Shown piece after piece: positions 1 through 64,000 of a stretch of 64,000 nucleotides of DNA. Made by a program: the position numbers and the translations under genes. The DNA is from Natroniella sulfidigena. Lineage in GTDB: Bacteria > Bacillota > Halanaerobiia > Halobacteroidales > Halobacteroidaceae. Within the stretch, counting starts at the first letter, position 1. Each line of letters begins with the position of its first letter. Below the pieces are notes generated by a model, which was not told where the DNA came from, ran no database searches, and saw only the letters and a list, made by a program, of their open reading frames with translations. The stretch is taken from contig NZ_JALKBY010000004.1 in assembly GCF_023223645.1 (NCBI RefSeq), positions 62,001-126,000 of the forward strand, written 5' to 3'.

Positions 1-1457
1 GCTACTTCTAACTGAGGGGCCAACTCCACCATCTGATCTGTAATCCCTGTCAATTCAGTAATTTTAGCTGGAATAGATCTTTCTGGATTGATAAAGGTTT
101 GATAAGTATCAACTACCTCTCCACCCTCTAGTTTAACTGCCCCTATCTCTATAATTTGATCAGAATGAGGATTGAAGCCTGTCGTTTCCAAATCAAAAAC
201 TACAAAACTCTCTTCTGCTAGCTCCTTCTCAGTTGGGTTTAAGACTATCGGCTCTCCATCATCGACCAAATATGCTTCTACACCATAAATCACTTTAATA
301 TCCCTATCTGCAGCAGCACTATGGGCATGTGGAAAGGATTGTACTACTCCATGATCAGTAATTGCAATTGCTGGATGCCCCCACTCATCAGCTCTCTTAA
401 TTACCTCTCCTACATCAACTACTGAATCCATTGCACTCATCTTTGTATGCAAATGCAATTCACTTCTCTTTTGTGAAGCATCATCTTTCTTTTCTTCATG
501 AACAATCGGCATGACAGAATTAGCCATCAAGCTCAATTCATGATCATACTTATCATACTTAACTGGCCCTTCTACTTTAACCCAACATCCTTTGGAAATA
601 TTTTTAGCTAAAGCCCCTCCTTGCTTTTCAAAGACTTTAACTGTAATTGAATCGGTACTATCCGTTAGATAAAATATAACTAAATTTCTACCACTTTTTA
701 ATTCTCTAATCTCTAAATTAAATACTTCTCCAGCAATGACTATCTTTCTTTCTTCTCCTACAATCTCTTCAATAGCAGTCGGTTGACCAGTTATCTTACT
801 TCCCAGCCAAACTTGATTTAAACTCCTAGTTCCGGTTGAAGTAGATTTAGCCTCTACTTTTTCTCTTTGAGCAACAGATTTAGCCAACCTCTTCATATAA
901 TCATCATTTTCTTTAGTTTGTTCATCTTTAATCTGGTCTAATTCAGTTCTGAAATCACCTAAACCAAACTCAACTTTGACTTGCTGATTATACTCTTGTT
1001 CAATTATTTCAGCTAAGATATGATGACAGTTCTTCTTCTCTAATGCTTCAACTGCCATCTTATTTTTGACTTCTACAATCAATAACTGATCCTCTATTCG
1101 CCAACGAGTTAGCGAAAGCCAGCCATTAGTCTGTGGCAACCGTTCTCTGATCTTCTTAATTATCTGCTCCCATTCTTCAGTCAAAATTAAGTCCAAAGGT
1201 AGGTCAGGATCATAATACTCAACTTGATACTTAAACTCCCCCTTAGAAATTAATTCAGCCCCTAATTGCTCCAATTGTTCTGCAATTTCAAAACCTTGGG
1301 GGAGTTTGAATTTAACTTGACAATAATTATTATCAAGATCAACTTCAATCCGCATGATTTTTATCTTATTGACTAGCTCTTGACTGGTAAATTCTTCTCT
1401 TAATCGCTCTTTAAAAATACAATCATTATCTTTGGGCTTAATTACTACTTTAGCCAT
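1..1457 (-). CDS. polC: DNA polymerase III alpha subunit, PolC type (partial, 3' end beyond window)
   Basis: Gram-positive replicative polymerase with built-in proofreading exonuclease. This CDS is open to the window edge; about 485 codons are visible of the roughly 1,430 usual for PolC. I translated it from the ATG at 1455-1457, preceded by a GGGAGA ribosome site. Residues 1-190 fit the PolC N-terminal domain and about 245-330 an OB fold. A PHP signature (HLHTKMS) lies near residue 333, and the exonuclease ExoI motif FDLETTGFNP near residue 420, inserted in the PHP domain as PolC requires. It is the last gene of the proS-side cluster, 13 nt after the MgtC-like gene. Identification is firm; the polymerase core is not in the window. 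Confidence 0.97.
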   Translation of the reverse strand, partial: MAKVVIKPKDNDCIFKERLREEFTSQELVNKIKIMRIEVDLDNNYCQVKFKLPQGFEIAEQLEQLGAELISKGEFKYQVEYYDPDLPLDLILTEEWEQIIKKIRERLPQTNGWLSLTRWRIEDQLLIVEVKNKMAVEALEKKNCHHILAEIIEQEYNQQVKVEFGLGDFRTELDQIKDEQTKENDDYMKRLAKSVAQREKVEAKSTSTGTRSLNQVWLGSKITGQPTAIEEIVGEERKIVIAGEVFNLEIRELKSGRNLVIFYLTDSTDSITVKVFEKQGGALAKNISKGCWVKVEGPVKYDKYDHELSLMANSVMPIVHEEKKDDASQKRSELHLHTKMSAMDSVVDVGEVIKRADEWGHPAIAITDHGVVQSFPHAHSAAADRDIKVIYGVEAYLVDDGEPIVLNPTEKELAEESFVVFDLETTGFNPHSDQIIEIGAVKLEGGEVVDTYQTFINPERSIPAKITELTGITDQMVELAPQLEV

Positions 1458-1470
1458 TCTTATCTCTCCC

Positions 1471-2151
1471 TTAACCTAAATCATTAATCTTAACATTGAT
1501 CACACCTGATAAGTCGGTCAAAAGTGCAACTAATTGATTCGGTTCAACCTTATTTGTTTTTTGAACCTTTAAATTAATATAGACATTATTCGCTTCCTTA
1601 TAACATTTCTCTATACTAGCATCAGTAATTTGAATTCCATTTTCACCTAACACAGAACCAATCTTACCTAATGAGCCTGGCTGATCAAAAATCTTAATCC
1701 GTAATGAACATAATTTTTTATCATTATACATCCTTAATTCAACTTGATTCAAAATTGTCAAAGTCAACATTACCAAGACAGTAGTGATTACTGCATTCAA
1801 GTAAAAACCTGCTCCTACAGCCAAACCAATCCCAGAAACTGTCCACAATCCAGCAGCAGTCGTCAATCCTGTCACGGAAAAACCTTCCCTAATAATAGTT
1901 CCTGCTCCTAAAAAACCAATACCACTAACAACTTGAGCTGCAATTCGACCAGGATCACCTGGATTAGACAATACCCCTTCATATAATAATGGGAGTTTTA
2001 AGGAAACTGTCATAATCAAAGCCGAACCTACCGCTACTAAAATATAAGTTCTAAAACCTGCCGGTCTATAACTTCTCTCCCTTTCTAGGCCTACCAATCC
2101 TCCTAACAAGCAAGCCAATAACAAACGTAAAATAATTTCTATTCCTTCCAA
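1471..2151 (-). CDS. MgtC/SapB family membrane protein
   Basis: Integral membrane protein of the MgtC/SapB family, 226 residues. The N-terminal 135 residues are hydrophobic with four or five likely membrane segments and contain the family signature (LGGLVGLERER near residues 16-26, then GIGFLGAGTIIREG near 77-90). The last ~80 residues form a soluble ACT-like domain, as in many MgtC homologues. Its cellular role is unsettled in non-pathogens; links to Mg2+ limitation or membrane potential come from the family, not from this sequence. The start codon is TTG, supported by an AGGGGGGAGA ribosome site just upstream. It lies between a glycosyltransferase and polC, a place that has no gene in Bacillus. 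Confidence 0.88.
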   Translation of the reverse strand: MEGIEIILRLLLACLLGGLVGLERERSYRPAGFRTYILVAVGSALIMTVSLKLPLLYEGVLSNPGDPGRIAAQVVSGIGFLGAGTIIREGFSVTGLTTAAGLWTVSGIGLAVGAGFYLNAVITTVLVMLTLTILNQVELRMYNDKKLCSLRIKIFDQPGSLGKIGSVLGENGIQITDASIEKCYKEANNVYINLKVQKTNKVEPNQLVALLTDLSGVINVKINDLG

Positions 2152-2176
2152 CTATTATCTCCCCCCTAAAGATGAA

Positions 2177-2202
2177 ATGTTGCTTGTATTTACAAGCAAC
2201 AT
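2177..2202 (-). terminator. Hairpin between glycosyltransferase and MgtC-like gene
   Basis: A perfect 12-bp inverted repeat (2177-2188 and 2191-2202) with a 2-nt centre lies just after the glycosyltransferase stop. On the minus strand the stem is followed only by TTTCATCTTT, so it is a weak or partial terminator, or a processing hairpin before the MgtC-like gene. Confidence 0.5.
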
Positions 2203-2207
2203 CTGAT

Positions 2208-2852
2208 TTACTTTATCTTATTTTTAAACCAAGAAAAATTCTTAGCTATATCCCAATACATCCTAAGTCTAGCTTTAAACCCCTCTACAACACCCAACTT
2301 TTCTTCCTTTAATACATGGGATAGATCATGAAGCTCAACTTCTTTAATCTTAATATCATGTTTTTTAATATATTGGGTCAAAGCTACCTCTACACCAAAT
2401 TTAGTCATATTCAAATCTGAAATACCATCTAATACACTCTGCTTTACTGCTCTTTGTCCTGACAAAAAAGGAGCAATTTTTTGGGCCAAATCAGTAACCA
2501 TCCTACCATCAGCAAAGACTCCTATAGTCATTTCAGCCTGCTGATTAATTATTGGCAGTAACAATTGATCGATATGCTCAACTGTCAGTCCTAATAGATC
2601 AGCATCTAAGAAGAGAATTATGTTGCTATTATTATTTTCTATGCCAACCTGCATAGCAGCTCCTTTACCCCGATTTTGATCAAATTCAATGACCTTAGCT
2701 CCAGCTTCTGTAGCTTTAGAAGCTGTATCATCAGTTGAACCATCACTAACTACAATAATTTCATCGATCAATCGATGCCTTTTAACTTGAGTTACTACTT
2801 GGCCAACCGTACCTCCTTCATTATAAGCAGGAATCACAGCAGTAATTTGCAT
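2208..2852 (-). CDS. Family 2 glycosyltransferase
   Basis: GT-A fold glycosyltransferase of 214 residues, related to dolichyl-phosphate-mannose or glucosyl-3-phosphoglycerate synthase-like enzymes. Visible motifs: VIPAYNEGGTVGQV at residues 6-19 (nucleotide-sugar binding), VSDGSTDDT near 35-43, and FLDADLLG near 81-88, the DxD-like metal site. No membrane segment is evident, so it is probably cytosolic. Acceptor and sugar cannot be read from the sequence; a compatible-solute role (glucosylglycerate type) is conceivable in a halophile but is speculation. It starts 18 nt after proS and is probably co-transcribed with it. Confidence 0.85.
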   Translation of the reverse strand: MQITAVIPAYNEGGTVGQVVTQVKRHRLIDEIIVVSDGSTDDTASKATEAGAKVIEFDQNRGKGAAMQVGIENNNSNIILFLDADLLGLTVEHIDQLLLPIINQQAEMTIGVFADGRMVTDLAQKIAPFLSGQRAVKQSVLDGISDLNMTKFGVEVALTQYIKKHDIKIKEVELHDLSHVLKEEKLGVVEGFKARLRMYWDIAKNFSWFKNKIK

Positions 2853-2870
2853 TAATAACTAACCTCCTAA

Positions 2871-4577
2871 TTACTTCAACTGAGCTATCAAATCTTCAAT
2901 CGCACTCAAAGCTTGATCAGCCTCAATCTCTAATTCTTCTCCTGTCTGTCTTAACTTAACTTCTAACTTACCATCTGCTAAAGAGCGAGAACCGATTGTA
3001 ATTCGAATTGGGCAACCAATTAAATCAGCATCATTAAACTTAACTCCTGCTCTTTCTTTTCGGTCATCAGCTAATACCTCAATTCCTGCTGCTGATAATT
3101 GCTCATATAATTCAGCTGTCTTATCGGCTACTTGTTCGTCATTTCCTAACGGTAATAAATGAACTAGATATGGAGCTAAAGCCTTAGGCCATTTGATACC
3201 ATATTGGTCATAATTTTGCTCAATTACTGCAGCCACTGTTCTAGTAATTCCAACTCCATAACAACCCATCACTAATGGCTGACTTCTTCCGTTTTCATCT
3301 AAGAAAGTAGCTTCTAAAGCCTTGCTATACTTAGTCCCTAATTTAAATACTTGGCCTACCTCTATCCCAGGAGTTAAATTAAGCTCAGCACCACATTCTA
3401 CACAGCCTTCTCCTTCTTTAACACTGCGAATATCAGCAACTTCAGTTACTGTAAAGTCACGTTCTGGATTGACATTGAGATAATGTGTATCTGCTTTATT
3501 AGCTCCGCTTACAGCGTTAGTTAATTTCATTACCAACTCATCAGCAATTATTTTAACCTGACTGTCAAGTCCAATTGGCCCGCTAAACCCTTTGACTGTA
3601 TTTAATTCTTCATAAATTTCTTCACCTGCTAATTCAAGATTGACTACATCTAATAAATTAGCTAGCTTAATCTCATTAAGCTCATAATCACCTCTTACTA
3701 AAGCTAGTACTATTTCATCTTCAGTTTGATAAATCAAGGCTTTAATCATCTTCTCTAGTGGAAGATCTAACTCTGCAACCAACTCTTCCATAGAGGTTTT
3801 ACCTGGAGTATCAACTTCTGTTAACTCTTTTAAGTCTTCAACACTCTCTTTGATTTCAACCTGAGAAGTTGCTAACTCTAAATTAGCAGCATAACCACAC
3901 TCTTCACAATAAACAACTATATCTTCCCCTGCTTCAGCAAATGCCATAAATTCATGAGAGTCGTCCCCTCCAATTGTACCTGTATCTGCTTTAACAGGGC
4001 TAAAGTCTAATCCACATCTAGTAAAGATCTCTTCGTAAGCATCATACATCTGCTGATAACTTTCTTCTAAACCTGCTTGGTCTGTATCAAAGCTATAAGC
4101 ATCTTTCATAATAAACTCTCTACCACGTAACACTCCAAATCGCGGTCGGATCTCATCACGATATTTAGTTTGAATCTGATATAAATTTAACGGTAAATCC
4201 TTATATGATCTAACTTCATCCCTTACTAGATCAGTAATTACTTCTTCGTGGGTTGGCCCTAAACAAAATTCTCTACCTTGCCTATTTTCTAATCGCATCA
4301 ATTCAGGACCATAATCTTTTAACCTTCCCGATTCTTCCCATAATTCCGCAGGTTGCAAAGCTGGTAATAATAACTCCTGTGCTCCTGCTTTATTCATCTC
4401 CTGACGTACAATATCTTCAAATTTCTTAATTACTCTATATCCTAATGGCAAATATGTATAAACACCTGAACTTAATTTTCTCATTAAACCAGCTCGTAAC
4501 ATCAGTTGATGGCTCACAACTTCTGCATCAGCTGGGGTCTCTTTTAAAGTAGGAATATACATCTGTGACATCTTCAT
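2871..4577 (-). CDS. proS: Prolyl-tRNA synthetase (bacterial type)
   Basis: Class II aminoacyl-tRNA synthetase that charges tRNA-Pro. Its 568 residues match the long bacterial type (about 570). Class II motif 2 (RPRFGVLRGREFIMKDAYSF, residues 140-159) and motif 3 (GCYGVGITRTV near 440) are visible. Between them, about residues 225-400, is the INS editing domain related to YbaK that hydrolyses Ala-tRNA-Pro. The C-terminal anticodon domain follows (HLLPLGNDEQ..., ADDRKERAGVKFNDADLIG). Start ATG has a GAGGAGGCAG site upstream. A clear sigma-A-type promoter lies directly before the gene, so proS, the glycosyltransferase, the MgtC-like gene and polC could form one unit. Confidence 0.98.
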   Translation of the reverse strand: MKMSQMYIPTLKETPADAEVVSHQLMLRAGLMRKLSSGVYTYLPLGYRVIKKFEDIVRQEMNKAGAQELLLPALQPAELWEESGRLKDYGPELMRLENRQGREFCLGPTHEEVITDLVRDEVRSYKDLPLNLYQIQTKYRDEIRPRFGVLRGREFIMKDAYSFDTDQAGLEESYQQMYDAYEEIFTRCGLDFSPVKADTGTIGGDDSHEFMAFAEAGEDIVVYCEECGYAANLELATSQVEIKESVEDLKELTEVDTPGKTSMEELVAELDLPLEKMIKALIYQTEDEIVLALVRGDYELNEIKLANLLDVVNLELAGEEIYEELNTVKGFSGPIGLDSQVKIIADELVMKLTNAVSGANKADTHYLNVNPERDFTVTEVADIRSVKEGEGCVECGAELNLTPGIEVGQVFKLGTKYSKALEATFLDENGRSQPLVMGCYGVGITRTVAAVIEQNYDQYGIKWPKALAPYLVHLLPLGNDEQVADKTAELYEQLSAAGIEVLADDRKERAGVKFNDADLIGCPIRITIGSRSLADGKLEVKLRQTGEELEIEADQALSAIEDLIAQLK

Positions 4578-4635
4578 AATTTTCTGCCTCCTCTGTTATC
4601 AAGCTTCTCTTTTCAAAACGAATCAAACAATTTGA

Positions 4636-4664
4636 ATTTTATCAGTCCTAGTTAAAATTGTCAA
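4636..4664 (-). promoter_or_regulatory. Sigma-A-type promoter of proS
   Basis: On the minus strand TTGACA (4659-4664) is separated by 17 nt from TAAAAT (4636-4641). Transcription would start about 50 nt before the proS ATG. The -35 box begins close to the ispG stop codon, so proS appears to have its own promoter besides any read-through. Confidence 0.78.
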
Positions 4665-4672
4665 TTACAAAA

Positions 4673-5728
4673 CTATTCCAAATTCTCTATCTCAATTAAT
4701 AGTTGATCTACTAGATCCTTCCCAGGAACCTTTTTAATAACTTCTCCTTTTTTAAAGATCAACCCAACATCTTTACCTCCAGCAATACCTAAATCAGCTT
4801 CACGTGCTTCACCAGGGCCATTAACAACACAACCCATGACAGCTACTTCTATCGATTTATCTAAATCTACCAACTCTTCTTCAACCCGATTAGCAATCTC
4901 AACCAACTCTATTTCACATCGACCACAGGTAGGGCAAGAGATCAAATTAACCCCTTGCTCTCTCAAATTGAGTGCCTTCAAGATCTCAAAACCAACCTTG
5001 ATCTCTTCAACTGGATCTCCAGTCAAAGAAACTCTGATTGTATCTCCTAAACCTTGGGCCAAAATAGCTCCTATTCCTACTGCAGATTTGATCGTCCCTG
5101 ATTTTATTGTACCTGCTTCAGTAATTCCAACATGTAGCGGATAGTCAACTTCTTGAGCTATTAACTGATAGGCCTTTAAAGTCATCATTACATCGGAGGC
5201 TTTCAGAGAAATAATGATCTCTTCAAACCCAAACTTCTCTAATAACTCAATATTTCCTAAAGCACTCTCTACCATTGCTTCTGCTGTAGGATGACCATAC
5301 TTTTGTAATAACTCTTTTTCTAAGGAGCCAGCATTGACTCCAACCCTAATTGGAACCTGATATTCTAACGCCTTCTTAGCAACCAACTCAATCTTTTCTT
5401 CACTACCTATATTCCCAGGATTGATTCTCAAACCGTCTATTCCTAGCTCTAATACCTCTAAAGCCAATTTATAATTAAAGTGAATATCTGCAATCAAAGG
5501 AATCTCAATCTCTTCTTTAATTTGGGCAACTTTGCTTGCTGCAATTTGATCAGGAATCGCTACCCTAACCAGCTCACACCCTGCCTCTTCTAAACGCTTA
5601 ATCTGAGCAACTGTTTTCTTTACATCACATGTATCAGTATTAGTCATTGATTGTACTGAAATAGGGGCAGTCCCACCAATCTCTACATCCCCTATTTGTA
5701 CCGATCTTGTTTGGTTTCTTTTCATCAT
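4673..5728 (-). CDS. ispG: 4-hydroxy-3-methylbut-2-enyl diphosphate synthase
   Basis: IspG (GcpE), the [4Fe-4S] enzyme of the non-mevalonate isoprenoid pathway that converts MEcPP to HMBPP. At 351 residues it is the short two-domain bacterial form. The N-terminal TIM barrel begins with VQIGDVEIGG and PISVQSMTNTDT (near 10-33). The C-terminal domain carries the cluster cysteines in CPTCGRCE (near 265) and MGCVVNGPGEA (near 299), including the conserved glutamate ligand. Dxr of the same pathway lies four genes upstream, so two pathway enzymes share the cluster. Start: ATGATG doublet after an AGGTGAT site. Confidence 0.97.
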   Translation of the reverse strand: MMKRNQTRSVQIGDVEIGGTAPISVQSMTNTDTCDVKKTVAQIKRLEEAGCELVRVAIPDQIAASKVAQIKEEIEIPLIADIHFNYKLALEVLELGIDGLRINPGNIGSEEKIELVAKKALEYQVPIRVGVNAGSLEKELLQKYGHPTAEAMVESALGNIELLEKFGFEEIIISLKASDVMMTLKAYQLIAQEVDYPLHVGITEAGTIKSGTIKSAVGIGAILAQGLGDTIRVSLTGDPVEEIKVGFEILKALNLREQGVNLISCPTCGRCEIELVEIANRVEEELVDLDKSIEVAVMGCVVNGPGEAREADLGIAGGKDVGLIFKKGEVIKKVPGKDLVDQLLIEIENLE

Positions 5729-5733
5729 ATCAC

Positions 5734-6288
5734 CTACTTTAAATCACATTCTTCACAATCATTGCTACAGTGGCGTGTCTGTCGATAAACTAACATATCA
5801 AGTCTTCTAATTCTTTGTAACGCTTCTGCAAAAGAAATTCTAGCATTATGGTGGGAACCACCTTCTTGCTTATCCATATCATCTGCATCTGAAACTATCT
5901 GTTGTAAAGGGGTTAATTTTACATTTTGATTAACCGGACTTGAATTACTATGAAAAAGAATAGCCAAAGCAATCTCTCTTGCTTTACCTAAACCTTCCCC
6001 TTTAAAGATTAATAATTCATGGGCCCGCTCTGCTCCTTTGATTGTATGAATATCAAATTCATTATAAGATTGATAATCCCATTCACCTTGCTTTTCCCAA
6101 TTAGTATGACCGATATCATGTAATAACCCAGCTTTGGTAGCTAAATCAACACAGATCTTGCGATCTATAGCTAGCTCAAAAGCATTCTCTGCTGTATTGA
6201 CAGCATGACAATAACCTGCTTTAGGCAAGTGCTTTTTGGCTATACTATCTGTTAATAAGGTTTCTAAGGTTATATATTCATCTAACAC
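5734..6288 (-). CDS. HD-domain metal-dependent phosphohydrolase, unknown substrate
   Basis: A 184-residue HD-superfamily protein. The metal-binding series is visible: a histidine in KAGYCHAVNTAE (near 23-34), the HD doublet in GLLHDIGHT (near 54-62), a later histidine in LFHSNSS, and DADD in VSDADDMDKQ (near 138-147). The C-terminus contains CSNDCEECDLK, three clustered cysteines that could bind zinc, which is unusual for a small HD protein. Its product is unknown. It is packed between ispG (5 nt) and a zinc-ribbon protein (11 nt), an insertion relative to the usual rseP-ispG order, and the two accessory genes may work together. Confidence 0.75.
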   Translation of the reverse strand: MLDEYITLETLLTDSIAKKHLPKAGYCHAVNTAENAFELAIDRKICVDLATKAGLLHDIGHTNWEKQGEWDYQSYNEFDIHTIKGAERAHELLIFKGEGLGKAREIALAILFHSNSSPVNQNVKLTPLQQIVSDADDMDKQEGGSHHNARISFAEALQRIRRLDMLVYRQTRHCSNDCEECDLK

Positions 6289-6299
6289 ATATCCACCTC

Positions 6300-6725
6300 C
6301 TATCTATCAGCACACTCATCACATAATCCATCATTACGCTTAACTTGAGCTCGAGCTTCCTTTCCACATCTGCGACAATCAGTTCCAATCAATTCAAAAC
6401 AAGCTTCACAAAAATCATGCTTCCTAGCAAATTCAGGATCAGGTTTCCCGCAAATTTTACAAACACACTCCTTGCAGTAACCATTATTTTCTTCTAGCTG
6501 TTTAGGAGCTATCTTCCCACAAGCTTTACAAGCATACTTGCCATCTTTTTCCTCTCTTAACCTTTTAACACAATCTTCACAGATATTTTCATGTTTTAAA
6601 ATCCTAACTTCAGTAGCTTCTGCTCCACAAATAGCACAATACCTCTCTGCTCTACGTCCACTAACATTATTGGGATCTAACCATTTACCTCCACGTCTAG
6701 TCTGTTGTTTTGCCACTTTTATCAC
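6300..6725 (-). CDS. Small protein with tandem CxxC zinc-ribbon motifs, unknown function
   Basis: I do not recognise a specific family. The 141-residue basic protein has eight CxxC pairs: CAIC, CEDC, CKAC, CKEC, CKIC, CEAC, CRRC and CDEC, enough for four zinc knuckles or ribbons in tandem. The first ~28 residues are rich in Lys and Arg (KVAKQQTRRGGKW), suggesting nucleic-acid contact. It lies 7 nt downstream of rseP and 11 nt before the HD-domain gene, so all three are probably translated from one mRNA. A nucleic-acid binding or rubredoxin-like scaffold role is a guess. The ORF is intact and in phase with good ribosome sites, so it is a real gene. Confidence 0.7.
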   Translation of the reverse strand: MIKVAKQQTRRGGKWLDPNNVSGRRAERYCAICGAEATEVRILKHENICEDCVKRLREEKDGKYACKACGKIAPKQLEENNGYCKECVCKICGKPDPEFARKHDFCEACFELIGTDCRRCGKEARAQVKRNDGLCDECADR

Positions 6726-6732
6726 CTCTAGA

Positions 6733-7803
6733 TCAAATAATTGTCCTCAAATCTTGAATCATAATAATTACAAATAACACCATCAATAAGATGAAACCTA
6801 TTAAATGAACCATCCCTTCTTTTTCTTGATCGACCGGCTTTCCAGTAATGATTTCATAACCTAGAAAGACCAATCGTCCTCCATCCAAAGCAGGAATAGG
6901 CAACAAATTCATAATTCCTAAATTGACACTGATTATTGCTGCTAGATTCATCACTCGTAACATTCCGGTTTGTGCTGCATCTCCTACCATTTGAGCAATT
7001 CTAACTGGCCCTGATACTTCAGCAGCTATCTGCCCTGTAATCATCTGATATAAACCAACAATTATAGCTACTACATATAATCCTGTCTGCTTAATCCCAA
7101 GCCACAATGCACTAAGGATATTGACAGGTTCTCTAGTCAGAATCGGAATAATCCCAATGATTCCTTTTCCTTGTTCTTCATCCTTAATTGGAGTTACTTC
7201 CAATTCCAGAAGTTGCCCATTACGCTCAACCTCTAAGCTGAGTTGTTGGCCCGGATTATTATGAATAAACTCGGATAACTCTTCCCAAGTCTCCACTTGT
7301 TGTTCATTAACTGCTACTACTTTGTCACCATCTCTTAATCCAGCTTGATAAGCTGGCTGTTCAGGAATCACCTGCCCAATAACAGTACTAGAGGAGCTAT
7401 CAACAGGAACACCGAAAATATTAAAGATTAACGCAAATAACAAAGCAGCTAATATGAAGTTCATAATTGAACCCATACTAATAACTCCAATTCGTTCCCA
7501 AACTGATTTTTGGAATAAACACTTATTCTTCCGAACAGCCTCTTGATAACGCTCAACCTCTTCTGGATCACTATCATCATCAATTGGCATTTCTCCAGTC
7601 ATCTTACAAAATCCACCTAGAGGCAAAATTCGAATCGAATAGAGTGTTTCTCCAACTTGCTTTCCTATCAGTTTAGGCCCCATGCCGAGTGCAAACTCTT
7701 CAACTTGAACTCCTACATGCTTAGCAACCAAAAAATGTCCTAATTCATGAAAGAAGACCAAAACACCCAATACAATTATAAAAGAAATAATCGTCATAAT
7801 CAA
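6733..7803 (-). CDS. rseP: Site-2 intramembrane zinc metalloprotease RseP/RasP
   Basis: Membrane-embedded metalloprotease that cuts anti-sigma factors and leftover signal peptides within the membrane. 356 residues. HELGH (residues 20-24) in the first membrane segment is the zinc site. A PDZ domain spans roughly 125-205 (GQVIPEQPAYQAGLRDGDKV). The second catalytic signature, NLLPIPALDGGR near 298-309, supplies the metal-binding Asp. Two further membrane segments lie near 95-115 and the C-terminus. The start overlaps the dxr stop by 4 nt (ATGA), so translation is coupled. Dxr-RseP adjacency is standard in Firmicutes. Confidence 0.96.
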   Translation of the reverse strand: MIMTIISFIIVLGVLVFFHELGHFLVAKHVGVQVEEFALGMGPKLIGKQVGETLYSIRILPLGGFCKMTGEMPIDDDSDPEEVERYQEAVRKNKCLFQKSVWERIGVISMGSIMNFILAALLFALIFNIFGVPVDSSSSTVIGQVIPEQPAYQAGLRDGDKVVAVNEQQVETWEELSEFIHNNPGQQLSLEVERNGQLLELEVTPIKDEEQGKGIIGIIPILTREPVNILSALWLGIKQTGLYVVAIIVGLYQMITGQIAAEVSGPVRIAQMVGDAAQTGMLRVMNLAAIISVNLGIMNLLPIPALDGGRLVFLGYEIITGKPVDQEKEGMVHLIGFILLMVLFVIIMIQDLRTII

Positions 7804-8954
7804 TTTCTATCACCTTCTTTTCTTGCCTGCTCTCTAGCCCAACTATCAGCTGCTAAAATATCATCTAAAGTTGGATTCTTAACTGATTGATGTGCCTCCA
7901 TAACCTTTTGGATTATTTGTGGAATTTGAATAAACTTTAGCTCACCATTTAAAAATTGAGCAACAGCTATCTCATTAGCGGCATTTAATACAGCAGGCAT
8001 TGTTCCCCCAATCTTTCCAGCTTGATAAGCAAAATCTAAACAAGGGAATAATTCCCTCTTTGGTTCTTCAAATGTTAACTTTCCAACCTCGGCCAACTCT
8101 AAACTCTCCAGTCGGTTTTCTTTCCGTTTAGGGTAAGTCAAAACATATTGAATCGGTACTTTCATGTCAGGAAGGCCCAACTCAGCTAGCATTGAATGAT
8201 CTTGATATTCAACTAAAGAATGAACAATACTTTGGGGATGAACTACCACATCTATCTGTTCAAAATCTAGATCAAATAACCATTTCGCTTCAATTACCTC
8301 TAATCCCTTATTCATCAAAGTAGCAGAATCAATTGTAATTTTGCCTCCCATATCCCAATTAGGGTGGTTTAGGGCTTGCTCAACTGTTACTTCTTCTAAA
8401 TCTGTAGCATTAGCCTCTCGAAATGGCCCCCCTGAAGCAGTCAAGATAATTCTGCTAACTTGCTCTTGCTCCTCTCCTTGCAAAGCCTGAAAGATTGCAT
8501 TATGTTCACTGTCTATAGGTAAGATAGATACACCATATTGCTTAGCTTCTCTCATTACAATCTCTCCTGCAGTTACTAATGTCTCTTTATTAGCTAAGCC
8601 AATATCCTTTCCTGCTTTAATAGCCTCTAAGGTAGGCTTAACCCCTACAGCACCTACTACTGCATTAACTACCAAATCAATTTCAGCTAAAGTAGCAGCT
8701 TTAATCAAGCCACTTTTTCCTACTAAAACCTCTGTTTGCAAATCTTTTAAATTATATTTTAACTCAGTTGCTGCTTCTTCATTCATCAAAACAGCATATT
8801 GGGGCTTATATTTCTTAACTTGGGCAGTCAATAACTCTACATTTTGATTGGCTGTTAGGGCCAACACTTCAAAATCATCTGTTAAATTATCAATCACCTC
8901 TAAGGTCTGTTTTCCAATCGAGCCTGTTGAACCTAAAATACTTATCTTTTTCAT
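7800..8954 (-). CDS. dxr: 1-deoxy-D-xylulose 5-phosphate reductoisomerase
   Basis: Second enzyme of the MEP isoprenoid pathway; rearranges and reduces DXP to MEP using NADPH and a divalent metal. 384 residues, typical length. The N-terminal Rossmann motif is GSTGSIGKQT (8-17). Active-site regions include PIDSEHNAIFQ (near 146-156), TASGGPFR (near 172-179) and HPNWDMGGKITIDSATLMNK (near 192-211). Ribosome site GGAGG precedes the ATG. It is separated from the upstream ytvI gene by a 300-nt repeat-filled gap, so it may be transcribed through the repeat or from a promoter inside it. Confidence 0.97.
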   Translation of the reverse strand: MKKISILGSTGSIGKQTLEVIDNLTDDFEVLALTANQNVELLTAQVKKYKPQYAVLMNEEAATELKYNLKDLQTEVLVGKSGLIKAATLAEIDLVVNAVVGAVGVKPTLEAIKAGKDIGLANKETLVTAGEIVMREAKQYGVSILPIDSEHNAIFQALQGEEQEQVSRIILTASGGPFREANATDLEEVTVEQALNHPNWDMGGKITIDSATLMNKGLEVIEAKWLFDLDFEQIDVVVHPQSIVHSLVEYQDHSMLAELGLPDMKVPIQYVLTYPKRKENRLESLELAEVGKLTFEEPKRELFPCLDFAYQAGKIGGTMPAVLNAANEIAVAQFLNGELKFIQIPQIIQKVMEAHQSVKNPTLDDILAADSWAREQARKEGDRN

Positions 8955-8968
8955 GATAGCCTCCTAAC

Positions 8969-9257
8969 TTGTGACTAGTTGTTGGTAGCTTGTGATTAGT
9001 AACTTGCTTATAAAATTTAAAGTGCGATCTTATTACAAAATAGCTTAACTTCAATTTACAATGTACAATTTACAAAATTGACAATTAAAACCTTTAAATC
9101 TTATAATCAAAATCAAATAAAGCTTATTATCACAGGGTTTTTCAGAGAACTTAAGTTTTTAAGGTCTTGATCTTTAATTGTAAATTGTACATTCCGTCAA
9201 TTGTGAAGCTCTATATCAATTAATTTTAACTAGTCACCAATCACTAATTACTAGCTA
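8969..9257. repeat. Composite intergenic inverted element with heptamer-phased arms
   Basis: The gap between dxr and ytvI is almost wholly a nested inverted structure made of degenerate 7-mers. Outer left arm 8969-9006: TTGTGAC, TAGTTGT, TGGTAGC, TTGTGAT, TAGTAAC. Outer right arm about 9221-9257 reads, on the minus strand, TAGTAAT, TAGTGAT, TGGTGAC, TAGTTAA. An inner pair uses another heptamer: 9053-9089 (AATTTAC, AATGTAC, AATTTAC ... AATTAAA) and its complement at 9172-9204. The core holds a shorter inverted pair around CCTTTAAA and TTTTTAAGG. No ORF fits. Related elements occur at 34122, 38334 and 63260. Confidence 0.8.
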
Positions 9258-10313
9258 TTACTTAACAACCGAAATCACCCCTGATTTAAAGATCGAATTT
9301 AAAATAATTATAAATAAGGGGCCAATAAAGAATCCAGCTACACCAAAAAATTGAACCCCTAAATAAAGTGCCATCAAAGTTGCTAAAGGGTGAACTCCTA
9401 TATTCTGACCTACTATTTTAGCTTCTGTTGACTGACGTACTACTGCAATTACAACATAATTAATTAATAATCCAAATCCTAAACTTGTATTACCGATTAT
9501 AAGATTATAAATAGCCCACGGAAGAAAGATCAAACTCGGGCCAATAACTGGAATTAAATCCAAGACTCCACAGACTAATCCAATTACAATTGCATAATTA
9601 CTTCGCAAGATCAAAAGACCTATAATAGAGATTATTGTTGTATTAGTAATTAAGATCAATTGAGCTCTAATAAAACCTACTATCGAACTGATAATATCCT
9701 GTTGCATAGCTCGAATCTTTGCTCTCCAATTACTAGGAATATGAGCTAAACAGCTTTCTATAATTAATTCTTTATCCTTACTCATAAAGAAAGTAGCAAT
9801 AAAACTAATAAAGAAGGTTATCACTACCCGTGGCAAACTTCTAACTACTCCCAACAAGTAAGTAAAAGAGAGGTTAATCATGTTTTTAGCTTGGTTATAA
9901 AGAACTTGTAAATTATCAAAGATAGTCTGCCTAACAGTCTCTGGTACTTTCCATTCATCAAATAAAGTACTTAAATTTCCATTCTGCTCTAATAGTTGCT
10001 CAAATCTAACCCCTAATTTATGATAATCAGGCAGATCATTTACTAACTTATCCAATTCAATCAATAATCTAGAAATACTAATTGTCAATAATAAACTAAT
10101 AAAGATTATTATAATTGCTAGTACTATAGCTACTGCTATACCACGTGAAAATCTAGCTTCCTTTTCCAAAAAAAGAACAGCAGGTTCGATCAAGCTAGCT
10201 ACAACAACAGCAATAATAAAAGGTAGCACATAACCAATTACATAATTTAAAATAATAATACTAGCAGTTGACACTCCTAATAAAATCAACCATACTTTAT
10301 AACTGCTCTTCAT
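9258..10313 (-). CDS. AI-2E family transporter (YtvI-like permease)
   Basis: Polytopic membrane protein of the AI-2E/PerM family, 351 residues. It has paired N-terminal membrane segments (residues 8-48), a third near 60-85, a soluble stretch around 90-150, then five C-terminal segments. The family signature GVLDLIPVIGPSLIFLPWAI lies near 251-270. Members include B. subtilis YtvI (sporulation-associated) and Na+/H+ antiporter-like proteins of halophiles; substrate cannot be deduced. It lies 12 nt from cdsA and downstream it meets the heptamer repeat element. It is an insertion relative to the Bacillus cdsA-dxr order. Confidence 0.87.
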   Translation of the reverse strand: MKSSYKVWLILLGVSTASIIILNYVIGYVLPFIIAVVVASLIEPAVLFLEKEARFSRGIAVAIVLAIIIIFISLLLTISISRLLIELDKLVNDLPDYHKLGVRFEQLLEQNGNLSTLFDEWKVPETVRQTIFDNLQVLYNQAKNMINLSFTYLLGVVRSLPRVVITFFISFIATFFMSKDKELIIESCLAHIPSNWRAKIRAMQQDIISSIVGFIRAQLILITNTTIISIIGLLILRSNYAIVIGLVCGVLDLIPVIGPSLIFLPWAIYNLIIGNTSLGFGLLINYVVIAVVRQSTEAKIVGQNIGVHPLATLMALYLGVQFFGVAGFFIGPLFIIILNSIFKSGVISVVK

Positions 10314-10325
10314 CCTCTTTCACCA

Positions 10326-11138
10326 TCACTTCAAGATCACCCACTGTAGATAATAGTATACAATAGGCAAACTGAATAATAAACTATCGAGTCGATCCAA
10401 CATTCCACCATGACCAGGTATCAATTCTCCAGAATCCTTAATTTGAGCATCACGTTTAAAAACAGAAGCAGCCAAATCACCTAATTGAGCCACCACTCCT
10501 ATAGTCCCTCCTAATATAACCCCTGTTAGATAATTAAATTCTAATAAGTATCTTCCCAAAATTATAGTAATTATAATACTAGCAGCCAATCCTCCTACTG
10601 CCCCTTCAATTGTTTTATTCGGGCTAATTTGAGGAGCTAGTTTATGCTGACCAAGATTCATTCCTACAAAATAAGCTCCCATATCGGTCAACCAGGTTGC
10701 TAAAATTGGTAGCCAAACAACAAATCTCCCCCAATTTTCTCCCCCTGCTTCAAGGTTATATAATAAGATTAAATGACTAAATAAGCCTGAAATATAAATC
10801 GGACCAAATAAAGTAACTGCTGTAGTCAAGATTGCAGACCGATCAACCTTAATTAAAATCTGCTTTAATAATAATGTAATTATACCTACAGATACTAAAG
10901 GATAGATTAAGCTTAAATCATTAGTTAGATAAATTATTAAAACCCATATTATCCCAATTGGATATCCAATTAGCTTATTAATTTCAATCCCCTTTGCTTC
11001 TACTAATTGATAATATTCATTGAGCCCTAAAATTACAACAAATAAATTAAAAATCAAAAATGGTACACCACCTAGATTAAAAATATAAATCAATAATGGA
11101 ATACCTACAATTGCACTTATAATTCGTTTAATTAACAT
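10326..11138 (-). CDS. cdsA: Phosphatidate cytidylyltransferase
   Basis: Membrane enzyme making CDP-diacylglycerol from CTP and phosphatidic acid, the branch point of phospholipid synthesis. 270 residues with about eight membrane helices. The CdsA signature is intact near the C-terminus: SVFKRDAQIKD followed by GELIPGHGGMLDRLDS. It starts 6 nt after uppS, the standard uppS-cdsA pair. A cardiolipin synthase, which acts further along the same pathway, is encoded at 52.4 kb. Confidence 0.97.
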   Translation of the reverse strand: MLIKRIISAIVGIPLLIYIFNLGGVPFLIFNLFVVILGLNEYYQLVEAKGIEINKLIGYPIGIIWVLIIYLTNDLSLIYPLVSVGIITLLLKQILIKVDRSAILTTAVTLFGPIYISGLFSHLILLYNLEAGGENWGRFVVWLPILATWLTDMGAYFVGMNLGQHKLAPQISPNKTIEGAVGGLAASIIITIILGRYLLEFNYLTGVILGGTIGVVAQLGDLAASVFKRDAQIKDSGELIPGHGGMLDRLDSLLFSLPIVYYYLQWVILK

Positions 11139-11144
11139 TTCAAT

Positions 11145-11939
11145 TTAACACCTACCCTTTTTAAGTCCTCCAAACCTTCTTTCTCTACTTTGAAACTCAG
11201 CTATCGCCTCTATAAAGGTTTCAGCAGTAAAGTCTGGCCAACAAGTCTGACTAAAATACAACTCAGCATAAGCTATCTGCCACAATAAAAAATTACTGAT
11301 TCTTTCTTCTCCGCCTGGTCTAATCAACAATGCTGGATCAGGTTGATTAGCAGTATATAATTCTGCAGCCACTTGAGATTCATCTATTTCTTCAAGACTT
11401 AGTTGCTCAGCTTTGACTTTAGCAGCAATACCTTTAGCCATCTCAATAATTTCTGCTCTCCCACCATAATCTAAAGCAATATTGACAGTTATTGTTTGAT
11501 TATCTGCTGTTATTTCCATTACCTCTTCAGCCATTTTTCTTACAGAGTCAGGTAGTCGATCTTTATAACCAATAATATTAACTTTAACTCCTTGTTGATT
11601 GAATCTATCAAGTTCTTTTTCAAATACTTGTTGAAAAAGCTTCATTAAAAAATTAACTTCTTTTTGCGGCCTTTTCCAATTTTCTGTTGAAAAAGTATAA
11701 GCTGTAATATAATCTATTCCTATCTTAGCAGAACATTCAACAATTTCTTTTAAACTTTCAACCCCAGATTGATGACCTGCAGTCCTAGGTAAGCCTCTTT
11801 GTTTTGCCCAGCGACCGTTGCCATCCATAATAATTGCTACATGTTCAGGAATTGGCCCTTGTTTTATTTCAGCTAAACTTTGTTTACTAGTAGTAACTTC
11901 TTTGGTACCGACTAATTTCTTCATCAATTTCTTTAACAC
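11145..11939 (-). CDS. uppS: Undecaprenyl diphosphate synthase
   Basis: Cis-prenyltransferase that extends FPP with IPP to C55 undecaprenyl diphosphate, the lipid carrier for peptidoglycan. 264 residues, slightly long because of a ~30-residue basic N-terminal leader. Visible motifs: VAIIMDGNGRWAKQRG (near 34-49) with the catalytic Asp, AGHQSGVESL, YTFSTENWKRP, and RPGGEERISNFLLWQIAYAE near the C-terminus. It draws on isoprenoids from the MEP pathway whose dxr and ispG genes follow in this cluster. Confidence 0.97.
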   Translation of the reverse strand: MLKKLMKKLVGTKEVTTSKQSLAEIKQGPIPEHVAIIMDGNGRWAKQRGLPRTAGHQSGVESLKEIVECSAKIGIDYITAYTFSTENWKRPQKEVNFLMKLFQQVFEKELDRFNQQGVKVNIIGYKDRLPDSVRKMAEEVMEITADNQTITVNIALDYGGRAEIIEMAKGIAAKVKAEQLSLEEIDESQVAAELYTANQPDPALLIRPGGEERISNFLLWQIAYAELYFSQTCWPDFTAETFIEAIAEFQSRERRFGGLKKGRC

Positions 11940-11965
11940 AGCCCAACCTCCCTTTTATAAAATAA

Positions 11966-11986
11966 CCCCCTCACTCCTAGAGGGGG
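11966..11986 (-). terminator. Short GC hairpin between frr and uppS
   Basis: CCCCCT (11966-11971) and AGGGGG (11981-11986) form a 6-bp GC stem with a 9-nt loop. On the minus strand it is followed by TTATTTT. It lies between frr and uppS, so it could be a weak Rho-independent terminator or attenuator. Confidence 0.5.
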
Positions 11987-12042
11987 AAGCTATCAAAAGA
12001 AATTATTGTCTTCTAGATCCTTGATCTAACTTTATTTTCTCC

Positions 12043-12600
12043 TTAAACATCCATAATAGCAGCATTCTTTTCTTCTAATAATTGATCAATCTTTTCTATG
12101 TATTCATCAGTTATCTCTTGAATATTTTCCAACCCACGATGATAATTATCTTCAGAGATTTCCCCTTCATTTTCTAACTCTTCTAAGTCACTATTAGCCT
12201 CTCTTCTGATATTTCTAATAGCTATCTTTCCTTCTTCAGCTCTGTTATTGACAACTTGGGCCAACTCTTTTCTTCTTTCTTCTGTCAATTGTGGAATATT
12301 GATTCTGATTACATCACCATCATTATTAGGAGTTAATCCCAAATCTGACTTTAAAATTGCTTTTTCAATCTCATCAATCACATTAGCATCAAAAGGTTTA
12401 ATTAATAACTGACGTGCTTCTGGAGCAGATACCTTTGCCATCTGATTTAAAGGAGTTAAAGCACCATAATACTCCGCTTTAATTCCATCAAGTAAAGAAG
12501 GTCTAGCCCTCCCCGTTCTTACTTTATTAAACTCACGTTTTGTCTTATCAACCACCTGATCCATCTTTTCTTTAGTCTCCTTAGCAACTTGAGCAATCAT
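12043..12600 (-). CDS. frr: Ribosome recycling factor
   Basis: RRF, which with EF-G splits post-termination ribosomes. 185 residues, exactly the family length. Characteristic segments: FNKVRTGRARPSLLDGIKAE (near 24-43), PLNQMAKVSAPEARQLLIKP (near 52-71), NNDGDVIRINIPQLTEERR and the C-terminal helical IDQLLEEK. It lies 27 nt after pyrH, the conserved rpsB-tsf-pyrH-frr order. Confidence 0.98.
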   Translation of the reverse strand: MIAQVAKETKEKMDQVVDKTKREFNKVRTGRARPSLLDGIKAEYYGALTPLNQMAKVSAPEARQLLIKPFDANVIDEIEKAILKSDLGLTPNNDGDVIRINIPQLTEERRKELAQVVNNRAEEGKIAIRNIRREANSDLEELENEGEISEDNYHRGLENIQEITDEYIEKIDQLLEEKNAAIMDV

Positions 12601-12627
12601 ATCACAACAACCCCCTCAATTTTGAAT

Positions 12628-13371
<744 letters not shown>

Positions 13372-13420
13372 CTAGAAACTAACTTTAATTCCTTTTTACA
13401 AGCACCAAATCAACTGTAAA

Positions 13421-13451
13421 AAAAGAGAACACAAACTGTGTTCTCTTTTTA
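13421..13451 (-). terminator. Rho-independent terminator after tsf
   Basis: A perfect 14-bp stem (13421-13434 with 13438-13451) and 3-nt loop. On the minus strand the hairpin ends in a run of T, directly after the tsf stop. It should end most rpsB-tsf transcripts before pyrH. Confidence 0.88.
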
Positions 13452-13460
13452 ATTCAATTT

Positions 13461-14114
13461 TTACTTGTTAATTTCACTCATAACTTCTTCTGCAAAACAT
13501 TCTTCTTCAACTTCAATTCCTTCTCCTAGCTCATATCGAGTAAAGCGACGAATATTGAGATTTTCTCCTAACTCTGCAACCTTTTCTGTTAATAAATCCT
13601 CAATAGTTTGGTCGGAATCTCTAATATACTCTTGCTCTAATAAGCAGTTTTGACTATAAAACTTATCTAATCTACCTTCTACTATCTTTTCAATAATATG
13701 TTCTGGTTTATCCTCATTAGCAGCTTGCTTTCTAAGTACTTCCTTTTCTTGTTCGATATCACTAGCTGGTACATCATCACGAGAAATATAGCTTGGATTA
13801 GCAGCAGCAATCTGCATTGCAATATTATTTACTAATTCTTTAAATGAGTCATTTTTAGCTACAAAATCAGTTTCACAATTGACTTCTAGTAAGACACCAA
13901 TCTTACCACCCATATGTATGTAAGAATGAACTAATCCTTGCGCAGCAGTTCGACCCGCTTTTTTCTCAGCATCAGCAATTCCTTTTTCTCTCAAGTACTC
14001 AACTGCTTTGTCCAAATCACCATCTTTCTTTTCTAAAGCTTTTTTACAGTCCAACATTCCTGCACTAGTCTTTTCTCTTAACTTTTTAATATCTGCTGTG
14101 GATATTCCCATCAC
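13461..14114 (-). CDS. tsf: Translation elongation factor Ts
   Basis: Guanine-nucleotide exchange factor for EF-Tu. 217 residues, the short form without the extra C-terminal coiled-coil subdomain of the E. coli protein (283). The N-terminal UBA-like domain reads IKKLREKTSAGMLDCKKALE (near 9-28). The EF-Ts signature VNCETDFVAKND is near 78-89, and VAELGENLNIRRFTRYE is near the C-terminus. The start is either of two close ATGs after a GGAGG site. It is transcribed with rpsB past an intervening attenuator-like hairpin. Confidence 0.97.
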   Translation of the reverse strand: MMGISTADIKKLREKTSAGMLDCKKALEKKDGDLDKAVEYLREKGIADAEKKAGRTAAQGLVHSYIHMGGKIGVLLEVNCETDFVAKNDSFKELVNNIAMQIAAANPSYISRDDVPASDIEQEKEVLRKQAANEDKPEHIIEKIVEGRLDKFYSQNCLLEQEYIRDSDQTIEDLLTEKVAELGENLNIRRFTRYELGEGIEVEEECFAEEVMSEINK

Positions 14115-14134
14115 CTAAACCTCCTTAGTTATTC

Positions 14135-14179
14135 AAAAAAGGCGTTTCATAAGGACGATAAGCATCCTTATTTCACGCC
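14135..14179 (-). terminator. Attenuator-like terminator between rpsB and tsf
   Basis: GGCGT/ACGCC (14141-14145 with 14175-14179) and ATAAGGA/TCCTTAT (14149-14155 with 14165-14171) enclose a symmetric 3x3 internal loop (GAA opposite GAA in the minus-strand RNA). A T6 run (14135-14140) follows on the minus strand. This is a plausible intrinsic terminator that would lower tsf relative to rpsB. Confidence 0.72.
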
Positions 14180-14193
14180 CTTTAGAGTTTACT

Positions 14194-14931
14194 TTAATCT
14201 TCTTGTACTTCAGTTTCTTGCTCTTTAGCAATCTCTTCTTGCTCAACTTGACCCTGCTTACCTTCTAAGACAGCATCAGCTATAATACCAGTTAATAATT
14301 TAACCGCTCTAATAGCATCATCATTACCAGTGATCATATAATCAATCACATCAGGATCACAGTTAGTATCAACAATTGCAACTACTGGAATTCCTAACTT
14401 ATTTGCTTCAGCAACAGCAATCTCTTCCTTGCGTGGATCAGCAACATAAAGAGCATCAGGTAATCCATTCATATCACGAATTCCACCTAAAAAACGAGTC
14501 AACTTATTACGTTCTTTCTCTAACTCCATAACCTCTTTTTTAGGCAAGACTTCGAAAATACCATCTTCTTCCATTTGCTCTAATTCTTCTAGCCTCTCGA
14601 TTCTCTTACGAATTGTTTGATAGTTAGTCAACATTCCACCTAACCATCTTTCATTAACATAAGGCATTCCACATCGTTCAGCTTCTTTTTTGATCGTATG
14701 CTTGGCCTGTTTTTTAGTACCTACAAATAAGATAGTCTTATCTTCACTAGCTAAATCACAAACAAAATCATAAGCTTTTTCTGCTAACTTAACAGTTTGT
14801 TGCAGATCTACTATGTAGATTCCGTTTCTTTCAGTGAAGATATAATCCTTCATCTTAGGATTCCATCTCTTTGTTTGATGACCAAAATGAACTCCAGACT
14901 CTAATAACTGCTTCATCGTAACTACAGACAT
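14194..14931 (-). CDS. rpsB: 30S ribosomal protein S2
   Basis: S2 of the small subunit, needed for S1 docking. 245 residues. Motifs: [20 protein letters not shown] (residues 6-25), the family signature, then [29 protein letters not shown] and a C-terminal [20 protein letters not shown]. The last ~20 residues are a Glu-rich tail. It opens the rpsB-tsf unit behind a strong promoter and a ~110-nt leader. Confidence 0.98.
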
Positions 14932-14977
14932 TACTACGGCACCTCCTCTCGGTTTTTAATCCTCCATTCTCTTCATC

Positions 14978-15011
14978 CCTTGATAAGACCCAAAGGGCAC
15001 CTTTATCAAAG
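14978..15011 (-). promoter_or_regulatory. Possible rpsB leader hairpin
   Basis: CCTTGATAA (14978-14986) pairs with TTATCAAAG (15003-15011) with one G-U pair, enclosing a loop with a small CCC/GGG stem. It lies inside the transcribed rpsB leader, between the promoter and the ribosome site. Autoregulation by S2 is known in other bacteria; assigning this hairpin to it is an inference. Confidence 0.4.
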
Positions 15012-15056
15012 TCCAAAAATGTGTGTGCTAATTTTATCTTCAATACACCATTAAGT

Positions 15057-15085
15057 AGTATACCACATGCCTCAAATAATATCAA
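15057..15085 (-). promoter_or_regulatory. Sigma-A-type promoter of rpsB-tsf
   Basis: On the minus strand TTGATA (15080-15085), a 17-nt spacer with TGTGG before the -10, and TATACT (15057-15062). This is the best promoter in the window and would start transcription about 15050, giving a leader of roughly 115 nt. Confidence 0.85.
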
Positions 15086-15103
15086 GATTTTTAAATATTT
15101 TTT

Positions 15104-15139
15104 CTCAACCTCAAGCTCAAATTTAAATCCAAGCTAAAA
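15104..15139. repeat. Hexamer-phased degenerate repeat
   Basis: Six units in strict 6-nt phase: CTCAAC, CTCAAG, CTCAAA, TTTAAA, TCCAAG, CTAAAA. It lies between the rpsB promoter and the upstream gene. Similar 6-nt arrays occur at 34414 and 60066. Confidence 0.55.
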
Positions 15140-15154
15140 TAACAGAAAATTGAA

Positions 15155-15787
15155 TCAGTTTGCTAACAAAGTTAGTAACATTTTTAAAGAAGACATGTCA
15201 GGAGAAAATTGATATGTTCCTGCCATAACCTTCTTTTCGCTATCTAATTGATCTAAAACTTGAATGAAAGCAAGCCGATCTTCAATTAATTCTTGCTCCA
15301 TCAATAAAGTAGCAACCTCCCTACTAGGCATACCTTCTGGAATTGTAATTTCAATTATTTCTTCATCAGCTTTTTCTTCAACTTCAACTTCTTCTTGCTC
15401 CAATATTCTTTCAGCTTCTGTAATTAACTCCTCTTGCTTTGTTTCGTCTATCTCTTTTTCTTCATCATCTTCTACTTCTTTAACCTCATCCTCTTCTTGC
15501 ATTTCCAAATCAATTAATACTTCCTCCAGCTCAACATCTTGTTCCAAGTTGATACCATTATTATGTCGTTGATAATCCTCCCCAGGAAAAGTCATTCCCA
15601 ACTCTCTAGCCTCAGTTATTATATCATCTTGATCAATTACTGGCTCAACTACCTCACTTTCATCCTCTACTGGCTGTCTTTCTTCAACAACTAACTCTTT
15701 TGGTTGGAATTGATAATCAGTACCTAATAATACTAAAGAAAAGACCACTAAAGTTATTCCTATCCCTAATAAAATATGCCGAATCAT
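15155..15787 (-). CDS. Membrane-anchored acidic protein with MltG/YceG-like C-terminal segment
   Basis: 210 residues. One N-terminal membrane segment (residues 5-23) is followed by a ~110-residue linker extremely rich in Glu and Asp. The last ~65 residues resemble the N-terminal LysM-like module of the lytic transglycosylase MltG (ITIPEGMPSREVATLLMEQE near 148-167, then RLAFIQVL and AGTYQFSPDMS). The catalytic MltG domain is absent, so it is not a transglycosylase. It probably sits outside the membrane and may touch peptidoglycan. As the last gene of the flagellar run, directly before rpsB, it may help motility or envelope assembly; its function is unknown. Confidence 0.6.
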   Translation of the reverse strand: MIRHILLGIGITLVVFSLVLLGTDYQFQPKELVVEERQPVEDESEVVEPVIDQDDIITEARELGMTFPGEDYQRHNNGINLEQDVELEEVLIDLEMQEEDEVKEVEDDEEKEIDETKQEELITEAERILEQEEVEVEEKADEEIIEITIPEGMPSREVATLLMEQELIEDRLAFIQVLDQLDSEKKVMAGTYQFSPDMSSLKMLLTLLAN

Positions 15788-16323
15788 TATTCTTCCCTCC
15801 GTGAATTCAACTTACAGATCAATTCCACTTCCCGCGTTCCTTTATCTAACTTTTGAGCTACCTCTGATAGTTCTAATCCTTGGTCTAATAATCGTTGAAT
15901 TTGATTATATTCTTCTTGCTCTGGAAGGCTTCTTTTTTGTTGGTTGTTACTAATCTTAACTTTGCTAGAATTTAAATTTGAGTTTGAAATATAATTAACA
16001 TCAATTCTTTTTTTGATCCCTTCAATCTTTCCATTCAACAGCTCAATATCTTCATCTAATTCTGTAATTAACTCCTTAACTGAGGTCAACTCTTCTTTAA
16101 AAGATTTATTATCTAATTTTGTATTTAATAATTTACTAAACTCCTCACTTGATTGTCTATTGTTTATCGCTTCTTGTAGTTTGCTAAGCTGAGCAAGTAC
16201 TTCTGATTCCAAATGATAATCCCCTTCCTTTTTCTCAGCCCGATAAGTCAATATTAAAGAAAGAAGAATTATTACAACCCCTAAAGTAAAAAATAGATAC
16301 TCCACCTTATTACCTCCTGTCAA
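15787..16323 (-). CDS. Single-pass coiled-coil protein with C-terminal helix-turn-helix-like tail (SwrB position)
   Basis: 178 residues. An N-terminal membrane helix (residues 8-24) is followed by a long predicted coiled coil (about 35-110) and a short C-terminal motif LDQGLELSEVAQKLDKGTRE (near 147-166), typical of DUF6115-like tails. B. subtilis has swrB, also an N-terminally anchored coiled-coil protein of about 167 residues, at this exact place between sigD and rpsB; SwrB activates flagellar export. Positional orthology is reasonable but sequence identity cannot be judged here. The stop overlaps the next start by one base. Confidence 0.6.
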   Translation of the reverse strand: MTGGNKVEYLFFTLGVVIILLSLILTYRAEKKEGDYHLESEVLAQLSKLQEAINNRQSSEEFSKLLNTKLDNKSFKEELTSVKELITELDEDIELLNGKIEGIKKRIDVNYISNSNLNSSKVKISNNQQKRSLPEQEEYNQIQRLLDQGLELSEVAQKLDKGTREVELICKLNSRREE

Positions 16324-16631
16324 ACTTTAATATCAATATATGAACCTCGTTTCTTACTGGGCAGTTGCTCATCATCTTCTTCGGCCTCTTCTTTACTTTC
16401 TTGCTCCTGCTTTTGCTCTTGAGCCTTTTCATCCTCATCATCAACTTGCTTATACTCAGTCTCTTCAGATTTGTTAACTCTATTTTCCTGCTTTATATTC
16501 TCTTTCTTTAACTCTTGAGCAACTTGATTATAATCTGAGTCAGGTTTGTTTTGCCGCTCTTGTTCTAGTTGATTAATTCTTAAGGATCGAGGAAGAGTTG
16601 TTTTAGGCGTAATCGGCTCAGTCATTTTCAA
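16320..16631 (-). CDS. Small highly charged protein, unknown function
   Basis: 103 residues, no recognisable domain. The N-terminus contains a Thr/Pro-rich stretch (MTEPITPKTTLPRSLRINQL) and the rest is Lys/Glu/Gln-rich and probably disordered or coiled coil, ending in GSYIDIKV. It overlaps the following gene by 4 nt and lies 8 nt after fapA, which supports it as a real gene in the operon. It may be an adaptor for FapA or the downstream membrane proteins; nothing in the sequence proves this. Confidence 0.5.
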   Translation of the reverse strand: MKMTEPITPKTTLPRSLRINQLEQERQNKPDSDYNQVAQELKKENIKQENRVNKSEETEYKQVDDEDEKAQEQKQEQESKEEAEEDDEQLPSKKRGSYIDIKV

Positions 16632-16639
16632 TCACCACC

Positions 16640-18436
16640 TTATGAATAAGATGTAGACTTAATCGCTCCATCATCAACATAATATTGCAGATGACTTTTA
16701 GACTTTGTTATCTTCTTTCCATAAGTACCAATTGTTAAGGTTACCCCAGAATGAATAGTATCATAAATTTTAATTCGACCTTTTTTTCCTTCCTCCAATT
16801 TTTGAGCCAATTTATCACGCTCATCCTTTAACTTTTCTAAATCACCAGCAAGATTAAACCGTTGCCGTGTCAATTGATTCAGTAATTGTTGTTTCTTATC
16901 AGATAATTTACCATCAAGCTTCTCTTTTTTCTTCTTTAAAACCCTAATATCCTTAACAACTTCATCTAACGTTTCTTGTTTTTGCTTGTATTCAGCCTCC
17001 TTTGTTTCAAATCGATCCCTCAACTCCGGAGTAATTCCTACATAAACTTCAGTACTAGTTGCCAAACTAGAACCAATAATCTTTGCATCTATTACTCTCC
17101 CAGCTCTGACCTTTCCTCCTACAATCAACCCTTTGCCCTGATTTAAGATTATCTCTTCTCCAGCATCTATATCACTATGCATAATTGCATCTTTAACAAT
17201 CAAATTTTCCTCCGTTTTAACTGTACCATTTTCAATAAATTTTACAGTAATACTTCCTTGAGCATTGATCTCTCCTTTATTTAAGCCAATAAACCCTTTA
17301 GCTATATTGACCTTCCCTTGAGATTCAATCTTTCCACCATGTACACTACCATTAATCTGCACATTACCTTTAGCTTTAATCTCCAATCCATCATTAACAT
17401 TACCTTTAACTATTACATTACCATTAAACTCTATATTACCAGTCGATAAATCTAAATCCCCATTAACTGTGTGAACATCTAAGACACTAAGAGTTCCTTC
17501 ATTATAAACAACTTGGCCTTCCATACTCGCTTTAATAGATAGTCCATCCTCACTAATTTCAATGTTTTCACCTTCTGGCAACTCAACATCTTCAACTGGT
17601 TCAGGAGGAATCTCTTCTCCAGTTACTGTTATTCCAGGCTCACCTTCTACAGGTAGACTCTTAGTAGCTAATACTTCTCCTTCTTCTGCATTGATGATTC
17701 GATTTAAATTATAAAAGTCAACACTTCCGTCATCTAATTGTTTAACATTCTTCTCTTTTTGTTCTAGATCAAACTCAAAATTTATCTTACCATCTTCACC
17801 AGGAATTGGTTCTTTGCCTACTGCTATTAAATACTCTTCATACTTTTGTTGAGGATCAAAATCTGCAGCAAACTCTTCTTTTCTAAACCCAGCTACAACT
17901 CCTGCTTCTTTGGCTTGCTCAATTACCTGTTCAACAGTATACTCTTCTCCTCCTAATGGCGGGTAATAATTCAAATAAGCTACCATCTCATCTGACCTAA
18001 TGGTTACCTCAACTTTGGCATCACGATCTAATTCTGGTTTTCTCTCAGCAATTTTAATCTCTTCATCTGTAGTTAATGCCTCACTGATAGCAGCATAATC
18101 AGCATCAATAATCTCCTTTTCTTCCAAAACCTCTTCAACCATCTCAATTTTAACCTCTGCTCCATTACCCTCTGGAGGTTCTACTTGTAAAAAGATTCCA
18201 CCAGGCTTGATTTTCACTTCAAAAGTTCCATCAACCCCTTCTTCAATCTCTAAAACAGCTTGATAAATCTTTTTACTACCAAATAGACCTAAAAACTTCT
18301 TTTCTTCAACTACTTCTAAGGATATATCTTCTTTGCTAAACTCCTCTTCTATCTTCTCTTTAAATAGTTCATATGCCTTCTCTAAAGCCTCATCTTCTTT
18401 TTTAGCCTCTATTGTTACCTTTTCAACTATTAACAT
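16640..18436 (-). CDS. FapA-family protein (DUF342) with Jag-N-like N-terminus
   Basis: 598 residues. Residues 1-65 resemble the Jag N-terminal module (EALEKAYELF..., then VEEKKFLGLFGSKKIYQAVL). Residues ~140-440 are the FapA/DUF342 region, with beta-helix-like repeats (VIVKGNVNDG, NVQINGSVHGG, VNIAKGFIG, GSITVKFIENG). Residues ~460-540 are coiled coil, and the end is a small beta domain. Family members are polymer-shape and surface-regulation proteins (Vibrio FapA binds a PTS component) and are common in clostridial flagellar operons beside sigD. The exact role is unknown; it may bind RNA or membrane partners through the Jag-like part. Confidence 0.8.
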   Translation of the reverse strand: MLIVEKVTIEAKKEDEALEKAYELFKEKIEEEFSKEDISLEVVEEKKFLGLFGSKKIYQAVLEIEEGVDGTFEVKIKPGGIFLQVEPPEGNGAEVKIEMVEEVLEEKEIIDADYAAISEALTTDEEIKIAERKPELDRDAKVEVTIRSDEMVAYLNYYPPLGGEEYTVEQVIEQAKEAGVVAGFRKEEFAADFDPQQKYEEYLIAVGKEPIPGEDGKINFEFDLEQKEKNVKQLDDGSVDFYNLNRIINAEEGEVLATKSLPVEGEPGITVTGEEIPPEPVEDVELPEGENIEISEDGLSIKASMEGQVVYNEGTLSVLDVHTVNGDLDLSTGNIEFNGNVIVKGNVNDGLEIKAKGNVQINGSVHGGKIESQGKVNIAKGFIGLNKGEINAQGSITVKFIENGTVKTEENLIVKDAIMHSDIDAGEEIILNQGKGLIVGGKVRAGRVIDAKIIGSSLATSTEVYVGITPELRDRFETKEAEYKQKQETLDEVVKDIRVLKKKKEKLDGKLSDKKQQLLNQLTRQRFNLAGDLEKLKDERDKLAQKLEEGKKGRIKIYDTIHSGVTLTIGTYGKKITKSKSHLQYYVDDGAIKSTSYS

Positions 18437-18457
18437 ATTTCTTCCTCCTCTCTTGCA

Positions 18458-19237
18458 TCATCCTACTAACAGATCTTTTTTTCTGCTTAAATGACCTCTT
18501 AGTCTAAAGATAGCTTTTGTGTGTAACTGTGAAATTCTAGCTGTAGTTAATTCCAGAATTTCTCCTATCTCTTTTAAGGTCAAATCTTCATAATAGTATA
18601 AACTTATTACTATCTTTTCTTTTTTAGGTAATTTGTTAATAGCTTCAGCTAAAACCTGTTTTATTTCATTAAATTCAAAGACATTTTCCGGGCCAACACC
18701 CTCTGGATCTTCAACCAAATCTTTTAACCTCAACTTATTGCCATCTTGTGGCGAAATCATTCGCTCTAATGAAATATTTTCTGGAATATTAACTTCAGAT
18801 AATAATTTATTAAATTCTTGTTTAGTCAAATCTAATTCTGCTCTCACTTCTTGATCAGTAGGAGTCCGCTTTAATTCATTCTCTAATTTGATATAGACTT
18901 TAGTCAAATTCTTTGCTTTTCGTCTAATGCTTTGGGGTACCCAGTCTAACTTTCTCAATTCATCATAGATTGCTCCTCTAATTCTTGGTACTGCATAAGT
19001 TGAAAACTTTATATTTCGCTGATTATCAAATCGCTCTAATGCGTCCATCAATCCCAAGACACCATAATTGACTAAATCTTCAAAATTAAAGTTATCAGGT
19101 AGCTTGACAATAACCTTACCAGCAATATGCTTGACCAATGGAAGATATTTCAAAACCAGCTTTTCCTTAGCTTGCTGTGATCTTTCTTGCTTATACTTCT
19201 GCCATAACACATTTTCATCGGTCTTACTACTGATCAT
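18458..19237 (-). CDS. sigD: Flagellar RNA polymerase sigma factor SigD/FliA
   Basis: Sigma-28 family factor of 259 residues that directs RNA polymerase to late flagellar and chemotaxis genes. Region 2: YLPLVKHIAGKVIVKLPDNF (near 30-49) and RNIKFSTYAVPRIRGAIYDE (near 74-93). DWVPQSIRRKAK (near 98-109) is the FliA/WhiG signature. Region 4 helix-turn-helix: YYYEDLTLKEIGEILELTTA (near 212-231), then RISQLHTKAIFRLR. It lies at the end of the fla/che cluster, as in Bacillus. Confidence 0.96.
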   Translation of the reverse strand: MISSKTDENVLWQKYKQERSQQAKEKLVLKYLPLVKHIAGKVIVKLPDNFNFEDLVNYGVLGLMDALERFDNQRNIKFSTYAVPRIRGAIYDELRKLDWVPQSIRRKAKNLTKVYIKLENELKRTPTDQEVRAELDLTKQEFNKLLSEVNIPENISLERMISPQDGNKLRLKDLVEDPEGVGPENVFEFNEIKQVLAEAINKLPKKEKIVISLYYYEDLTLKEIGEILELTTARISQLHTKAIFRLRGHLSRKKDLLVG

Positions 19238-19249
19238 CTAACTCCCCCC

Positions 19250-19633
19250 TTATTCCTCCTCTTTCAGATTTCGAATTAGTGCTGCTGTTTTTTCAGAATC
19301 TTCTGCTAAATCATTGATTATATTTGGATTATCTTGACTGAGATCATTAAAGTTAAGTGGGGTCATTTCTGGATCTTCCTCAATCTGCTCCCGCTCCTTA
19401 TCTGCTGCTATTTCAGCTTCAACTTCTGTCAATTCTTGCTCTTGAGTAATATCTAAATTATTAGTTATTAACTGACCTATAATTGCTCCAATTAAACTGA
19501 AAATAGCTCCTCCTGTCACTGCCCTTTTCAATATTGTTAACCAGTTTAAATTAGCAACTAAAGCTACCACTAAAACCACAAAAATAGCTACTACTAAAAA
19601 TACCAAGGCCAATTTTTTAGCTAACCAGCTCAA
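19250..19633 (-). CDS. Small membrane protein between cheD and sigD, unknown function
   Basis: 127 residues. Two hydrophobic segments (about 7-29 and 38-58) are followed by an acidic soluble tail with EAEIAADKEREQ and a motif MTPLNFNDLSQDNPNIINDL (near 90-109). I do not recognise the family. It is 12 nt before sigD and 16 nt after cheD, so it is part of the operon. B. subtilis has no gene here, although other clostridia often carry a small membrane gene at this point. A role in flagellar regulation is suggested only by position. Confidence 0.55.
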   Translation of the reverse strand: MSWLAKKLALVFLVVAIFVVLVVALVANLNWLTILKRAVTGGAIFSLIGAIIGQLITNNLDITQEQELTEVEAEIAADKEREQIEEDPEMTPLNFNDLSQDNPNIINDLAEDSEKTAALIRNLKEEE

Positions 19634-19649
19634 TTTATAATCTCTCCTT

Positions 19650-20144
19650 TTATAAAACTATATCATCATGTTTTACCGTCTTAATTAATACCTCTCCAGT
19701 TGCAGTATGTAATTCCATAGTTCGTCCATAATTTTCTCCTACTTCAGATCCCAAAATAGGAATTCTTTTTTTCTGCAAAATTTCTTGAACAGCTTCTATA
19801 TTCCTAGCTCCTATTCTCATTTTATCATTTGAACTAGAAAAATTAAACATCTGAGCTCCACCAGCCATCTTAGCTTCTAAACGATTTAGATTAGCTCCTT
19901 TTTTCTGTAATTTATCTAATAACATATCTAAGGCAGTATCTGCGTATTTTGCGGGATTACCTTGCTTGCGATTGCTAGGAAATTCAGGCAACATCACATG
20001 TGCCATGCCTCCGATTTTAGTCAATTTGTGATAGAGGGTTACTCCTACACAGGAACCTAAACCAGAAGTAATGATAATATCTTTCTCACTTCCAACCTTC
20101 AGATCTGCCATCCTAACTCTAATCTTATTCTTCACCAGCAACAC
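19650..20144 (-). CDS. cheD: Chemoreceptor glutamine deamidase CheD
   Basis: Deamidates glutamines of chemoreceptors and binds CheC, stimulating its phosphatase activity. 164 residues. The catalytic Cys is in TSGLGSCVGVTLY (near 27-39) and the His in GGMAHVML (near 45-52). The ORF starts at a GTG at 20144 inside cheC; a GTG nine bases later or the ATG at MADLKV are also possible starts, since no start has a strong ribosome site. CheC and CheD overlap by about 20 nt, indicating translational coupling of two partners. Confidence 0.95.
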   Translation of the reverse strand: MLLVKNKIRVRMADLKVGSEKDIIITSGLGSCVGVTLYHKLTKIGGMAHVMLPEFPSNRKQGNPAKYADTALDMLLDKLQKKGANLNRLEAKMAGGAQMFNFSSSNDKMRIGARNIEAVQEILQKKRIPILGSEVGENYGRTMELHTATGEVLIKTVKHDDIVL

Positions 20145-20760
20145 CCAGCCTATCTAGCATAAATTGTAAAGATTCTGGGTCAGGTATTATAAAAAAGTTG
20201 CCTTTAATCTCATCTTCCATATCACTTAAAAACTCTGTCTCGATCACTAAAGCATAATCTCCAATTTGACCTAATTCTATAAAACAAACCTCCAAAATAG
20301 CCCCTGCCATATCAAATTCTAAAGAAGGAACCGAAGGGCTGATTGTTAACTCTAACATCTGAGAAAAAGCATTCAAATTAGATCCAGTCAAAATATTAGA
20401 AATCTCTTTTAAAGCAGATGCTTCAAGCTCTCCTAAGTCATTTTCAATATCTACTTCTTGACCAACAAGTAATTGAACCAATAAGTTAGCACTTTCTGGT
20501 ACTAGAGTAAATAAAACTCCTCCATCAATATCCCCTTCAGTTCTAACTAACATAGCTGCTATTAATTGTTCGGCATTACCAATGATATCAGGGAGATCTG
20601 AAATTGGAGTCAAGTTAACATTAGGAACAGTCATCTTGATCTTGCTATTTAACATAGCAGATAATGAAGTGGCTGCATTGCCTGCTCCAATACTAGCTAC
20701 TTCCTTTAAAGCATCTAATTGCAACGGCCCTAATTCAGATAGATTATTACTATTAAGCAT
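20125..20760 (-). CDS. cheC: CheY-P phosphatase CheC
   Basis: CheC/CheX/FliY phosphatase family, 211 residues. The family consensus is (D/S)xxxExxN at two sites. The second site is intact (SALKEISN, near 112-119). In the first site (DALKEVAS, near 16-23) the Asn is Ser, so only one site is likely active. In B. subtilis CheC the second site dominates, so function is probably retained. The hydrophobic GAGNAATSLSAML after site 1 is typical. It is followed by cheD and preceded by two PilZ genes instead of the cheB-cheA-cheW genes of Bacillus. Confidence 0.93.
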   Translation of the reverse strand: MLNSNNLSELGPLQLDALKEVASIGAGNAATSLSAMLNSKIKMTVPNVNLTPISDLPDIIGNAEQLIAAMLVRTEGDIDGGVLFTLVPESANLLVQLLVGQEVDIENDLGELEASALKEISNILTGSNLNAFSQMLELTISPSVPSLEFDMAGAILEVCFIELGQIGDYALVIETEFLSDMEDEIKGNFFIIPDPESLQFMLDRLGVAGEE

Positions 20761-20795
20761 TAAAAATCACCTCTTGTATATAGATTCTAGATCAA

Positions 20796-21479
20796 CTAAA
20801 TTAATCCCTTTTTTCTTAGTTCTCTCTGTTTAGAAAAGACCCATTCAACTATCTCTTCCCTCACAAATTGAGCTAGATCTAAAAACTTAACTCCAATACC
20901 ATACTTAATCTCACCTGTCTCAACCTCTTCTTGTCTAATTCGAACCACTTCTCCATTGACTATATCTAAATGCAAAGGGGCCAATACTTTCAACTCTAAA
21001 AAAGTTCCTTCCTCTAAGCCGTTCAACTCTTCTAGGATCATCTTTAAGCCACCACCACTTATATCAACTATTGCTGCTTTGCTAAATTCCTTATCTAGAC
21101 CATTAACCTTAAATTTATCTTTAATATCATTATATTCTACTATTCTATACTTTACTTCACCAGTTACCGGTACCCTGACATAATTTCGACGTTGAATTCT
21201 TTGCAGTTGGCCCGTAACTTCCAATACTAAAATCAATTGTGAACCTTCTTCCCAAGAAGTTAATTCAGCCTCAATCTTATACAAACCATTATTATCTATC
21301 CAATCTATAGTCAATTTCAGACCTGTTTCTAATGAAAACAAATCACCTTCTTCTAATACTTTTAATTCTATCTCTTCTTGACTAAAATCAATCACCTTTA
21401 CTTTGCAATAATCAAGGTTATCAGCTTCAGTTTTAGTAAGCCTGACTTCCTGCCCAATAGATAACTTCCGTTCTAGCAT
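20796..21479 (-). CDS. PilZ-domain c-di-GMP receptor (YcgR/YpfA-like), copy 1
   Basis: 227 residues: an N-terminal YcgR-like (PilZN) domain (1-90) and a C-terminal PilZ domain. Both c-di-GMP contacts are present: RRNYVR (near 97-102) and DISGGG (near 138-143). B. subtilis YpfA (DgrA) and E. coli YcgR bind c-di-GMP and brake flagella by acting on MotA or the switch. The operon position beside cheC supports a motility brake. It ends in KQRELRKKGLI, nearly identical to the tail of the neighbouring paralogue, so the pair arose by tandem duplication. Confidence 0.87.
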   Translation of the reverse strand: MLERKLSIGQEVRLTKTEADNLDYCKVKVIDFSQEEIELKVLEEGDLFSLETGLKLTIDWIDNNGLYKIEAELTSWEEGSQLILVLEVTGQLQRIQRRNYVRVPVTGEVKYRIVEYNDIKDKFKVNGLDKEFSKAAIVDISGGGLKMILEELNGLEEGTFLELKVLAPLHLDIVNGEVVRIRQEEVETGEIKYGIGVKFLDLAQFVREEIVEWVFSKQRELRKKGLI

Positions 21480-21500
21480 AATTGGCCCCTCCTCACTCAG

Positions 21501-22223
21501 TTAGATTAAGCCTTTTTGCCTCAGTTCACGTTGTTTATCAAAAATCCACTTCACTAATTTATCCTTATCTTCTTTAGCCAAATTAATAAACTTTATTCCT
21601 GCAATATACTTTTTTTCTTCATTTTCAACCTTTTCTACCACTCGTACAACTTGCCCTAACACTCTCGTGACTGAAAGATCCGCAAAATCAAGATTAATCC
21701 TAACAATCTCTTCTTCCTCTACTTTCTTAATAGTCTTCATCTTCATCTTCAATCCACCGGCACTGATATCAACAATCAGTGCTTTATAGTCATCATCTTC
21801 CGCTTTAAGCCCAGAAATATTTTCTGCTTGAAACGACTCCGCACCTACTAACTCATATTCTGTCTCCTCATAAATCTCTAATCTAAATGATTTACGTTCT
21901 TGAGTTCTCTTGATCTGCCCAGCTACTTTTAGTTTTAATAATGGTGTAGCATCTACCTCTTTTCCAATAACTTTAATAGGTATCTTATATAATCCATTTT
22001 GCTCTTTCAAAAAAACGGTACCTCTCGTTCCATTAGAAACCTTAATTGATTTCCCTTCAGTAAATGGGTTAGTAATCAAAAAAATATCCTCATCTAAGAC
22101 ATCTGCTATTTGAGCAGCATACTTATCATCATATTGTTGGTGCAAAAATTCTATCTCAACTTTCCGATTTATCTTCAACTTTCTTCTCAGATCAAAATTA
22201 TTAATCTTTTGAGTATTCCTCAC
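21501..22223 (-). CDS. PilZ-domain c-di-GMP receptor (YcgR/YpfA-like), copy 2
   Basis: 240 residues with the same two-domain plan as the adjacent paralogue. N-terminal PilZN domain (about 15-110), then PilZ with RKSFR (near 111-115) and DISAGG (near 152-157), so c-di-GMP binding should be preserved. The C-terminal tail KQRELRQKGLI matches copy 1 except one residue. It lies 15 nt after flhG. The two copies differ in N-terminal domain and may have different partners or c-di-GMP affinity. Confidence 0.87.
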   Translation of the reverse strand: MRNTQKINNFDLRRKLKINRKVEIEFLHQQYDDKYAAQIADVLDEDIFLITNPFTEGKSIKVSNGTRGTVFLKEQNGLYKIPIKVIGKEVDATPLLKLKVAGQIKRTQERKSFRLEIYEETEYELVGAESFQAENISGLKAEDDDYKALIVDISAGGLKMKMKTIKKVEEEEIVRINLDFADLSVTRVLGQVVRVVEKVENEEKKYIAGIKFINLAKEDKDKLVKWIFDKQRELRQKGLI

Positions 22224-22238
22224 ATTTTCCCTCCTCCA

Positions 22239-23147
22239 CTAAAAATTTAATAACTTATTAAAAAAGCCCTTAATTCCTCCAGACTCTTTCTCCTTCACCT
22301 CTTTATCTAACAACTTAGCAACTATTTGATTAATGCTTTTTACTACTTGTGATTTAGGAAATTCTAAAAAGAATGGCCTTCTCTTTCTGACTGATTTAGT
22401 TACTGCTTTATCAGTAGGTAAAATCCCTAATAAACCTATTTCAAGCTGTAAAAAATCACGAGCAGTCTTAACCAGTCTGTCTGCTACCTTGTTGCCTTCA
22501 TTACTATTTTCTGCTTGATTAACTACTAGTTTAATAGTAGCTTCTTGATCACGTTTAGCAATTACTTTGATTACTCCATAAGCATCCGTAATCGATGTCG
22601 GTTCCGGAGTAGAAATAATAATTACTTCATCTGCTGCTAAAACAAATTTAGTCACATTATTTGTTAAACCAGCTCCTGTATCAATCAAAATAATATCGAA
22701 CTCTTGGTCTATTTTATTCCAACAACTGATTAAATTATTAATCTGATAAGAAGATAAATTGGCTAATTCTTCTAACCCAGACCCTCCTGGAACTAAAGCT
22801 AAACCCTTAGGACCATCTACAATTATCTCTTCTAATCTTTTCTCTCCTCTGATAACATGACTTAGATTATAAGTAGGACTGACACCTAAAATAACATCTA
22901 AATTGGCCATTCCCAGATCAGCATCAATAACCATTACTTCCTTACCTTCTTGCCGTAATCCTAAAGCCAAATTAGCGGTGAAATTCGATTTACCTACTCC
23001 ACCCTTACCACTTGTTATAGTATAGACATAAGCTGAATTTTCTTTGGTTATTACATCATTTTCTGTTAATTCATCCTTATTTTTCCCTTTAGTTTTATTT
23101 TTCATACTCTGGACTAAATTTCTTAATTTTTCTGCTTGATCTGTCAT
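22239..23147 (-). CDS. flhG: Flagellar number regulator FlhG (MinD-like ATPase)
   Basis: ParA/MinD-type ATPase that, with FlhF, sets flagellar number and placement. 302 residues. Deviant Walker A SGKGGVGKSNFTANLALG (near 47-64), switch I region VIDADLGMANLDVILG (near 73-88) and IILIDTGAGLT (near 154-164). The C-terminus has the expected amphipathic end (GIKGFFNKLLNF) for membrane binding. The N-terminal ~45 residues contain the FlhF-activating region (KLRNLVQSMKNK). Start overlaps the flhF stop by 4 nt. Confidence 0.96.
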   Translation of the reverse strand: MTDQAEKLRNLVQSMKNKTKGKNKDELTENDVITKENSAYVYTITSGKGGVGKSNFTANLALGLRQEGKEVMVIDADLGMANLDVILGVSPTYNLSHVIRGEKRLEEIIVDGPKGLALVPGGSGLEELANLSSYQINNLISCWNKIDQEFDIILIDTGAGLTNNVTKFVLAADEVIIISTPEPTSITDAYGVIKVIAKRDQEATIKLVVNQAENSNEGNKVADRLVKTARDFLQLEIGLLGILPTDKAVTKSVRKRRPFFLEFPKSQVVKSINQIVAKLLDKEVKEKESGGIKGFFNKLLNF

Positions 23148-24226
23148 AACTCAAACCCCTTAATAATATCAGCAGCTAACTCATCAGATTCAGCTATCTT
23201 TATATCTTCAGGTACATCTTGCCCTAGTGTAACATAGGATAAAGGTTTTTCAATCTTGGCCATTATTTCAAAAATAACTCCTAATGAATTAGTTTCATCA
23301 ATTTTAGTGATGATCAATTTATCTAAGTCAATCTTTTGATAAATATCAATTACTTCCATCATATCTACTATTTTAGTTGTAGCACTCAATACTAAATAAA
23401 CCTCATCAATTGGAGCTTTTTTGATGAAGCTTTTTAATTCTGACATATGAACTTGATTGTTTTGACTTCTCCCAGCAGTATCAATCAATACTAAATCATA
23501 ACCTTGATACTTTTCAATTGCTGTTACTAATTCTTGTGGTGTAAAGACAACTTCTAATGGCAAATCAATAATTTCACTATAAGTCTTTAATTGATCAACT
23601 GCTGAAATACGATAAGTATCAGCCGTAATTAAACCTACTTTTTTATTTTCAAACAAAGCAAAATTAGCAGCTAATTTTGCCAAGGTAGTAGTCTTACCAA
23701 CACCAGTTGAACCAACCAAAGCAACCACTTTCGTTCTTCCATCTTCTAGTTGAATAGGTTCTATATTATCAAGTTGCTTTGCTAATTCCTCTTGTAAGAT
23801 CTCTTTAATCATTTCTTGATCCTCTAAAGTATAAGCTCCTAACTGCCTTACAACCTTACTAGCCAACTCACTTGCCATATCATGACTAATTCCAAGCTCT
23901 AGTAATGCATCAATCAACTCTTGTAAGTTTTGATTAGAAGCTAAAGATAGTTTTTGTTGACGATTATTCTTCATCTCCCCCATCAAATTATCCATCATAC
24001 TTTTCATCTCTTGCAATTCATGCTCTAATTTCCCATTCTCTCTTTTTTCATCTTCTTTTCTTTCACTACTAGCTAAAACTTCAACCATCTCTTTAGCAAA
24101 TAATCCAAAAATACCCCCTGTCTTAAATTTACGGGTATTAAGAATAACAGCGTCAGAACCTAAGTCAGACTTGACTTTAGCAACTACTTCTTTCATATTC
24201 TCCCCACGATATTTTTTAATCTTCAT
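23144..24226 (-). CDS. flhF: Flagellar SRP-like GTPase FlhF
   Basis: SRP-GTPase that marks the site of flagellar assembly; stimulated by FlhG. 360 residues. An N-terminal basic B domain begins KIKKYRGENMKEVVAKVK, a low-complexity Lys/Glu segment follows, then the NG domain. G1 is GSTGVGKTTTLAKLAA (near 172-187), G3 is DTAGR (near 251-255) and G4 is TKID (near 310-313). It lies one base after flhA, as in Bacillus. Confidence 0.96.
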   Translation of the reverse strand: MKIKKYRGENMKEVVAKVKSDLGSDAVILNTRKFKTGGIFGLFAKEMVEVLASSERKEDEKRENGKLEHELQEMKSMMDNLMGEMKNNRQQKLSLASNQNLQELIDALLELGISHDMASELASKVVRQLGAYTLEDQEMIKEILQEELAKQLDNIEPIQLEDGRTKVVALVGSTGVGKTTTLAKLAANFALFENKKVGLITADTYRISAVDQLKTYSEIIDLPLEVVFTPQELVTAIEKYQGYDLVLIDTAGRSQNNQVHMSELKSFIKKAPIDEVYLVLSATTKIVDMMEVIDIYQKIDLDKLIITKIDETNSLGVIFEIMAKIEKPLSYVTLGQDVPEDIKIAESDELAADIIKGFEL

Positions 24227-24227
24227 C

Positions 24228-26303
24228 TTATAACTTCACCATCCCTACTGTCTGAACATTAAGATTAGGTTCTAATTCATTAAATGATAATACAACCAAA
24301 TTAGCAGCTATTTGTTGAGTCAACTCCTTGAAATGATATCTAATAATTGGAGCAGTCAATACAATTGGCTCATAGCCTTGATTGCTTACTTTTTCTACTT
24401 CTTGGGCCAAATTATTCAAAATCTGCTGTGTTGTATTAGGATCCAATGCTAAATAAGAACCTTGATCAGTATGCTCCATTGCTTCAGAAAGTTTTTCTTC
24501 TAATTGTGGTGCTAACGTAATCACATAAATATTACCGTTATCATCCTTATACTGTTTAGAAATATGCCGAGCCAACGCATCTTGTCTAACATACTCAGTC
24601 AAAATCTTCGTATCTTGTGTATTTCTTGCTTGATCAGCTAATACCTCTAAAATCGAAACTAAATCTCTAATTGAGATCCCTTCTTTTAATAAGTTCTGTA
24701 ATACCTTCTGTACCTGCCCAATCGATAATAGATCAGGAATCAACTCATCAACAACTGCTGAATGATCCTCTTTAACATTATCGATTAACTCTTTAACCTC
24801 TTGTCGTCCTAATAACTCATAGGCATGTGATTTAACCAATTCAGTTAGGTGAGTTGCTACTACAGAAGGAGGATCAACTATTGTATACCCTGCCATTTCT
24901 GCCTTTTCTTTTTCATCTTCATCGATCCATAAAGCAGGCAGACCAAAAGCTGGCTCTGTAGTCTCTATCCCTTCAATTTCCTCTGTAGCCATTCCTGAAT
25001 CCATTGCTAAGTATTTATCAACCAAAATTTCATGCTCTGCTATCTCAATTCCACGTAGATTAACCCGATAATGGGTCGGCTCTAACTGCATATTATCCCT
25101 AATTCTAATTGGAGGAATCACAATTCCTAACTCTAAAGCACACTGCCTTCTAATCATAGAGACTCGATCCAATAAATCTCCTCCTTGTTCAGGTACTACG
25201 AGGGGAATTAGATTATATCCTACTTCTACTTCCATTGGATCAACCTGCAATAGTTGAGTTATATTCTCTTGTTCGCGATACTCTTCAACCTCTTCTTCTT
25301 CTACAGCAGCCACCTCTTCTTGCACCTCTTGAACAGAAGTGTTATACAGAAGATAACCTAAGCCCCCTGCTAAAATAGCCAGTAACAAAAAAGGAAATGT
25401 CGGTAACGGACTAAAAGTCCCTAAGACAAATAAAACTACTGCAACCAATACTAAACTCTTAGGTTGGGCCAACAACTGCTTAGTAAAATCTTGACCTAAA
25501 TTCCCTTCCGAAGCTGCTCTAGTCACAACAATACCGGTTGCTGTAGAGATCAATAAAGCTGGAATTTGACTGACCAAACCATCACCAACAGTCAATAATG
25601 TATATGTCTGTAATGCCTCTGTAATTGGCATTCCTAGTTGAATAACCCCAATGATTAATCCACCTAAAACATTAATTAAAGTAATTATAATTCCTGCTAT
25701 TGCATCACCTTTCACAAACTTACTGGCACCATCCATTGCTCCATAAAAATCTGCTTCTTGGCGAATCTCTTCTCTTTTCTGCCTTGCTTCAGCTTCAGTA
25801 ATCAATCCTGAATTTAAATCAGCATCGATACTCATCTGCTTACCAGGCATAGCATCTAAAGTAAAACGAGCTGAAACTTCTGCTACCCTTTCAGCTCCTT
25901 TGGTAATTACAATAAATTGAATTGCAACTAAAATAACAAATATAACAAATCCTACTACATAATTTCCTCCCACAACAAAGTCTCCAAAAGCCTCGATTAC
26001 ATGTCCAGCATCTGCTTGACCTAAGATCAATCTGGTCGTAGAAACATTCAATGCTAATCTAAATAATGTAGCTATCAATAGTAATGATGGAAAGACAGAC
26101 AGCTCTAAAGGATTTACTAAATACATCGAGACTAACAAAATAGTTAGCCCTAAACTGATATTTAGCGTCAATAAAAGATCCAATAAAGCTGTCGGTAAAG
26201 GAATAATAAACATTATTACTACCATAATTACTGCTACTGCAAAGATAACATCATTATATTGGGCCAAATTACTCTGTTGAATTCTTTCTAAAGGTGTCGC
26301 CAC
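24228..26303 (-). CDS. flhA: Flagellar export gate protein FlhA
   Basis: Largest export-gate protein, forming the nonameric cytoplasmic ring of the flagellar type III apparatus. 691 residues, standard length. Residues ~20-330 have eight membrane segments. The FHIPEP-family signature in the second loop reads RFTLDAMPGKQMSIDADLNS near 145-164. The C-terminal 350 residues are the cytosolic domain that docks chaperone-substrate complexes. The gene lies 2 nt from flhB. Confidence 0.98.
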   Translation of the reverse strand: MATPLERIQQSNLAQYNDVIFAVAVIMVVIMFIIPLPTALLDLLLTLNISLGLTILLVSMYLVNPLELSVFPSLLLIATLFRLALNVSTTRLILGQADAGHVIEAFGDFVVGGNYVVGFVIFVILVAIQFIVITKGAERVAEVSARFTLDAMPGKQMSIDADLNSGLITEAEARQKREEIRQEADFYGAMDGASKFVKGDAIAGIIITLINVLGGLIIGVIQLGMPITEALQTYTLLTVGDGLVSQIPALLISTATGIVVTRAASEGNLGQDFTKQLLAQPKSLVLVAVVLFVLGTFSPLPTFPFLLLAILAGGLGYLLYNTSVQEVQEEVAAVEEEEVEEYREQENITQLLQVDPMEVEVGYNLIPLVVPEQGGDLLDRVSMIRRQCALELGIVIPPIRIRDNMQLEPTHYRVNLRGIEIAEHEILVDKYLAMDSGMATEEIEGIETTEPAFGLPALWIDEDEKEKAEMAGYTIVDPPSVVATHLTELVKSHAYELLGRQEVKELIDNVKEDHSAVVDELIPDLLSIGQVQKVLQNLLKEGISIRDLVSILEVLADQARNTQDTKILTEYVRQDALARHISKQYKDDNGNIYVITLAPQLEEKLSEAMEHTDQGSYLALDPNTTQQILNNLAQEVEKVSNQGYEPIVLTAPIIRYHFKELTQQIAANLVVLSFNELEPNLNVQTVGMVKL

Positions 26304-26305
26304 TC

Positions 26306-27367
26306 TTACGACCTCCTTTCTTCATCCATTTGATAAACATAAGCTAAGATTTCTGCTACAGCTTGATATAATTCATATGGTATCTCTTCACCAATCTCGA
26401 CCAACTTATATAATGCTCTTGCTAAAGGCTTCTCCTCTACAATTTCGATCTCATTCTCTATAGCAACTTCCTTAATTTTTTGGGCGATCTCTCCTTGGCC
26501 CTTAGCTATCAAGACTGGAACTTCCATTGTTTCCAAATCAAATTTAACAGCTACAGCAATATGAGTTGGGTTAGTAATCACTACATCCGCTTCCGGTACA
26601 TCTTGCATCATCCTACTCATAGCCATCTCTTGTTGTTTCTGTTTACGCTTCGATTTAACCTCTGGACTACCTTCCATCTGCTTTCGCTCTTCTTTAACCT
26701 CTTGTTTGGTCATTTTCAATTGCTGCTCATGCTCCCATTTTTGATAAATCAGATCAATAATACCTATAATAATCATAAAACCACTGACTCTCATTGCCAA
26801 AGAAAAAGCCGTATCACCGATTAATTCTAAAGCATGATTTAAGCCAACTGTAGTTAATAAAACATACTGATCCAATACACCCCTAATCGTTAAGTATGAT
26901 ATATAAGCAATAATTCCTACTTTTAATAAAGATTTAATTAATTCTACAAAAGTTCGCTTAGAAAGAAGCTGTTTGGCCCCTTCAATCGGATTTAACTTAC
27001 TTATTTTAGGAATCAAAGTCTTAGGAGTAAACAAAAAACCGATCTGTAAATAGGTAATTGCTACCCCTACTGCAGTAACTATAAACAGAATCGGTGCTAT
27101 CAATCTCAAACCTAAGAATCCTATTTCTAATAATAAATTATAAAAGTTATTAGCAGTCATCTCCATTGTCAAATAAATTGCAAATGATTTGTAAGTAAAT
27201 TCTATAATCTGATCTATCAAGTATCTCATCAAAAAATATAAAATTATAAAACTGAATAATAAAGTAAACGCACTATTTAACTCTTTGCTACTTGCCACTT
27301 GACCTTCTTCTCTAGCTTGTTGTCTCCGTTTGGGGGTGGGATCTTCGGTTTTTTCTTCTTCAGGCAT
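26306..27367 (-). CDS. flhB: Flagellar export switch protein FlhB
   Basis: Export-gate component whose autocleavage switches export from rod/hook to filament proteins. 353 residues with four membrane helices (about 30-215) and a cytosolic domain. The self-cleavage site NPTH is intact in VVITNPTHIAVAVKF (near 264-278). The N-terminal cytosolic stretch (EEKTEDPTPKRRQQAREEGQ) is typical. No second FlhB-like (YlqH) gene is seen at the rnhB end, in contrast to Bacillus. Confidence 0.97.
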   Translation of the reverse strand: MPEEEKTEDPTPKRRQQAREEGQVASSKELNSAFTLLFSFIILYFLMRYLIDQIIEFTYKSFAIYLTMEMTANNFYNLLLEIGFLGLRLIAPILFIVTAVGVAITYLQIGFLFTPKTLIPKISKLNPIEGAKQLLSKRTFVELIKSLLKVGIIAYISYLTIRGVLDQYVLLTTVGLNHALELIGDTAFSLAMRVSGFMIIIGIIDLIYQKWEHEQQLKMTKQEVKEERKQMEGSPEVKSKRKQKQQEMAMSRMMQDVPEADVVITNPTHIAVAVKFDLETMEVPVLIAKGQGEIAQKIKEVAIENEIEIVEEKPLARALYKLVEIGEEIPYELYQAVAEILAYVYQMDEERRS

Positions 27368-27371
27368 TAGC

Positions 27372-28157
27372 TCATCCTCTTTCTATCATTAAATTTAAGA
27401 GTTGATATAAATCACTAAATCGTTCCATAAATAACTCCTGCATAAAACTCAAATAATTAGGCAAAATAAAACCTAAAATAATCAAACCAACAAAGACCTT
27501 AGTCGGCAAACCCAACATAAAGACATTCATTTGAGGAACAGTTCGAGCAACTAGACCAAAAGCCAGATCAACAATAAAGACAATTGCCATAATCGGCAAA
27601 GCAATCTGAAAAGCTAACGGAAATAGATCACCAATAATCCTCAATACTGCCCTTAAAAACTGGGGTGTTGACTGAAAATTGGTCACTGGAACCAGTTTGA
27701 AGCTATCAGATAATAATCTCAATTGATAATGATGGGCATTGACCGCTAAAAAAAGTAAGGTTGCTAATACATTCTTAAATTGTCCTATCAAAGGTGCCTG
27801 AATCCCATGTAACGGATCCATAACACTGGCCATCATAAACCCCATTTTCCGATCAATAAATATTCCAGCCAACTGAACAGTAATAAATGTCAATTGCAAT
27901 AAAAACCCAACTACTAATCCAATAAACAACTCAACTACCAGTTGATATGCAGCCAGTAGTAATTGTTCAGGAACTTCAATCCCTTCCCACGATAGAGTCG
28001 GAAATAAGACAAAAATAATCAAAACTGCAAAACCAATTCGTAATCTACGTGGTAAAACCTCACTTCCAAAGATAGGAGCAACTACAAAAAAACCTATTAT
28101 CCGGGCCAACATTAAACTAAACCGATATACTTGAGTCAATAATTCTACTTGTTCCAT
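27372..28157 (-). CDS. fliR: Flagellar export protein FliR
   Basis: Integral membrane component of the FliPQR export pore. 261 residues with six membrane segments. Family-typical segments include FFVVAPIFGSEVLPRRLRIG (near 23-42) and GFLLQLTFITVQLAGIFIDR (near 83-102). It sits between fliQ and flhB, the invariant order. Confidence 0.95.
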   Translation of the reverse strand: MEQVELLTQVYRFSLMLARIIGFFVVAPIFGSEVLPRRLRIGFAVLIIFVLFPTLSWEGIEVPEQLLLAAYQLVVELFIGLVVGFLLQLTFITVQLAGIFIDRKMGFMMASVMDPLHGIQAPLIGQFKNVLATLLFLAVNAHHYQLRLLSDSFKLVPVTNFQSTPQFLRAVLRIIGDLFPLAFQIALPIMAIVFIVDLAFGLVARTVPQMNVFMLGLPTKVFVGLIILGFILPNYLSFMQELFMERFSDLYQLLNLMIERG

Positions 28158-28172
28158 GCTTACTCCACCTTA

Positions 28173-28442
28173 TTATCCAACATAGCTGGGAATATTGATA
28201 AATAACTCACCGACAAAATCCAACAAAACATTTAACATCCACGGACCAAAGACCATCAAAGCCAATAAAACAGCCAAAATTTTAGGAATAAAACTTAAAG
28301 TCTGCTCCTGAATCTGAGTCGTTGCCTGAAAGATACTAACTATCAAACCTGCTAACATTCCTAGTAGTAACATTGGTGCTGCTACTTGAATAGTTACCAA
28401 TAGTGCTTTACGTCCAATTTCAATTACTAAAGTTTGGCTCAT
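28173..28442 (-). CDS. fliQ: Flagellar export protein FliQ
   Basis: 89-residue two-helix membrane protein of the FliP5-FliQ4-FliR1 pore. The signature LIVSIFQATTQIQEQTLSFIPK (about residues 33-54, here only outlined) is clear, and membrane helices lie at about 15-38 and 54-78. Length equals the family norm. Confidence 0.96.
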   Translation of the reverse strand: MSQTLVIEIGRKALLVTIQVAAPMLLLGMLAGLIVSIFQATTQIQEQTLSFIPKILAVLLALMVFGPWMLNVLLDFVGELFINIPSYVG

Positions 28443-28460
28443 CTACTCTTCGCTCCTTAA

Positions 28461-29228
28461 TTAAAAAGTCTCAACTAAAGACTTGATTACTAAATACCAC
28501 CCATCGACCATTACAAACAAAAGTACTTTGAAAGGTAAAGAAATCATAACCGGTGGTAACATCATCATCCCCATTGACATCAAAACACTAGCTACAATCA
28601 TATCAATTACTATAAATGGAATATAGATAATAAATCCAATCTGAAAAGCTGTCCTTAATTCACTGGTAATAAATGCTGGTATCAAAATAAAAGTCGATAC
28701 ATCATCTTGATTATCAGGGCGTTCTAACTCTGACATATTAATAAATAAAGCAATATCCTTCTCTCTTGTATTGCTAAACATAAATTCCCGTAAGGGATCT
28801 AAAGTATTCTCTAAAGCTACACTCTGTTCAATCTCTTCTGCCAAATAAGGTTGTACAGCTTCCTGGTTAATCTGACCCCAGACAGGTGACATCACATAAA
28901 TTGTTAGAAAGATTGCCAAACCTATTAAAACCTGATTAGGAGGCATAGTCTGTGTTGCTAATCCTCTCCGCAACAAAGATAAAACTACAATAATTCTAGT
29001 AAACGCTGTTAATAAAATTAAAATTGCCGGTGCTAAGGTTAATACCGTTAGCAATATTAAAATCTGAAGAGAAGTAGCCAAATCCTGTTCTTCTGCACCT
29101 TCCCCGATTTGAACATCTAAATTAGGTAAGTTAAATTCAGTAACTGCTAAAGCACTACTCTGTACTAAGACTAATACCAGCAAAACTAATGTGATGATTA
29201 CTAAATACTTACTCTTCATTAACTCCAT
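28461..29228 (-). CDS. fliP: Flagellar export protein FliP
   Basis: Core of the export pore, 255 residues with a cleavable signal peptide (residues 1-28, ending SSALA). Family signatures: LTAFTRIIVVLSLLRRGLAT (near 73-92), NQVLIGLAIFLTIYVMSP (near 99-116) and FQIGFIIYIPFIVIDMIVAS (near 195-214). Its start overlaps the fliO 3' end by 20 nt, suggesting coupling with FliO, which stabilises FliP. Confidence 0.96.
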   Translation of the reverse strand: MELMKSKYLVIITLVLLVLVLVQSSALAVTEFNLPNLDVQIGEGAEEQDLATSLQILILLTVLTLAPAILILLTAFTRIIVVLSLLRRGLATQTMPPNQVLIGLAIFLTIYVMSPVWGQINQEAVQPYLAEEIEQSVALENTLDPLREFMFSNTREKDIALFINMSELERPDNQDDVSTFILIPAFITSELRTAFQIGFIIYIPFIVIDMIVASVLMSMGMMMLPPVMISLPFKVLLFVMVDGWYLVIKSLVETF

Positions 29229-29538
29229 CCTTACCCTTCTTGAAAAGATTTAATAATCCTACATCTTCTTTTACTGCTAAAGAATCAACAGCTAGGTCAA
29301 CTTCTTTAATAAATTCTAATTCCTCTTTGCTACTGGAGACTAACCAAACCTGGTCAACTACCTTAATTAAATATAACATCTGGTTGCTATTTAAATAACA
29401 ACGCTCTAACACCTTGATTTGATCAGTCTGATTTAATAAACCCTTCTTTCCTTGCAAAAATTTAATCACTAAATAAAACAGACCTAAGATAGCTACTAGT
29501 GTAATCAATACTTTGATAATTTCCAATCCATAGGACAT
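29209..29538 (-). CDS. fliO: Flagellar biosynthesis protein FliO (FliZ of Bacillus)
   Basis: Small membrane chaperone for FliP. 109 residues: one membrane helix (6-28), then a cytosolic domain with DQIKVLERCYLNSNQMLYLI (near 38-57), the FliO core, where Gram-positive homologues usually have longer N-terminal regions. The end is basic (FKKGKDGVNEE). It overlaps fliP and lies 16 nt after fliY; no cheY is present here, unlike Bacillus. Confidence 0.88.
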   Translation of the reverse strand: MSYGLEIIKVLITLVAILGLFYLVIKFLQGKKGLLNQTDQIKVLERCYLNSNQMLYLIKVVDQVWLVSSSKEELEFIKEVDLAVDSLAVKEDVGLLNLFKKGKDGVNEE

Positions 29539-29554
29539 AATATCAATCCTTAAT

Positions 29555-30757
29555 TTATAATTTCTTTAATCGCTCTTCAGCACTAACAATATCCGTAACT
29601 CTAAAGCCGAAGTTTTCATCAATTACAACTACCTCACCTTTAGCAATCAACTTTCCATTAACTAATAAATCAACTGCTTCTCCTGCTAACCTATCCAACT
29701 CAATTACAGAACCAGGACCTAAATCAAGAATCTCTTTGATTGACATCTTGCTTTTCCCTAATCTAACAGTTAATTCTAATGGAACATCATAAATTAAGCT
29801 AAGATCATTATTCAAATCACTAGCTAACTGTCCACCTAACTGTTCAAACTCAACACCTTCAACTTCAACATCTGGTTGAGGGCTCATCGATGAAGGTTGT
29901 TGCTGTCTTTGTTGAGGTTGTCTCTGCATTTGAGGTTGAGACTGTTGTTGCTGCGTTTGTTGCATTTGCTGCTGTTGAGGTTGCTGGCTTGGTGGTTCTT
30001 GTGAACTACTCTGTTGCTGAGGCTGCTGTGATTGTTCTGGTTTAGAGGTTACTTCTTCAGCTTCTACCTCTTCCTCTTGAGTTTCTCCCATCATCCCCTC
30101 CACTAACTGCTTAGCAAAATCCATAGTCATAATCTGGACAATTTGGCTATCTATCAAATCTCCAATATGCATATCAAATGCTACTTGAACAACTTGATCA
30201 TCTCCTGAAATACCTTTCAAATTAACATCATCACTGCTTAACTCCAATAATTCAGCATTTGGAGGAGAGATATTGATCTTATTACCTGCAAAAAAATCTG
30301 ACATTGATGTAGCAGCAGAACCCATCATCTGATTCATTGCTTCACCTACAGCACTGATATGTAACTCACTTAATTCGCCTGGCGGTTCTGTACCATCCCC
30401 ACCCATCATTAAATCAGCAATAATAGCAGCATCTTCTGTTTCAACAATTAATTGATTACTTCCTTGTAATCCCTCTACATACTGTACATCAACTAAAATA
30501 CATGGTCTAACATAACTGTCCACCAATTGATTAATTGTACTTAATGATACCTCAGGAGCTGTAATTTCTACTTTTTGATCCAATAAACCATATAAAGCTG
30601 TAGCAGCAGAACCCATAGATATATTGGCAACCTCTCCAATTGCATCCTTCTCTAAGGGACTCAATGATACTTCCTCACTCTGCTCAACTTGATCTTCTGT
30701 ATCATTTTCTTCTAATAAAGCACTAATTTCATCTTGAGATAAGACTTCATCACTCAT
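29555..30757 (-). CDS. fliY: Flagellar motor switch phosphatase FliY
   Basis: Switch protein combining CheC-like phosphatase and FliN domains. The ORF is open from 30778, but the ATG at 30757 has an ideal GGGAGGAGG site, giving 400 residues starting [17 protein letters not shown], the CheY-P-binding type motif. Both phosphatase sites are intact: DAIGEVAN and SAVGEAMN. A ~60-residue Gln/Pro-rich linker (about 225-285) leads to the C-terminal FliN domain ([20 protein letters not shown], then [17 protein letters not shown]). The linker is unusually Gln-rich. Start overlaps the fliM stop by 8 nt. It should remove phosphate from CheY-P at the motor. Confidence 0.95.
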
Positions 30758-31757
30758 CGTCTTCCTCCTCCCACTCATCTTGTTCTATCGTCGAATTAAT
30801 TTCAACAGCTAAATTACTGCCTTTTTTGCCTGGTTTTGCTCTGAATTTCTTACGGTTACTGACATGTACTGTCAAGTCTTCCTCTACTTTAGTATCTAAT
30901 TTAATAACATCTCCAACATTCAATTCTAACAACTGTTTAACAGTAATACTTGCTTTCCCTAGTTCAGCTATCACTGGCAATTTAGTCTTTCCTAACCTTT
31001 TCTTCAATTTGTCTAAAGTTTCAGTAGTTGAGCCTTTTCTTGATGTAGAAAACCAATATTGAGCACTCAATTTAGAAACAATTGGTTCTAATACTATATA
31101 AGGAATACAGATATTAATTAATCCTTCAACATCCCCAATCACTGTTTCTACTGTCGCTAAAATTACCATATCATTACTAGGAACAATTTGAGTAAATTGC
31201 GGATTAGATTCTAACTCTTTAAGGCGTGGTCTTAAATCAACCACATTTTCCCACGCTTCACTAAAACTATCTAAGATTCGTTTGTTGATCTTTTTTAGTA
31301 CTACCTCTTCAATATCAGTAAACTCCCTACTTCTGCTTAAAGAACCTCCTTTTCCTCCAAAGAGCCTCTCAACAATAGTATATGCTATCTTAGGATTCAT
31401 CTCAATAATAAACTCTCCATGAAGAGGATAAAAATCACAAACTGACATAATTGTAGGTTGTGGTAAAGAACGAATAAATTCATCATAAGATAACTGCTCA
31501 ATCGATGTTAATTCAGACTTAACCATCGTTCTTAACTGCGTAGAGATCGAAGTAGTCAATAATCGACAAAAACCTTCATAAATCATTCGCAAAGTCCTTA
31601 ACTGATCTTTAGATAGTTTATTAGGATGTTTAAAGTCATATACTTCTACTACTTCCTCATCTTCTTTCTTTAACTCATCTGCTTCTACTTTTCCAGACGA
31701 TACAGCATCCAATAATGAATCAATCTCATTTTGGGATAAAACTCTATTTGACGACAT
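30750..31757 (-). CDS. fliM: Flagellar motor switch protein FliM
   Basis: C-ring protein that binds CheY-P and FliG. 335 residues. N-terminal CheY-P motif [13 protein letters not shown] (near 6-18). The middle CheC-like domain has the FliG contact GGKGGS (near 135) and a C-terminal FliN-like SPOA domain from ~250 ([20 protein letters not shown]). An AGGGGG site precedes the ATG. Its upstream neighbour is a tiny ORF encoding another copy of the N-terminal motif. Confidence 0.97.
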
Positions 31758-31822
31758 GAATCTACCCCCTACTTAATAAAAAAAGAAAATTAACAATCAT
31801 TGAAATCTATAATTAAAAGAGA

Positions 31823-31891
31823 TTACTCTTCTTCTGTCTTAGCTTTGATTAATTCATCTATCTCTTCTTGAGATAGAACTTCATCAGACAT
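31823..31891 (-). CDS. 22-residue ORF encoding a stand-alone FliM/FliY N-terminal (CheY-P-binding type) motif
   Basis: Between fliL and fliM lies an ATG ORF of 22 codons. It begins [15 protein letters not shown] and ends KAKTEEE. Its first 11 residues differ from the FliY start ([11 protein letters not shown]) at only one residue (E for D), and it matches the FliM start ([11 protein letters not shown]) over the motif. The start is preceded by AAAGGGGTGAT, an excellent ribosome site overlapping the fliL stop, 13 nt away; fliM starts 65 nt after its stop. It might be a real micropeptide that binds CheY-P, or the remnant of a deleted fliN/fliY copy. The sequence and ribosome site are seen; function is inference. 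Confidence 0.6.
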   Translation of the reverse strand: MSDEVLSQEEIDELIKAKTEEE

Positions 31892-31904
31892 TCATATCAC
31901 CCCT

Positions 31905-32357
31905 TTATTGAATCACAAATTCTGTAAAGAATACATTAGTAACTTCCCCTTCCAATAATTTCTCATTTATATTTTCCATGACCTCACTTCTTATCTCCAT
32001 TGCTCCCTGATCAGAAGTTACTTCTTCTTCTTCCTTACTTCTTAAAATAGAGATAATAGTGTCTCTAATCTGTGGCTTACGCTTATCTATCTCTTCAACA
32101 ACATCATCTTCATTAACTTCAACAGTAATGTTTACTCTAATAAACCTTCTTCCTCCAGTAAGATTAACTAAGAATTCACCTACCTCAGTAATTGGCCCTA
32201 ACTCTCTAGCCGTAGTGCTTACTTCAGTTTCCTCTCCTTGGTTAAAACCTCCTAAATTAACCATCATAAAGTAGGATATTCCGGTAGCTAACACTACTGC
32301 GATCAATATTCCTAAGATTAAGCTATAGTTTAAACCACTTTTCTTGTCCTCGCTCAT
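31905..32357 (-). CDS. fliL: Flagellar basal body-associated protein FliL
   Basis: 150-residue single-pass protein around the stator ring. The N-terminal membrane helix is at 11-30, followed by the periplasmic/extracellular FliL domain with GEFLVNLTGGRRFIRVNITV (near 58-77) and the C-terminal TNVFFTEFVIQ, the family's conserved ending. It lies 3 nt downstream of motB; next in the operon is the micro-ORF. Confidence 0.94.
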   Translation of the reverse strand: MSEDKKSGLNYSLILGILIAVVLATGISYFMMVNLGGFNQGEETEVSTTARELGPITEVGEFLVNLTGGRRFIRVNITVEVNEDDVVEEIDKRKPQIRDTIISILRSKEEEEVTSDQGAMEIRSEVMENINEKLLEGEVTNVFFTEFVIQ

Positions 32358-32360
32358 TAC

Positions 32361-33083
32361 TTATATCCCCCCATTAATCTCATCATCATCAGCCCTTAAA
32401 ATAATAATATCTACTCTACGATTTAACTCTCTATTTTCTGGTGTATCATTAGGTTCAATAGGTTTATATTTAGAATAACCTGCAGCAAACAACCGCTCTG
32501 GATTTACCTCTTGCTCTTCGATAAAATATCTAACTACATTGGTTGCTCTTGTTGTCGATAACTCCCAATTAGAAGGAAATCTAGGATTACTAATTGGTAA
32601 ATTATCTGTATGTCCTTCTATAGCTATCTCATTAGGAACCGTCTTTATAAATCCAGCTATTTTTTCTAAGATATCATAAGCACTATCTCTAATTTCTGCT
32701 TCTCCTAAAGGAAATAAAACCTTACCTGTAAAATGAATCGTTAAACCCCTATCTGTAATCTCTAATCTAACATCTTCTTCTAGCCCTTCTTCTGCAATAA
32801 AACCTGCTACCTGTTCATAAAATTCATCCATCTGCTCTGCACCTAATTCTTCAGTGGTCATCCCTGCATCTATCAATTCACTTCTAGAAATTGTTCGCCC
32901 ACCATCCATGATTCCTAAACTCCCTTGAAACCCTTGAATTGCCATCTCAAATTTTTGGACATCAACTTCAGCAAAAGAATATAACAGAACAAAAAAGGCT
33001 AGTAATAAAGTCATCATATCACCATAAGTAGTTAACCAATTACTACCGCCTTGTTCCTCTTCATCCCGTTTACGTCGCGGCAT
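32361..33083 (-). CDS. motB: Stator protein MotB
   Basis: Peptidoglycan-anchored stator subunit. The ORF is open from 33122 but the ATG at 33083, 13 codons in, has a GGTGGAGA ribosome site and gives the usual MPRRKRDEEE start, so I prefer it (240 residues, overlapping motA by 14 nt). The single membrane helix WLTTYGDMMTLLLAFFVLLY (near 16-35) contains the ion-binding Asp. The OmpA-like peptidoglycan domain has IEGHTDNLPISNPRFPSNWE (near 145-164). Whether the motor uses H+ or Na+ cannot be told. Confidence 0.95.
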   Translation of the reverse strand: MPRRKRDEEEQGGSNWLTTYGDMMTLLLAFFVLLYSFAEVDVQKFEMAIQGFQGSLGIMDGGRTISRSELIDAGMTTEELGAEQMDEFYEQVAGFIAEEGLEEDVRLEITDRGLTIHFTGKVLFPLGEAEIRDSAYDILEKIAGFIKTVPNEIAIEGHTDNLPISNPRFPSNWELSTTRATNVVRYFIEEQEVNPERLFAAGYSKYKPIEPNDTPENRELNRRVDIIILRADDDEINGGI

Positions 33084-33885
33084 TTCTCTCCACCGCCCCT
33101 CCCTCAGTTTCTTGCTCATCAAGTTCAGTACGAGATTTAGGAGCTAAAAAGGCTTTTAATTTTTCTTCTACAATCCGAGGGTTTTCTCCTGCTTGAATTG
33201 ATAAGATCCCTTCAATCATTACCTCTCTAATCAAAATCTCCTCTTCACTCTTAACCTTTAACTTCTGGGCCAACGGAACAAGGACTAAATTAGCAAGCAA
33301 TGCACCATATAGCGTCGTAATTAGAGCGGTTGCCATCCCCGGGCCAATTGCATCTGGATCATCTAAATGGCTTAACATTCCAATTAACCCAATTAATGTT
33401 CCAATCATCCCAAAGGCAGGTGCTAACTCTCCACCTTTTGCAAAAACTCCTCGATTAATAGCATGGCGTTGTTCTAAAAAGTCCAACTCAGTCTCTAATA
33501 TATTCCTAACCAGTTGAGGATCTGTTCCATCTACTACTAGTTGGATTCCTTTTTTCAAAAACTCATCATCCAATTGGTAAGCTTCATCCTCTAAAGCAAG
33601 CAACCCTTCTCTTCTTGCTTTTTCAGCAAAACTGACCAAAACAGAAATTATATCCCGTGGTTGATCTTGTTGCTCTGAAAAAGCTATCTTCAATGCTGCA
33701 GCTGCATTCTTTAACTGTTTAAAAGAATAAGCAATAATTACTCCACCCATTGTACCACCAACAACGATTAGAGCTGAAACAAGACTTGCATAAATAAGAA
33801 TACTTCCTTCTAATAACATCCCAGAAACTATTAGAACAATTCCTAAAACTAAACCTCCTATCGTTGCAAAATCCAAATTTGTCAC
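33070..33885 (-). CDS. motA: Stator protein MotA
   Basis: Ion-channel stator subunit of 271 residues with four membrane helices (about 5-25, 32-52, 150-170 and 180-205). The conserved region GGELAPAFGMIGTLIGLIGM (near 146-165) and PIALITTLYGALLANLVLVP-like segment (near 183-202) identify MotA. It forms a 5:2 unit with MotB, encoded immediately downstream. It follows flbD by 1 nt. Confidence 0.96.
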   Translation of the reverse strand: MTNLDFATIGGLVLGIVLIVSGMLLEGSILIYASLVSALIVVGGTMGGVIIAYSFKQLKNAAAALKIAFSEQQDQPRDIISVLVSFAEKARREGLLALEDEAYQLDDEFLKKGIQLVVDGTDPQLVRNILETELDFLEQRHAINRGVFAKGGELAPAFGMIGTLIGLIGMLSHLDDPDAIGPGMATALITTLYGALLANLVLVPLAQKLKVKSEEEILIREVMIEGILSIQAGENPRIVEEKLKAFLAPKSRTELDEQETEGGAVERNAAT

Positions 33886-33886
33886 C

Positions 33887-34093
33887 TCATTCCCATTCTG
33901 GTTTTAATCTGATCCTCCTCTTATAATCAATTATCATCTTTATTATCTCATCTACATCTTCTTTAACAATCAGACGATGATTGGTTGTTAATGTAATTAC
34001 AGTATCCGGGGTTGCTTCAATCGACTCAATCAATTCAGCATTAACAACTATTTCTGAATCATTTAATCTTTTCAACTTTATGATCTTTATCAC
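33887..34093 (-). CDS. flbD: FlbD/SwrD-family small flagellar protein
   Basis: 68 residues of the FlbD family (B. subtilis SwrD, formerly YlzI), which raises flagellar motor power there. The core reads IKLKRLNDSEIVVNAELIES (near 5-24) and ends with the typical HRLIVKEDVDEII (near 43-55). It opens the motA-motB-fliL run after a 350-nt repeat-rich gap, so a promoter could lie within that gap; SwrD and motA neighbours are functionally consistent. Confidence 0.92.
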   Translation of the reverse strand: MIKIIKLKRLNDSEIVVNAELIESIEATPDTVITLTTNHRLIVKEDVDEIIKMIIDYKRRIRLKPEWE

Positions 34094-34121
34094 CTCTTAT
34101 CTAATTATACCAATAATTATC

Positions 34122-34232
34122 AGGAGTCAGGAACCAGGAGTCAGTAAGTTCAAAACCATTTAATTCAAGAACTCTTAAAGAACTTAATCTTATGATTTTA
34201 CTGATTCCTCATTCCCTATTCCTAATTCCTAT
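34122..34232. repeat. Heptamer-phased inverted element (AGGAGTC type)
   Basis: Left arm units: AGGAGTC (34122), AGGAACC, AGGAGTC, AGTAAGT in 7-nt phase. Right arm 34198-34232 on the minus strand: AGGAATT, AGGAATA, GGGAATG, AGGAATC, AGTAAAA. The core is ~50 nt and AT-rich. It lies directly before flbD. Same construction as the elements at 8969, 38334 and 63260 but with a different heptamer. Confidence 0.75.
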
Positions 34233-34249
34233 AGCACTAAAAGATTCGA

Positions 34250-34396
34250 TCTAATTTCACGGGCAGACACGGGGACCTGCTCCTACGACAAAACCAAAGT
34301 TCATGTAGGGACGAACCTATATGGATATGGTATGAGTTTCACGAAGGGTCTTGATTTTTAGACCCGTAGGTGAAAGGACTCGTAGAGTCGCCCCTT
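34250..34396. other. Non-coding GC-richer block with several small hairpins
   Basis: This part of the flgE-flbD gap is clearly GC-richer than its surroundings. It includes CGGGCAGACACGGGGACCTG (from about 34259), a 5-bp stem GGGTC/GACCC (34346-34365) and GACTC/GAGTC (34377-34389). The string CACGAAGGGT near 34341 recurs inverted near 63436-63445. I see no ORF or RNA family; it looks like another dispersed intergenic repeat. Confidence 0.4.
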
Positions 34397-34413
34397 TAAT
34401 TTTTAATGATCGA

Positions 34414-34443
34414 CTTAGCCTCAGCCTTAAACTCAAACTTAAA
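34414..34443. repeat. Hexamer-phased degenerate repeat
   Basis: Units in 6-nt phase: CTTAGC, CTCAGC, CTTAAA, CTCAAA, CTTAAA. It ends a few bases from the flgE stop codon. Same family as 60066-60101 (CTTAGC/CTTAAA). Confidence 0.6.
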
Positions 34444-34448
34444 TTTTA

Positions 34449-35768
34449 TTATCGCTTGAGATTAACTAACTCCTGTAAGATTTCATCAGAAGTTGTAATT
34501 GTTTTTGAATTAGACTGAAATCCACGCTGTGTACTGATCAATTCAGTAAACTCCCGTGACAGATCAACATTGGACATCTCCAAAGTACCAGCTGAAATTT
34601 CACCAAACCCTCCTGAACCAGGAGTTCCGATATTGGCTGGCCCGGAGTTGTTAGAGACTCGATATAAGGTATCACCCTCTTCTGATAGACCGGATGGATT
34701 ATTGAAGGTAGCTAAGCCTAACCTACCCAACGTCTGAGATCTACCATTATCATACGAACCAGTGATTTCTCCTGAACCATCAATCGTAAAGCTCTGTAAA
34801 TCACCGCTGGTATAACCATTGACGGTATCGACATCGGCTGTAAAGTCGTTAGCCTGCTGAGTCATATTGCTAAAATCAAGCGTAAACTCAAGATCTTCTA
34901 CTCCATCTATATCTAATTCATCTAAATCAGCAACTCCTATGTCAATTGAATCTCCTTCGTCCACATTTCCACTTTGATCAAAGATAATCGGATCGTTTTC
35001 ATTTAATTCTACAAAGTCACCATCATCAATCCTACCATATACATTCCATGTTGTCTCTTCTTCTCCTACATCAGTTTTTACAAACCTCAAATCTAAATTA
35101 TGCCTACCACCCTGAGAATCATAAACTTGACTATTTATACTCCGGGATATTTCAGCTAAATCTCTTTTTAAATCATCATCATCACCATTAAGAATATCTT
35201 CTACACTACCTGCACCATCATCAAATACATCAACATCTTTATTTAGATTTCCATCAAAATTAACTCTAGATGTTGCATTGGCATCCATCGACTGTTTCAA
35301 ACTTATATCATCTAAATCAGCATTAGTATCTATCGCTCCATCAGCATCAGCTTCCCAACCTTGCAGACGATAGCCATTGTTATTATTGACCAAGTAACCA
35401 TCACTATCAAAGTCCATCGCTCCTGCTCTGGTATAGTATCTTTCAGTTCCATCATCTACCATAAAGAAGCCATTTCCTTCTACTGCCAAATCAGTATTCC
35501 GACCGGTTGACTGTAAGCTACCTTGACCCATATCCTTATCGATACTACCTAATTGTGTACCTAATCCCACCTCTTGCGGATTAGTACCCCCTCGTTCATC
35601 CTGCGGTGCAGAAGCTCCCTGCATCCTCTGGCTCATCATCGACTTAAATGTAGCTCGACTCCCTTTAAAACCCGTTGTATTAACATTCGAAATGTTATTA
35701 CCAATAACATCCATTTTATCCATATGTGCATTCAATCCAGAAACTCCAGAAAACATCGATCTTAACAT
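34449..35768 (-). CDS. flgE: Flagellar hook protein FlgE
   Basis: Hook subunit of 439 residues. N-terminal rod/hook motif SGVSGLNAHMDKMDVIGNNI (near 8-27) with NISNVNTTGFKGSR following, and NGFFMVDDG in the D1 region (near 98). The middle Asp/Asn-rich part (130-300) is the variable surface domain. The C-terminal helix has NVDLSREFTELISTQRGFQS (near 402-421) and TTSDEILQELVNLKR. Upstream is flgD, its cap. It has a GGGAGG site. Confidence 0.95.
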   Translation of the reverse strand: MLRSMFSGVSGLNAHMDKMDVIGNNISNVNTTGFKGSRATFKSMMSQRMQGASAPQDERGGTNPQEVGLGTQLGSIDKDMGQGSLQSTGRNTDLAVEGNGFFMVDDGTERYYTRAGAMDFDSDGYLVNNNNGYRLQGWEADADGAIDTNADLDDISLKQSMDANATSRVNFDGNLNKDVDVFDDGAGSVEDILNGDDDDLKRDLAEISRSINSQVYDSQGGRHNLDLRFVKTDVGEEETTWNVYGRIDDGDFVELNENDPIIFDQSGNVDEGDSIDIGVADLDELDIDGVEDLEFTLDFSNMTQQANDFTADVDTVNGYTSGDLQSFTIDGSGEITGSYDNGRSQTLGRLGLATFNNPSGLSEEGDTLYRVSNNSGPANIGTPGSGGFGEISAGTLEMSNVDLSREFTELISTQRGFQSNSKTITTSDEILQELVNLKR

Positions 35769-35809
35769 CTATAACCAACCTCCCATTTATCAATTAATAA
35801 TTGATGGTT

Positions 35810-35954
35810 ATTTAATTTTAATTATTCAATATTCAATGCTTTTCTCAGTCGCTTCTAGCGGTCCACGACTGTTAACCTCCCTCATCTACTAAGTCCAACC
35901 TGAAGCAAAAATTGTAAAACTAATCTCATTGCTCACAGCTTAAGACTCATAGCT
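35810..35954. repeat. Possible degenerate heptamer-phased element
   Basis: The flgE upstream gap contains two 7-nt-phased stretches. One is 35824-35837, ATTCAAT twice, flanked by AT-rich units. The other is 35920-35954, on the minus strand GAGCTAT, GAGTCTT, AAGCTGT, GAGCAAT. Between them is a CAGTCG/CGACTG stem (about 35846-35871). The arms do not match each other well, so the assignment to the heptamer family is tentative. Confidence 0.4.
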
Positions 35955-35970
35955 CTTTTGGGGCCAGCCA

Positions 35971-36348
35971 TTATTTCATCACAATTGCACTATCAATATT
36001 TGTAAATAGGTTTTCCTCCATACTCTCCTCATCCATAGCAGTAATTACAGTTTTATTCTTAACATTGACAATATAAGCATTGTTGTTAACTAAGATTAAT
36101 GACTCCTGAGCACCTTTATCCTTAGCCTTCTCAACTGCTTGATCTAATTTCTTTAAATCTTGTTCCTTAAAATCAATCTGTCGTGACTGTAACCTCTGCT
36201 TCGCATGCTTAGAAAAGTTTAATTTGCTACTTTGCTTCAACTTGTTATGTAATAAGTCTTTAAATTTATTCTTGTCTCTAACTTGATTGGTCTGCTTTCT
36301 TTTAGAGTGAGGTGGAGTAATCGGACGTTGCCCATAAATTCTGGTCAC
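35971..36348 (-). CDS. Flagellar operon protein (TIGR02530-like)
   Basis: 125-residue cytosolic protein found in Firmicute flagellar operons between flgD and flgE. Basic N-terminus, then FSKHAKQRLQSRQIDFKEQD (near 45-64), and the ending LILVNNNAYIVNVKNKTVIT (near 83-102), both typical of this family. Its biochemical role is not established; position suggests hook assembly. It lies 15 nt after flgD. Confidence 0.85.
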   Translation of the reverse strand: MTRIYGQRPITPPHSKRKQTNQVRDKNKFKDLLHNKLKQSSKLNFSKHAKQRLQSRQIDFKEQDLKKLDQAVEKAKDKGAQESLILVNNNAYIVNVKNKTVITAMDEESMEENLFTNIDSAIVMK

Positions 36349-36363
36349 CTATACCCCTCCTTT

Positions 36364-36837
36364 CTAAGAAAGCACCTCTTGTATACTGTCTAAGGAATAT
36401 TCTTGCTCTTCAATAACTACCTGATATCCCTTTTCACCATTTTCACTGTCTACAATCAGCCTATCTACTTCTCCGACAACAGATTCACCACTTTCTGAAT
36501 CAACAACTTTAACCTCTTTTCCTACAAAATTACTAGCTTGACTTAATTGTTGATAACCCATGAATTGGCTGAAATTAGAATTTAAATTCTGCATCTGCTC
36601 TAAAGAACTAAATTGAGCTGTCTGAGCAATAAACTCTTTATCATCCATCGGATCTAATGGGTCTTGATGTTGCAGTTGTGCTACTAAGAGCTTTAAAAAC
36701 TCCTCTTGGCCTAAATCATCTTGATCTAAGCCCATACTCTCTGTCAATCCAAACTCATTATCACTAGCTGTCCCTTTTACTGAGTTATTGTCCATTGTTT
36801 GCATTTTACTTCCAGATGTTGCTTGTAATGCATCCAT
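36364..36837 (-). CDS. flgD: Flagellar hook cap protein FlgD
   Basis: Hook-assembly cap of 157 residues. The N-terminal signature LGQEEFLKLLVAQLQHQDPL (near 42-61) and DPMDDKEFIAQTAQFSSLEQ (near 62-81) is unmistakable. It is a short form: only the start of the second domain is present (VGKEVKVVDSESGESVVGEV), as in Bacillus FlgD (~140 residues). Confidence 0.95.
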   Translation of the reverse strand: MDALQATSGSKMQTMDNNSVKGTASDNEFGLTESMGLDQDDLGQEEFLKLLVAQLQHQDPLDPMDDKEFIAQTAQFSSLEQMQNLNSNFSQFMGYQQLSQASNFVGKEVKVVDSESGESVVGEVDRLIVDSENGEKGYQVVIEEQEYSLDSIQEVLS

Positions 36838-36849
36838 TTTCTCCCCCCT

Positions 36850-38307
36850 TTAAACTACATAATCAACGCCATCCAATTCAACATTTGTCTGTTCTTCCAT
36901 ATCTTCTAGTATCTCTTCTACAGTCAACTCTTCCATATCTAGACTAAAATCTCGCTTACTCTCTTGTTCTTGCTGTTGATTAAATAAGGAACCATCCTCT
37001 TCTTGCTCAGCAAAACTTCCAGCATAGTTCTCCCCGGCTTGGGCAGATAGAATATCAATCTGTCCTACCTCTAAATCTCTTTGTAGCAAAACAGAGCGTA
37101 ATTTAGCTAAATTATTTTCCAATAATTCCTTTACCTCACCATTTTCAGAAAGTATCCGTGCAGAGACAACCCCATCATTCAAACCTATCCGTAAGTTCAA
37201 TCGCCCTAGAGACTCTGGCTGTAATTGAATAGTGACTTGATTTTGATTCTTATTTGCTCCTAACAACTTAAGCTCTTCACTGATCTGCCCTAATATATTT
37301 TCTAGGTTAAGCTGCTGACCAAAATCAACATTATTTACCTGCTGTTTTCCTTCAACCTGCTGATTATTAGCTAGCAAATTATTTAGATCTGTCAAATCAA
37401 ATTCTTGCATTTCCTGTTCAGAAAAGTTCAAATCTGACGATCCATCCTGCAATAACTCATCCAACGCTTCTTCATCTCCAGCAAATTGCTCTAACAACTC
37501 CATGTCTAATTGACCTTCACTATCTAGTGGCATAGTCCCATCATTCTTGCTTCTTCTTCCTTCCTGCACCTCTTTGCTAGCTTGAGCTAAACTAGCCTGC
37601 TGTAGCATATCCTGAGCAAAGAGTAATTCTTCCTCAGTTGACTTTTCTGTTACTAGAACTTCTCCATCCATCTGAGCAGCTAATTCTTTTAACTTTAGCA
37701 TCTCTTCCTGTTCTTGCTCAGATAATTTTAAAAGCTCACCTTCTTTTGCACCTTGCTGTTGTTCAGCCAACTTCTCCTGAACCAACTCCAACTGTTTAAT
37801 TAAATCCAGTAACCTCTTATTATCATCACCCATCAATTGCTCAAGCTCTTGTAATGACTGACCATCTAACTCTGCCTCCAGTTGCTTAAGTATTTCTTGG
37901 ACTTGTTCTTCTTCAACTGCTAACTCTTCAATCTCTAAGTTATTTAATAGTTCACTTTTGAAAAGTTGAGTCAAATCACTGAGCAATGCCAAAATCTCCT
38001 CTAACTCTTCCTCACTAATTTCTTCTACATTGCCTGCTAATAACTCTTCTAACCTCTCAAGTTTCTTATCATCATCAACTTTAGATTCAGATTGCTTATT
38101 AGATGATTTATTTTCAACAGGCTTAGTATCATCATTAACTTTAAATTCAGATTGTTTGTTGGCTTCAGCCTTCTGATTTGATAATCTATCCGAATTATCC
38201 TGTAAAGCTGACAAAAAATCATCTCTGTTAGCAGTAGAACTTTGTGCTTGCCTAGTTTGAGGCTGATAATTCCCACTACTGATTACATCTAGCAAATTCA
38301 TCGGCAT
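36850..38307 (-). CDS. fliK: Flagellar hook-length control protein FliK
   Basis: Molecular ruler that stops hook growth and switches FlhB. 485 residues. A long Glu/Gln/Leu-rich N-terminal region (1-330) includes a short internal repeat, NKQSEFKVNDD and NKQSESKVDDD (about 46-80). The C-terminal hook domain reads QVTIQLQPESLGRLNLRIGL (near 356-375) and LAKLRSVLLQRDLEVGQIDI (near 404-423). The start is the ATG at 38307 or the one two codons later. Low-complexity N-termini are normal in this family. Confidence 0.92.
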   Translation of the reverse strand: MPMNLLDVISSGNYQPQTRQAQSSTANRDDFLSALQDNSDRLSNQKAEANKQSEFKVNDDTKPVENKSSNKQSESKVDDDKKLERLEELLAGNVEEISEEELEEILALLSDLTQLFKSELLNNLEIEELAVEEEQVQEILKQLEAELDGQSLQELEQLMGDDNKRLLDLIKQLELVQEKLAEQQQGAKEGELLKLSEQEQEEMLKLKELAAQMDGEVLVTEKSTEEELLFAQDMLQQASLAQASKEVQEGRRSKNDGTMPLDSEGQLDMELLEQFAGDEEALDELLQDGSSDLNFSEQEMQEFDLTDLNNLLANNQQVEGKQQVNNVDFGQQLNLENILGQISEELKLLGANKNQNQVTIQLQPESLGRLNLRIGLNDGVVSARILSENGEVKELLENNLAKLRSVLLQRDLEVGQIDILSAQAGENYAGSFAEQEEDGSLFNQQQEQESKRDFSLDMEELTVEEILEDMEEQTNVELDGVDYVV

Positions 38308-38333
38308 CTTTTCTCACCCCCTTTCAAAAGAAC

Positions 38334-38477
38334 AGTTTACGGTGTACAGTTGATAGTTGATAGTTAAAACTTTCAAGATTTAAATCCTTAAGAGTCCTTA
38401 ACACTGTGAAACCTTATATCTATCTTGTTTCTTTATTTTGATTTTTACTAATTACTAGTCACTAGTTACTAATTACT
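38334..38477. repeat. Heptamer-phased inverted element (AGTTGAT/AGTAACT type)
   Basis: Left arm, five units: AGTTTAC (38334), GGTGTAC, AGTTGAT, AGTTGAT, AGTTAAA. Right arm 38443-38477 on the minus strand: AGTAATT, AGTAACT, AGTGACT, AGTAATT, AGTAAAA. The phase is exactly 7 throughout both arms, with a 74-nt AT-rich core containing TTTAAATCCTTAAG. It occupies the fliK-motE gap. Confidence 0.82.
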
Positions 38478-38525
38478 TTCATCCAACTTTACTTTAATAT
38501 AAATTAAATTTTAAAGTTGGATGAA
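38478..38525 (-). terminator. Hairpin after the MotE-like gene
   Basis: A perfect 14-bp inverted repeat (38478-38491 with 38512-38525, TTCATCCAACTTTA and complement) with a 20-nt loop, 6 nt after the MotE-like stop codon. There is no T-run on the minus strand, so it may be a 3' stabiliser or weak terminator inside the operon. Confidence 0.45.
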
Positions 38526-38531
38526 TATTCT

Positions 38532-39080
38532 TTACTCTGACAACAGTGTTGAATACTGAGCTGCTTCTTCATTAGGCATGAATTCCAAAATCTCAGCTAC
38601 TATCTCTTCATCCATCTGACTTAATATATCAGTTGCTAACCCAACATCTAAATCCGGTAATAAATCAGCAGCCCGCTGTGAATTCATCTGACTATAAATA
38701 TCTGCCAAACGATTCAATCTAGTCTCATAATCTTCACGCTCTACTCCCACTCTTTCTAAATCCTCTTCTAAACTATCAATCATCTCGTTTAATTGCTCAA
38801 CTTCTTCTTCACTATCTTCTAATTCAAAGTACAGACGCTGATTCTGATCCTCTACTTCAGCTAATTCTGAATTAGCAATAGCTAACTCCTCTTCTAATCG
38901 TTCAATCTCCTCTTCTGCAGTCAAATAATCTCCTACCACAGGTAGAGCACTCAATAAATCTATTCCGTCGCCTCTAATTTGATCGAAAGTATAAACTTCA
39001 AGCATATCCAATAAAAAGACAGTAACTCCTGTTAAGATAACCAGTATAACTAAAGCTAGGAGTATCTTTGTTTTCATCAA
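38532..39080 (-). CDS. MotE-family/YlxF-like protein (MgtE N-terminal-like domain)
   Basis: 182 residues: membrane helix near 8-26, a long coiled coil (about 55-125), and a C-terminal MgtE-intracellular-like domain (DLDVGLATDILSQMDEEIVA near 144-163, then LEFMPNEEAAQYSTLL). This matches the YlxF position between fliJ and fliK in Bacillus. In Rhizobium MotE is a chaperone for the periplasmic motor protein MotC; in Firmicutes the role is not settled. Confidence 0.82.
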   Translation of the reverse strand: MMKTKILLALVILVILTGVTVFLLDMLEVYTFDQIRGDGIDLLSALPVVGDYLTAEEEIERLEEELAIANSELAEVEDQNQRLYFELEDSEEEVEQLNEMIDSLEEDLERVGVEREDYETRLNRLADIYSQMNSQRAADLLPDLDVGLATDILSQMDEEIVAEILEFMPNEEAAQYSTLLSE

Positions 39081-39094
39081 CTTTTCCTCCTAAT

Positions 39095-39556
39095 TTAAAA
39101 AATAGAACCTTTATTTCCTTGATGGTTAAATAAATTAATTGCTAATTCATCATTAATTTTCTGTTCTTCTTGTAAAACCTCTTCGAAATGCTCTTCATAT
39201 TGTTGTTCTTTTAATTTAGCTAATGTCTTCTTTTCTTTGACCTTCTCTAACAATCGAACTCGACATTGCTTAATCTTATCTTCCCAATACTCCAATTGTA
39301 ACCATAACTCTTCAATCTCTTCAGTTAAATATTTAATGTAATTTCGAGATCTAAGAGCAGAAGATAGATCAACCTCCTGTACCTCACTACTTTCTAGTTG
39401 TTGTTGACAATTCTGCTTCTTTGTTTTATATCTATCCAAGTTATTTTTAACTTGATTATATTTATGCTGTAACTTAGCCAACTCCTTTTGAACTAAAGTC
39501 TCTTCTTGTTCCTTTAAATTCAAAACAGATTGTAAGCCAAAAGAAAATTTTTTCAT
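39095..39556 (-). CDS. fliJ: Flagellar export chaperone FliJ
   Basis: 153-residue antiparallel coiled coil that acts as the stalk of the FliI ATPase and shuttles chaperones. It begins FSFGLQSVLNLKEQEETLVQ (near 4-23), the family start, and is Lys/Gln/Glu-rich throughout without globular domains. It lies 8 nt after fliI. Confidence 0.92.
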   Translation of the reverse strand: MKKFSFGLQSVLNLKEQEETLVQKELAKLQHKYNQVKNNLDRYKTKKQNCQQQLESSEVQEVDLSSALRSRNYIKYLTEEIEELWLQLEYWEDKIKQCRVRLLEKVKEKKTLAKLKEQQYEEHFEEVLQEEQKINDELAINLFNHQGNKGSIF

Positions 39557-39564
39557 CTAATCAA

Positions 39565-40890
39565 TCACCCCTCAGCAAAGATATTAATCAACTCTTGTAC
39601 TGTCTTGTGATAGTCACTATCTTCATTAACACCTTGCCGCAAAAAGTTATTAACCTGTTTTAACTTAGATAATGCATAATCAAGTTCAGGATCACTACCT
39701 TCCTGATAAGCACCAATATTGACTAAATCCTTCGACTCTTCATAAGTAGCTAATACTTCTCTTAATTTTTGAGCAGCCTCTTTATGCTCTTGACTAACAA
39801 TTTCATTCATCACCCTACTTACACTCTCTAAAATATCGATTGCTGGATAGTGATTTTGGGCTGCCAAATCACGAGATAAAACAATATGACCATCCAAGAT
39901 CCCTCGTACAGCATCTGCTATCGGCTCATTCATATCGTCCCCTTCGACCAAGACAGTATATAAACCAGTAATCGTCCCTCGGTCATTAGTTCCAGCCCGC
40001 TCCATTAGCTTAGGCAATAAAGCAAAGACAGAAGGAGTATATCCCTTGGTCGCTGGTGGTTCGCCAACTGCTAAACCCACTTCACGCTGTGCCATGGCAA
40101 ATCTCGTTACAGAATCCATCATCAGCATTACATCTTGACCTTGATCCCTAAAATATTCAGCAATTGTAGTAGCTACTAATGCCCCCTTCAACCTTACCAA
40201 AGCTGGCTGGTCAGAGGTAGCCACAACTACCACAGAATTTTTCAAGCCTTCTTCTCCTAAGTCACGTTCAATAAAATCTCTAACCTCTCTACCACGCTCA
40301 CCAATTAAGGCAATTACATTGATATCAGCTGATGTATTACGAGCAATCATTCCTAATAAAGTACTCTTTCCTACACCACTTCCAGCAAAAATCCCCATTC
40401 TTTGCCCTTTTCCACAGGTTAATAAACCATCTAGACTCCTCAATCCAACTGACAGGCTTTCTGTAATCCTCTCTCTAGTTAGTGGGTTAGGAGGTGTATT
40501 ATTAATTGGATACTTTAATGCTGACTCAGGAAACTTAAAATCAGACATTGGATTACCTAAACCATCCAATACTTTTCCTAATAAGAATTCACCTACTTTA
40601 ACCTGCAATGATTCTCCAGTAGCAAAGACTTTACAATCCGGGCCAATCCCACTCATATCCCCAAGTGGCATCAACAAGACATTATTCTCCTTAAAGCCTA
40701 CCACTTCAGCTTTAACTTCCTTCTCTTCAAAAGCAGATTGGATTAAACAGACCTCTCCTAACCTTACATTTGGCCCTTCCGATTCAATAATTAAACCTAT
40801 TACCCGTTTAACCTTACCAAAATGTTTAATTGGAGTTAAATCTTCTAAGCTATTAGTCAATAAATCTAACTCAAATAACCCTCTACTCAT
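39565..40890 (-). CDS. fliI: Flagellum-specific ATPase FliI
   Basis: Hexameric export ATPase related to F1-beta. 441 residues. Walker [18 protein letters not shown] (near 168-184), Walker B region [17 protein letters not shown] (near 255-271) and [20 protein letters not shown] (near 276-295). It overlaps fliH by 8 nt. An antisense open frame at 40319-40909 is a shadow. Confidence 0.98.
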
Positions 40891-41679
40891 TGTGATTCAC
40901 TTCCAATAACTTCGCTTCTATTTCTTTTAGCTGAGAAGAAACAGTCAAATCAACCCCACCAAAGTCGGTCTCAATAACACAACCACCACTTTCAATACTT
41001 TTATCAGTAATAACTTTAACCTCTTCTAAGCCATTATTAGCTGCTAGCAACTCTTTTTTATAGCGGGCCAACTCCTCTAAATCCTTAGGATTGACCTTGA
41101 TCTTAATCTCTTCCTCATGCTGTAATACTTCCAAACCAGCTTCAACAAATTCTACAATTAATTCAGAGTCAGTCTCTAACTCTTTAGCAATTACTTTTTC
41201 ACTGATTTTGATCACTAGTTTAATCAACTCATCTTTGATATGTGGCAATCGCTCAGCTAAATCTTGCTGATATACCTCAATCTCTTCTTCTAAACTCTCT
41301 ACTAACCCCTTCAACTTGTCATTAACTTGTTGCTGTCCTAACTCAATCCCTTCCTCCTTACCTAATTCAAACCCTTGCTGATAACCTTCTTCTTTAGCTT
41401 GTTCAAACCTCTGTTCAGCCTCTACTTCGACTTCTTTTTCTGCTTCTTCTTTCAACCTTTCCGCTTCTTGTTGAGCTTGTTGTATTATCTGCTCTGCTTT
41501 CTTTTCAGCCTCTTCTAAAGTTTCATCTGCTGTTATAGCAATTTCAGTTTTAGCCTTATTAATCTCTTCTCTTGCTTTTTTATCCTTCTTCTCTGTTTTT
41601 TCCTTTTTAGCAGAAGCATCTAACAACCTAGTTTTTTTTTATCAGACTTAACCTGAGAAGATTTAATAATATTAGACAA
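40883..41679 (-). CDS. fliH: Flagellar assembly protein FliH, split by a frameshift at an A9 tract
   Basis: Negative regulator and C-ring anchor of FliI. The main frame (40883-41626) encodes 247 residues: Lys/Glu-rich coiled coil, [20 protein letters not shown] (near 73-92) and a V-ATPase E-like C-terminal domain. It has no convincing start: a TTG without a ribosome site. Upstream in another frame, a TTG at 41679 overlapping the fliG stop, behind AAAGGATGAGG, encodes [15 protein letters not shown], a typical FliH N-terminus. The frames meet at A9 (T9 at 41632-41640); one extra A joins them. This is either slippage, a mutation or a sequencing error. Confidence 0.85.
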
Positions 41680-42676
41680 CTACCTCATCCTTTCCACCAC
41701 GATTAATCACTATTTCTCCTTCTTCTTCTAACCTTCTGATCTCATTAACAATATTTTGTTGTGCTTCTTCAACATCACTAATTCTAACTGGCCCTAAATG
41801 ATCTATGTCCTCTCGTAACATTTGAGATGCCCGTTTTGATAAATTGTTATAGATCTTATCTGCAACTTCATCACTGGCTGTTTTTAAAGCTAAAGGTAGA
41901 TCATTATCAGTATCTATCTGCCTTAATACCAATTGAATAGCTTGATCTGTTAATAAAGTAATATCTTCAAATACAAACATCTTCTGCCTAATATCTTCAG
42001 CTAATTCTGGATCTCCCTTATCTAAATCATCCAAAATTGTCTTTTCTGTAGAACGATCAGCTAAGTTCAAAATTTCAACAATCGAATCTATTCCACCAGC
42101 ACTCGAATACTCATTAGTCATTAAAGAAGATAGTTTCTGTTCTAGTACTCGCTCAACCTCTTTTATCACATCTGGTGAAATTCTTTCCATATTAGCTACT
42201 CTTTTAGCAACCTCAGACTGTTTAGCAGGAGGCAATGAAGATATAATTTGAGCAGACTGTTCAGCATCCAAATAAGCCAAAATCAAAGCAATCGTCTGAG
42301 GATGTTCATTTTGAATAAAATTTAAAATTTGACCAGGATCAGTCTTTCTTAACTCATCAAAAGGCCTAACTTGTAATGAAGCAGTCAGCCGATCAATAAT
42401 ACTATTTGCTCTAGATTCTCCTAAAGCCTTCTCCAACACCTCTTTAGCATAATCCATTCCGCCATGGCTGATATAGTCATAAGCCACACACATTTGATGA
42501 AATTCATCTAATACTTCCTCTTTTATTTCAGCCGGTACTTTATCTAAATTTGCTATCTCTAAAGTTAAATCTTCAATTTCTTCATCATTTAAATGTTCAA
42601 AGACTTTAGCAGATGCATCTGGTCCTAAAGATACAAGTAAAATAGCTGCCTTTTCCTTTCCAGTTAGCTCAGACAC
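41672..42676 (-). CDS. fliG: Flagellar motor switch protein FliG
   Basis: Torque-generating rotor protein binding FliF, FliM and MotA. 334 residues. N-terminal TGKEKAAILLVSLGPDASAK (near 5-24), the middle EHPQTIALILAYLDAEQSAQ (near 125-144, containing the EHPQ motif), and the C-terminal charged torque helix KIYNNLSKRASQMLREDIDH (near 275-294). The start is well supported by a GGGAGG site. Confidence 0.98.
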   Translation of the reverse strand: MSELTGKEKAAILLVSLGPDASAKVFEHLNDEEIEDLTLEIANLDKVPAEIKEEVLDEFHQMCVAYDYISHGGMDYAKEVLEKALGESRANSIIDRLTASLQVRPFDELRKTDPGQILNFIQNEHPQTIALILAYLDAEQSAQIISSLPPAKQSEVAKRVANMERISPDVIKEVERVLEQKLSSLMTNEYSSAGGIDSIVEILNLADRSTEKTILDDLDKGDPELAEDIRQKMFVFEDITLLTDQAIQLVLRQIDTDNDLPLALKTASDEVADKIYNNLSKRASQMLREDIDHLGPVRISDVEEAQQNIVNEIRRLEEEGEIVINRGGKDEVVV

Positions 42677-42691
42677 TTTTTCACCTCCCTT

Positions 42692-44260
42692 TTATTCTTC
42701 ACCTAACCAACTTCTAACTAAATTAGCTATCTCTTCAGGTTGATCCTGAACTAAATTGCGAATATTTTGTTGCAAACGCTGTCTTTCTTTTTCTTCTTCA
42801 CTTAAATTTGCAGCAGCAAATTCATCTTGAGCTTCATCAATCAAATAATCGATTTCTTCTCCCACTTCTCCTGACTCTACTTCTTCTGTAGCTGTAGTTT
42901 CATCTGGCTGTTCTCTTCTTCTATATAATATAACCAATAATGTAGCAATTAAAATCCCTACTCCAACAAGTAGATATAATAATATTCTCTGCCTTCTTGA
43001 CTCTTCTGCAGCCAATTCTTCCTGCCTCATTTGTTCTAAACTATCATCAAATTCTATACCTGTAACTGAGATTTGGTCACCACGATCAACATCATATCCC
43101 ACAGCTGATGCGACAGCTTGGTTAACTCGCTCTTCTAATTGTGGATCCATCTCCTGGTTTACAATTACTGAAACTGACATCCGCTCTACTGCACCAGGTG
43201 ATCTAACATATCGCTCTATTGTTTCATTAATCTCATAATTAGTAATTCGTTCTATGTTTTCTCGTTCACTTTCTTCTTCATTCGTTGCCTCATACTCTGG
43301 TAGGTTTGAGGTTGTCCCTGGAACCCCCTCTGGATCAGCAGTTCTTCCACTCTCTCGCTCTTCTTTTACCTGCTCACTACGAGCAATTCCACTATCATCC
43401 ACAACCGGTTCATAGCTTTTGCTTTCAATTTCATGCTGATCAAAATCTAATTCAGCATTAACCCTAACCACAAAATTATCCATCCCTAACACTTTAGTCA
43501 ACATTACATCCAAGTCTCTTTCAACTCTACGCTCTAAACTCTCCTGCAATTCAAATTGTTCATAACTTGATTCAAATTGGCTTTCCTCTTCTAATTGTGC
43601 TGATAATAAATTCCCAGCATCATCTACAATTGTAACATTATCAGCACTTAAATCTTCTACACTACTAGCTACCAAATTAGCAATTGATTTTATATTCCCT
43701 TGTGATAATTTTTGTCCAGAATCAACCCCTAATAATACAGAGGCTTTAGCCGGTGTCTCCTCTGATCGATAAATACTGGTCTCACTAGGAGTAATTTGAA
43801 CTCTAGCAAAATTGACATTGTTGATCTGTTTAATAGTTCGACTCAATTCACCTGACAGAGCTCGAATATAATTAACTTGTTGATCAAAATCTGTACTACC
43901 CAGTTGATTCTCATCAAATAATTCAAACCCAGCAACTCCACCGGTTGGCAAATCTTCTCCAGCTAAATCCAAGCGTAACCTATGAACTCGCTCCTCCGGA
44001 ACTAAAATAGTTGTACCTTCTTCTTCTAACTGATATGAGATGTTTTTTTCATCCAAACTTTCAACAATAGTTGCTGCATCTTGAGCAGATAAATCACTAA
44101 ATAAAACTTCATATTCTGGTCTGCTAGCCCAATTAACCAAAATTAACAGACCTACAACTGTAATTAGTGCAGAAGCAATAATTAGGAGTTTAGCTTTTTG
44201 ATCAAGATTATTTAATAGTTGCTGAATCTGTTCTTTTATTTCTGAAATATTTTCAACCAT
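42692..44260 (-). CDS. fliF: Flagellar MS-ring protein FliF
   Basis: Forms the MS ring in the cytoplasmic membrane. 522 residues with membrane helices near 24-43 and 435-456. Ring-building motif 1 includes LFSDLSAQDAATIVESLDEK (near 54-73), RBM2/3 follow (GVAGFELFDENQLGSTDFDQ, near 109-128). The C-terminal cytosolic tail (LSEEEKERQRLQQNIRNLVQ, near 490-509) binds FliG, encoded next. Confidence 0.97.
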   Translation of the reverse strand: MVENISEIKEQIQQLLNNLDQKAKLLIIASALITVVGLLILVNWASRPEYEVLFSDLSAQDAATIVESLDEKNISYQLEEEGTTILVPEERVHRLRLDLAGEDLPTGGVAGFELFDENQLGSTDFDQQVNYIRALSGELSRTIKQINNVNFARVQITPSETSIYRSEETPAKASVLLGVDSGQKLSQGNIKSIANLVASSVEDLSADNVTIVDDAGNLLSAQLEEESQFESSYEQFELQESLERRVERDLDVMLTKVLGMDNFVVRVNAELDFDQHEIESKSYEPVVDDSGIARSEQVKEERESGRTADPEGVPGTTSNLPEYEATNEEESERENIERITNYEINETIERYVRSPGAVERMSVSVIVNQEMDPQLEERVNQAVASAVGYDVDRGDQISVTGIEFDDSLEQMRQEELAAEESRRQRILLYLLVGVGILIATLLVILYRRREQPDETTATEEVESGEVGEEIDYLIDEAQDEFAAANLSEEEKERQRLQQNIRNLVQDQPEEIANLVRSWLGEE

Positions 44261-44291
44261 ATTTACACCCCAATCTTACTGCTTAAATATC

Positions 44292-44582
44292 TCACACCTG
44301 TATCCTCATTACTTCCTTATAAGCTTCAACAGCTTTATTTGTAACCGAAGAAGCTAAATCTAAAGAAGTTTTAGCTTTTTGAGCAGATACCATAACTTCG
44401 TGAACATTATCTACTTTTCCTAATGCTAAATCTTCCCCTGCTTGGTCTGCTTGATGTTGTAAGTTATTAACTTTATGTAATGAATCCTTTAGAATATCTC
44501 CAAAAGAATTATCTACTTGTTTTTTATCGTCGCTATTTAGTCCAGTCAATAATTGTTGTTGACTTACATTATTGATCTCCAT
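44292..44582 (-). CDS. fliE: Flagellar hook-basal body protein FliE
   Basis: 96-residue adapter between the MS ring and rod. C-terminal region DNVHEVMVSAQKAKTSLDLA (near 58-77) followed by VTNKAVEAYKEVMRIQV is diagnostic. The N-terminal half is polar and variable, as usual. Confidence 0.95.
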   Translation of the reverse strand: MEINNVSQQQLLTGLNSDDKKQVDNSFGDILKDSLHKVNNLQHQADQAGEDLALGKVDNVHEVMVSAQKAKTSLDLASSVTNKAVEAYKEVMRIQV

Positions 44583-44601
44583 TAGTCTCCTCCTTTTTCT
44601 C

Positions 44602-45027
44602 TTATCCTATCCGTAAAGCACTTTCAATCATACTCTTAGCTGAATCTAAAGCTGTAACATTAGCTTCATAAGCTCTCGTAGCAGAAATCATATCTGTCAT
44701 CTCTGAAACAATATTGACATTTGGCTTTTCTACATAACCATCTTCATTAGCATCAGGATGTTCGGGGTTATACTCTAATCTAGCTGGTTCATCACTTTCA
44801 GCAATCTCTTTTATTTTAACCCCTTCTCCTTCTTGGTTCTTACCATCAAATTTGGCCATTTCATCTTTTAATCTGCTTGCAAAAACAGGTACTTGACGAC
44901 GATATGGCCCCCCATCCTCTGTTCTAGTAGTATTAACATTAGCTATATTGTTAGAAATCAAATCCATCCTCACTCTTTGTGCTGTTAATCCAGAGCTACT
45001 AATATTCATTCCATCAAACACACCCAT
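44602..45027 (-). CDS. flgC: Flagellar basal-body rod protein FlgC
   Basis: Proximal rod protein, 141 residues. N-terminal motif MNISSSGLTAQRVRMDLISN (near 7-26) with NIANVNTTRTEDGGPYRRQV following, and the C-terminal MTDMISATRAYEANVTALDS (near 111-130). It lies 2 nt after flgB and 19 nt before fliE. Confidence 0.97.
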   Translation of the reverse strand: MGVFDGMNISSSGLTAQRVRMDLISNNIANVNTTRTEDGGPYRRQVPVFASRLKDEMAKFDGKNQEGEGVKIKEIAESDEPARLEYNPEHPDANEDGYVEKPNVNIVSEMTDMISATRAYEANVTALDSAKSMIESALRIG

Positions 45028-45029
45028 TT

Positions 45030-45431
45030 TTATCTACCTCCTTTTTGAATTACTGAATCTAATCTCTGGAATTGACTTGCAAGTTTTTGTGATACCGTTT
45101 GATATTCTAAAGTATTTTGGGACAACTTAGACATTTCTGCATCAATATTAACATTGTTTTCATCATTCCTAACATTAGTACTATCTATAGTATGAACTTG
45201 CGGTTTAACCTCATTGAGATCAGAAGCTCCTACAGAAATATGCCTTGTATTAGTTGTATTTAATTTACTTTCACCGCCTAAAGCCTTTGCCATTTCATCT
45301 TTAAATGATACATCTTGCCTTTTATATCCAGGCGTATCTACATTAGATATATTATTAGAGAGTACTTGATGACGTTTATTCAAACCATCTAATGACTTTT
45401 CTAAGACTCCAAAGCCTTTATTATTAAACAT
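45030..45431 (-). CDS. flgB: Flagellar basal-body rod protein FlgB
   Basis: Proximal rod protein of 133 residues that opens the fla/che operon. The N-terminus has LEKSLDGLNKRHQVLSNNIS (near 11-30) and NVDTPGYKRQDVSFKDEM. The C-terminal half has NVNIDAEMSKLSQNTLEYQT (near 93-112). Start ATG follows AAAGGGGGAA with a long AT spacer. The operon promoter lies ~150 nt upstream. Confidence 0.97.
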   Translation of the reverse strand: MFNNKGFGVLEKSLDGLNKRHQVLSNNISNVDTPGYKRQDVSFKDEMAKALGGESKLNTTNTRHISVGASDLNEVKPQVHTIDSTNVRNDENNVNIDAEMSKLSQNTLEYQTVSQKLASQFQRLDSVIQKGGR

Positions 45432-45510
45432 TTTATTTTATTCCCCCTTTGTTACAATTTACAGCTTAACAAAAATTACACACTTAATTAATCATTTCAC
45501 CTTTTTAACT

Positions 45511-45561
45511 GAAAATCCTGCAAAAGCCCCCATAATTTTAAGATGGTAATAGTTCCATCTT
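45511..45561 (-). promoter_or_regulatory. Fla operon leader: hairpin and GCAGGA motif
   Basis: Within the ~150-nt leader a 7-bp stem AAGATGG/CCATCTT (45540-45546 with 45555-45561) is followed on the minus strand by GGGGGC, then GCAGGATTTTC (45511-45521). GAAAT follows the GCAGGA after exactly 17 nt. The same GCAGGA-N17-GAA arrangement occurs before the MetF-type gene at 58230. It does not match either c-di-GMP riboswitch class. Confidence 0.4.
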
Positions 45562-45585
45562 TTGGTATGATTATTTTATAATCTT

Positions 45586-45615
45586 ATTATATCAAGCTCA
45601 GCCTTAAAATTGCAA
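45586..45615 (-). promoter_or_regulatory. Sigma-A-type promoter of the fla/che operon
   Basis: On the minus strand TTGCAA (45610-45615), an 18-nt spacer, and TATAAT (45586-45591). It is about 155 nt before the flgB start. No sigma-D box (TAAA-N15-GCCGATAA) was seen here. Confidence 0.7.
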
Positions 45616-45702
45616 TAGTAGTTACTTATACATAGCATATAGTAGGTATTCATTGTTTTTATTTTCCACTTCTTCCAATGGATGAAATAATTCTTTGCTC
45701 AC

Positions 45703-45742
45703 ATTATAATAGCGTTGGGAATATTCCCAACGCTATTATAAT
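45703..45742. repeat. 40-bp perfect palindrome between codY and the fla operon
   Basis: Both halves are exact complements: ATTATAATAGCGTTGGGAAT (45703-45722) and its reverse complement (45723-45742), with no spacer. It is 37 nt past the codY stop. The RNA could fold as a long hairpin acting as the codY terminator, although no T-run follows. A protein-binding operator is the alternative. Confidence 0.7.
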
Positions 45743-45779
45743 CTAGTTTATCTAATTTAATATTTAATAACTACTAGAG

Positions 45780-46559
45780 TTATATTTTTACTTTCTCTAA
45801 CTCTTTTAACAGATGATCATTTAAGATCTTAATATACGTACCTTTCATTCCTAATGATTTAGACTCAATTACACCTGCACTCTCAAATTTACGTAACGCA
45901 TTTACAATTACTGAACGAGTAATTCCTACTTTATCAGCAATTTTACTAGCTACTAATAATCCTTCAGTCCCATCTAACTCAGCAAAAATATGCTCAATAG
46001 CCTCTAATTCCGAATAAGATAATGTTTCTAAAGCAATGTGTACAGCAGCCCTTTTTCTAGCTTCTTTCTCTGCTTTTTCACTTCTAAGCCGTAAAATCTC
46101 CATTCCTACTACAGTAGCACCATATTCCGCCAAAATCAAATCATCGTTATTAAATTTTTCCCCAAAGCGAGCTAAAATTAAGGTTCCTAATCGTTCTCCT
46201 CCACCATTAATCGGAACAACTGTAGTCAGTTTATCCATAAAAATACAATCTTCATCTTTAAAGACACACATTCCACTCGGTTGTTCATAATTAGGTTGGG
46301 TGTCATAATGTTCTAGCAACCATTCATTATAATCTACAGGAAATTCTCCTTTATCAAGAACTTCTTCCATCATCAAGTCGCACTCAAATCTATTAATTAA
46401 GCTATAGCCTAAAATTTCCCCTTCTTTATCAACTAAATAAATATTAGACTGGATACTCCTACTTAATACATTAGATACTTCACTAAAATCAACCGCTTGT
46501 CCTGCAGAACGTTGCAGCAACCTATTTATTTTGCGAGTCTTTTGTAACAATTCTTCCAT
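45780..46559 (-). CDS. codY: Global transcription regulator CodY
   Basis: GTP- and branched-chain amino-acid-sensing repressor of low-GC Gram-positives, 259 residues. N-terminal GAF domain (about 1-155) and C-terminal winged helix with [20 protein letters not shown] (near 199-218) and [20 protein letters not shown] (near 219-238), the CodY recognition helix region. It follows hslU with its own promoter, as in B. subtilis, and may control the adjacent fla/che operon as it does there (known for Bacillus, inferred here). Confidence 0.97.
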
Positions 46560-46613
46560 TAAATTTCCTCCTTAACTTATTACTCTTAATTGATTATTTG
46601 TTAGAACAGTTAA

Positions 46614-46642
46614 ATTATACATTAGTCTTATTGATATTTCAA
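46614..46642 (-). promoter_or_regulatory. Sigma-A-type promoter of codY
   Basis: On the minus strand TTGAAA (46637-46642), 17 nt with an extended TG, then TATAAT (46614-46619). It is 3 nt after the hslU stop and about 55 nt before codY, so codY has its own start besides read-through. Confidence 0.8.
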
Positions 46643-46645
46643 ATC

Positions 46646-48034
46646 TTATAAAATATATTTGCTTAAATCTTTATCTTTAACAACATCTTCTAATTTATCT
46701 TTGACATAATCTCTATCAATTACTATTTTAGATTCTGAAATTTCTGGGGCTTTAAATGAAATTTCTTCCAACAGCTTCTCTAAAATAGTATGCAATCTTC
46801 TTGCCCCTATATTTTCAGTTTGCTCATTAACTGTAAAAGCTATTTCTGCTAATTCATCAATTGCTTCAGCAGCAAATTCAATCTCTAGCCCTTCAGTTTC
46901 TAATAAAGCTTTATACTGCTTGGTTAGAGCATTTTGTGGTTCGATTAATATTTCTTTGAAGTTTTCCTTAGACAAACTATTCAACTCTACTCTAATTGGA
47001 ATTCTTCCTTGTAATTCTGGAATTAAATCAGTAGGGTTACTGACATGAAATGCTCCAGCTGCAATAAATAATATATGGTCTGTCTTGACTGGCCCAGACT
47101 TTGTCATCACCGTCGAACCTTCTATAATTGGCAAAATATCACGTTGAACCCCTTCTCTAGAAACATCAGGATTAGAACCGGATTTACCTTCAGCTATTTT
47201 ATCAATCTCATCTAAAAAGATAACCCCTGATTCTTCCACTCGACTAATAGCTTCTCGACTAACCTCATCCATATCTATTAGCTTTTGAGCTTCATCTTCT
47301 TTCAATATTTTCCTGGCTTCCTTTACTGTTACCTTTCTTTTTTTCTTTTGATTAGGAAACATATTGCCAAAGATATCTTGAAAATTGACCCCCATCTCCT
47401 CTATTCCAGCTCCAGAAAAAATTTCAACCATTTGTGAATTATTATCTTCTACTTCTACCTCAATTATTCTATCTTCTAACTCTCCTAATTCTAATTGATG
47501 GCGTAATTTTTCCCGATGCTTTTCAAATCTTTCTTCTTTCTCAGTCTCATCGGTAGTTTCTTTTTCTTCAGCAAAATTGTTAAACATATTATTGAATAAA
47601 TTATTACCTTTCTTTTTAGGACGAGGAAATAAAGCATCTAAAATTCTTTCTTGAGCCAACTCTTCTGCTTTATCCTCTACTCCTTCCATCCTTTCTTGCT
47701 TAACCATTCTAATAGCAGTCTGTACTAAATCTCTAATCATCGATTCTACATCACGCCCAACATAACCTACCTCAGTAAATTTAGTTACTTCAACCTTAAT
47801 AAATGGTGCTTTAACTAATTTAGCCAATCTTCTTGCTATCTCTGTTTTTCCTACACCAGTTGGCCCGATCATCAAAATGTTTTTAGGTACAACCTCTTCT
47901 TTTAATTTATCCGATAGCTTCTTTCTTCTATATCTATTCCTAATAGCTATTGCTACCGCTTTTTTAGCTTCACTTTGACCAACTATATATTCATCCAAAC
48001 TTTCTACTACCTGCTGTGGAGTAAATTGCTCCAT
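46646..48034 (-). CDS. hslU: ATP-dependent protease ATPase subunit HslU (ClpY)
   Basis: AAA+ unfoldase of the HslUV protease. 462 residues. Walker [19 protein letters not shown] (near 52-69), [20 protein letters not shown] (near 79-98), Walker B region [12 protein letters not shown] (near 268-279), and an I-domain (about 110-245) between them. The C-terminal tail ends LSKYIL, which docks into HslV. It lies 16 nt after hslV. Confidence 0.98.
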
Positions 48035-48050
48035 TATGCTCCCCCTTTAT

Positions 48051-48575
48051 TTATATCTCTTCTACTGTAATTTGATCATTTGTATAAATACAAATATCTG
48101 CTGCTATCTCTAAAGATTTTTCAGCTATTTTTGCAGCAGTTAAATCAGTAAATTCAGCCAAAGAGCGTGCTGCAGCTAAAGCATAAGAACCTCCAGATCC
48201 AATAGCAGTTATTCCATCATCTGGTTCAATTACATCTCCTGTTCCTGATACAACTAACAAGCAATTTTGATCAGCTACAACTAATAAAGCTTCTAACTTT
48301 CTTAACATTTTATCTGTTCGCCACTCTTTAGCCAACTCTACTGCAGCTCTCTTTAAGTTGCCATGAGCTTCCTCTAACTTACCTTCAAATTTTTCAAATA
48401 ATGTAAAAGCATCAGCTGCAGTTCCTGCAAACCCAGCTAATACATCATCATTAATCCGTCTGACCTTATTAGCTCCATGTTTCATTACAGTATGCTGCAT
48501 TGTTACTTGCCCATCCCCAGCAACAGCAACATTCTCTCCCTTTTTAACCGCTATAACCGTCGTTGCATCAAACAT
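48051..48575 (-). CDS. hslV: ATP-dependent protease peptidase subunit HslV (ClpQ)
   Basis: Proteasome-like peptidase, 174 residues. It starts [20 protein letters not shown]; processing before the first Thr of TTVIAV frees the catalytic residue. Further motifs: [20 protein letters not shown] (near 21-40) and [17 protein letters not shown] (near 48-64). In B. subtilis xerC (codV) precedes this gene; here topA is directly upstream. Confidence 0.98.
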
Positions 48576-48608
48576 TTTATCCCCCTAATCAATTTTTAAA
48601 TTGAGTAT

Positions 48609-50684
48609 TTATAGTATTTTTTCATAATCACATTCTGAATTAATACAGTATTGCTTTGTTTCTTTTTTAGTCTTTTTTTCAACAAGAAACTGCTTACATT
48701 CAGGACATTCTTCTTTAGTTGGCTTATGCCAAGTCATAAATTCACAATCTGGATAACTACTACAACCATAAAAAACTCTTCCTTTTTTACTTTTCCGTTC
48801 AATAACATCACCATCTTCACATTCAGGACACTTAACGCCCATCTTAACTAAAATAGGCTTTGTATTTTTACAATCAGGAAATCCTGGACACGCTAAAAAC
48901 TTACCATATCTACCATGCTTAACAATCATGTTTTTACCACATTTTTCACATATTTCATCAGTTACTTCCTCTTCCAACTCGACTTTTTCCATATTTTCCT
49001 GAGCAGATTCTAACCTTTCAGCAAAAGGTTCATAAAACTCTCCTAACAATTCTACCCATTCTTTTTCTCCTGCTTCAATCTTATCTAAATTTTTCTCTAA
49101 TTGAGCCGTAAACTCCACATCGGTTACATCAGGAAAATGTTCAACTAATAATTTATTAACTAGTTCTCCTAATTCAGTTGGTATCAGCTTTCCATTTTCT
49201 TTTTCAACATAATTTCTCTTTTGAATTGTACTAACTACTGGAGCATAAGTACTTGGACGTCCAATCCCCTTTTGCTCTAATGTCTTAACTAATTTAGCTT
49301 CAGTATAACGAGGTGGAGGTTTAGTAAAGTGTTGATCAGGAGTGACTTCACTTAAATCAACCTTCTCTTTTTCTGCTAAATCGGGTAATAATTCATCCTT
49401 TTTACTTTGTCTAGTAGTATCAACTTTTAAGAAACCTGGAAACAACTCTTGTGATCCTTTGGCCCTTAATTTATATTTTCCTCCAGTTATATCAACTGTT
49501 AAGGTTTTATAAACAGCAGGGCTCATCTGGCTAGCTACAAACCGCTCCCAGATTAATTTGTATAATTTATATTCTTCCTTACTTAAATGTTCTTTTATTT
49601 TATTAGGCGTTCTATAAACTGATGTTGGTCTAATAGCTTCATGAGCATCTTGGGATTTATTTTTAGTCTTATATTTCTTAGGTTGGTTGGATAAATACTT
49701 TTCTCCAAATTCATCCGTTATATATCCTCTTAATTCATTTTGAGCTTCTTTAGAAACTCTAGTAGAATCAGTTCTCATATAGGTAATTAAACCTATCGCC
49801 CCTTCAGATCCTAAATCAATTCCTTCATATAATTGTTGGGCCAAATACATTGTCTTTTTAGTGCTAAAATAGAGGTTCGTGGAAGCCTTTTGTTGTAAAC
49901 TACTTGTTGTAAATGGAGCAGAAGGGTGCCTTCTTCTTTTACTTTCCTTGATCTTACTAATTTTTAAATCTGTCTGCTTCAACTCTTTGACTACTTGATC
50001 AGTCTCTTCTTTATTCTTTAACTTGAATTTTTTATTATTGATTCTATATAATTTTGCTTTAAACTTATCTTTATTTTCAGTTTTAACTTCAACATCAACC
50101 GTCCAATATTCTTGTGGTTCAAAAGCCTTAACTTCTTCCTCTTTTTCACAAATCAGCTTAACAGCTACAGACTGAACTCGCCCTGCACTTAATCCTCTTC
50201 TTACTTTTTTCCATAACAGAGGACTTAACTTATACCCTACCAGTCGATCAAGTACCCTTCTTGCTTGCTGAGCATCGACTCTATTCTCATCAATCGAACG
50301 AGGTTCTTTTAAAGCATTCTGCACTGCTTTTTTAGTAATTTCATTGAATTCAATTCTACACTTTGCAGATTCATCTATATCAAGAGCACGTGCTAAATGC
50401 CAAGAGATCGCTTCACCTTCTCGGTCAGGGTCAGTTGCTAATAATACCTCTTTGCTCTTTTTAGCACCCCGTTTTAATTTTTGTAGTATTTTTCCTTTCC
50501 CTCTAATAGTTATGTACTTAGGTTTGAAATCTTCTTCAGTATTAACTCCTAATTGACTTTTTGGCAAATCAATTACATGCCCCATTGAAGCCTGCACCTT
50601 AAAGTCAGAACCTAAAAATTTATTAATTGTCTTAGCTTTAGCAGGAGATTCTACAATTACTAATTTATTCTTTTTTTTAGCCAC
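48609..50684 (-). CDS. topA: DNA topoisomerase I
   Basis: Type IA topoisomerase that relaxes negative supercoils. 691 residues. N-terminal Toprim KLVIVESPAKAKTINKFLGS (near 7-26) and DPDREGEAISWHLA (near 85-98). The active-site Tyr is in GLITYMRTDSTRVS (near 300-313). At the C-terminus three zinc fingers: CEKCGKNMIVKHGRYGKFLA (near 580), CPECEDGDVIE (near 620) and CPECKQFLVE (near 660). It precedes hslV and follows smg, which differs from Bacillus (no trmFO). Confidence 0.98.
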   Translation of the reverse strand: MAKKKNKLVIVESPAKAKTINKFLGSDFKVQASMGHVIDLPKSQLGVNTEEDFKPKYITIRGKGKILQKLKRGAKKSKEVLLATDPDREGEAISWHLARALDIDESAKCRIEFNEITKKAVQNALKEPRSIDENRVDAQQARRVLDRLVGYKLSPLLWKKVRRGLSAGRVQSVAVKLICEKEEEVKAFEPQEYWTVDVEVKTENKDKFKAKLYRINNKKFKLKNKEETDQVVKELKQTDLKISKIKESKRRRHPSAPFTTSSLQQKASTNLYFSTKKTMYLAQQLYEGIDLGSEGAIGLITYMRTDSTRVSKEAQNELRGYITDEFGEKYLSNQPKKYKTKNKSQDAHEAIRPTSVYRTPNKIKEHLSKEEYKLYKLIWERFVASQMSPAVYKTLTVDITGGKYKLRAKGSQELFPGFLKVDTTRQSKKDELLPDLAEKEKVDLSEVTPDQHFTKPPPRYTEAKLVKTLEQKGIGRPSTYAPVVSTIQKRNYVEKENGKLIPTELGELVNKLLVEHFPDVTDVEFTAQLEKNLDKIEAGEKEWVELLGEFYEPFAERLESAQENMEKVELEEEVTDEICEKCGKNMIVKHGRYGKFLACPGFPDCKNTKPILVKMGVKCPECEDGDVIERKSKKGRVFYGCSSYPDCEFMTWHKPTKEECPECKQFLVEKKTKKETKQYCINSECDYEKIL

Positions 50685-50707
50685 TTTCTCACCTCCATAA
50701 CCTTACA

Positions 50708-51208
50708 TTAATTAATGTATTCTGCTGCTGAATCGTTTATAACCTCAAATTCTGAAATATGCTGAACTATAAAGCTTAATCGCAATTCATCTTCAATAAC
50801 CTGCTGTAATACTTCCCATAAATATTCAATATTAAGATACTCATTATGCATCTTAAACAACTCAGCAATCAACTCTTCTAATTCTTCCTCAGCAATTAAA
50901 TTTAAACAATTCAATTTTAAGATGACTCCTTGCATTTTAAGATCAAATTTAAACTTTTCTCTAAAGCTAAAAACACGATGTTTACAATCATCTTGTTGTT
51001 CAATATATTTTCCACTTAATAATTCATCTGTTGAATTTATTCTTTCCGAAGAAGCAAAAATAAATTCAAAGGCTTGATTGATCTCTTCTAAACCATAACC
51101 TTCATCTCGCAAAAAAGTAATCAATTTTTCTTCATCTTCAACTAATTCTTCTTCATGTAATAGGTTTTTAACTAAATAACTGATTATCTTAAATACATTA
51201 TTATTCAT
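50708..51208 (-). CDS. smg: Smg/DUF494 family protein
   Basis: 166-residue acidic helical protein of the DUF494 family. N-terminal NVFKIISYLVKNLLHEEELV (near 4-23) then LITFLRDEGYGLEEINQAFE (near 29-48), the family core. Smg is widespread in gamma-proteobacteria in the dprA-smg-topA arrangement seen here; finding the same order in a low-GC Firmicute is less usual. Function is unknown; possible nucleic-acid or topoisomerase partner by context. Confidence 0.82.
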   Translation of the reverse strand: MNNNVFKIISYLVKNLLHEEELVEDEEKLITFLRDEGYGLEEINQAFEFIFASSERINSTDELLSGKYIEQQDDCKHRVFSFREKFKFDLKMQGVILKLNCLNLIAEEELEELIAELFKMHNEYLNIEYLWEVLQQVIEDELRLSFIVQHISEFEVINDSAAEYIN

Positions 51209-51223
51209 TTTATAGCCCCCCTT

Positions 51224-52345
51224 TCAAAGCTTAACATCATCTCGTAATCTAAATTTTCTTCCTGGTAATTGTTCTATAATACCTTTTACTTCTAGTTCTA
51301 ATAAAACTGAATTTAATTGAGCAGAAGTCAATTCAACAGCATCAAGTAAATATTCAAATTGTTGAGAGTTAACTGTCAATGTTTTATAAACTATCTGCTC
51401 TTGTTCATTCAAAGTTTCATTTATTTTAGGATTACTTTTGTACTCTAAATTCGATTCATCATCCCTGTTATCAACTTCTAACAAATTCAACTCTTCTAAA
51501 ATATCATCTAAGTCCTGAACTAATTTAGCTCCAACTTGAATTAGTTGGTTAGTTCCTACACTCTGTTTTCTCGTTATATCTCCAGGAATAGCAAAAACTT
51601 CTCTTCCTTGATTTAAAGCTAGATTAGCAGTAATCAACGAACCACTCTTCTTAGTTGCTTCAACAACTATCGTTCCTAAACAAAGTCCACTGATAATTCT
51701 ATTCCTAACAGGAAAATTTTTACCCCCTGGCTCAGTAGCTAATGGAAAAGAGCTGATAACTGCCCCTTGAGCTTCTATTTTTTTGGCCAACCCTTTATTC
51801 TTTTTAGGATATATGACATCTACTCCCGATCCTAAAATAGCATAAGTTATACCAGACTTTAAAGCCCCCTGATGAGCAGATGTATCTATCCCATAAGCTA
51901 AACCACTAACAATATTAAGTCCTTTTTCTGCTAATCTTTGACTTAATTTGCTTGCTATTCTTTTTCCATATTGAGTGCATTTTCTAGAACCAACTACAGC
52001 AATACAAGGCTTATTAATTCTTTCGATACTTCCTTTATAATACAAAATAGGGGGTGGATCATAAATCTCCTTTAATAATCTAGGATAACATGTATCTTGT
52101 AAAGTTACAACCTTAATTCCAAATTTATTCAATCTTTCTAGCTCAAATTTAAAATCAAAGTTCTTCTTAGAATCAATAATCTTTTGACTGACTACCTTAC
52201 CAATCCCACTTATATTATCAAATATTTCTTTATCTGCTTGCCAAATCCCTTGTGCATCACCAAAATAATCTAATAGTTTTTTTATTCGCCTTGGCCCTAA
52301 GCCATCAACTTTACTTAGCCAGATCCAATAGCCTTTACCTTCCAT
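51224..52345 (-). CDS. dprA: DNA processing protein DprA (Smf)
   Basis: RecA loader for transforming single-stranded DNA. 373 residues. N-terminal HhH-like region (KVDGLGPRRIKKLLDYFG near 12-29, then ISGIGKVVSQKI). Rossmann core: VGSRKCTQYGKRIASKLSQR (near 118-137), NIVSGLAYGIDTSAHQGALK (near 144-163), VVEATKKSGSLITANLAL (near 226-243) and AIPGDITRKQSVGTNQLI (near 251-268). C-terminal winged helix at about 310-370. Together with comM at 57 kb this gives two competence-associated genes. Confidence 0.97.
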   Translation of the reverse strand: MEGKGYWIWLSKVDGLGPRRIKKLLDYFGDAQGIWQADKEIFDNISGIGKVVSQKIIDSKKNFDFKFELERLNKFGIKVVTLQDTCYPRLLKEIYDPPPILYYKGSIERINKPCIAVVGSRKCTQYGKRIASKLSQRLAEKGLNIVSGLAYGIDTSAHQGALKSGITYAILGSGVDVIYPKKNKGLAKKIEAQGAVISSFPLATEPGGKNFPVRNRIISGLCLGTIVVEATKKSGSLITANLALNQGREVFAIPGDITRKQSVGTNQLIQVGAKLVQDLDDILEELNLLEVDNRDDESNLEYKSNPKINETLNEQEQIVYKTLTVNSQQFEYLLDAVELTSAQLNSVLLELEVKGIIEQLPGRKFRLRDDVKL

Positions 52346-52359
52346 ATTGCAACCTCCTA

Positions 52360-53841
52360 TTAATTAATTGGTGTTACCAATCTCCCAATTAACAACTTCA
52401 ATTTATCTAAAATCCCCAATTGCTGATAATCCTCTAACTTCCACTTCTTACTTTGTTCTAGATTCAAAGTTATTTCTTCCATTATTTTGTTAGAAAAATC
52501 CTGGTCAAAAATCACTATATTCAACTCATAATCAAGATACAAGCTTCTTGTATTAAAATTAGCAGAGCCAATTGATAAAATCTCCTTATCTACCAATAAC
52601 ATTTTAGAGTGTAAAAATTCATCTTGATAATGATAGACAGACACTCCCGCTTTTAATAACTTCTTAAAAAAAGACATATTACTCCAACTAAGTAATATAC
52701 TATCAGTCTTTTTAGAAGTTATTATATTAACATCTATCCCTCTCAATGCTGCCGTCTGCAATGCAGTTAAAATATTATCATTCAAAACTAAATAAGGCGT
52801 AACTAAATAAATCTCTTCTTGTGCTGCTGTAATCAATGCAAAATAACTTTTATTCATTTCAGACCAAGGAGTATCAAATCCAGTAGTAATTAATTGAATT
52901 GGCAATCTATTTTTCATATTTTGCTCAGGAAAATATCTTCTTTCTAAAATTTGATCACCAGTAACATAATACCAATCAAGTAAAAAGACTTTCTGCATCC
53001 AACTAACTGCTTCACCTTCAATTTTAACTTGAATGCTCTCTCTTTTATTTCCTGTTATATATTCATCTCCTAAATTTACATCTCCAATAAAAGCAACCTT
53101 ACCATCTATAATTACATTCTTTCGGTGATTACGGTGGTTGAGTTTTCCTCTTAATATAGAAGTAACTAAATCGTTATAAGCTTCAATCTCTATTCCTACT
53201 TTTCTTAATTCTCCCTTATATTTTTGACCTAACTGATGGCTACCTAATCTATCATAAATAATCCTTATCTCAACACCATCTTTTGCCTTCTTGATCAATA
53301 AATCCTTGAATTTTTGTCCTATCTGATCATCCCGAATAATATAAAAACAGATATGAATATGATCTTCTGCTTCTTTTAACTGGGCCAACATTTCTGCAAA
53401 AATATCTTCTTCTTTAAAGATTGGTTCAGCTTGATTATTAATAGTTAAATCTAATCCACTTGTTCTTTCAATTAAGTTTGAAATACCTTCTTGTCGCTTA
53501 TCCTTTAGCGAGTATTCAGTGTCTGTTTTAGCAAGTTCAGTTAATTGTTCTAAATATTGATTTCTTTCTAAATAATAATTGTTTAATGATTGTTTATTTC
53601 TACAAATTTGAATAAATGTAAAGACTCCAAATAAAAAAAATAATATAAATAAAACTTTGAAAATCAAACTAAAATCACTAGTAAAATATATTCCTGCCAA
53701 ACTTAATCCTAACAGACCACTAATCCCTAATAAGTAAGGGTAAAAAGCAATTATCACCTTTTTATTACCTAAAATGAAAATATTAAAGTAAATAATCGTA
53801 ATTATAAATAATAAAATTAACCCCCACCACAACCGATACAT
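52360..53841 (-). CDS. cls: Cardiolipin synthase (PLD family)
   Basis: Makes cardiolipin from two phosphatidylglycerols. 493 residues. Two N-terminal membrane helices (about 6-26, 32-52, with a third near 60-80) and two phospholipase D HKD motifs: HRKNVIIDGKVAFIGDVNLG (near 237-256) and HSKMLLVDKEILSIGSANFN (near 410-429). The ATG has a ribosome site TAAAAGGGTGTGAG upstream. It is at the edge of the accessory block; cdsA at 10-11 kb supplies CDP-diacylglycerol for its substrate pathway. Confidence 0.95.
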   Translation of the reverse strand: MYRLWWGLILLFIITIIYFNIFILGNKKVIIAFYPYLLGISGLLGLSLAGIYFTSDFSLIFKVLFILFFLFGVFTFIQICRNKQSLNNYYLERNQYLEQLTELAKTDTEYSLKDKRQEGISNLIERTSGLDLTINNQAEPIFKEEDIFAEMLAQLKEAEDHIHICFYIIRDDQIGQKFKDLLIKKAKDGVEIRIIYDRLGSHQLGQKYKGELRKVGIEIEAYNDLVTSILRGKLNHRNHRKNVIIDGKVAFIGDVNLGDEYITGNKRESIQVKIEGEAVSWMQKVFLLDWYYVTGDQILERRYFPEQNMKNRLPIQLITTGFDTPWSEMNKSYFALITAAQEEIYLVTPYLVLNDNILTALQTAALRGIDVNIITSKKTDSILLSWSNMSFFKKLLKAGVSVYHYQDEFLHSKMLLVDKEILSIGSANFNTRSLYLDYELNIVIFDQDFSNKIMEEITLNLEQSKKWKLEDYQQLGILDKLKLLIGRLVTPIN

Positions 53842-53942
53842 TAACTCACACCCTTTTATGGTTTCCTAAAACTCATTATATTTTTTTCCTAAATTATTAA
53901 TTTTATACTTCATCCTTACTGAAACCGATTTAAAGATTATAA

Positions 53943-54184
53943 TCAGCAGGAATTGAAACTCATATTTGTGTTTATCAAACAACCATTGATCTACTTAAAG
54001 AAGAAGATGAAGTAGAATTAATTACTGATTCTATTTCATCAAGGACTTTAGAGAATAAAAAGATCGGCTTAAAAAAATGAAAGGAGCAGGAGCTAAATTA
54101 ACTAGTACTGAAACTGCTTTATTTGAATTATTGAAAGTAGCTTCAGGAGAAAAATTTAAACAAATTTTAAAACTGGTTAAATAA
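53943..54184 (+). pseudogene. Truncated, frameshifted isochorismatase-family hydrolase
   Basis: Plus-strand remnant of the C-terminal third of an isochorismatase/nicotinamidase-like hydrolase. Frame 1 reads SAGIETHICVYQTTIDLLKE, with the nucleophile Cys, continues through ITDSISSRTLENKKIGLKK and then hits a stop. A second frame starts MKGAGAKLTSTETALFELLK and ends FKQILKLVK. The join is at an A7 run (about 54073-54079); one additional A restores the frame. The N-terminal ~100 residues are missing, as a stop lies three bases upstream. A terminator follows. A dead gene, since two independent lesions exist. Confidence 0.85.
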
Positions 54185-54223
54185 AGAAAAGAATCGGAAT
54201 TTTTCCGATTCTTTTCTTTATTT
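54179..54223. terminator. Bidirectional terminator
   Basis: A perfect 21-bp inverted repeat (54179-54199 with 54203-54223), 3-nt loop, GATTC/GAATC core and long A/T flanks on both sides. It overlaps the stop codons of the hydrolase remnant (plus strand) and of fchA (minus strand), serving both. Confidence 0.88.
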
Positions 54224-54848
54224 AACCTATCTTTTGATTTGTAATTTCTAAGACTTCTGCTTTTAATTCTTTAGCTTCTTCCTTTAACTCCTTCATTTCG
54301 GCTCTCTTTTCAGCTACATAATCTTCATCATTCATAGCAGCTAAATTGATATTTACATTTAATTCTGCAGCTTCTAATGCAGCCCAAGCTTCAATAGCAC
54401 CTACACCTGCATCACTCACAGCATGGGTATTACCATTCTTAGCAGCAAACAAGGCTTGCTCTAAAATTCCAATACTCTTTTTAGCCATCGCAAAAGGAAC
54501 TTCTGTTGCTTTCTTAGAAGCTTCCTTTAAAGCCTCACTTCGCTTTTCTTTTTCTTCACTAGTCTCTTTAGGCATCTTCAAAGCATCCATATAAGCATTA
54601 AATACCTCTATATCTTGATTTACCAAATCAAGATAGTCTTCTTTTAAAGCAGTAGTAGTTTCAATTAACTCTTCCATCTCATCTTGAACATCAGCATAGT
54701 CTTCCTTGCCCACAGTCAATGAACCTACCATACAAGTAGCAGCAGCAGCTAAAGCTCCACTCAATGCAGCTGCACTCCCTCCACCAGGTGCTGGCTTATC
54801 TGAGGCAAAGTCATCCATAAATTGACCAATCTCTTGTTTTCTGATCAT
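54222..54848 (-). CDS. fchA: Cyclodeaminase/cyclohydrolase family protein (FchA-like)
   Basis: Helical enzyme of the FTCD C-terminal/FchA family: methenyl-THF cyclohydrolase (FchA) or formimino-THF cyclodeaminase. Preferred start is the ATG at 54848 after GGGGGAGA, giving 208 residues. Folate-binding motif DKPAPGGGSAAALSGALAAA (near 12-31) is intact. A C-terminal Lys/Glu helix (EMKELKEEAKELKAE) follows. The MetF-type gene at 58.3 kb is in the same THF pathway, so a one-carbon role is likely; no hutI/ftcD glutamate formiminotransferase gene is seen. Confidence 0.9.
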   Translation of the reverse strand: MIRKQEIGQFMDDFASDKPAPGGGSAAALSGALAAAATCMVGSLTVGKEDYADVQDEMEELIETTTALKEDYLDLVNQDIEVFNAYMDALKMPKETSEEKEKRSEALKEASKKATEVPFAMAKKSIGILEQALFAAKNGNTHAVSDAGVGAIEAWAALEAAELNVNINLAAMNDEDYVAEKRAEMKELKEEAKELKAEVLEITNQKIG

Positions 54849-55036
54849 TTTAATCTCCCCCATTACTTTTTGAATTTCTAGTACTTTATTCTTTAATGAA
54901 CATAATTATCCTTCTAAAATAGATGATTTTTAAGAAATAATTACTGGTTTTATTTCAATGATGTTCTTCCCAATACATAAAAATATACAATCTATTCAAT
55001 AATAACTTAAAAGCAAACTATTTTAAGGAGGCCTCT

Positions 55037-55720
55037 ATGTTTATTGTAATAATCCGTACAATTATTTTATATGCTGTAGTCTTTCTAACCTTTAGAGTAA
55101 TGGGCAAAAGACAGATTGGAGAGTTACAACCATATGAATTGGCAATTACAATTATGATCTCCGCTTTAGCTGCTATTCCGATGCAAGATACTGATATTCC
55201 TTTAATTAATAGTTTAACACCTATTATTTTGATCTTTTCTACTCAAATTTATATATCTGCTATCACTACTAAAAGTAGTACAGGAAGAAGAATCATTTGT
55301 GGGAAACCTACAATCTTAATTGAAAATGGCCAAATTGTTGAAGGAGAACTCAACAAAAGTAGAATTAATATTAATGAGTTGTTAGAAGAACTTAGAATCA
55401 AAGGTTACCCCGATATCTCTGAAGTAGAGTTTGCTTTTATTGAAACTAATGGCTCCCTTAGTATAATCCCTAAATCTCAAAATAGACCAGTTACTCCCAA
55501 AGATTTAGAAATCGATACCAACTATGAAGGAATTCCACATCCAGTAATTATAGATGGCCAAATTCATACTAAAAATTTAGAAAAATTAAACCTTTCCCCA
55601 GAGTGGTTAAAAGAAGAATTGACTTCTCTAGGAATCGATAATCCATCTGATATATTTTTTGCTAACCTTGATTCAGAGGGTAACCTATTTTACCAAGTTT
55701 ATCGCCAAAAAAACAAATAA
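55037..55720 (+). CDS. DUF421 membrane protein (YetF/YdfR-like)
   Basis: 227 residues, one of the few plus-strand genes. Three N-terminal membrane helices (about 4-22, 35-50, 55-78) with the family signature RVMGKRQIGELQPYELAITI (near 20-39), then two soluble YetF-type domains, with GKPTILIENGQIVEGELNKS (near 92-111) and the SEVEFAFIETNGSLSIIPKS region. B. subtilis relatives include spore-membrane and germination proteins; molecular role is not settled. It has a strong AAGGAGG site and is followed by its usual DUF4363 partner. Confidence 0.9.
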   Translation: MFIVIIRTIILYAVVFLTFRVMGKRQIGELQPYELAITIMISALAAIPMQDTDIPLINSLTPIILIFSTQIYISAITTKSSTGRRIICGKPTILIENGQIVEGELNKSRININELLEELRIKGYPDISEVEFAFIETNGSLSIIPKSQNRPVTPKDLEIDTNYEGIPHPVIIDGQIHTKNLEKLNLSPEWLKEELTSLGIDNPSDIFFANLDSEGNLFYQVYRQKNK

Positions 55721-55745
55721 GTTACCAAAAGGAGTTGAACAACTA

Positions 55746-56129
55746 ATGAAAAAAACTATAATTTATACTAGTATCTTATTAGTTATTACTTTGAGCCTCG
55801 TCAGTTACGGATATATTGCAACAAATAATAGAGCTGATCAACTAATTTCAAAACTAAACGCCCTCGAAGATAATTTAAATAATAACCACTGGGAAAATAT
55901 CAAAAATAACACTGAATCCTTAAATCAAGCTTGGGAAGAAGCAAACTTTACGTGGAGTATTCTTATGGACCATAATGAGATAGATAAACTTGACCTCTCC
56001 ATTTCCAAAATTATCTCACTGATAGAATTAGAAGAAAAAGAAAAAGCTTTAACCGAATTAAGAATCGCTAAAGAATTAGCTAGACAAATGCCCAGTAATG
56101 AAAAAATAAGAATTGAAAATATTTTTTAA
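55746..56129 (+). CDS. DUF4363 family membrane-anchored protein
   Basis: Small protein usually encoded next to DUF421. A longer frame is open from 55659, but the ATG at 55746, behind AAAGGAG and after the DUF421 stop, gives a normal 127-residue protein: membrane/signal helix at 5-25 then an extracytoplasmic helical domain with HWENIKNNTESLNQAWEEAN (near 45-64, DUF4363 core). Function unknown. Its stop overlaps the convergent comM stop by 4 nt. Confidence 0.85.
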   Translation: MKKTIIYTSILLVITLSLVSYGYIATNNRADQLISKLNALEDNLNNNHWENIKNNTESLNQAWEEANFTWSILMDHNEIDKLDLSISKIISLIELEEKEKALTELRIAKELARQMPSNEKIRIENIF

Positions 56130-57652
56130 AATTTATAACTTCGATCAAGGCTCCGATATTGAATTGCTTCAGCTATATGAGCAGAATTTATTACTTCTTC
56201 ACCTGCTAAATCAGCAATCGTTCGGGCCAACTTCAAAATCCGATCATAAGCTCTAGCACTTAAATCAATCCTTGAAATAGCCTGTTTTAATAACTCTTCT
56301 CCTTGCGATTCTACAATACAGTATTTTTTAATCAATGGTCTATTCATCCTAGCGTTATACATTATATTCTCCTCAGCAAACCTCTCTAATTGCACTCTTC
56401 TTGCCTTTTTAACCCGCTCTCTAATTTGAGCAGAACTCTCCCCTTCTTCATACTCAGTTAATTCATCTACTTGCAAACGCGGTACTTCTAAATGAATATC
56501 AATTCTATCTAATAAAGGCCCTGAAATTTTATTTAAATACCTTTTAATGTCATAAGAATTACAGCTACAGTTTTTTCTATCATCACCATAAAATCCACAC
56601 GGACAAGGATTCATGGCAGCTATTAACATGAATTTGGCAGGATAGTCTAATGTTGTCAATGCTCTAGAAATACTAACCTCTCCTTTTTCTAACGGCTGAC
56701 GTAATACTTCTAAAACATTCTTTTTAAACTCCGGTAGCTCATCTAAAAATAAGACCCCATGATGAGCCAAACTAACCTCCCCTGGCTGGGGTATTCTTCC
56801 TCCACCAATTAAACCAACATCTGAAGTTGTATGATGAGGACTTCTAAATGGTCGTTTAGTAATTAATGCTCTTTCAACTGATAGCTTACCTACAATACTG
56901 AAAATCTTAGTTACTTCAATTGCTTCCTCTTTGCTCAAAGGTGGTAAAATAGTAGGTATCCTTTTAGCTAACATAGTCTTTCCAGAACCTGGCGGGCCAA
57001 TCATAATTACATTATGCCCCCCAGTTGCTGCTATCTCTAAAGCTCGCTTAGCATGCTCTTGACCTTTTACATCTTTAAAATCAACTTGATAATCATCATC
57101 TTCAGTTAAGTAAAAGTCACCACTTACTTGAGGTAATTCCAATTCTCCATTCAAATAATTAACCGCCTCTTCTAAATTAGCCACTGCAATAATCTCTAAA
57201 TCATCGATTACAGCAGCTTCTTGAGCATTTTCTTGTGGTAAGATAAATCCTCTCTTCCCTTCTTTTTTAGCCGCTAAAGCCATCGGTAGAATCCCATTAA
57301 TTCCTCTTACTTGACCATCTAAGGATAATTCACCAATTAGAGCATAATCTTTTAATTTATCATCTTTAATCAAACCATTAGCTGCCAAAATTCCAATCGC
57401 TATCGGCAGATCAAAGACTGGACCCTCCTTTTTTATATCAGCCGGAGCTAAATTGACAGTAATCCTTTTGATTGGAAATTTAAATCCTGTATTCTTAATA
57501 GCAGCTTTGACCCTCTCTTTCGATTCCCTAACTGCCGTATCCGGTAGCCCTACAATATTAAAAGCAGGCAAACCTTTTGCCAAATCAACCTCAACTTGAA
57601 CCACATAACCATCTATTCCTAACACAGCATTGCTATTTGCTTTAGCTAACAT
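56126..57652 (-). CDS. comM: ComM/YifB family Mg-chelatase-like ATPase
   Basis: Hexameric AAA+ helicase that promotes branch migration during natural transformation in species studied. The ORF is open from 57670, but the ATG at 57652 after AAGGGGGATTAG fits family starts (MLAKANSNAVLGIDGYVVQV), giving 508 residues. Walker A IGPPGSGKTMLAKRIPTILP (near 213-232), Walker B GVLFLDELPEFKKNVLE (near 299-315) and a zinc-binding CPCGFYGDDRKNCSC (near 351-365). N-terminal Lon-like domain present. Convergent with the DUF4363 gene. Confidence 0.96.
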   Translation of the reverse strand: MLAKANSNAVLGIDGYVVQVEVDLAKGLPAFNIVGLPDTAVRESKERVKAAIKNTGFKFPIKRITVNLAPADIKKEGPVFDLPIAIGILAANGLIKDDKLKDYALIGELSLDGQVRGINGILPMALAAKKEGKRGFILPQENAQEAAVIDDLEIIAVANLEEAVNYLNGELELPQVSGDFYLTEDDDYQVDFKDVKGQEHAKRALEIAATGGHNVIMIGPPGSGKTMLAKRIPTILPPLSKEEAIEVTKIFSIVGKLSVERALITKRPFRSPHHTTSDVGLIGGGRIPQPGEVSLAHHGVLFLDELPEFKKNVLEVLRQPLEKGEVSISRALTTLDYPAKFMLIAAMNPCPCGFYGDDRKNCSCNSYDIKRYLNKISGPLLDRIDIHLEVPRLQVDELTEYEEGESSAQIRERVKKARRVQLERFAEENIMYNARMNRPLIKKYCIVESQGEELLKQAISRIDLSARAYDRILKLARTIADLAGEEVINSAHIAEAIQYRSLDRSYKF

Positions 57653-57663
57653 ACTAATCCCCC

Positions 57664-58017
57664 TTAACATAAAAATGCATTCTTAATCAACTTAATCTTA
57701 TCTTCTTGTTGGTAAGAAAGAATAGCTACTACATCAAAACGAAAGTCAACCTCTCTTTGTTGTAGACTTAAATAATACCGAGCAACCCGAATTAAATGTT
57801 GCCTCTTTTTATAATCAATCTTCTCTAATGGTGAGGCAAATGATCGAGTAGTTGCTGACTTAACCTCAACAAATACTAAATAATCACCTTCTTGCGCTAT
57901 CAAATCGACCTCTCCATAACGTGTCCAGAAATTTTCTTCTAAAATCCGATAATCTCTTTTTTCTAAAAATTTTTTAGCAATTTTTTCTCCATTTGCTCCC
58001 TGCTTTCTTGTATTCAT
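57664..58017 (-). CDS. yraN: YraN/UPF0102 nuclease-fold protein
   Basis: Holliday-junction-resolvase-like fold. The ORF is open from 58053; the ATG at 58017 after TTGGGGGTAAA gives 117 residues and starts MNTRKQGANGEKIAKKFLEK, typical of UPF0102. The active-site-like GEVDLIAQEGDYLVFVEVKS (near 35-54) contains the E-D-E-x-K constellation. Biochemical activity is unproven for the family. It lies 11 nt before comM and probably shares its promoter. Confidence 0.93.
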   Translation of the reverse strand: MNTRKQGANGEKIAKKFLEKRDYRILEENFWTRYGEVDLIAQEGDYLVFVEVKSATTRSFASPLEKIDYKKRQHLIRVARYYLSLQQREVDFRFDVVAILSYQQEDKIKLIKNAFLC

Positions 58018-58186
58018 TAATTTACCCCCAATTATTAAGAATATCTTAACCATTGAAGGAATAATTATACATAAAGTGAATCAAATATTTATCTGAACAA
58101 TTATATATTAATACACTACATCAAATTAACTTTTAAAACCTTAGGACCACAAATTATTTCAAAAAATATTAATTATTTTTCATAAA

Positions 58187-58257
58187 ATAATTAATTGTCA
58201 GAAAGAACTGATAATTAATTATCAATCACGCAGGAAATTTAACTTTTATATAGAATA
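58187..58257 (+). promoter_or_regulatory. Upstream hairpin and GCAGGA motif before the MetF-type gene
   Basis: The yraN-metF gap (58018-58322) is very AT-rich. A 15-bp stem with one mismatch (58187-58201 with 58208-58222) has a 6-nt loop. After it, GCAGGA (58230-58235) is followed exactly 17 nt later by GAATA. The fla leader at 45.5 kb has the same arrangement. No textbook promoter is obvious; TATAGT near 58263 is one candidate -10. Confidence 0.4.
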
Positions 58258-58322
58258 ACCCCTATAGTAGACTATAAAACCAAGAATCTAGAACTAATAA
58301 TTTAAGAAAGGGAGATGTGTTT

Positions 58323-59897
58323 ATGACTCAAAACAAATTAAAAGAATCTATTTTAAATGATGATGAGTTCACCATCACATGGGAGCTAGTACCAGGACGT
58401 GGAGCAAGAGAAACTAATCAAGAGATGATCTTTAAAAACACAGAAAAGGCCGTTGAAGGAGGTAAAGTAGATGCTATAACCATCACTGATAATCCAGGAG
58501 GAAATCCAGCTATTTCTGCTGAGTATTTAGGTATTAAGATTAAAGAGATGGGCATCGAACCTTTAGTTCACTTTACTTGTAAAGATAAGAATAGAAATCA
58601 GATTGAAAGTTTTCTTTATTCTATGGAGCGAGAAAATGTTAGTAATATTTTGGTAATGACAGGTGATTATCCAGTAAGTGGCTATAATGGTCGTTCAAGA
58701 CCTGTTTATGACTTTGATCCTGTTCATGTAGTAGAGTTAATGCAAGATCTTAATGATGGGTTAGAGTATAAGGATGCTTTTGGCCGTTCTAATAGTTTAA
58801 AACCTACTAACTTCTTTCCAGGTGTAGCAGCTTCTCCATTTAAGAAATTAGAATCAGAACAGATGGCTCAATATTATAAGTTGAAAAAGAAGGTTGAAGC
58901 AGGAGCAGAGTATATCATTCCTCAGCTCGGTTATGATGCTCGTAAATATCATGAGTTGATTCAATTTGTGGAACAACAAGGTTGGGATATTCCAGTTATC
59001 GGTAATGTATATGTTCTATCTTATGGTGCTTCTCGAGCTATGAATGCTAACCGCATTCCAGGCTGTGTAGTTACTGATAAATTAGTTGCTGATTTAGCTA
59101 AGGAGAAAGATGCTGATGATGGTGGCCATCAAGCTGGACTTGAAAGAGCAGCTAAAATGTATGCTTTCAAAAAAGGTATGGGTTTTGCAGGAGTACACAT
59201 TGCTGGTCATGGTATGAGTTATGAAGATTTAGAGTTCATCATTGACAAAGGAGAAGAATTAGCTCCTAACTGGCAAGATCTTGTCCATGAATTTGAATAC
59301 CCAATGGAAGATGGATTCTATTACTTTGAAAAAGATGAAGAAACTGGATTAAATACTGATAAACCTGCTGCTAGAACTCATAAACCGAAAAAAGAATTTA
59401 TTAATAGTAGCTTTAGAGTAATGCACCATGCTTTATTTGAACCAGCTAGCCCATTATTTAAACCAATGCAGTATTTATGTAAAACAGTTGAAGATAGTGT
59501 CCTAGAAGGACCATTTGATCTTATGGAGCGTGTAATTAAGACTGTTTCTAATGAATGTCGAGAATGTGGAGACTGTGCATTATTCGATTTAGCTTATTTA
59601 TGTCCAATGTCACAATGTCCAAAGAACCAAAGAAACGGTGCTTGTGGTGGTAGTAGAGATGGTTATTGTGAAGTTTATCCAAATGAACAAAAATGTATCT
59701 ATGTTAGAGTTTATGATAGATTGAAGCCTTACGGTGAAGAAGAACAACTGCAAGAATATATTGTTCCTCCAGTTAATTGGGACTTATATCGTACGTCATC
59801 TTGGATTAACTTCTTTATGGGACGCGATCATGTATCTGAAAGAATTGATATTGATCCTCCAACTAGTAAAGATAATGGTAAGAACAAGAAGGCTTAA
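58323..59897 (+). CDS. MetF-type methylenetetrahydrofolate reductase fused to MTHFR_C/MetV-like domain
   Basis: 524 residues from the ATG at 58323 (an in-frame GTG at 58317 overlaps the GGGAGA site and is unlikely). Residues ~15-310 form the MetF TIM barrel: catalytic Glu in TWELVPGRGA, AITITDNPGGNPAISAEYLG (near 55-74), ILVMTGDYP (near 116-124) and PGVAASPFK (near 168). Residues ~405-475 are a cysteine-rich MTHFR_C/MetV module: ECRECGDCALFDLAYLCPMS and NGACGG..GYCEVYP..KC. In acetogens MetV and MetF are separate subunits of a complex; here they are fused. It reduces methylene-THF or takes part in the Wood-Ljungdahl methyl branch; electron donor unknown. Confidence 0.88.
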   Translation: MTQNKLKESILNDDEFTITWELVPGRGARETNQEMIFKNTEKAVEGGKVDAITITDNPGGNPAISAEYLGIKIKEMGIEPLVHFTCKDKNRNQIESFLYSMERENVSNILVMTGDYPVSGYNGRSRPVYDFDPVHVVELMQDLNDGLEYKDAFGRSNSLKPTNFFPGVAASPFKKLESEQMAQYYKLKKKVEAGAEYIIPQLGYDARKYHELIQFVEQQGWDIPVIGNVYVLSYGASRAMNANRIPGCVVTDKLVADLAKEKDADDGGHQAGLERAAKMYAFKKGMGFAGVHIAGHGMSYEDLEFIIDKGEELAPNWQDLVHEFEYPMEDGFYYFEKDEETGLNTDKPAARTHKPKKEFINSSFRVMHHALFEPASPLFKPMQYLCKTVEDSVLEGPFDLMERVIKTVSNECRECGDCALFDLAYLCPMSQCPKNQRNGACGGSRDGYCEVYPNEQKCIYVRVYDRLKPYGEEEQLQEYIVPPVNWDLYRTSSWINFFMGRDHVSERIDIDPPTSKDNGKNKKA

Positions 59898-59965
59898 ACT
59901 TCATAATTTTTTAATATTAGAATAATTCTTCTGGATATAATATAATAACTTTTTCTAAATTTATG

Positions 59966-60012
59966 AAAAGCTACGTTATTACTAACAATTTGTTAGTAAT
60001 AACGTAGCTTTT
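59966..60012 (+). terminator. Rho-independent terminator of the MetF-type gene
   Basis: A perfect 23-bp inverted repeat (59966-59988 with 59990-60012), centred on CAATTTG, ending in TTTTGTTCTTGTTT on the plus strand. It lies ~70 nt after the stop codon. Strong. Confidence 0.9.
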
Positions 60013-60065
60013 GTTCTTGTTTAGAAACTATGCTTTTTAGGGGTTTTACTTTTTTTAATGGTTTA

Positions 60066-60101
60066 CTTAACCTTAGACTTAGCCTTAAACTTAGCCTTAA
60101 A
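60066..60101. repeat. Hexamer-phased degenerate repeat (CTTAGC/CTTAAA)
   Basis: Six units in exact 6-nt phase: CTTAAC, CTTAGA, CTTAGC, CTTAAA, CTTAGC, CTTAAA. It is followed by the small hairpin GACCGAAGGTC (60106-60116). Same family as 34414-34443. Confidence 0.68.
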
Positions 60102-60202
60102 CTATGACCGAAGGTCATTTTGCTCTTGTAATTGGTAATTATTTCTTTAACTTAGTAGAACATATCTGTACTTATTTTTGTCCACTTACATATAATAAAA
60201 AT

Positions 60203-60271
60203 AAAGGTAATCACCTAGGTGATTGCTTTCACTATAGATTGACCCCTCCAAGTGCCTATTAGGGAGGGGTC
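60203..60271. terminator. Two inverted repeats in the convergent gap before the 76-residue gene
   Basis: The rest of the 59898-60278 gap has AATCACCTAGGTGATT, a 16-bp palindrome (60209-60224) followed by GCTTTC. It also has a 9-bp GC stem GACCCCTCC/GGAGGGGTC (60241-60249 with 60263-60271), 7 nt beyond the stop of the 76-residue gene. The latter is the likely end of the rplS-rnhB transcripts, though without a T-run. Confidence 0.5.
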
Positions 60272-60278
60272 TACTCTA

Positions 60279-60509
60279 TTAAACCTTAACATCAATTTTT
60301 GTAGCAGATAATTTACTGCCTTTAGTTAAAAGTTTCAAGACTAATTTCCCTTGATACCAGCCTTTAACTTCAACAGTAACCTTTTGACCTACTTTTAAGT
60401 CTGCCATTTTCTGAGCTTCAATAGCTCTTTGATCAAATTTTATTATTACACTTTCTTCTTTTAGCTCCAAGACAACCCCTTTTAACTTATTGCCAGGTTT
60501 AAGTAGCAT
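60279..60509 (-). CDS. 76-residue OB-like small protein, function unknown
   Basis: A short, basic, beta-rich protein: LKPGNKLKGVVLELKEESVI (near 3-22), then LKVGQKVTVEVKGWYQGKLV (near 38-57). The pattern resembles the small OB/S1-like start of FliK-like proteins such as B. subtilis YlqG, which occupies this very position after rnhB, but the hook domain is lacking. I consider a YlqG remnant or a free small OB protein as equally possible. It follows rnhB by 13 nt with a good GGAGG site. Confidence 0.55.
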   Translation of the reverse strand: MLLKPGNKLKGVVLELKEESVIIKFDQRAIEAQKMADLKVGQKVTVEVKGWYQGKLVLKLLTKGSKLSATKIDVKV

Positions 60510-60522
60510 TGTAAACCTCCAA

Positions 60523-61302
60523 TTAACTTAGCTTTTTTACTATCTTAAAGGAAGTACGATGAATTGGAGTTGGCCCATGTTCTCGTAATGCTTGAATATG
60601 TTTTTGAGTACCATACCCTTTATGTTGGGCCAAATTATATTCAGGAAATTGTTGATCATAATCAACTAGAATCCGATCTCTTGTTACCTTAGCTATAATG
60701 GAAGCAGCAGCAATTGAAACACTATTGCTATCTCCTTCAGTAATTGCTGCCTGTGCTAGATCGGTTTCAGGAAGATGTTCAGCATCGATCAATAAATAAT
60801 CCGGCACTTGCTCTAAATCAGCAACTGCTTCTCTCATCGCCTGATAGGTAGCTTGTAAAATATTAATTCGATCAATTGTTTGGCTATCAACAATTCCAAC
60901 CCCAATACCTAATGCTTTCTCTTGAATGACTGCAAATAATTCCTCACGTTTCTTTTCAGATAATTTTTTAGAATCATCTACACCTAAGATTAAAGTATCC
61001 TCAGGTAAGATAACAGCAGCAGCTACTACTGGTCCTGCTAAAGGCCCTCGACCTGCCTCATCTATTCCTGCAATCAAATTATATCCTTGTTGGCGTAGCC
61101 TATCTTCATGCCGACTCATCTTTTTAAATTTCGCAATAGCTTCTTCTCTTTTTTCTTGGCGACGGACAATCTGTCGGGCCAACTTCTGAACCCCTTTTCT
61201 AGAATCAGCTGCTAACTTCTCAATTAAATCTTCTGATATTTCCTCAAAATTATTAACTTTAGCTTTAATCTCTTTTATCGTTAACTTGGATAGTTCCATC
61301 AT
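60523..61302 (-). CDS. rnhB: Ribonuclease HII
   Basis: Removes RNA from RNA-DNA hybrids and misinserted ribonucleotides. 259 residues with the ~70-residue N-terminal extension typical of Bacillus RnhB. Catalytic DEDD: Asp and Glu in GIDEAGRGPLAGPVVAAAVI (near 78-97), Asp in YLLIDAEHL (near 168-176), and the last Asp near 205 (KVTRDRIL). It lies 23 nt after rbgA. Confidence 0.97.
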   Translation of the reverse strand: MMELSKLTIKEIKAKVNNFEEISEDLIEKLAADSRKGVQKLARQIVRRQEKREEAIAKFKKMSRHEDRLRQQGYNLIAGIDEAGRGPLAGPVVAAAVILPEDTLILGVDDSKKLSEKKREELFAVIQEKALGIGVGIVDSQTIDRINILQATYQAMREAVADLEQVPDYLLIDAEHLPETDLAQAAITEGDSNSVSIAAASIIAKVTRDRILVDYDQQFPEYNLAQHKGYGTQKHIQALREHGPTPIHRTSFKIVKKLS

Positions 61303-61325
61303 AACAACTCCTTATTTCTAACCAA

Positions 61326-62174
61326 TTAAACTGTTGGCGGTAATTCTAAAGTAAGTTTTCCAAATTTACCTTCCTGAAACTCTTTAATAATTATCTTAGA
61401 AGTCCGCTCACGATCAATTCTTCCTCCTGATTGCAAACAACCACGCTTTCTCCCAATATCTGCTATCAATTGATATGTATCAGAAGTAATTTGGTTTAAG
61501 TTAAATCTTTCTTTCAACTTATTAGGAGCAACTTGTTGTAAAATTTCAACCAATTTATAGGCAAGTAGCTCATTTTCAACTAAATTTTCCTTGATCGCTC
61601 CTGTAATTGCTAGCTTAAAACCAACCTCTTCATCTTCAAATTTAGGCCATAAAATCCCAGGAGTATCCAACAACTCAAATCCTCTTCTCAGTTTGACCCA
61701 TTGTTGGCCCTTAGTAACACCTGGTCTATTCCCCGTTCGAGCACTTTTCTTATTACTAAGTTGGTTAATCAATTGAGATTTTCCAACATTAGGAATACCA
61801 ACTATCATTAATCTAATATCACGTTCTTTACGCCCTTTATCTGCTAAAGCAGAGAGTTTATCTTCCATAATTTGTTGTGCTAAATTTAAAATTTGATTCA
61901 CTCCTGCTCCAGTCAAAGAATTAACAGCTAGCGTTGGAGCTGAATCAGCAAGATACTGCTTCCATTCTTTGGTTCGTTTTTGATCAGCTAAATCTCTCTT
62001 ATTAAGGACAATAATCCGCTTTTTATCTGCCAAAATATCTTCTATATCAGGATTTCTACTACTTAATGGAATTCTAGCATCCAATAATTCAATTACTACA
62101 TCAATTAATTTTAAACCTTCTTCAACCTTCTTTTTGGCTTTAGCCATATGGCCAGGATACCATTGAATTGACAT
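61326..62174 (-). CDS. rbgA: Ribosome biogenesis GTPase A
   Basis: Circularly permuted GTPase (YlqF) needed for late 50S assembly. 282 residues. Permuted order: G4 NKRDLA (near 58-63), G1 GIPNVGKSQLINQLS (near 126-140), G3 DTPG (near 173-176). N-terminal WYPGHMAKAKKKVEEGLKLI (near 5-24) is characteristic. In B. subtilis it interacts with 50S including L6; L19 (rplS) is encoded just upstream. Confidence 0.97.
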   Translation of the reverse strand: MSIQWYPGHMAKAKKKVEEGLKLIDVVIELLDARIPLSSRNPDIEDILADKKRIIVLNKRDLADQKRTKEWKQYLADSAPTLAVNSLTGAGVNQILNLAQQIMEDKLSALADKGRKERDIRLMIVGIPNVGKSQLINQLSNKKSARTGNRPGVTKGQQWVKLRRGFELLDTPGILWPKFEDEEVGFKLAITGAIKENLVENELLAYKLVEILQQVAPNKLKERFNLNQITSDTYQLIADIGRKRGCLQSGGRIDRERTSKIIIKEFQEGKFGKLTLELPPTV

Positions 62175-62189
62175 TAAACTTAGCCTCCT

Positions 62190-62702
62190 CTAATTAATTA
62201 AACCTATTCTAGTTAGCGGCCAAAAGATAAAACTACCTTGTCCTACGATATTTTCACGTGGAACAAAGCCCCAGTACCTACTATCTTCGCTGTTGTTCCG
62301 ATTATCACCTAAGACAAAATAATTATCTTCAGGAACTTCAACCTCTGAGAAATCACTATACATCTTTTCTACTACATAATCCTCTTCTAATGGTTGCTCA
62401 TTAATATAAACCTGACCATCAGTAATCTCAACTCGATCTCCAGGCATACCAATTATTCTTTTAATAAAGTTGTATTCAGGTTCAACAGGATATTTAAAAA
62501 CAACTACCTCCTGTCTACGTGGTTCACGAAATCTATAAATAAATTTATTAGCAAAGATTCTATCTCCAGGTTGCAATTCAGGCATCATTGAGCCTGACGG
62601 AATATAGAAAGCTTGAGCAACAAAATTAATAATAAAAAAGGCAATTACAACCGCCACAATAATAGCTTCTAAATATTCTTTAATTGTTTCTTTATCCAGC
62701 AT
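62190..62702 (-). CDS. lepB: Type I signal peptidase
   Basis: Removes signal peptides outside the membrane. 170 residues with one N-terminal membrane helix (about 13-32), the Sip-type arrangement. Catalytic Ser in AFYIPSGSMMPELQPGDRIF (near 31-50). Lys in YNFIKRIIGMPGDRVEITDG (near 77-96). C-terminal GDNRNNSEDSRYWG (near 130-143). The neighbouring FliP and other secreted proteins here are likely clients. Confidence 0.96.
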   Translation of the reverse strand: MLDKETIKEYLEAIIVAVVIAFFIINFVAQAFYIPSGSMMPELQPGDRIFANKFIYRFREPRRQEVVVFKYPVEPEYNFIKRIIGMPGDRVEITDGQVYINEQPLEEDYVVEKMYSDFSEVEVPEDNYFVLGDNRNNSEDSRYWGFVPRENIVGQGSFIFWPLTRIGLIN

Positions 62703-62720
62703 TAATAAACACTCCTATAC

Positions 62721-62757
62721 AAAAGAGGACAAGCCTGCACAGCCAGTCCCCTTCTTA
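62721..62757 (-). terminator. Terminator after rplS
   Basis: AAGAGGAC (62723-62730) pairs with GTCCCCTT (62747-62754) with one mismatch, inner GCC/GGC-like pairs, and TTTT follows on the minus strand (62721-62724). It lies between rplS and lepB, so lepB needs read-through or its own start. Confidence 0.6.
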
Positions 62758-62778
62758 AATAAATTTAAGTACAATTTA

Positions 62779-63123
62779 TTAATTTCTTTTTTCTCGTACT
62801 TGAGCAGCCTTACCTTGACGATCTCTTAAATAATACAATTTAGCTCGATTAACATCTCCACGTTTAGCAACTTCAATCTTGTCAATCTTTGGAGAATGTA
62901 ATGGGAAAATTCGTTCAACTCCAACACCGAAAGATATCTTTCTTACAGTAAAGGTTTCGCGTACGCTACCACCTTGTCTTTTGATTACAATACCTTCGAA
63001 AATCTGGATTCTTTCTTTCCCACCTTCCTGAACCTTAAGGTGAACTTTAACAGTATCACCTGGGCCAAACTCAGGAATATCGTCACGTAATTGCTCTTGT
63101 TCTACAATATCAACTAAGTTCAT
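62779..63123 (-). CDS. rplS: 50S ribosomal protein L19
   Basis: L19 at the 30S-50S interface. The ORF is open from 63141, but the ATG at 63123 after GAGAGGAGGAAAG fits the family; 114 residues. Motifs: [20 protein letters not shown] (near 17-36), [20 protein letters not shown] (near 38-57), [20 protein letters not shown] (near 59-78) and [18 protein letters not shown] at the end. It has its own promoter and leader. Confidence 0.98.
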
Positions 63124-63226
63124 ATTCTTTCCTCCTCTCACAAAACGTTCTTAAACTATATTATAGCCAGAGGACCGTCTGTTTTTGTCCGTAAATCATT
63201 ATAACACATGCTAAATTTAATTACAA
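63124..63226 (-). promoter_or_regulatory. Sigma-A-type promoter and leader of rplS
   Basis: On the minus strand TTGTAA (63221-63226), 17 nt ending in TGTGT, and TATAAT (63198-63203). The ~70-nt leader contains GACGGTCCTCTGGC and may be an L19 leader element, but I could not fold it into the known L19 leader with confidence. Confidence 0.68.
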
Positions 63227-63259
63227 GCTATATTTTACCCTTAATCTCTTTTGTTATTC

Positions 63260-63405
63260 AGTTGACAGTGAACAGTTGACGGTTGACAGTTAAAAAATAA
63301 ATTCAAAACCACTCTCTAAACTCCTAAACATAAGACTTTTCAACCGTCTTAAGTATTTAAGGTTTTACTCTTTAACTGTAAACTGTAAATTGTAAATTGT
63401 ACATT
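63260..63405. repeat. Heptamer-phased inverted element (AGTTGAC/AATTTAC type)
   Basis: Left arm: AGTTGAC (63260), AGTGAAC, AGTTGAC, GGTTGAC, AGTTAAA. Right arm on the minus strand (63405 down to 63371): AATGTAC, AATTTAC, AATTTAC, AGTTTAC, AGTTAAA. Both arms have five units in exact 7-nt phase and end inward with AGTTAAA. The ~75-nt core includes CGTCTTAAGTATTTAAGG. It lies between the rplS promoter and the methyltransferase. Confidence 0.85.
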
Positions 63406-63449
63406 TGTTTCTTACTTCCCCCTCCGGGTTCTTTGAACCCTTCGTGATG

Positions 63450-63473
63450 AAAAAATCCGCTCTTAGATTTTTT
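63450..63473 (-). terminator. Terminator after the SPOUT methyltransferase
   Basis: AAAAAATC (63450-63457) and GATTTTTT (63466-63473) form an 8-bp stem with an 8-nt loop directly after the stop. On the minus strand the stem ends in a T6 run. A second stem GGGTTC/GAACCC (63426-63440) lies beyond it. Confidence 0.65.
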
Positions 63474-64000
63474 CTACCACCAAGCTTCACCTAACAATCT
63501 ATCCAAGATAATCGCAGCAGCACTTCTGACTGACAGATGATTATAATCACCTGGTCCATAAATTGGCTCTAAAATATAATCAGCAGAATTCATAGTCTCT
63601 TTAGTCAAACCCCAACCCGTTCCTAACAAGATCAAATAAACTTCTTCTCCTTGCTGAATCTCTTGCCTTAACTTCTTATAACTTATAGTATTAGAATAAG
63701 TCCTAGCATCAGTCGTGACTAAAGTTGGCTCCTTGCCTTCCTTAGCTGTTATATCTGCTATTACATCTTCAAGCTCAGCCTTAATCTCAAGCACACTAAA
63801 TGCCTCTTTACGATCTGGATTATATTCTGCTCCAAAATCTCCTGCCCAATAATCCTTCATCCGCTTAACTAATCCCTGCTGAGAATCTAAATGGTTTACT
63901 ATATAATACTGACCAATATTATATGTTCTACTGGCTCGAGCAATATCATGTAAATCTAAATTAGTAACTGTAGTAGTAATTACTTCCATATTCTTATTAT
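63474..64000 (-). CDS. SPOUT RNA methyltransferase family protein (partial, 5' end beyond window)
   Basis: The frame is open to the window edge, so the start lies outside; NKN precedes the internal Met (MEVITTTVTNLDLHDIARAS), as in relatives that read KNGEVITTAITN. This family (Methyltrn_RNA_4) is typically encoded beside trmD and rplS. Knot-forming C-terminal region: VYLILLGTGWGLTKETMNSA (near 121-140 of the visible part) and GDYNHLSVRSAAAIILDRLL (near 148-167), which bind SAM. The substrate RNA is unknown. It is separated from rplS by a terminator and a heptamer repeat element. Confidence 0.88.
   Translation of the reverse strand, partial: NKNMEVITTTVTNLDLHDIARASRTYNIGQYYIVNHLDSQQGLVKRMKDYWAGDFGAEYNPDRKEAFSVLEIKAELEDVIADITAKEGKEPTLVTTDARTYSNTISYKKLRQEIQQGEEVYLILLGTGWGLTKETMNSADYILEPIYGPGDYNHLSVRSAAAIILDRLLGEAWW

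Follow-up and report, generated by a model that had tools for sequence, protein, structure and literature searches.

Inverted arrays of degenerate heptamers in Natroniella sulfidigena as probable arms of mobile hairpin elements

What is the repetitive DNA between dxr and ytvI in Natroniella sulfidigena, and how might it have arisen? We studied this gap (8969-9257) within a window of 64,000 nucleotides (GC content 34.7%) from a genome of 2.63 Mb in 32 contigs. An earlier note had described the gap as a composite of nested arms with 7-nt phasing, and this description holds: there are two nested elements, with TTAGTGA/TAGTAAC-like outer arms and CAATTTA/CAATTGA inner arms (Table 1).

The dxr-ytvI gap and the 7-nt period

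Four family copies (L002, L003, L005, and L006) are 85-95% identical to the inner element and lack the outer arms. In the sister species (genome G001), the ytvI-dxr gap has the same outer arms, and the left arm is 70 nt versus 42 nt here, a difference of +28 nt (4x7). The insert of the sister species lies at similar boundaries (TTATTAC...TATATCAATTAA), and its recognisable inner-element part is inverted relative to 8969-9257. The outer arms of the sister species hold a differing insert, so we read the gap as an element of one heptamer type lying within the core of another, with a nested part that is not the same in the two species. In another genus of the family (G003, locus L065), the dxr gap contains a GGAATCA-type element, of the same heptamer type as the second element of the window. 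In the remaining relatives that we read, the dxr gap is short and bare.

A perfect sigma-70-like promoter sequence (TTGACA-18-TATAAT) spans 9078-9107. It is made up of an inner heptamer plus core and is common to copies L003, L005, and L006. We found no site resembling a Rho-independent terminator (a GC-rich hairpin with a T run after it) in 8900-9300, and there was no Rfam match in the window.

Table 1. Heptamer elements of the window and the parts of the composite in the dxr-ytvI gap
Feature	Coordinates	Strand	Basis
Outer left arm, TTAGTGA/TAGTAAC-type degenerate heptamers, adjoins dxr start codon	8967..9008	+	sequence; sister-species ortholog
Inner element, CAATTTA/CAATTGA type, TTAC (9033-9036) before it, TATATCAA at its end	9037..9219	+	family copies
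Inner left heptamer array	9052..9088	+	lag-7 cluster 9050-9088; TRF period 7
AT-rich core of inner element, from the AATTAAAACC junction	9089..9172		conserved among copies
Inner right heptamer array, reverse-complement type, TACATTCCGTCAATTG phase break as in other copies	9173..9204	+	sequence; copies
Outer right arm, CACTAAT/TACTAGC heptamers, reaches ytvI stop codon	9228..9257	+	sequence; similar sister-species arm
Second element, GGAGTCA/GGAATTA arms	34120..34231		lag-7 cluster 34196-34235; sequence
Third element, left arm CAGTTGA type, right arm TTACTAA type	38333..38478		lag-7 clusters 38330-38383, 38435-38481
Fourth element, left arm CAGTTGA type, right arm AACTGTA to AATTGTA	63259..63410		lag-7 clusters 63257-63301, 63362-63413

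The earlier note named four elements in the window (at 8969, 34122, 38334, and 63260). We scanned the window by autocorrelation, with clusters defined by at least 20 matches out of 28 at a given lag. At lag 7 there were six clusters, all within these four sites, while other lags gave 0-3 clusters. We then scanned a genome sample of 464 kb, made up of the window and 20 stretches of 20 kb on a grid that was fixed blind to the hits. At lag 7 we found 78 intergenic and 3 genic clusters, as compared to 0.7 in dinucleotide-shuffled intergenic DNA, and blastn with 8950-9270 as the query gave 80 matches in the same genome. These were the two checks that the note had named (an excess of 7-nt phasing and further copies), and both came out in its favour.

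The only other base lag in the 464-kb sample that was clearly enriched was 6 (19 clusters versus 0.5 shuffled). Lag 14 (2x7) gave 29 intergenic clusters, lag 12 gave 14, and all other lags except 6 and 7 gave 0-5; lags 8-11 and 13 were at background. About 10% of the intergenic bases in the sample fall within heptamer elements. The arrays lie in 53 of 208 codirectional gaps, 3 of 23 divergent gaps, and 1 of 20 convergent gaps. They consist of tandem, degenerate, intergenic 7-nt units in many copies, as do the STRRs, so the proposed likeness to cyanobacterial heptamer repeats is upheld. Many different heptamers share this single period, both in the sample and in the loci from other phyla described below, so it is indeed the period rather than the sequence that is kept.

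A second, hexamer hairpin element (units CTTAAA, CTTAGC, and CTTAAC; 6-nt period) occurs at 60034-60103 and 34410-34455. In the sister species, heptamer elements sit inside this element or replace it. Smaller modules are also present. A module of about 58 nt with two small hairpins (CTCCGGGTTCTTTGAACCCTTCGTGATGAAAAAATCCGCTCTTAGATTTTTTCTA; 63421-63477) recurs as an insertion where the arm and core of heptamer elements meet, and at L033:13480 it was found in only one of the two species. A related hairpin module (CACGAAGGGTCTTGATTTTTAGACCCGTAGG) lies at 34340-34372 and elsewhere also within heptamer arms. At L045:2620-2720, a TGTGAG-type repeat (CACTCACACTCACACACA) lies in a hairpin that is nested within a mixed heptamer element.

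Anatomy and turnover of the elements

The general plan of the elements was drawn from 30 loci matched by blast and from 20 copies in the sister species. The arms are built of several kinds of heptamers (CAGTTGA/CAGTTTA, CAATTTA/CAATTGA, TAATAGT, TTAGTGA/TAGTAAC, GGAATTA/GGAGTCA, and GCAGTAA). Read from left to right, a full copy of the CAGTT type starts with the flank TTA and a perfect hairpin (CAATNATG...CATNATTG). Next come an array of degenerate heptamers that ends in AGTTAAA and an AT-rich core of about 85 nt, after which the array returns in inverted form and another perfect hairpin (TGATATNNAG...CTNNATATCA) closes the copy. There are thus palindromes at or near both ends, as in PATEs and other elements derived from IS200/IS605. 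The sequences of these hairpins are not the same (CAATNATG versus TGATATNNAG), so the simple inverted ends of a classical DDE MITE are absent.

An AGTTAAA-like unit stands at the inner end of the arm in 46 of 62 cases and at the outer end in 28 of 62. The element at 34122 had been set apart as an exception to this inner-end rule, which was mistaken: its arms end in AGTCAGTAAGTTC and (right arm, reverse complement) ATCAGTAAAATC. It had also been claimed that each element uses its own heptamer and that its two arms are complementary. The pairing stands, since 29 of 31 neighbouring pairs of arrays are more alike inverted than direct, but the arms at 38334 have differing heptamers. At 63260 the left arm is CAGTTGA-like and the right arm drifts from AACTGTA to AATTGTA. 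Across elements, the likeness of an arm to its own partner was 0.526, versus 0.496 +/- 0.007 for shuffled partners.

In the end hairpins, the variable positions covary. In the TGATATNNAG hairpin, pooling both species, the variable dinucleotide is AA/TT in 17 copies, TT/AA in 7, and AT/AT in 4, so it is complementary in 28 of 28; the other end hairpin is complementary in 21 of 24. The core of the AGTGGCANNNTGCCACT hairpin has 34 exact copies and 4 copies with one mismatch in the window's genome, while the reversed control pattern has 0, and 14 of the 15 hairpins that we fetched abut a heptamer array. When folded as single-stranded DNA, one copy gave -53.6 kcal/mol, versus -18.5 +/- 2.9 for shuffled sequences (z = -12).

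In the sister species, the copies number at least 40; they are closely similar, about 220 bp long, and sharply bounded. Fifteen of these that we compared are 79-100% identical (mean 89%) inside the hairpins. Agreement among the columns of the alignment falls to background within a few bases outside ATTA/C...ATCA/AT, and the flanks are unrelated. TTAC is present on the left in 14 of 16 aligned copies and TCAA on the right in 15 of 16; a T invariably follows TCAA, which is not predicted by IS608-type ends. At the gaps in N. sulfidigena that are orthologous to these copies, the copy is missing or another element is present, including the hexamer type. (Between the two species, intergenic sequence has diverged too far for empty sites to be defined to the base.) The hairpin or MITE-like organisation that had been suggested is borne out by these dispersed, sharp-ended, closely similar copies.

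We read 13 orthologous gaps base by base in the two species. At L033:12086, L045:5991, and L045:10852, the two species have different heptamers in one arm or in both. Arrays differ in length by 7 nt (-7) at L045:14836, as well as by the four units at the dxr arm, and single 7-nt gaps are seen in the arms of L123 and L125. At L033:13480, only one of the species has small inserted hairpin modules (55-60 nt) within the arms. Terminal hairpins are exchanged at L045:500 (TGATATAAAGTGGCA... in one species and ATAAAATGACCAAAGGTCATTTTAT in the other, both perfect) and at L045:18100 (ATGACC...GGTCAT versus ATGGGC...GCCCAT). L045:17960 and L045:12016 look like replacement of an older hairpin element and not like simple insertion.

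The earlier note also held that the two arms are homogenised together, and this finds no support in our data. In a comparison of eight orthologous elements, the left and right arms of one species (likeness 0.67 and 0.70) resemble each other no more than arms of the same side do between the species (0.74 and 0.70), and at L045:10852 one arm alone changed type. Paired change affects the short terminal hairpins and is not evidenced for the heptamer arms.

How the elements may spread and change

We propose that these are non-coding, hairpin-forming, intergenic mobile elements of about 150-230 bp, palindrome-ended and non-autonomous (PATE-like or MITE-like), and we give this reading a probability of roughly 60%. 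The element has dispersed as a whole unit, as is shown by the closely similar copies that have sharp ends and unrelated flanks. The copies carry no gene, so the enzyme must act in trans. The mover would most likely be a single-strand transposase (HUH, IS200/IS605-type) working on the end hairpins. The genome has copies of tnpA (C4, C29, and C6), one of which has ATTAC before it; we found no TnpA near the 15 fetched end hairpins and no gene-bearing relative with the same ends. After insertion, the arms may gain or lose whole 7-nt units by slippage and may be replaced one at a time. The period would outlive the sequence because the arms turn over by 7-nt steps and by replacement of an arm. The end hairpins would be kept perfect by paired changes, either through selection or through template switching within the palindrome. 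Where template switching takes place between imperfect inverted repeats, it homogenises their arms and inverts the spacer (PMC8604942), and it would yield both the paired hairpin changes and the inverted insert at dxr. The composite at 8969-9257 would then be one such element inserted into the core of another. This mobility is suggested by the comparison of two species, and we do not claim recent movement within one strain.

Alternatively, the arrays might be non-mobile, STRR-like microsatellites that change by ordinary slippage, with the inverted pairing being secondary. Variation in 7-nt steps, heptamer arrays of many sequences across many phyla, and cores that differ among loci in other phyla all agree with this. 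But slippage alone favours no one period, yet lags 8-11 and 13 are at background; it gives no inverted pairing, which nearly all of the pairs have; and it does not explain 40 closely similar full copies with a common core and two different end hairpins. We consider slippage without mobility unlikely. It is less likely still that the elements are primarily selected RNA or DNA structures, such as terminators, attenuators, protein-binding arrays, or sites of translational control (as proposed for the TAACTGA repeats). Such roles would fit the perfect covarying hairpins, the strong fold, the positions near start and stop codons, and the inward TTGACA-18-TATAAT of the inner-element copies. However, the gaps of relatives are bare or otherwise filled, and neither a terminator-like site near the element nor an Rfam match in the window was found. 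A general terminator role is unlikely because arrays are in only 1 of 20 convergent gaps and 8900-9300 has no terminator-like site. The promoter likeness is largely an arm heptamer plus AT-rich core (16 seen versus 10.7 +/- 2.5 with shuffled cores), so we rejected a promoter function: with this weak enrichment, the likeness follows mainly from the TTGACA that the arms contain.

Movement by a RAYT transposase, as for REP/REPIN elements, seems the least probable of these explanations. The genome does have one RAYT-like gene (L055:1477-2022, minus strand; 71.5 bits to NF047646, under the curated cut-off of 80). However, its flanks contain GTAGGGGCGAACCCATGTGTTCGCCC palindromes and no heptamer element with the same ends, and the end hairpins of the heptamer elements have no GTAG tag. 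In other words, the heptamer element is not a GTAG- or CGTC-tagged palindrome adjoining a RAYT gene. A RAYT/Y1 match is present in 5 of the 6 genomes with CAGTT arrays versus 75 of the 149 genomes of the phylum, which are too few to demonstrate an excess, so we set RAYT aside as the driver. The GTAGGGGCGAACCCATGTGTTCGCCC palindromes by the RAYT-like gene are a separate REP family. We also set aside reverse transcriptases (two matches, which on reading their sequences resemble group II intron proteins) and carriage by phages (just 2 viral contigs match the CAGTT pattern described below, versus at least 119 stretches in genomes). A shared heptamer grammar, NANTNYN, was discarded as well: given that a heptamer can be read in seven rotations on either strand, most AT-rich ones match it by chance.

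Occurrence in other phyla and relation to known systems

We searched one genome from each of 84,980 species for three CAGTTNN units, a gap of 66-96 nt, and three NNAACTG units. (We chose the CAGTT pentamer, and the scan is silent on other heptamers.) At least 119 stretches have this inverted layout; by record titles they represent about twelve phyla, and chance is excluded for the layout because the pattern has 30 fixed bases. Among the matches listed are Acidobacteriota, Planctomycetota, Gammaproteobacteria (Thiocystis, Chromatium, and Beggiatoa relatives), Bacteroidota, Bacillota, Cyanobacteria, Chloroflexi, Gemmatimonadota, Chlorobiaceae, Polyangiaceae, Desulfobacterales, and one Nealsonbacteria bin; some of these stretches are from metagenome bins, whose taxon may be misassigned. 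At 52 of the 119 listed loci, the free dinucleotide is common to both arms, versus 13.6 +/- 3.3 when shuffled across loci, to which genome-wide preferences contribute. The listed loci have 265 clusters at lag 7, partly by selection, versus 2-13 at unrelated lags, and they include 97 arrays of other heptamers. Neighbouring pairs that the pattern did not select are more alike inverted in 19 of 30 cases, with many of the exceptions from one locus. The cores that we compared are unrelated between loci. The ends of the arrays are non-random in phase (the outer first failing letter is C in 71 of 267 cases versus about 38 expected), which carries little weight as the loci are not independent.

The trait is patchy in the phylum of the window, with CAGTT arrays in just 6 of the 149 genomes. 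Richness in arrays is specific to certain lineages, since another member of the phylum (G115) has only 4 intergenic arrays in 295 kb. The reversed control pattern TTGACNNTTGACNNTTGAC is frequent in G008 and G193 (14/9 and 2/14 hits) and is another heptamer type. At several loci (L138, L182, L208, L214; L143, L200, L202), a promoter-like TTGACA lies between the inverted CAGTT arms in some Acidobacteria and Gammaproteobacteria, and a hairpin does so in some Bacteroidota, as if the arms were set around native regulatory DNA. It is possible, though we are doubtful, that inverted heptamer arms are one widespread non-coding class in about a dozen phyla, with a dedicated enzyme or recognition mode that imposes the 7-nt step and CAGTTNN as a recurrent form. 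If so, the number and sequence of the units would vary while the step stays fixed.

Intergenic heptamer repeats have been recognised in cyanobacteria since 1990 and later in Xanthomonas and Beggiatoaceae, and we know of no agreed mechanism for them. Published work covers their over-representation, the TAACTGA repeats of Beggiatoaceae, Cyanobacteria, and Bacteroidetes (PMC4679880), and the cyanobacterial STRR heptamers, which go back to Mazel 1990 (as cited in PMC4692102). The TAACTGA and STRR repeats share the 7-nt unit, intergenic location, and patchy spread with our elements; 7-nt indels are reported between strains (PMC4679880), and AACTG is common to the TAACTGA repeats and our CAGTT arms. 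They are described as direct repeats, with a single indirect repeat noted in a Beggiatoaceae genome (PMC4679880). The GGGAATC pairs of Xanthomonas are also tandem, degenerate, intergenic heptamers, mostly between codirectional genes, with 70 and 75 pairs in convergent orientation per genome; in contrast to ours, they use one G-rich heptamer that is discussed as a quadruplex, and the available part of that paper describes no end hairpins or unit of dispersal (PMC4692102). REP, BIME, and REPIN elements are likewise palindromic, intergenic, and dispersed, but they are 20-40 nt long with a GTAG or CGTC tag and no 7-nt arrays (PMC3733652, PMC3116915).

With its end hairpins and core, the anatomy is closest to that of the PATEs of Haloquadratum walsbyi, although a parent transposon was not found near the fetched hairpins. 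PATEs are short, non-coding, and in high copy, with palindromes near both ends; no target duplication is reported for them, and they are hit by smaller repeats, which recalls the 55-60-nt modules in our arms (PMC3119063, in the portion available to us). The same portion does not mention heptamer arms, and this genome differs in that we found no IS605-type transposon sharing the end palindromes. Here the heptamers make up the arms of discrete, well-delimited hairpin elements that have spread within a genus, and the orthologous settings make the turnover of the arms readable. An old curiosity thereby becomes a set of testable questions, namely which enzyme moves the elements and why the step is seven.

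Follow-up and report, generated by a model that had tools for sequence, protein, structure and literature searches.

The window, that is, the whole 64,000-nt stretch of Natroniella sulfidigena DNA that we analysed, carries a short open reading frame between the flagellar genes fliL and fliM. The features at this locus are as follows:

31823-31891, minus strand: micro-ORF of 22 codons, ATG to TAA in the sequence, encoding a free-standing FliM/FliY-type CheY-docking motif
31897-31906, minus strand: ribosome-binding site of the micro-ORF, AAAGGGGTGA, overlapping the fliL stop codon (31905-31907)
31905-32357, minus strand: fliL, 150 aa, the upstream neighbour, assigned from gene order and from resemblance to the FliL proteins of relatives
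30750-31757, minus strand: fliM, 335 aa, the next gene downstream, preceded by a ribosome site of its own and carrying the motif at its N-terminus
29555-30778, minus strand: fliY, the third motif copy, 407 aa as listed, true start likely the second ATG

The frame, the ribosome site across the fliL stop codon and the three motif copies in tandem genes (micro-ORF, fliM and fliY, each at the N-terminus) were all present as the first-pass annotation had described them. A gap of 65 nt separates the micro-ORF from fliM, which has a strong ribosome site of its own, AGTAGGGGG. As listed, the fliY ORF (29555-30778) begins MSGRRKT...; its second ATG overlaps the fliM stop codon and is most likely the true start, because a GGAGGAGG ribosome site stands in front of it and this start is conserved. 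No known RNA element was found by Rfam in the fliL-fliM interval.

From base composition, chance would place the motif [LM]SQxEIDxL about 0.013 times in the genome irrespective of context; with an ATG five codons upstream the genome-wide expectation falls to about 0.0002. These expectations, together with the distribution of the family among the searched genomes (see below), rule out a chance ORF. In a DNA comparison, the first 45 nt of the micro-ORF were identical to the 5' ends of both fliY and fliM at only 32 of 45 positions, and the Natroniella frame is therefore not a recent copy of its own fliM or fliY start. Natroniella acetigena carries a 21-codon ORF at the same place between fliL and fliM, with AAAGGAGGGA as the ribosome site at the equivalent position. 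Thus, the expectation of a conserved frame in this interval among relatives was borne out for N. acetigena, but not for the other eleven of the 13 genomes recovered in a FliM search of the same order, where the gap lacked the micro-ORF.

We searched for the bare peptide in 59 genomes of the class, which extended the search to short frames at unlinked places. Stand-alone, single-copy genes of 22-23 codons were found in four further genomes of this family of salt-loving, Halobacteroidaceae-type bacteria, namely two Orenia species, Halonatronum and Halobacteroides, at two other genomic sites, one of which is shared by Orenia and Halonatronum. The fliL-fliM setting is special to Natroniella and does not extend to the family as a whole. 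The encoded peptides are:

Orenia (G011): MGDEVMSQEEIDALIEQMKNKD
Orenia metallireducens (G012): MGDEVMSQEEIDALIEQMKNQS
Halonatronum saccharophilum (G008): MGDEVMSQEEIDALLEEMKNQD
Halobacteroides: 23 residues

The peptide gene is present in 6 of 8 family genomes (Halanaerobacter and one Orenia are without it) and is represented in each of the three main branches that a FliM+FliL tree gives for the family; outside the family it was not found among the 59 genomes of the class. Across the family the product has 21-23 residues, with the consensus [S/G]DEV[L/M]SQ[E/D]EIDxL followed by a short charged tail.

Two independent species pairs allowed selection to be examined codon by codon. Between the two Natroniella species five codons of the micro-ORF differ and all five changes are synonymous at third positions (P = 1e-4 to 1.2e-3 under random substitution, depending on transition bias), so that the proposed comparison of synonymous with non-synonymous changes came out in favour of a coding gene. 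The Orenia pair likewise has five differences over codons 2-20, all synonymous (P = 5e-5 to 7e-4), and the sequences differ at codons 21-22. When both pairs were pooled, 10 of 10 changes fell at third positions (P = 1.7e-5; Fisher test of third positions against positions 1 and 2, P = 7e-6). These patterns indicate that the micro-ORF is an intact gene under purifying selection on the encoded peptide.

The first-pass annotation had weighed a still translated gene against a decaying remnant and had leaned to the former. A disused remnant of a duplicated fliY or fliM 5' end would account for the 32/45 identity and for the occupation of this particular site in Natroniella only. We nevertheless regard it as highly improbable, since the motif changes are all synonymous in two independent pairs, other genera have the same gene at unlinked sites, where it is equipped with a promoter and a terminator, and each of the family's three main branches includes carriers. 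Nor do we give much credence to the Natroniella ORF as a leader or spacer that sets ribosome traffic into fliM, with the peptide itself irrelevant. Such a role would fit the location in the fliL-fliM interval and the good conservation, between both Natroniella species, of the 65 nt that precede fliM as well, but fliM has the strong site AGTAGGGGG for itself, the gene is not linked to fliM in four other genomes, and the codon changes respect the peptide rather than the RNA.

A profile built from the six peptides was run against the 59 genomes of the class. The six micropeptides gave the six best scores; these are high by construction, and the finding is therefore the lack of other short frames. 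The remaining matches at E 0.05 were frames of at least 123 aa, mostly FliM and FliY. In the phylum (399 genomes), no other short frames were among the matches listed (the best ~150, to E 2.3e-4). A ribosome site of its own, the motif at the start and a length of ~20-25 codons occur together in six genomes. Although the N-terminal CheY-docking motif of FliM is present, the micropeptide does not belong to the FliM model TIGR01397, where matches of 11.4-13.1 bits were confined to the first 16-17 profile positions, against a cut-off of 219.6 bits that applies across a full-length protein of ~320 residues. The same holds for the FliY model NF005995 (13.9 bits over residues 3-21, cut-off 218), which describes a protein with CheC-like and FliN-like domains, whereas the micro-ORF has 22 codons. 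No Pfam or NCBIfam model matched the micropeptides above its cut-off. Searches for phage, plasmid or viral carriers found none, although such tests are weak for a 22-residue query. No earlier report of such a micropeptide was found in the open-access literature, in which the bare motif string as a query returned typographic noise only.

Several other frames were considered as members and rejected. The 114-aa frame in G145 is a FliY cut short: at 105-434 of L107 FliY ends after ~70-80 residues and the next frame is transposase-like by eye, so that an insertion likely truncated it. In G415 the match belongs to a FliN-type protein that carries the motif, in G003:C16 it falls inside a 199-aa protein, and a 53-aa frame in G019 is without the SQ motif.

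Outside Natroniella the gene lies away from motility genes. In Orenia and Halonatronum the gene just upstream encodes a ~318-aa protein (L059 3826-4785; L061 3883-4830), and the downstream gene is lactate-racemase-like (assigned by eye). The Orenia genome without the peptide gene (G010) has kept both neighbours and lacks the ORF, which is a clean loss. The Orenia and Halonatronum genes share the element TTTATGATAAAATA ~70 nt upstream, with an extended -10 and a 16-nt spacer, as well as an AAGGAGG-type site before the ORF and a terminator-like hairpin after it (z = -4.3 for the Halonatronum hairpin). In Halobacteroides the gene is preceded by a TTGAAA-18-TATAAT promoter. Taken singly the promoter matches are near shuffle expectation, and it is their conservation in three genomes that argues for a promoter. 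The promoter outside Natroniella looks housekeeping rather than flagellar.

The three branches of the FliM+FliL tree consist of Natroniella, of Halobacteroides with Halanaerobacter jeridensis (which lacks the gene), and of Halonatronum with Orenia (one Orenia lacking it). At least three changes are required on this tree, for example a single gain and two losses, the gene having moved into the flagellar operon in Natroniella. The sequences are so short that separate gains from fliM or fliY ends may also have taken place.

The best match of the profile among solved structures was 4iga_B, the Thermotoga maritima FliM N-peptide in complex with CheY. A cheW-cheA-cheY-cheB operon lies on another contig of the same genome (G000:C19; L099 5726-9736), and the nearest matches of its 120-aa CheY are to T. 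maritima CheY, among them 4iga_A. This operon adjoins his genes and gyrase-like genes, and the same arrangement was seen in N. acetigena (che genes and the gyrase side), Halonatronum, Orenia and Halobacteroides. A second chemosensory cluster (L105 2495-7532, G000:C29) comprises, by eye, cheB, cheD, cheR, cheA and a 126-aa receiver. Within the window, cheC-like and cheD-like genes at 19650-20760 end the flagellar operon. The che genes had been thought absent; with two clusters on other contigs (C19 and C29) and cheC/cheD in the window, this proved mistaken, and the suggestion that the peptide substitutes in part for a missing cheY or cheAW falls in the face of complete che operons elsewhere in the genome.

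LSQxEIDxLL is a widely conserved CheY-binding motif, and in Caulobacter its Ile-Asp pair is required for binding (PMC5677366). Escherichia coli FliM begins MGDSILSQAEIDALLN, compared with MGDEVMSQEEIDALIE for the Orenia peptide. In E. coli, FliM Asp12 pairs with CheY Lys119 (PMC7012829); all six micropeptides retain this aspartate (at position 13 in Halobacteroides), and Lys119 is conserved neither in the host CheY nor in T. maritima CheY. Phosphorylation of CheY raises its affinity for FliM-N ~20-fold, FliM-N binding is coupled to CheY activation, and a phosphomimetic CheY double mutant is inactive when free and active when bound by FliM-N (PMC7355467). Because the motif is identical to that of the solved FliM-CheY peptides, we infer that the micropeptide binds CheY.

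The partner might instead be another CheY-like face, such as the regulator of the second che cluster or a different receiver, and not the motor CheY. The second cheA cluster with its 126-aa receiver, the location of the unlinked copies away from motility genes and the binding of the same FliM motif by the CheY-like Cle proteins of Caulobacter (PMC5677366) all fit such a partner. Halonatronum, Halobacteroides, N. acetigena and one Orenia, however, have one CheA-type match each and nevertheless carry the peptide gene, and we consider a partner other than motor CheY improbable.

Since a docking peptide detached from the motor is unable to bring CheY to the C-ring, it should serve as a decoy or buffer or, through the coupling of binding to activation, as an allosteric helper. 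On the sequence evidence the micro-ORF is probably a translated micropeptide gene whose product binds CheY, preferably CheY-P, as a soluble decoy that is unattached to the motor. The peptide would be translated as a free product, would dock on the CheY face used by FliM and FliY with a preference for CheY-P, and would thereby reduce and buffer the pool of CheY-P that the C-ring can use, which would set the switching bias. An allosteric helper would also bind CheY, stabilising its active form and so raising phosphorylation by small donors or slowing dephosphorylation, for instance by keeping phosphatases of the FliY/CheC type away from CheY. Such a helper draws support from the coupling of FliM-N binding to CheY activation (PMC7355467) and from the presence of CheC and FliY in the same gene set, but it would need the peptide to be at least as abundant as CheY. 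We consider it unlikely, though a more serious candidate than a different partner, and favour the decoy. Against the decoy, a free peptide of 22 residues may be rapidly degraded, or may be too scarce to compete with the many copies of FliM and FliY. The two family genomes that lack the gene, its distance from motility genes and its housekeeping-type promoter outside Natroniella, and the unconserved Lys119 of the host CheY also speak against it. On balance, we lean towards an undescribed micropeptide common to the family, a genome-encoded soluble copy of the docking tail that would buffer CheY-P in a tunable way or act as an allosteric cofactor.

Few signalling systems have been quantified as well as chemotaxis, and FliM-N peptides have served as in vitro tools in work on CheY. 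If the decoy reading is true, chemotaxis output would be set by a short linear-motif decoy and not by a phosphatase, a new control layer in a textbook pathway. Genuine genes of ~22 codons can moreover be found by combining a motif with codon-level selection.

The N-terminal segment of FliM (E. coli FliM 1-16; T. maritima, 4iga) has the same LSQxEIDxLL-type motif directly after the start codon, and the spacing from Met to Asp12 is equal in five of the six micropeptides. In FliM, however, a flexible linker tethers the motif to the C-ring, whereas in the micropeptide it is the whole of a free protein. FliY, the CheY-P phosphatase of the Firmicutes-type switch, also has the motif at its N-terminus; it carries CheC-like and FliN-like domains that the micropeptide lacks, and the FliY proteins of this family have EIN or EIS where the micropeptide keeps EID. 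MciZ and SgrT are inhibitory bacterial micropeptides that block an interface, and we know of no such micropeptide that copies the FliM docking motif. The likeness lies in very short translated regulators that bind one partner, translation being predicted in the present case. CheY-P sinks such as Sinorhizobium CheY1 are receiver proteins that drain phosphate. The micropeptide would resemble CheY1 in lowering the CheY-P that reaches the motor; unlike that receiver, it would be a decoy made of a short linear motif, binding without chemistry.
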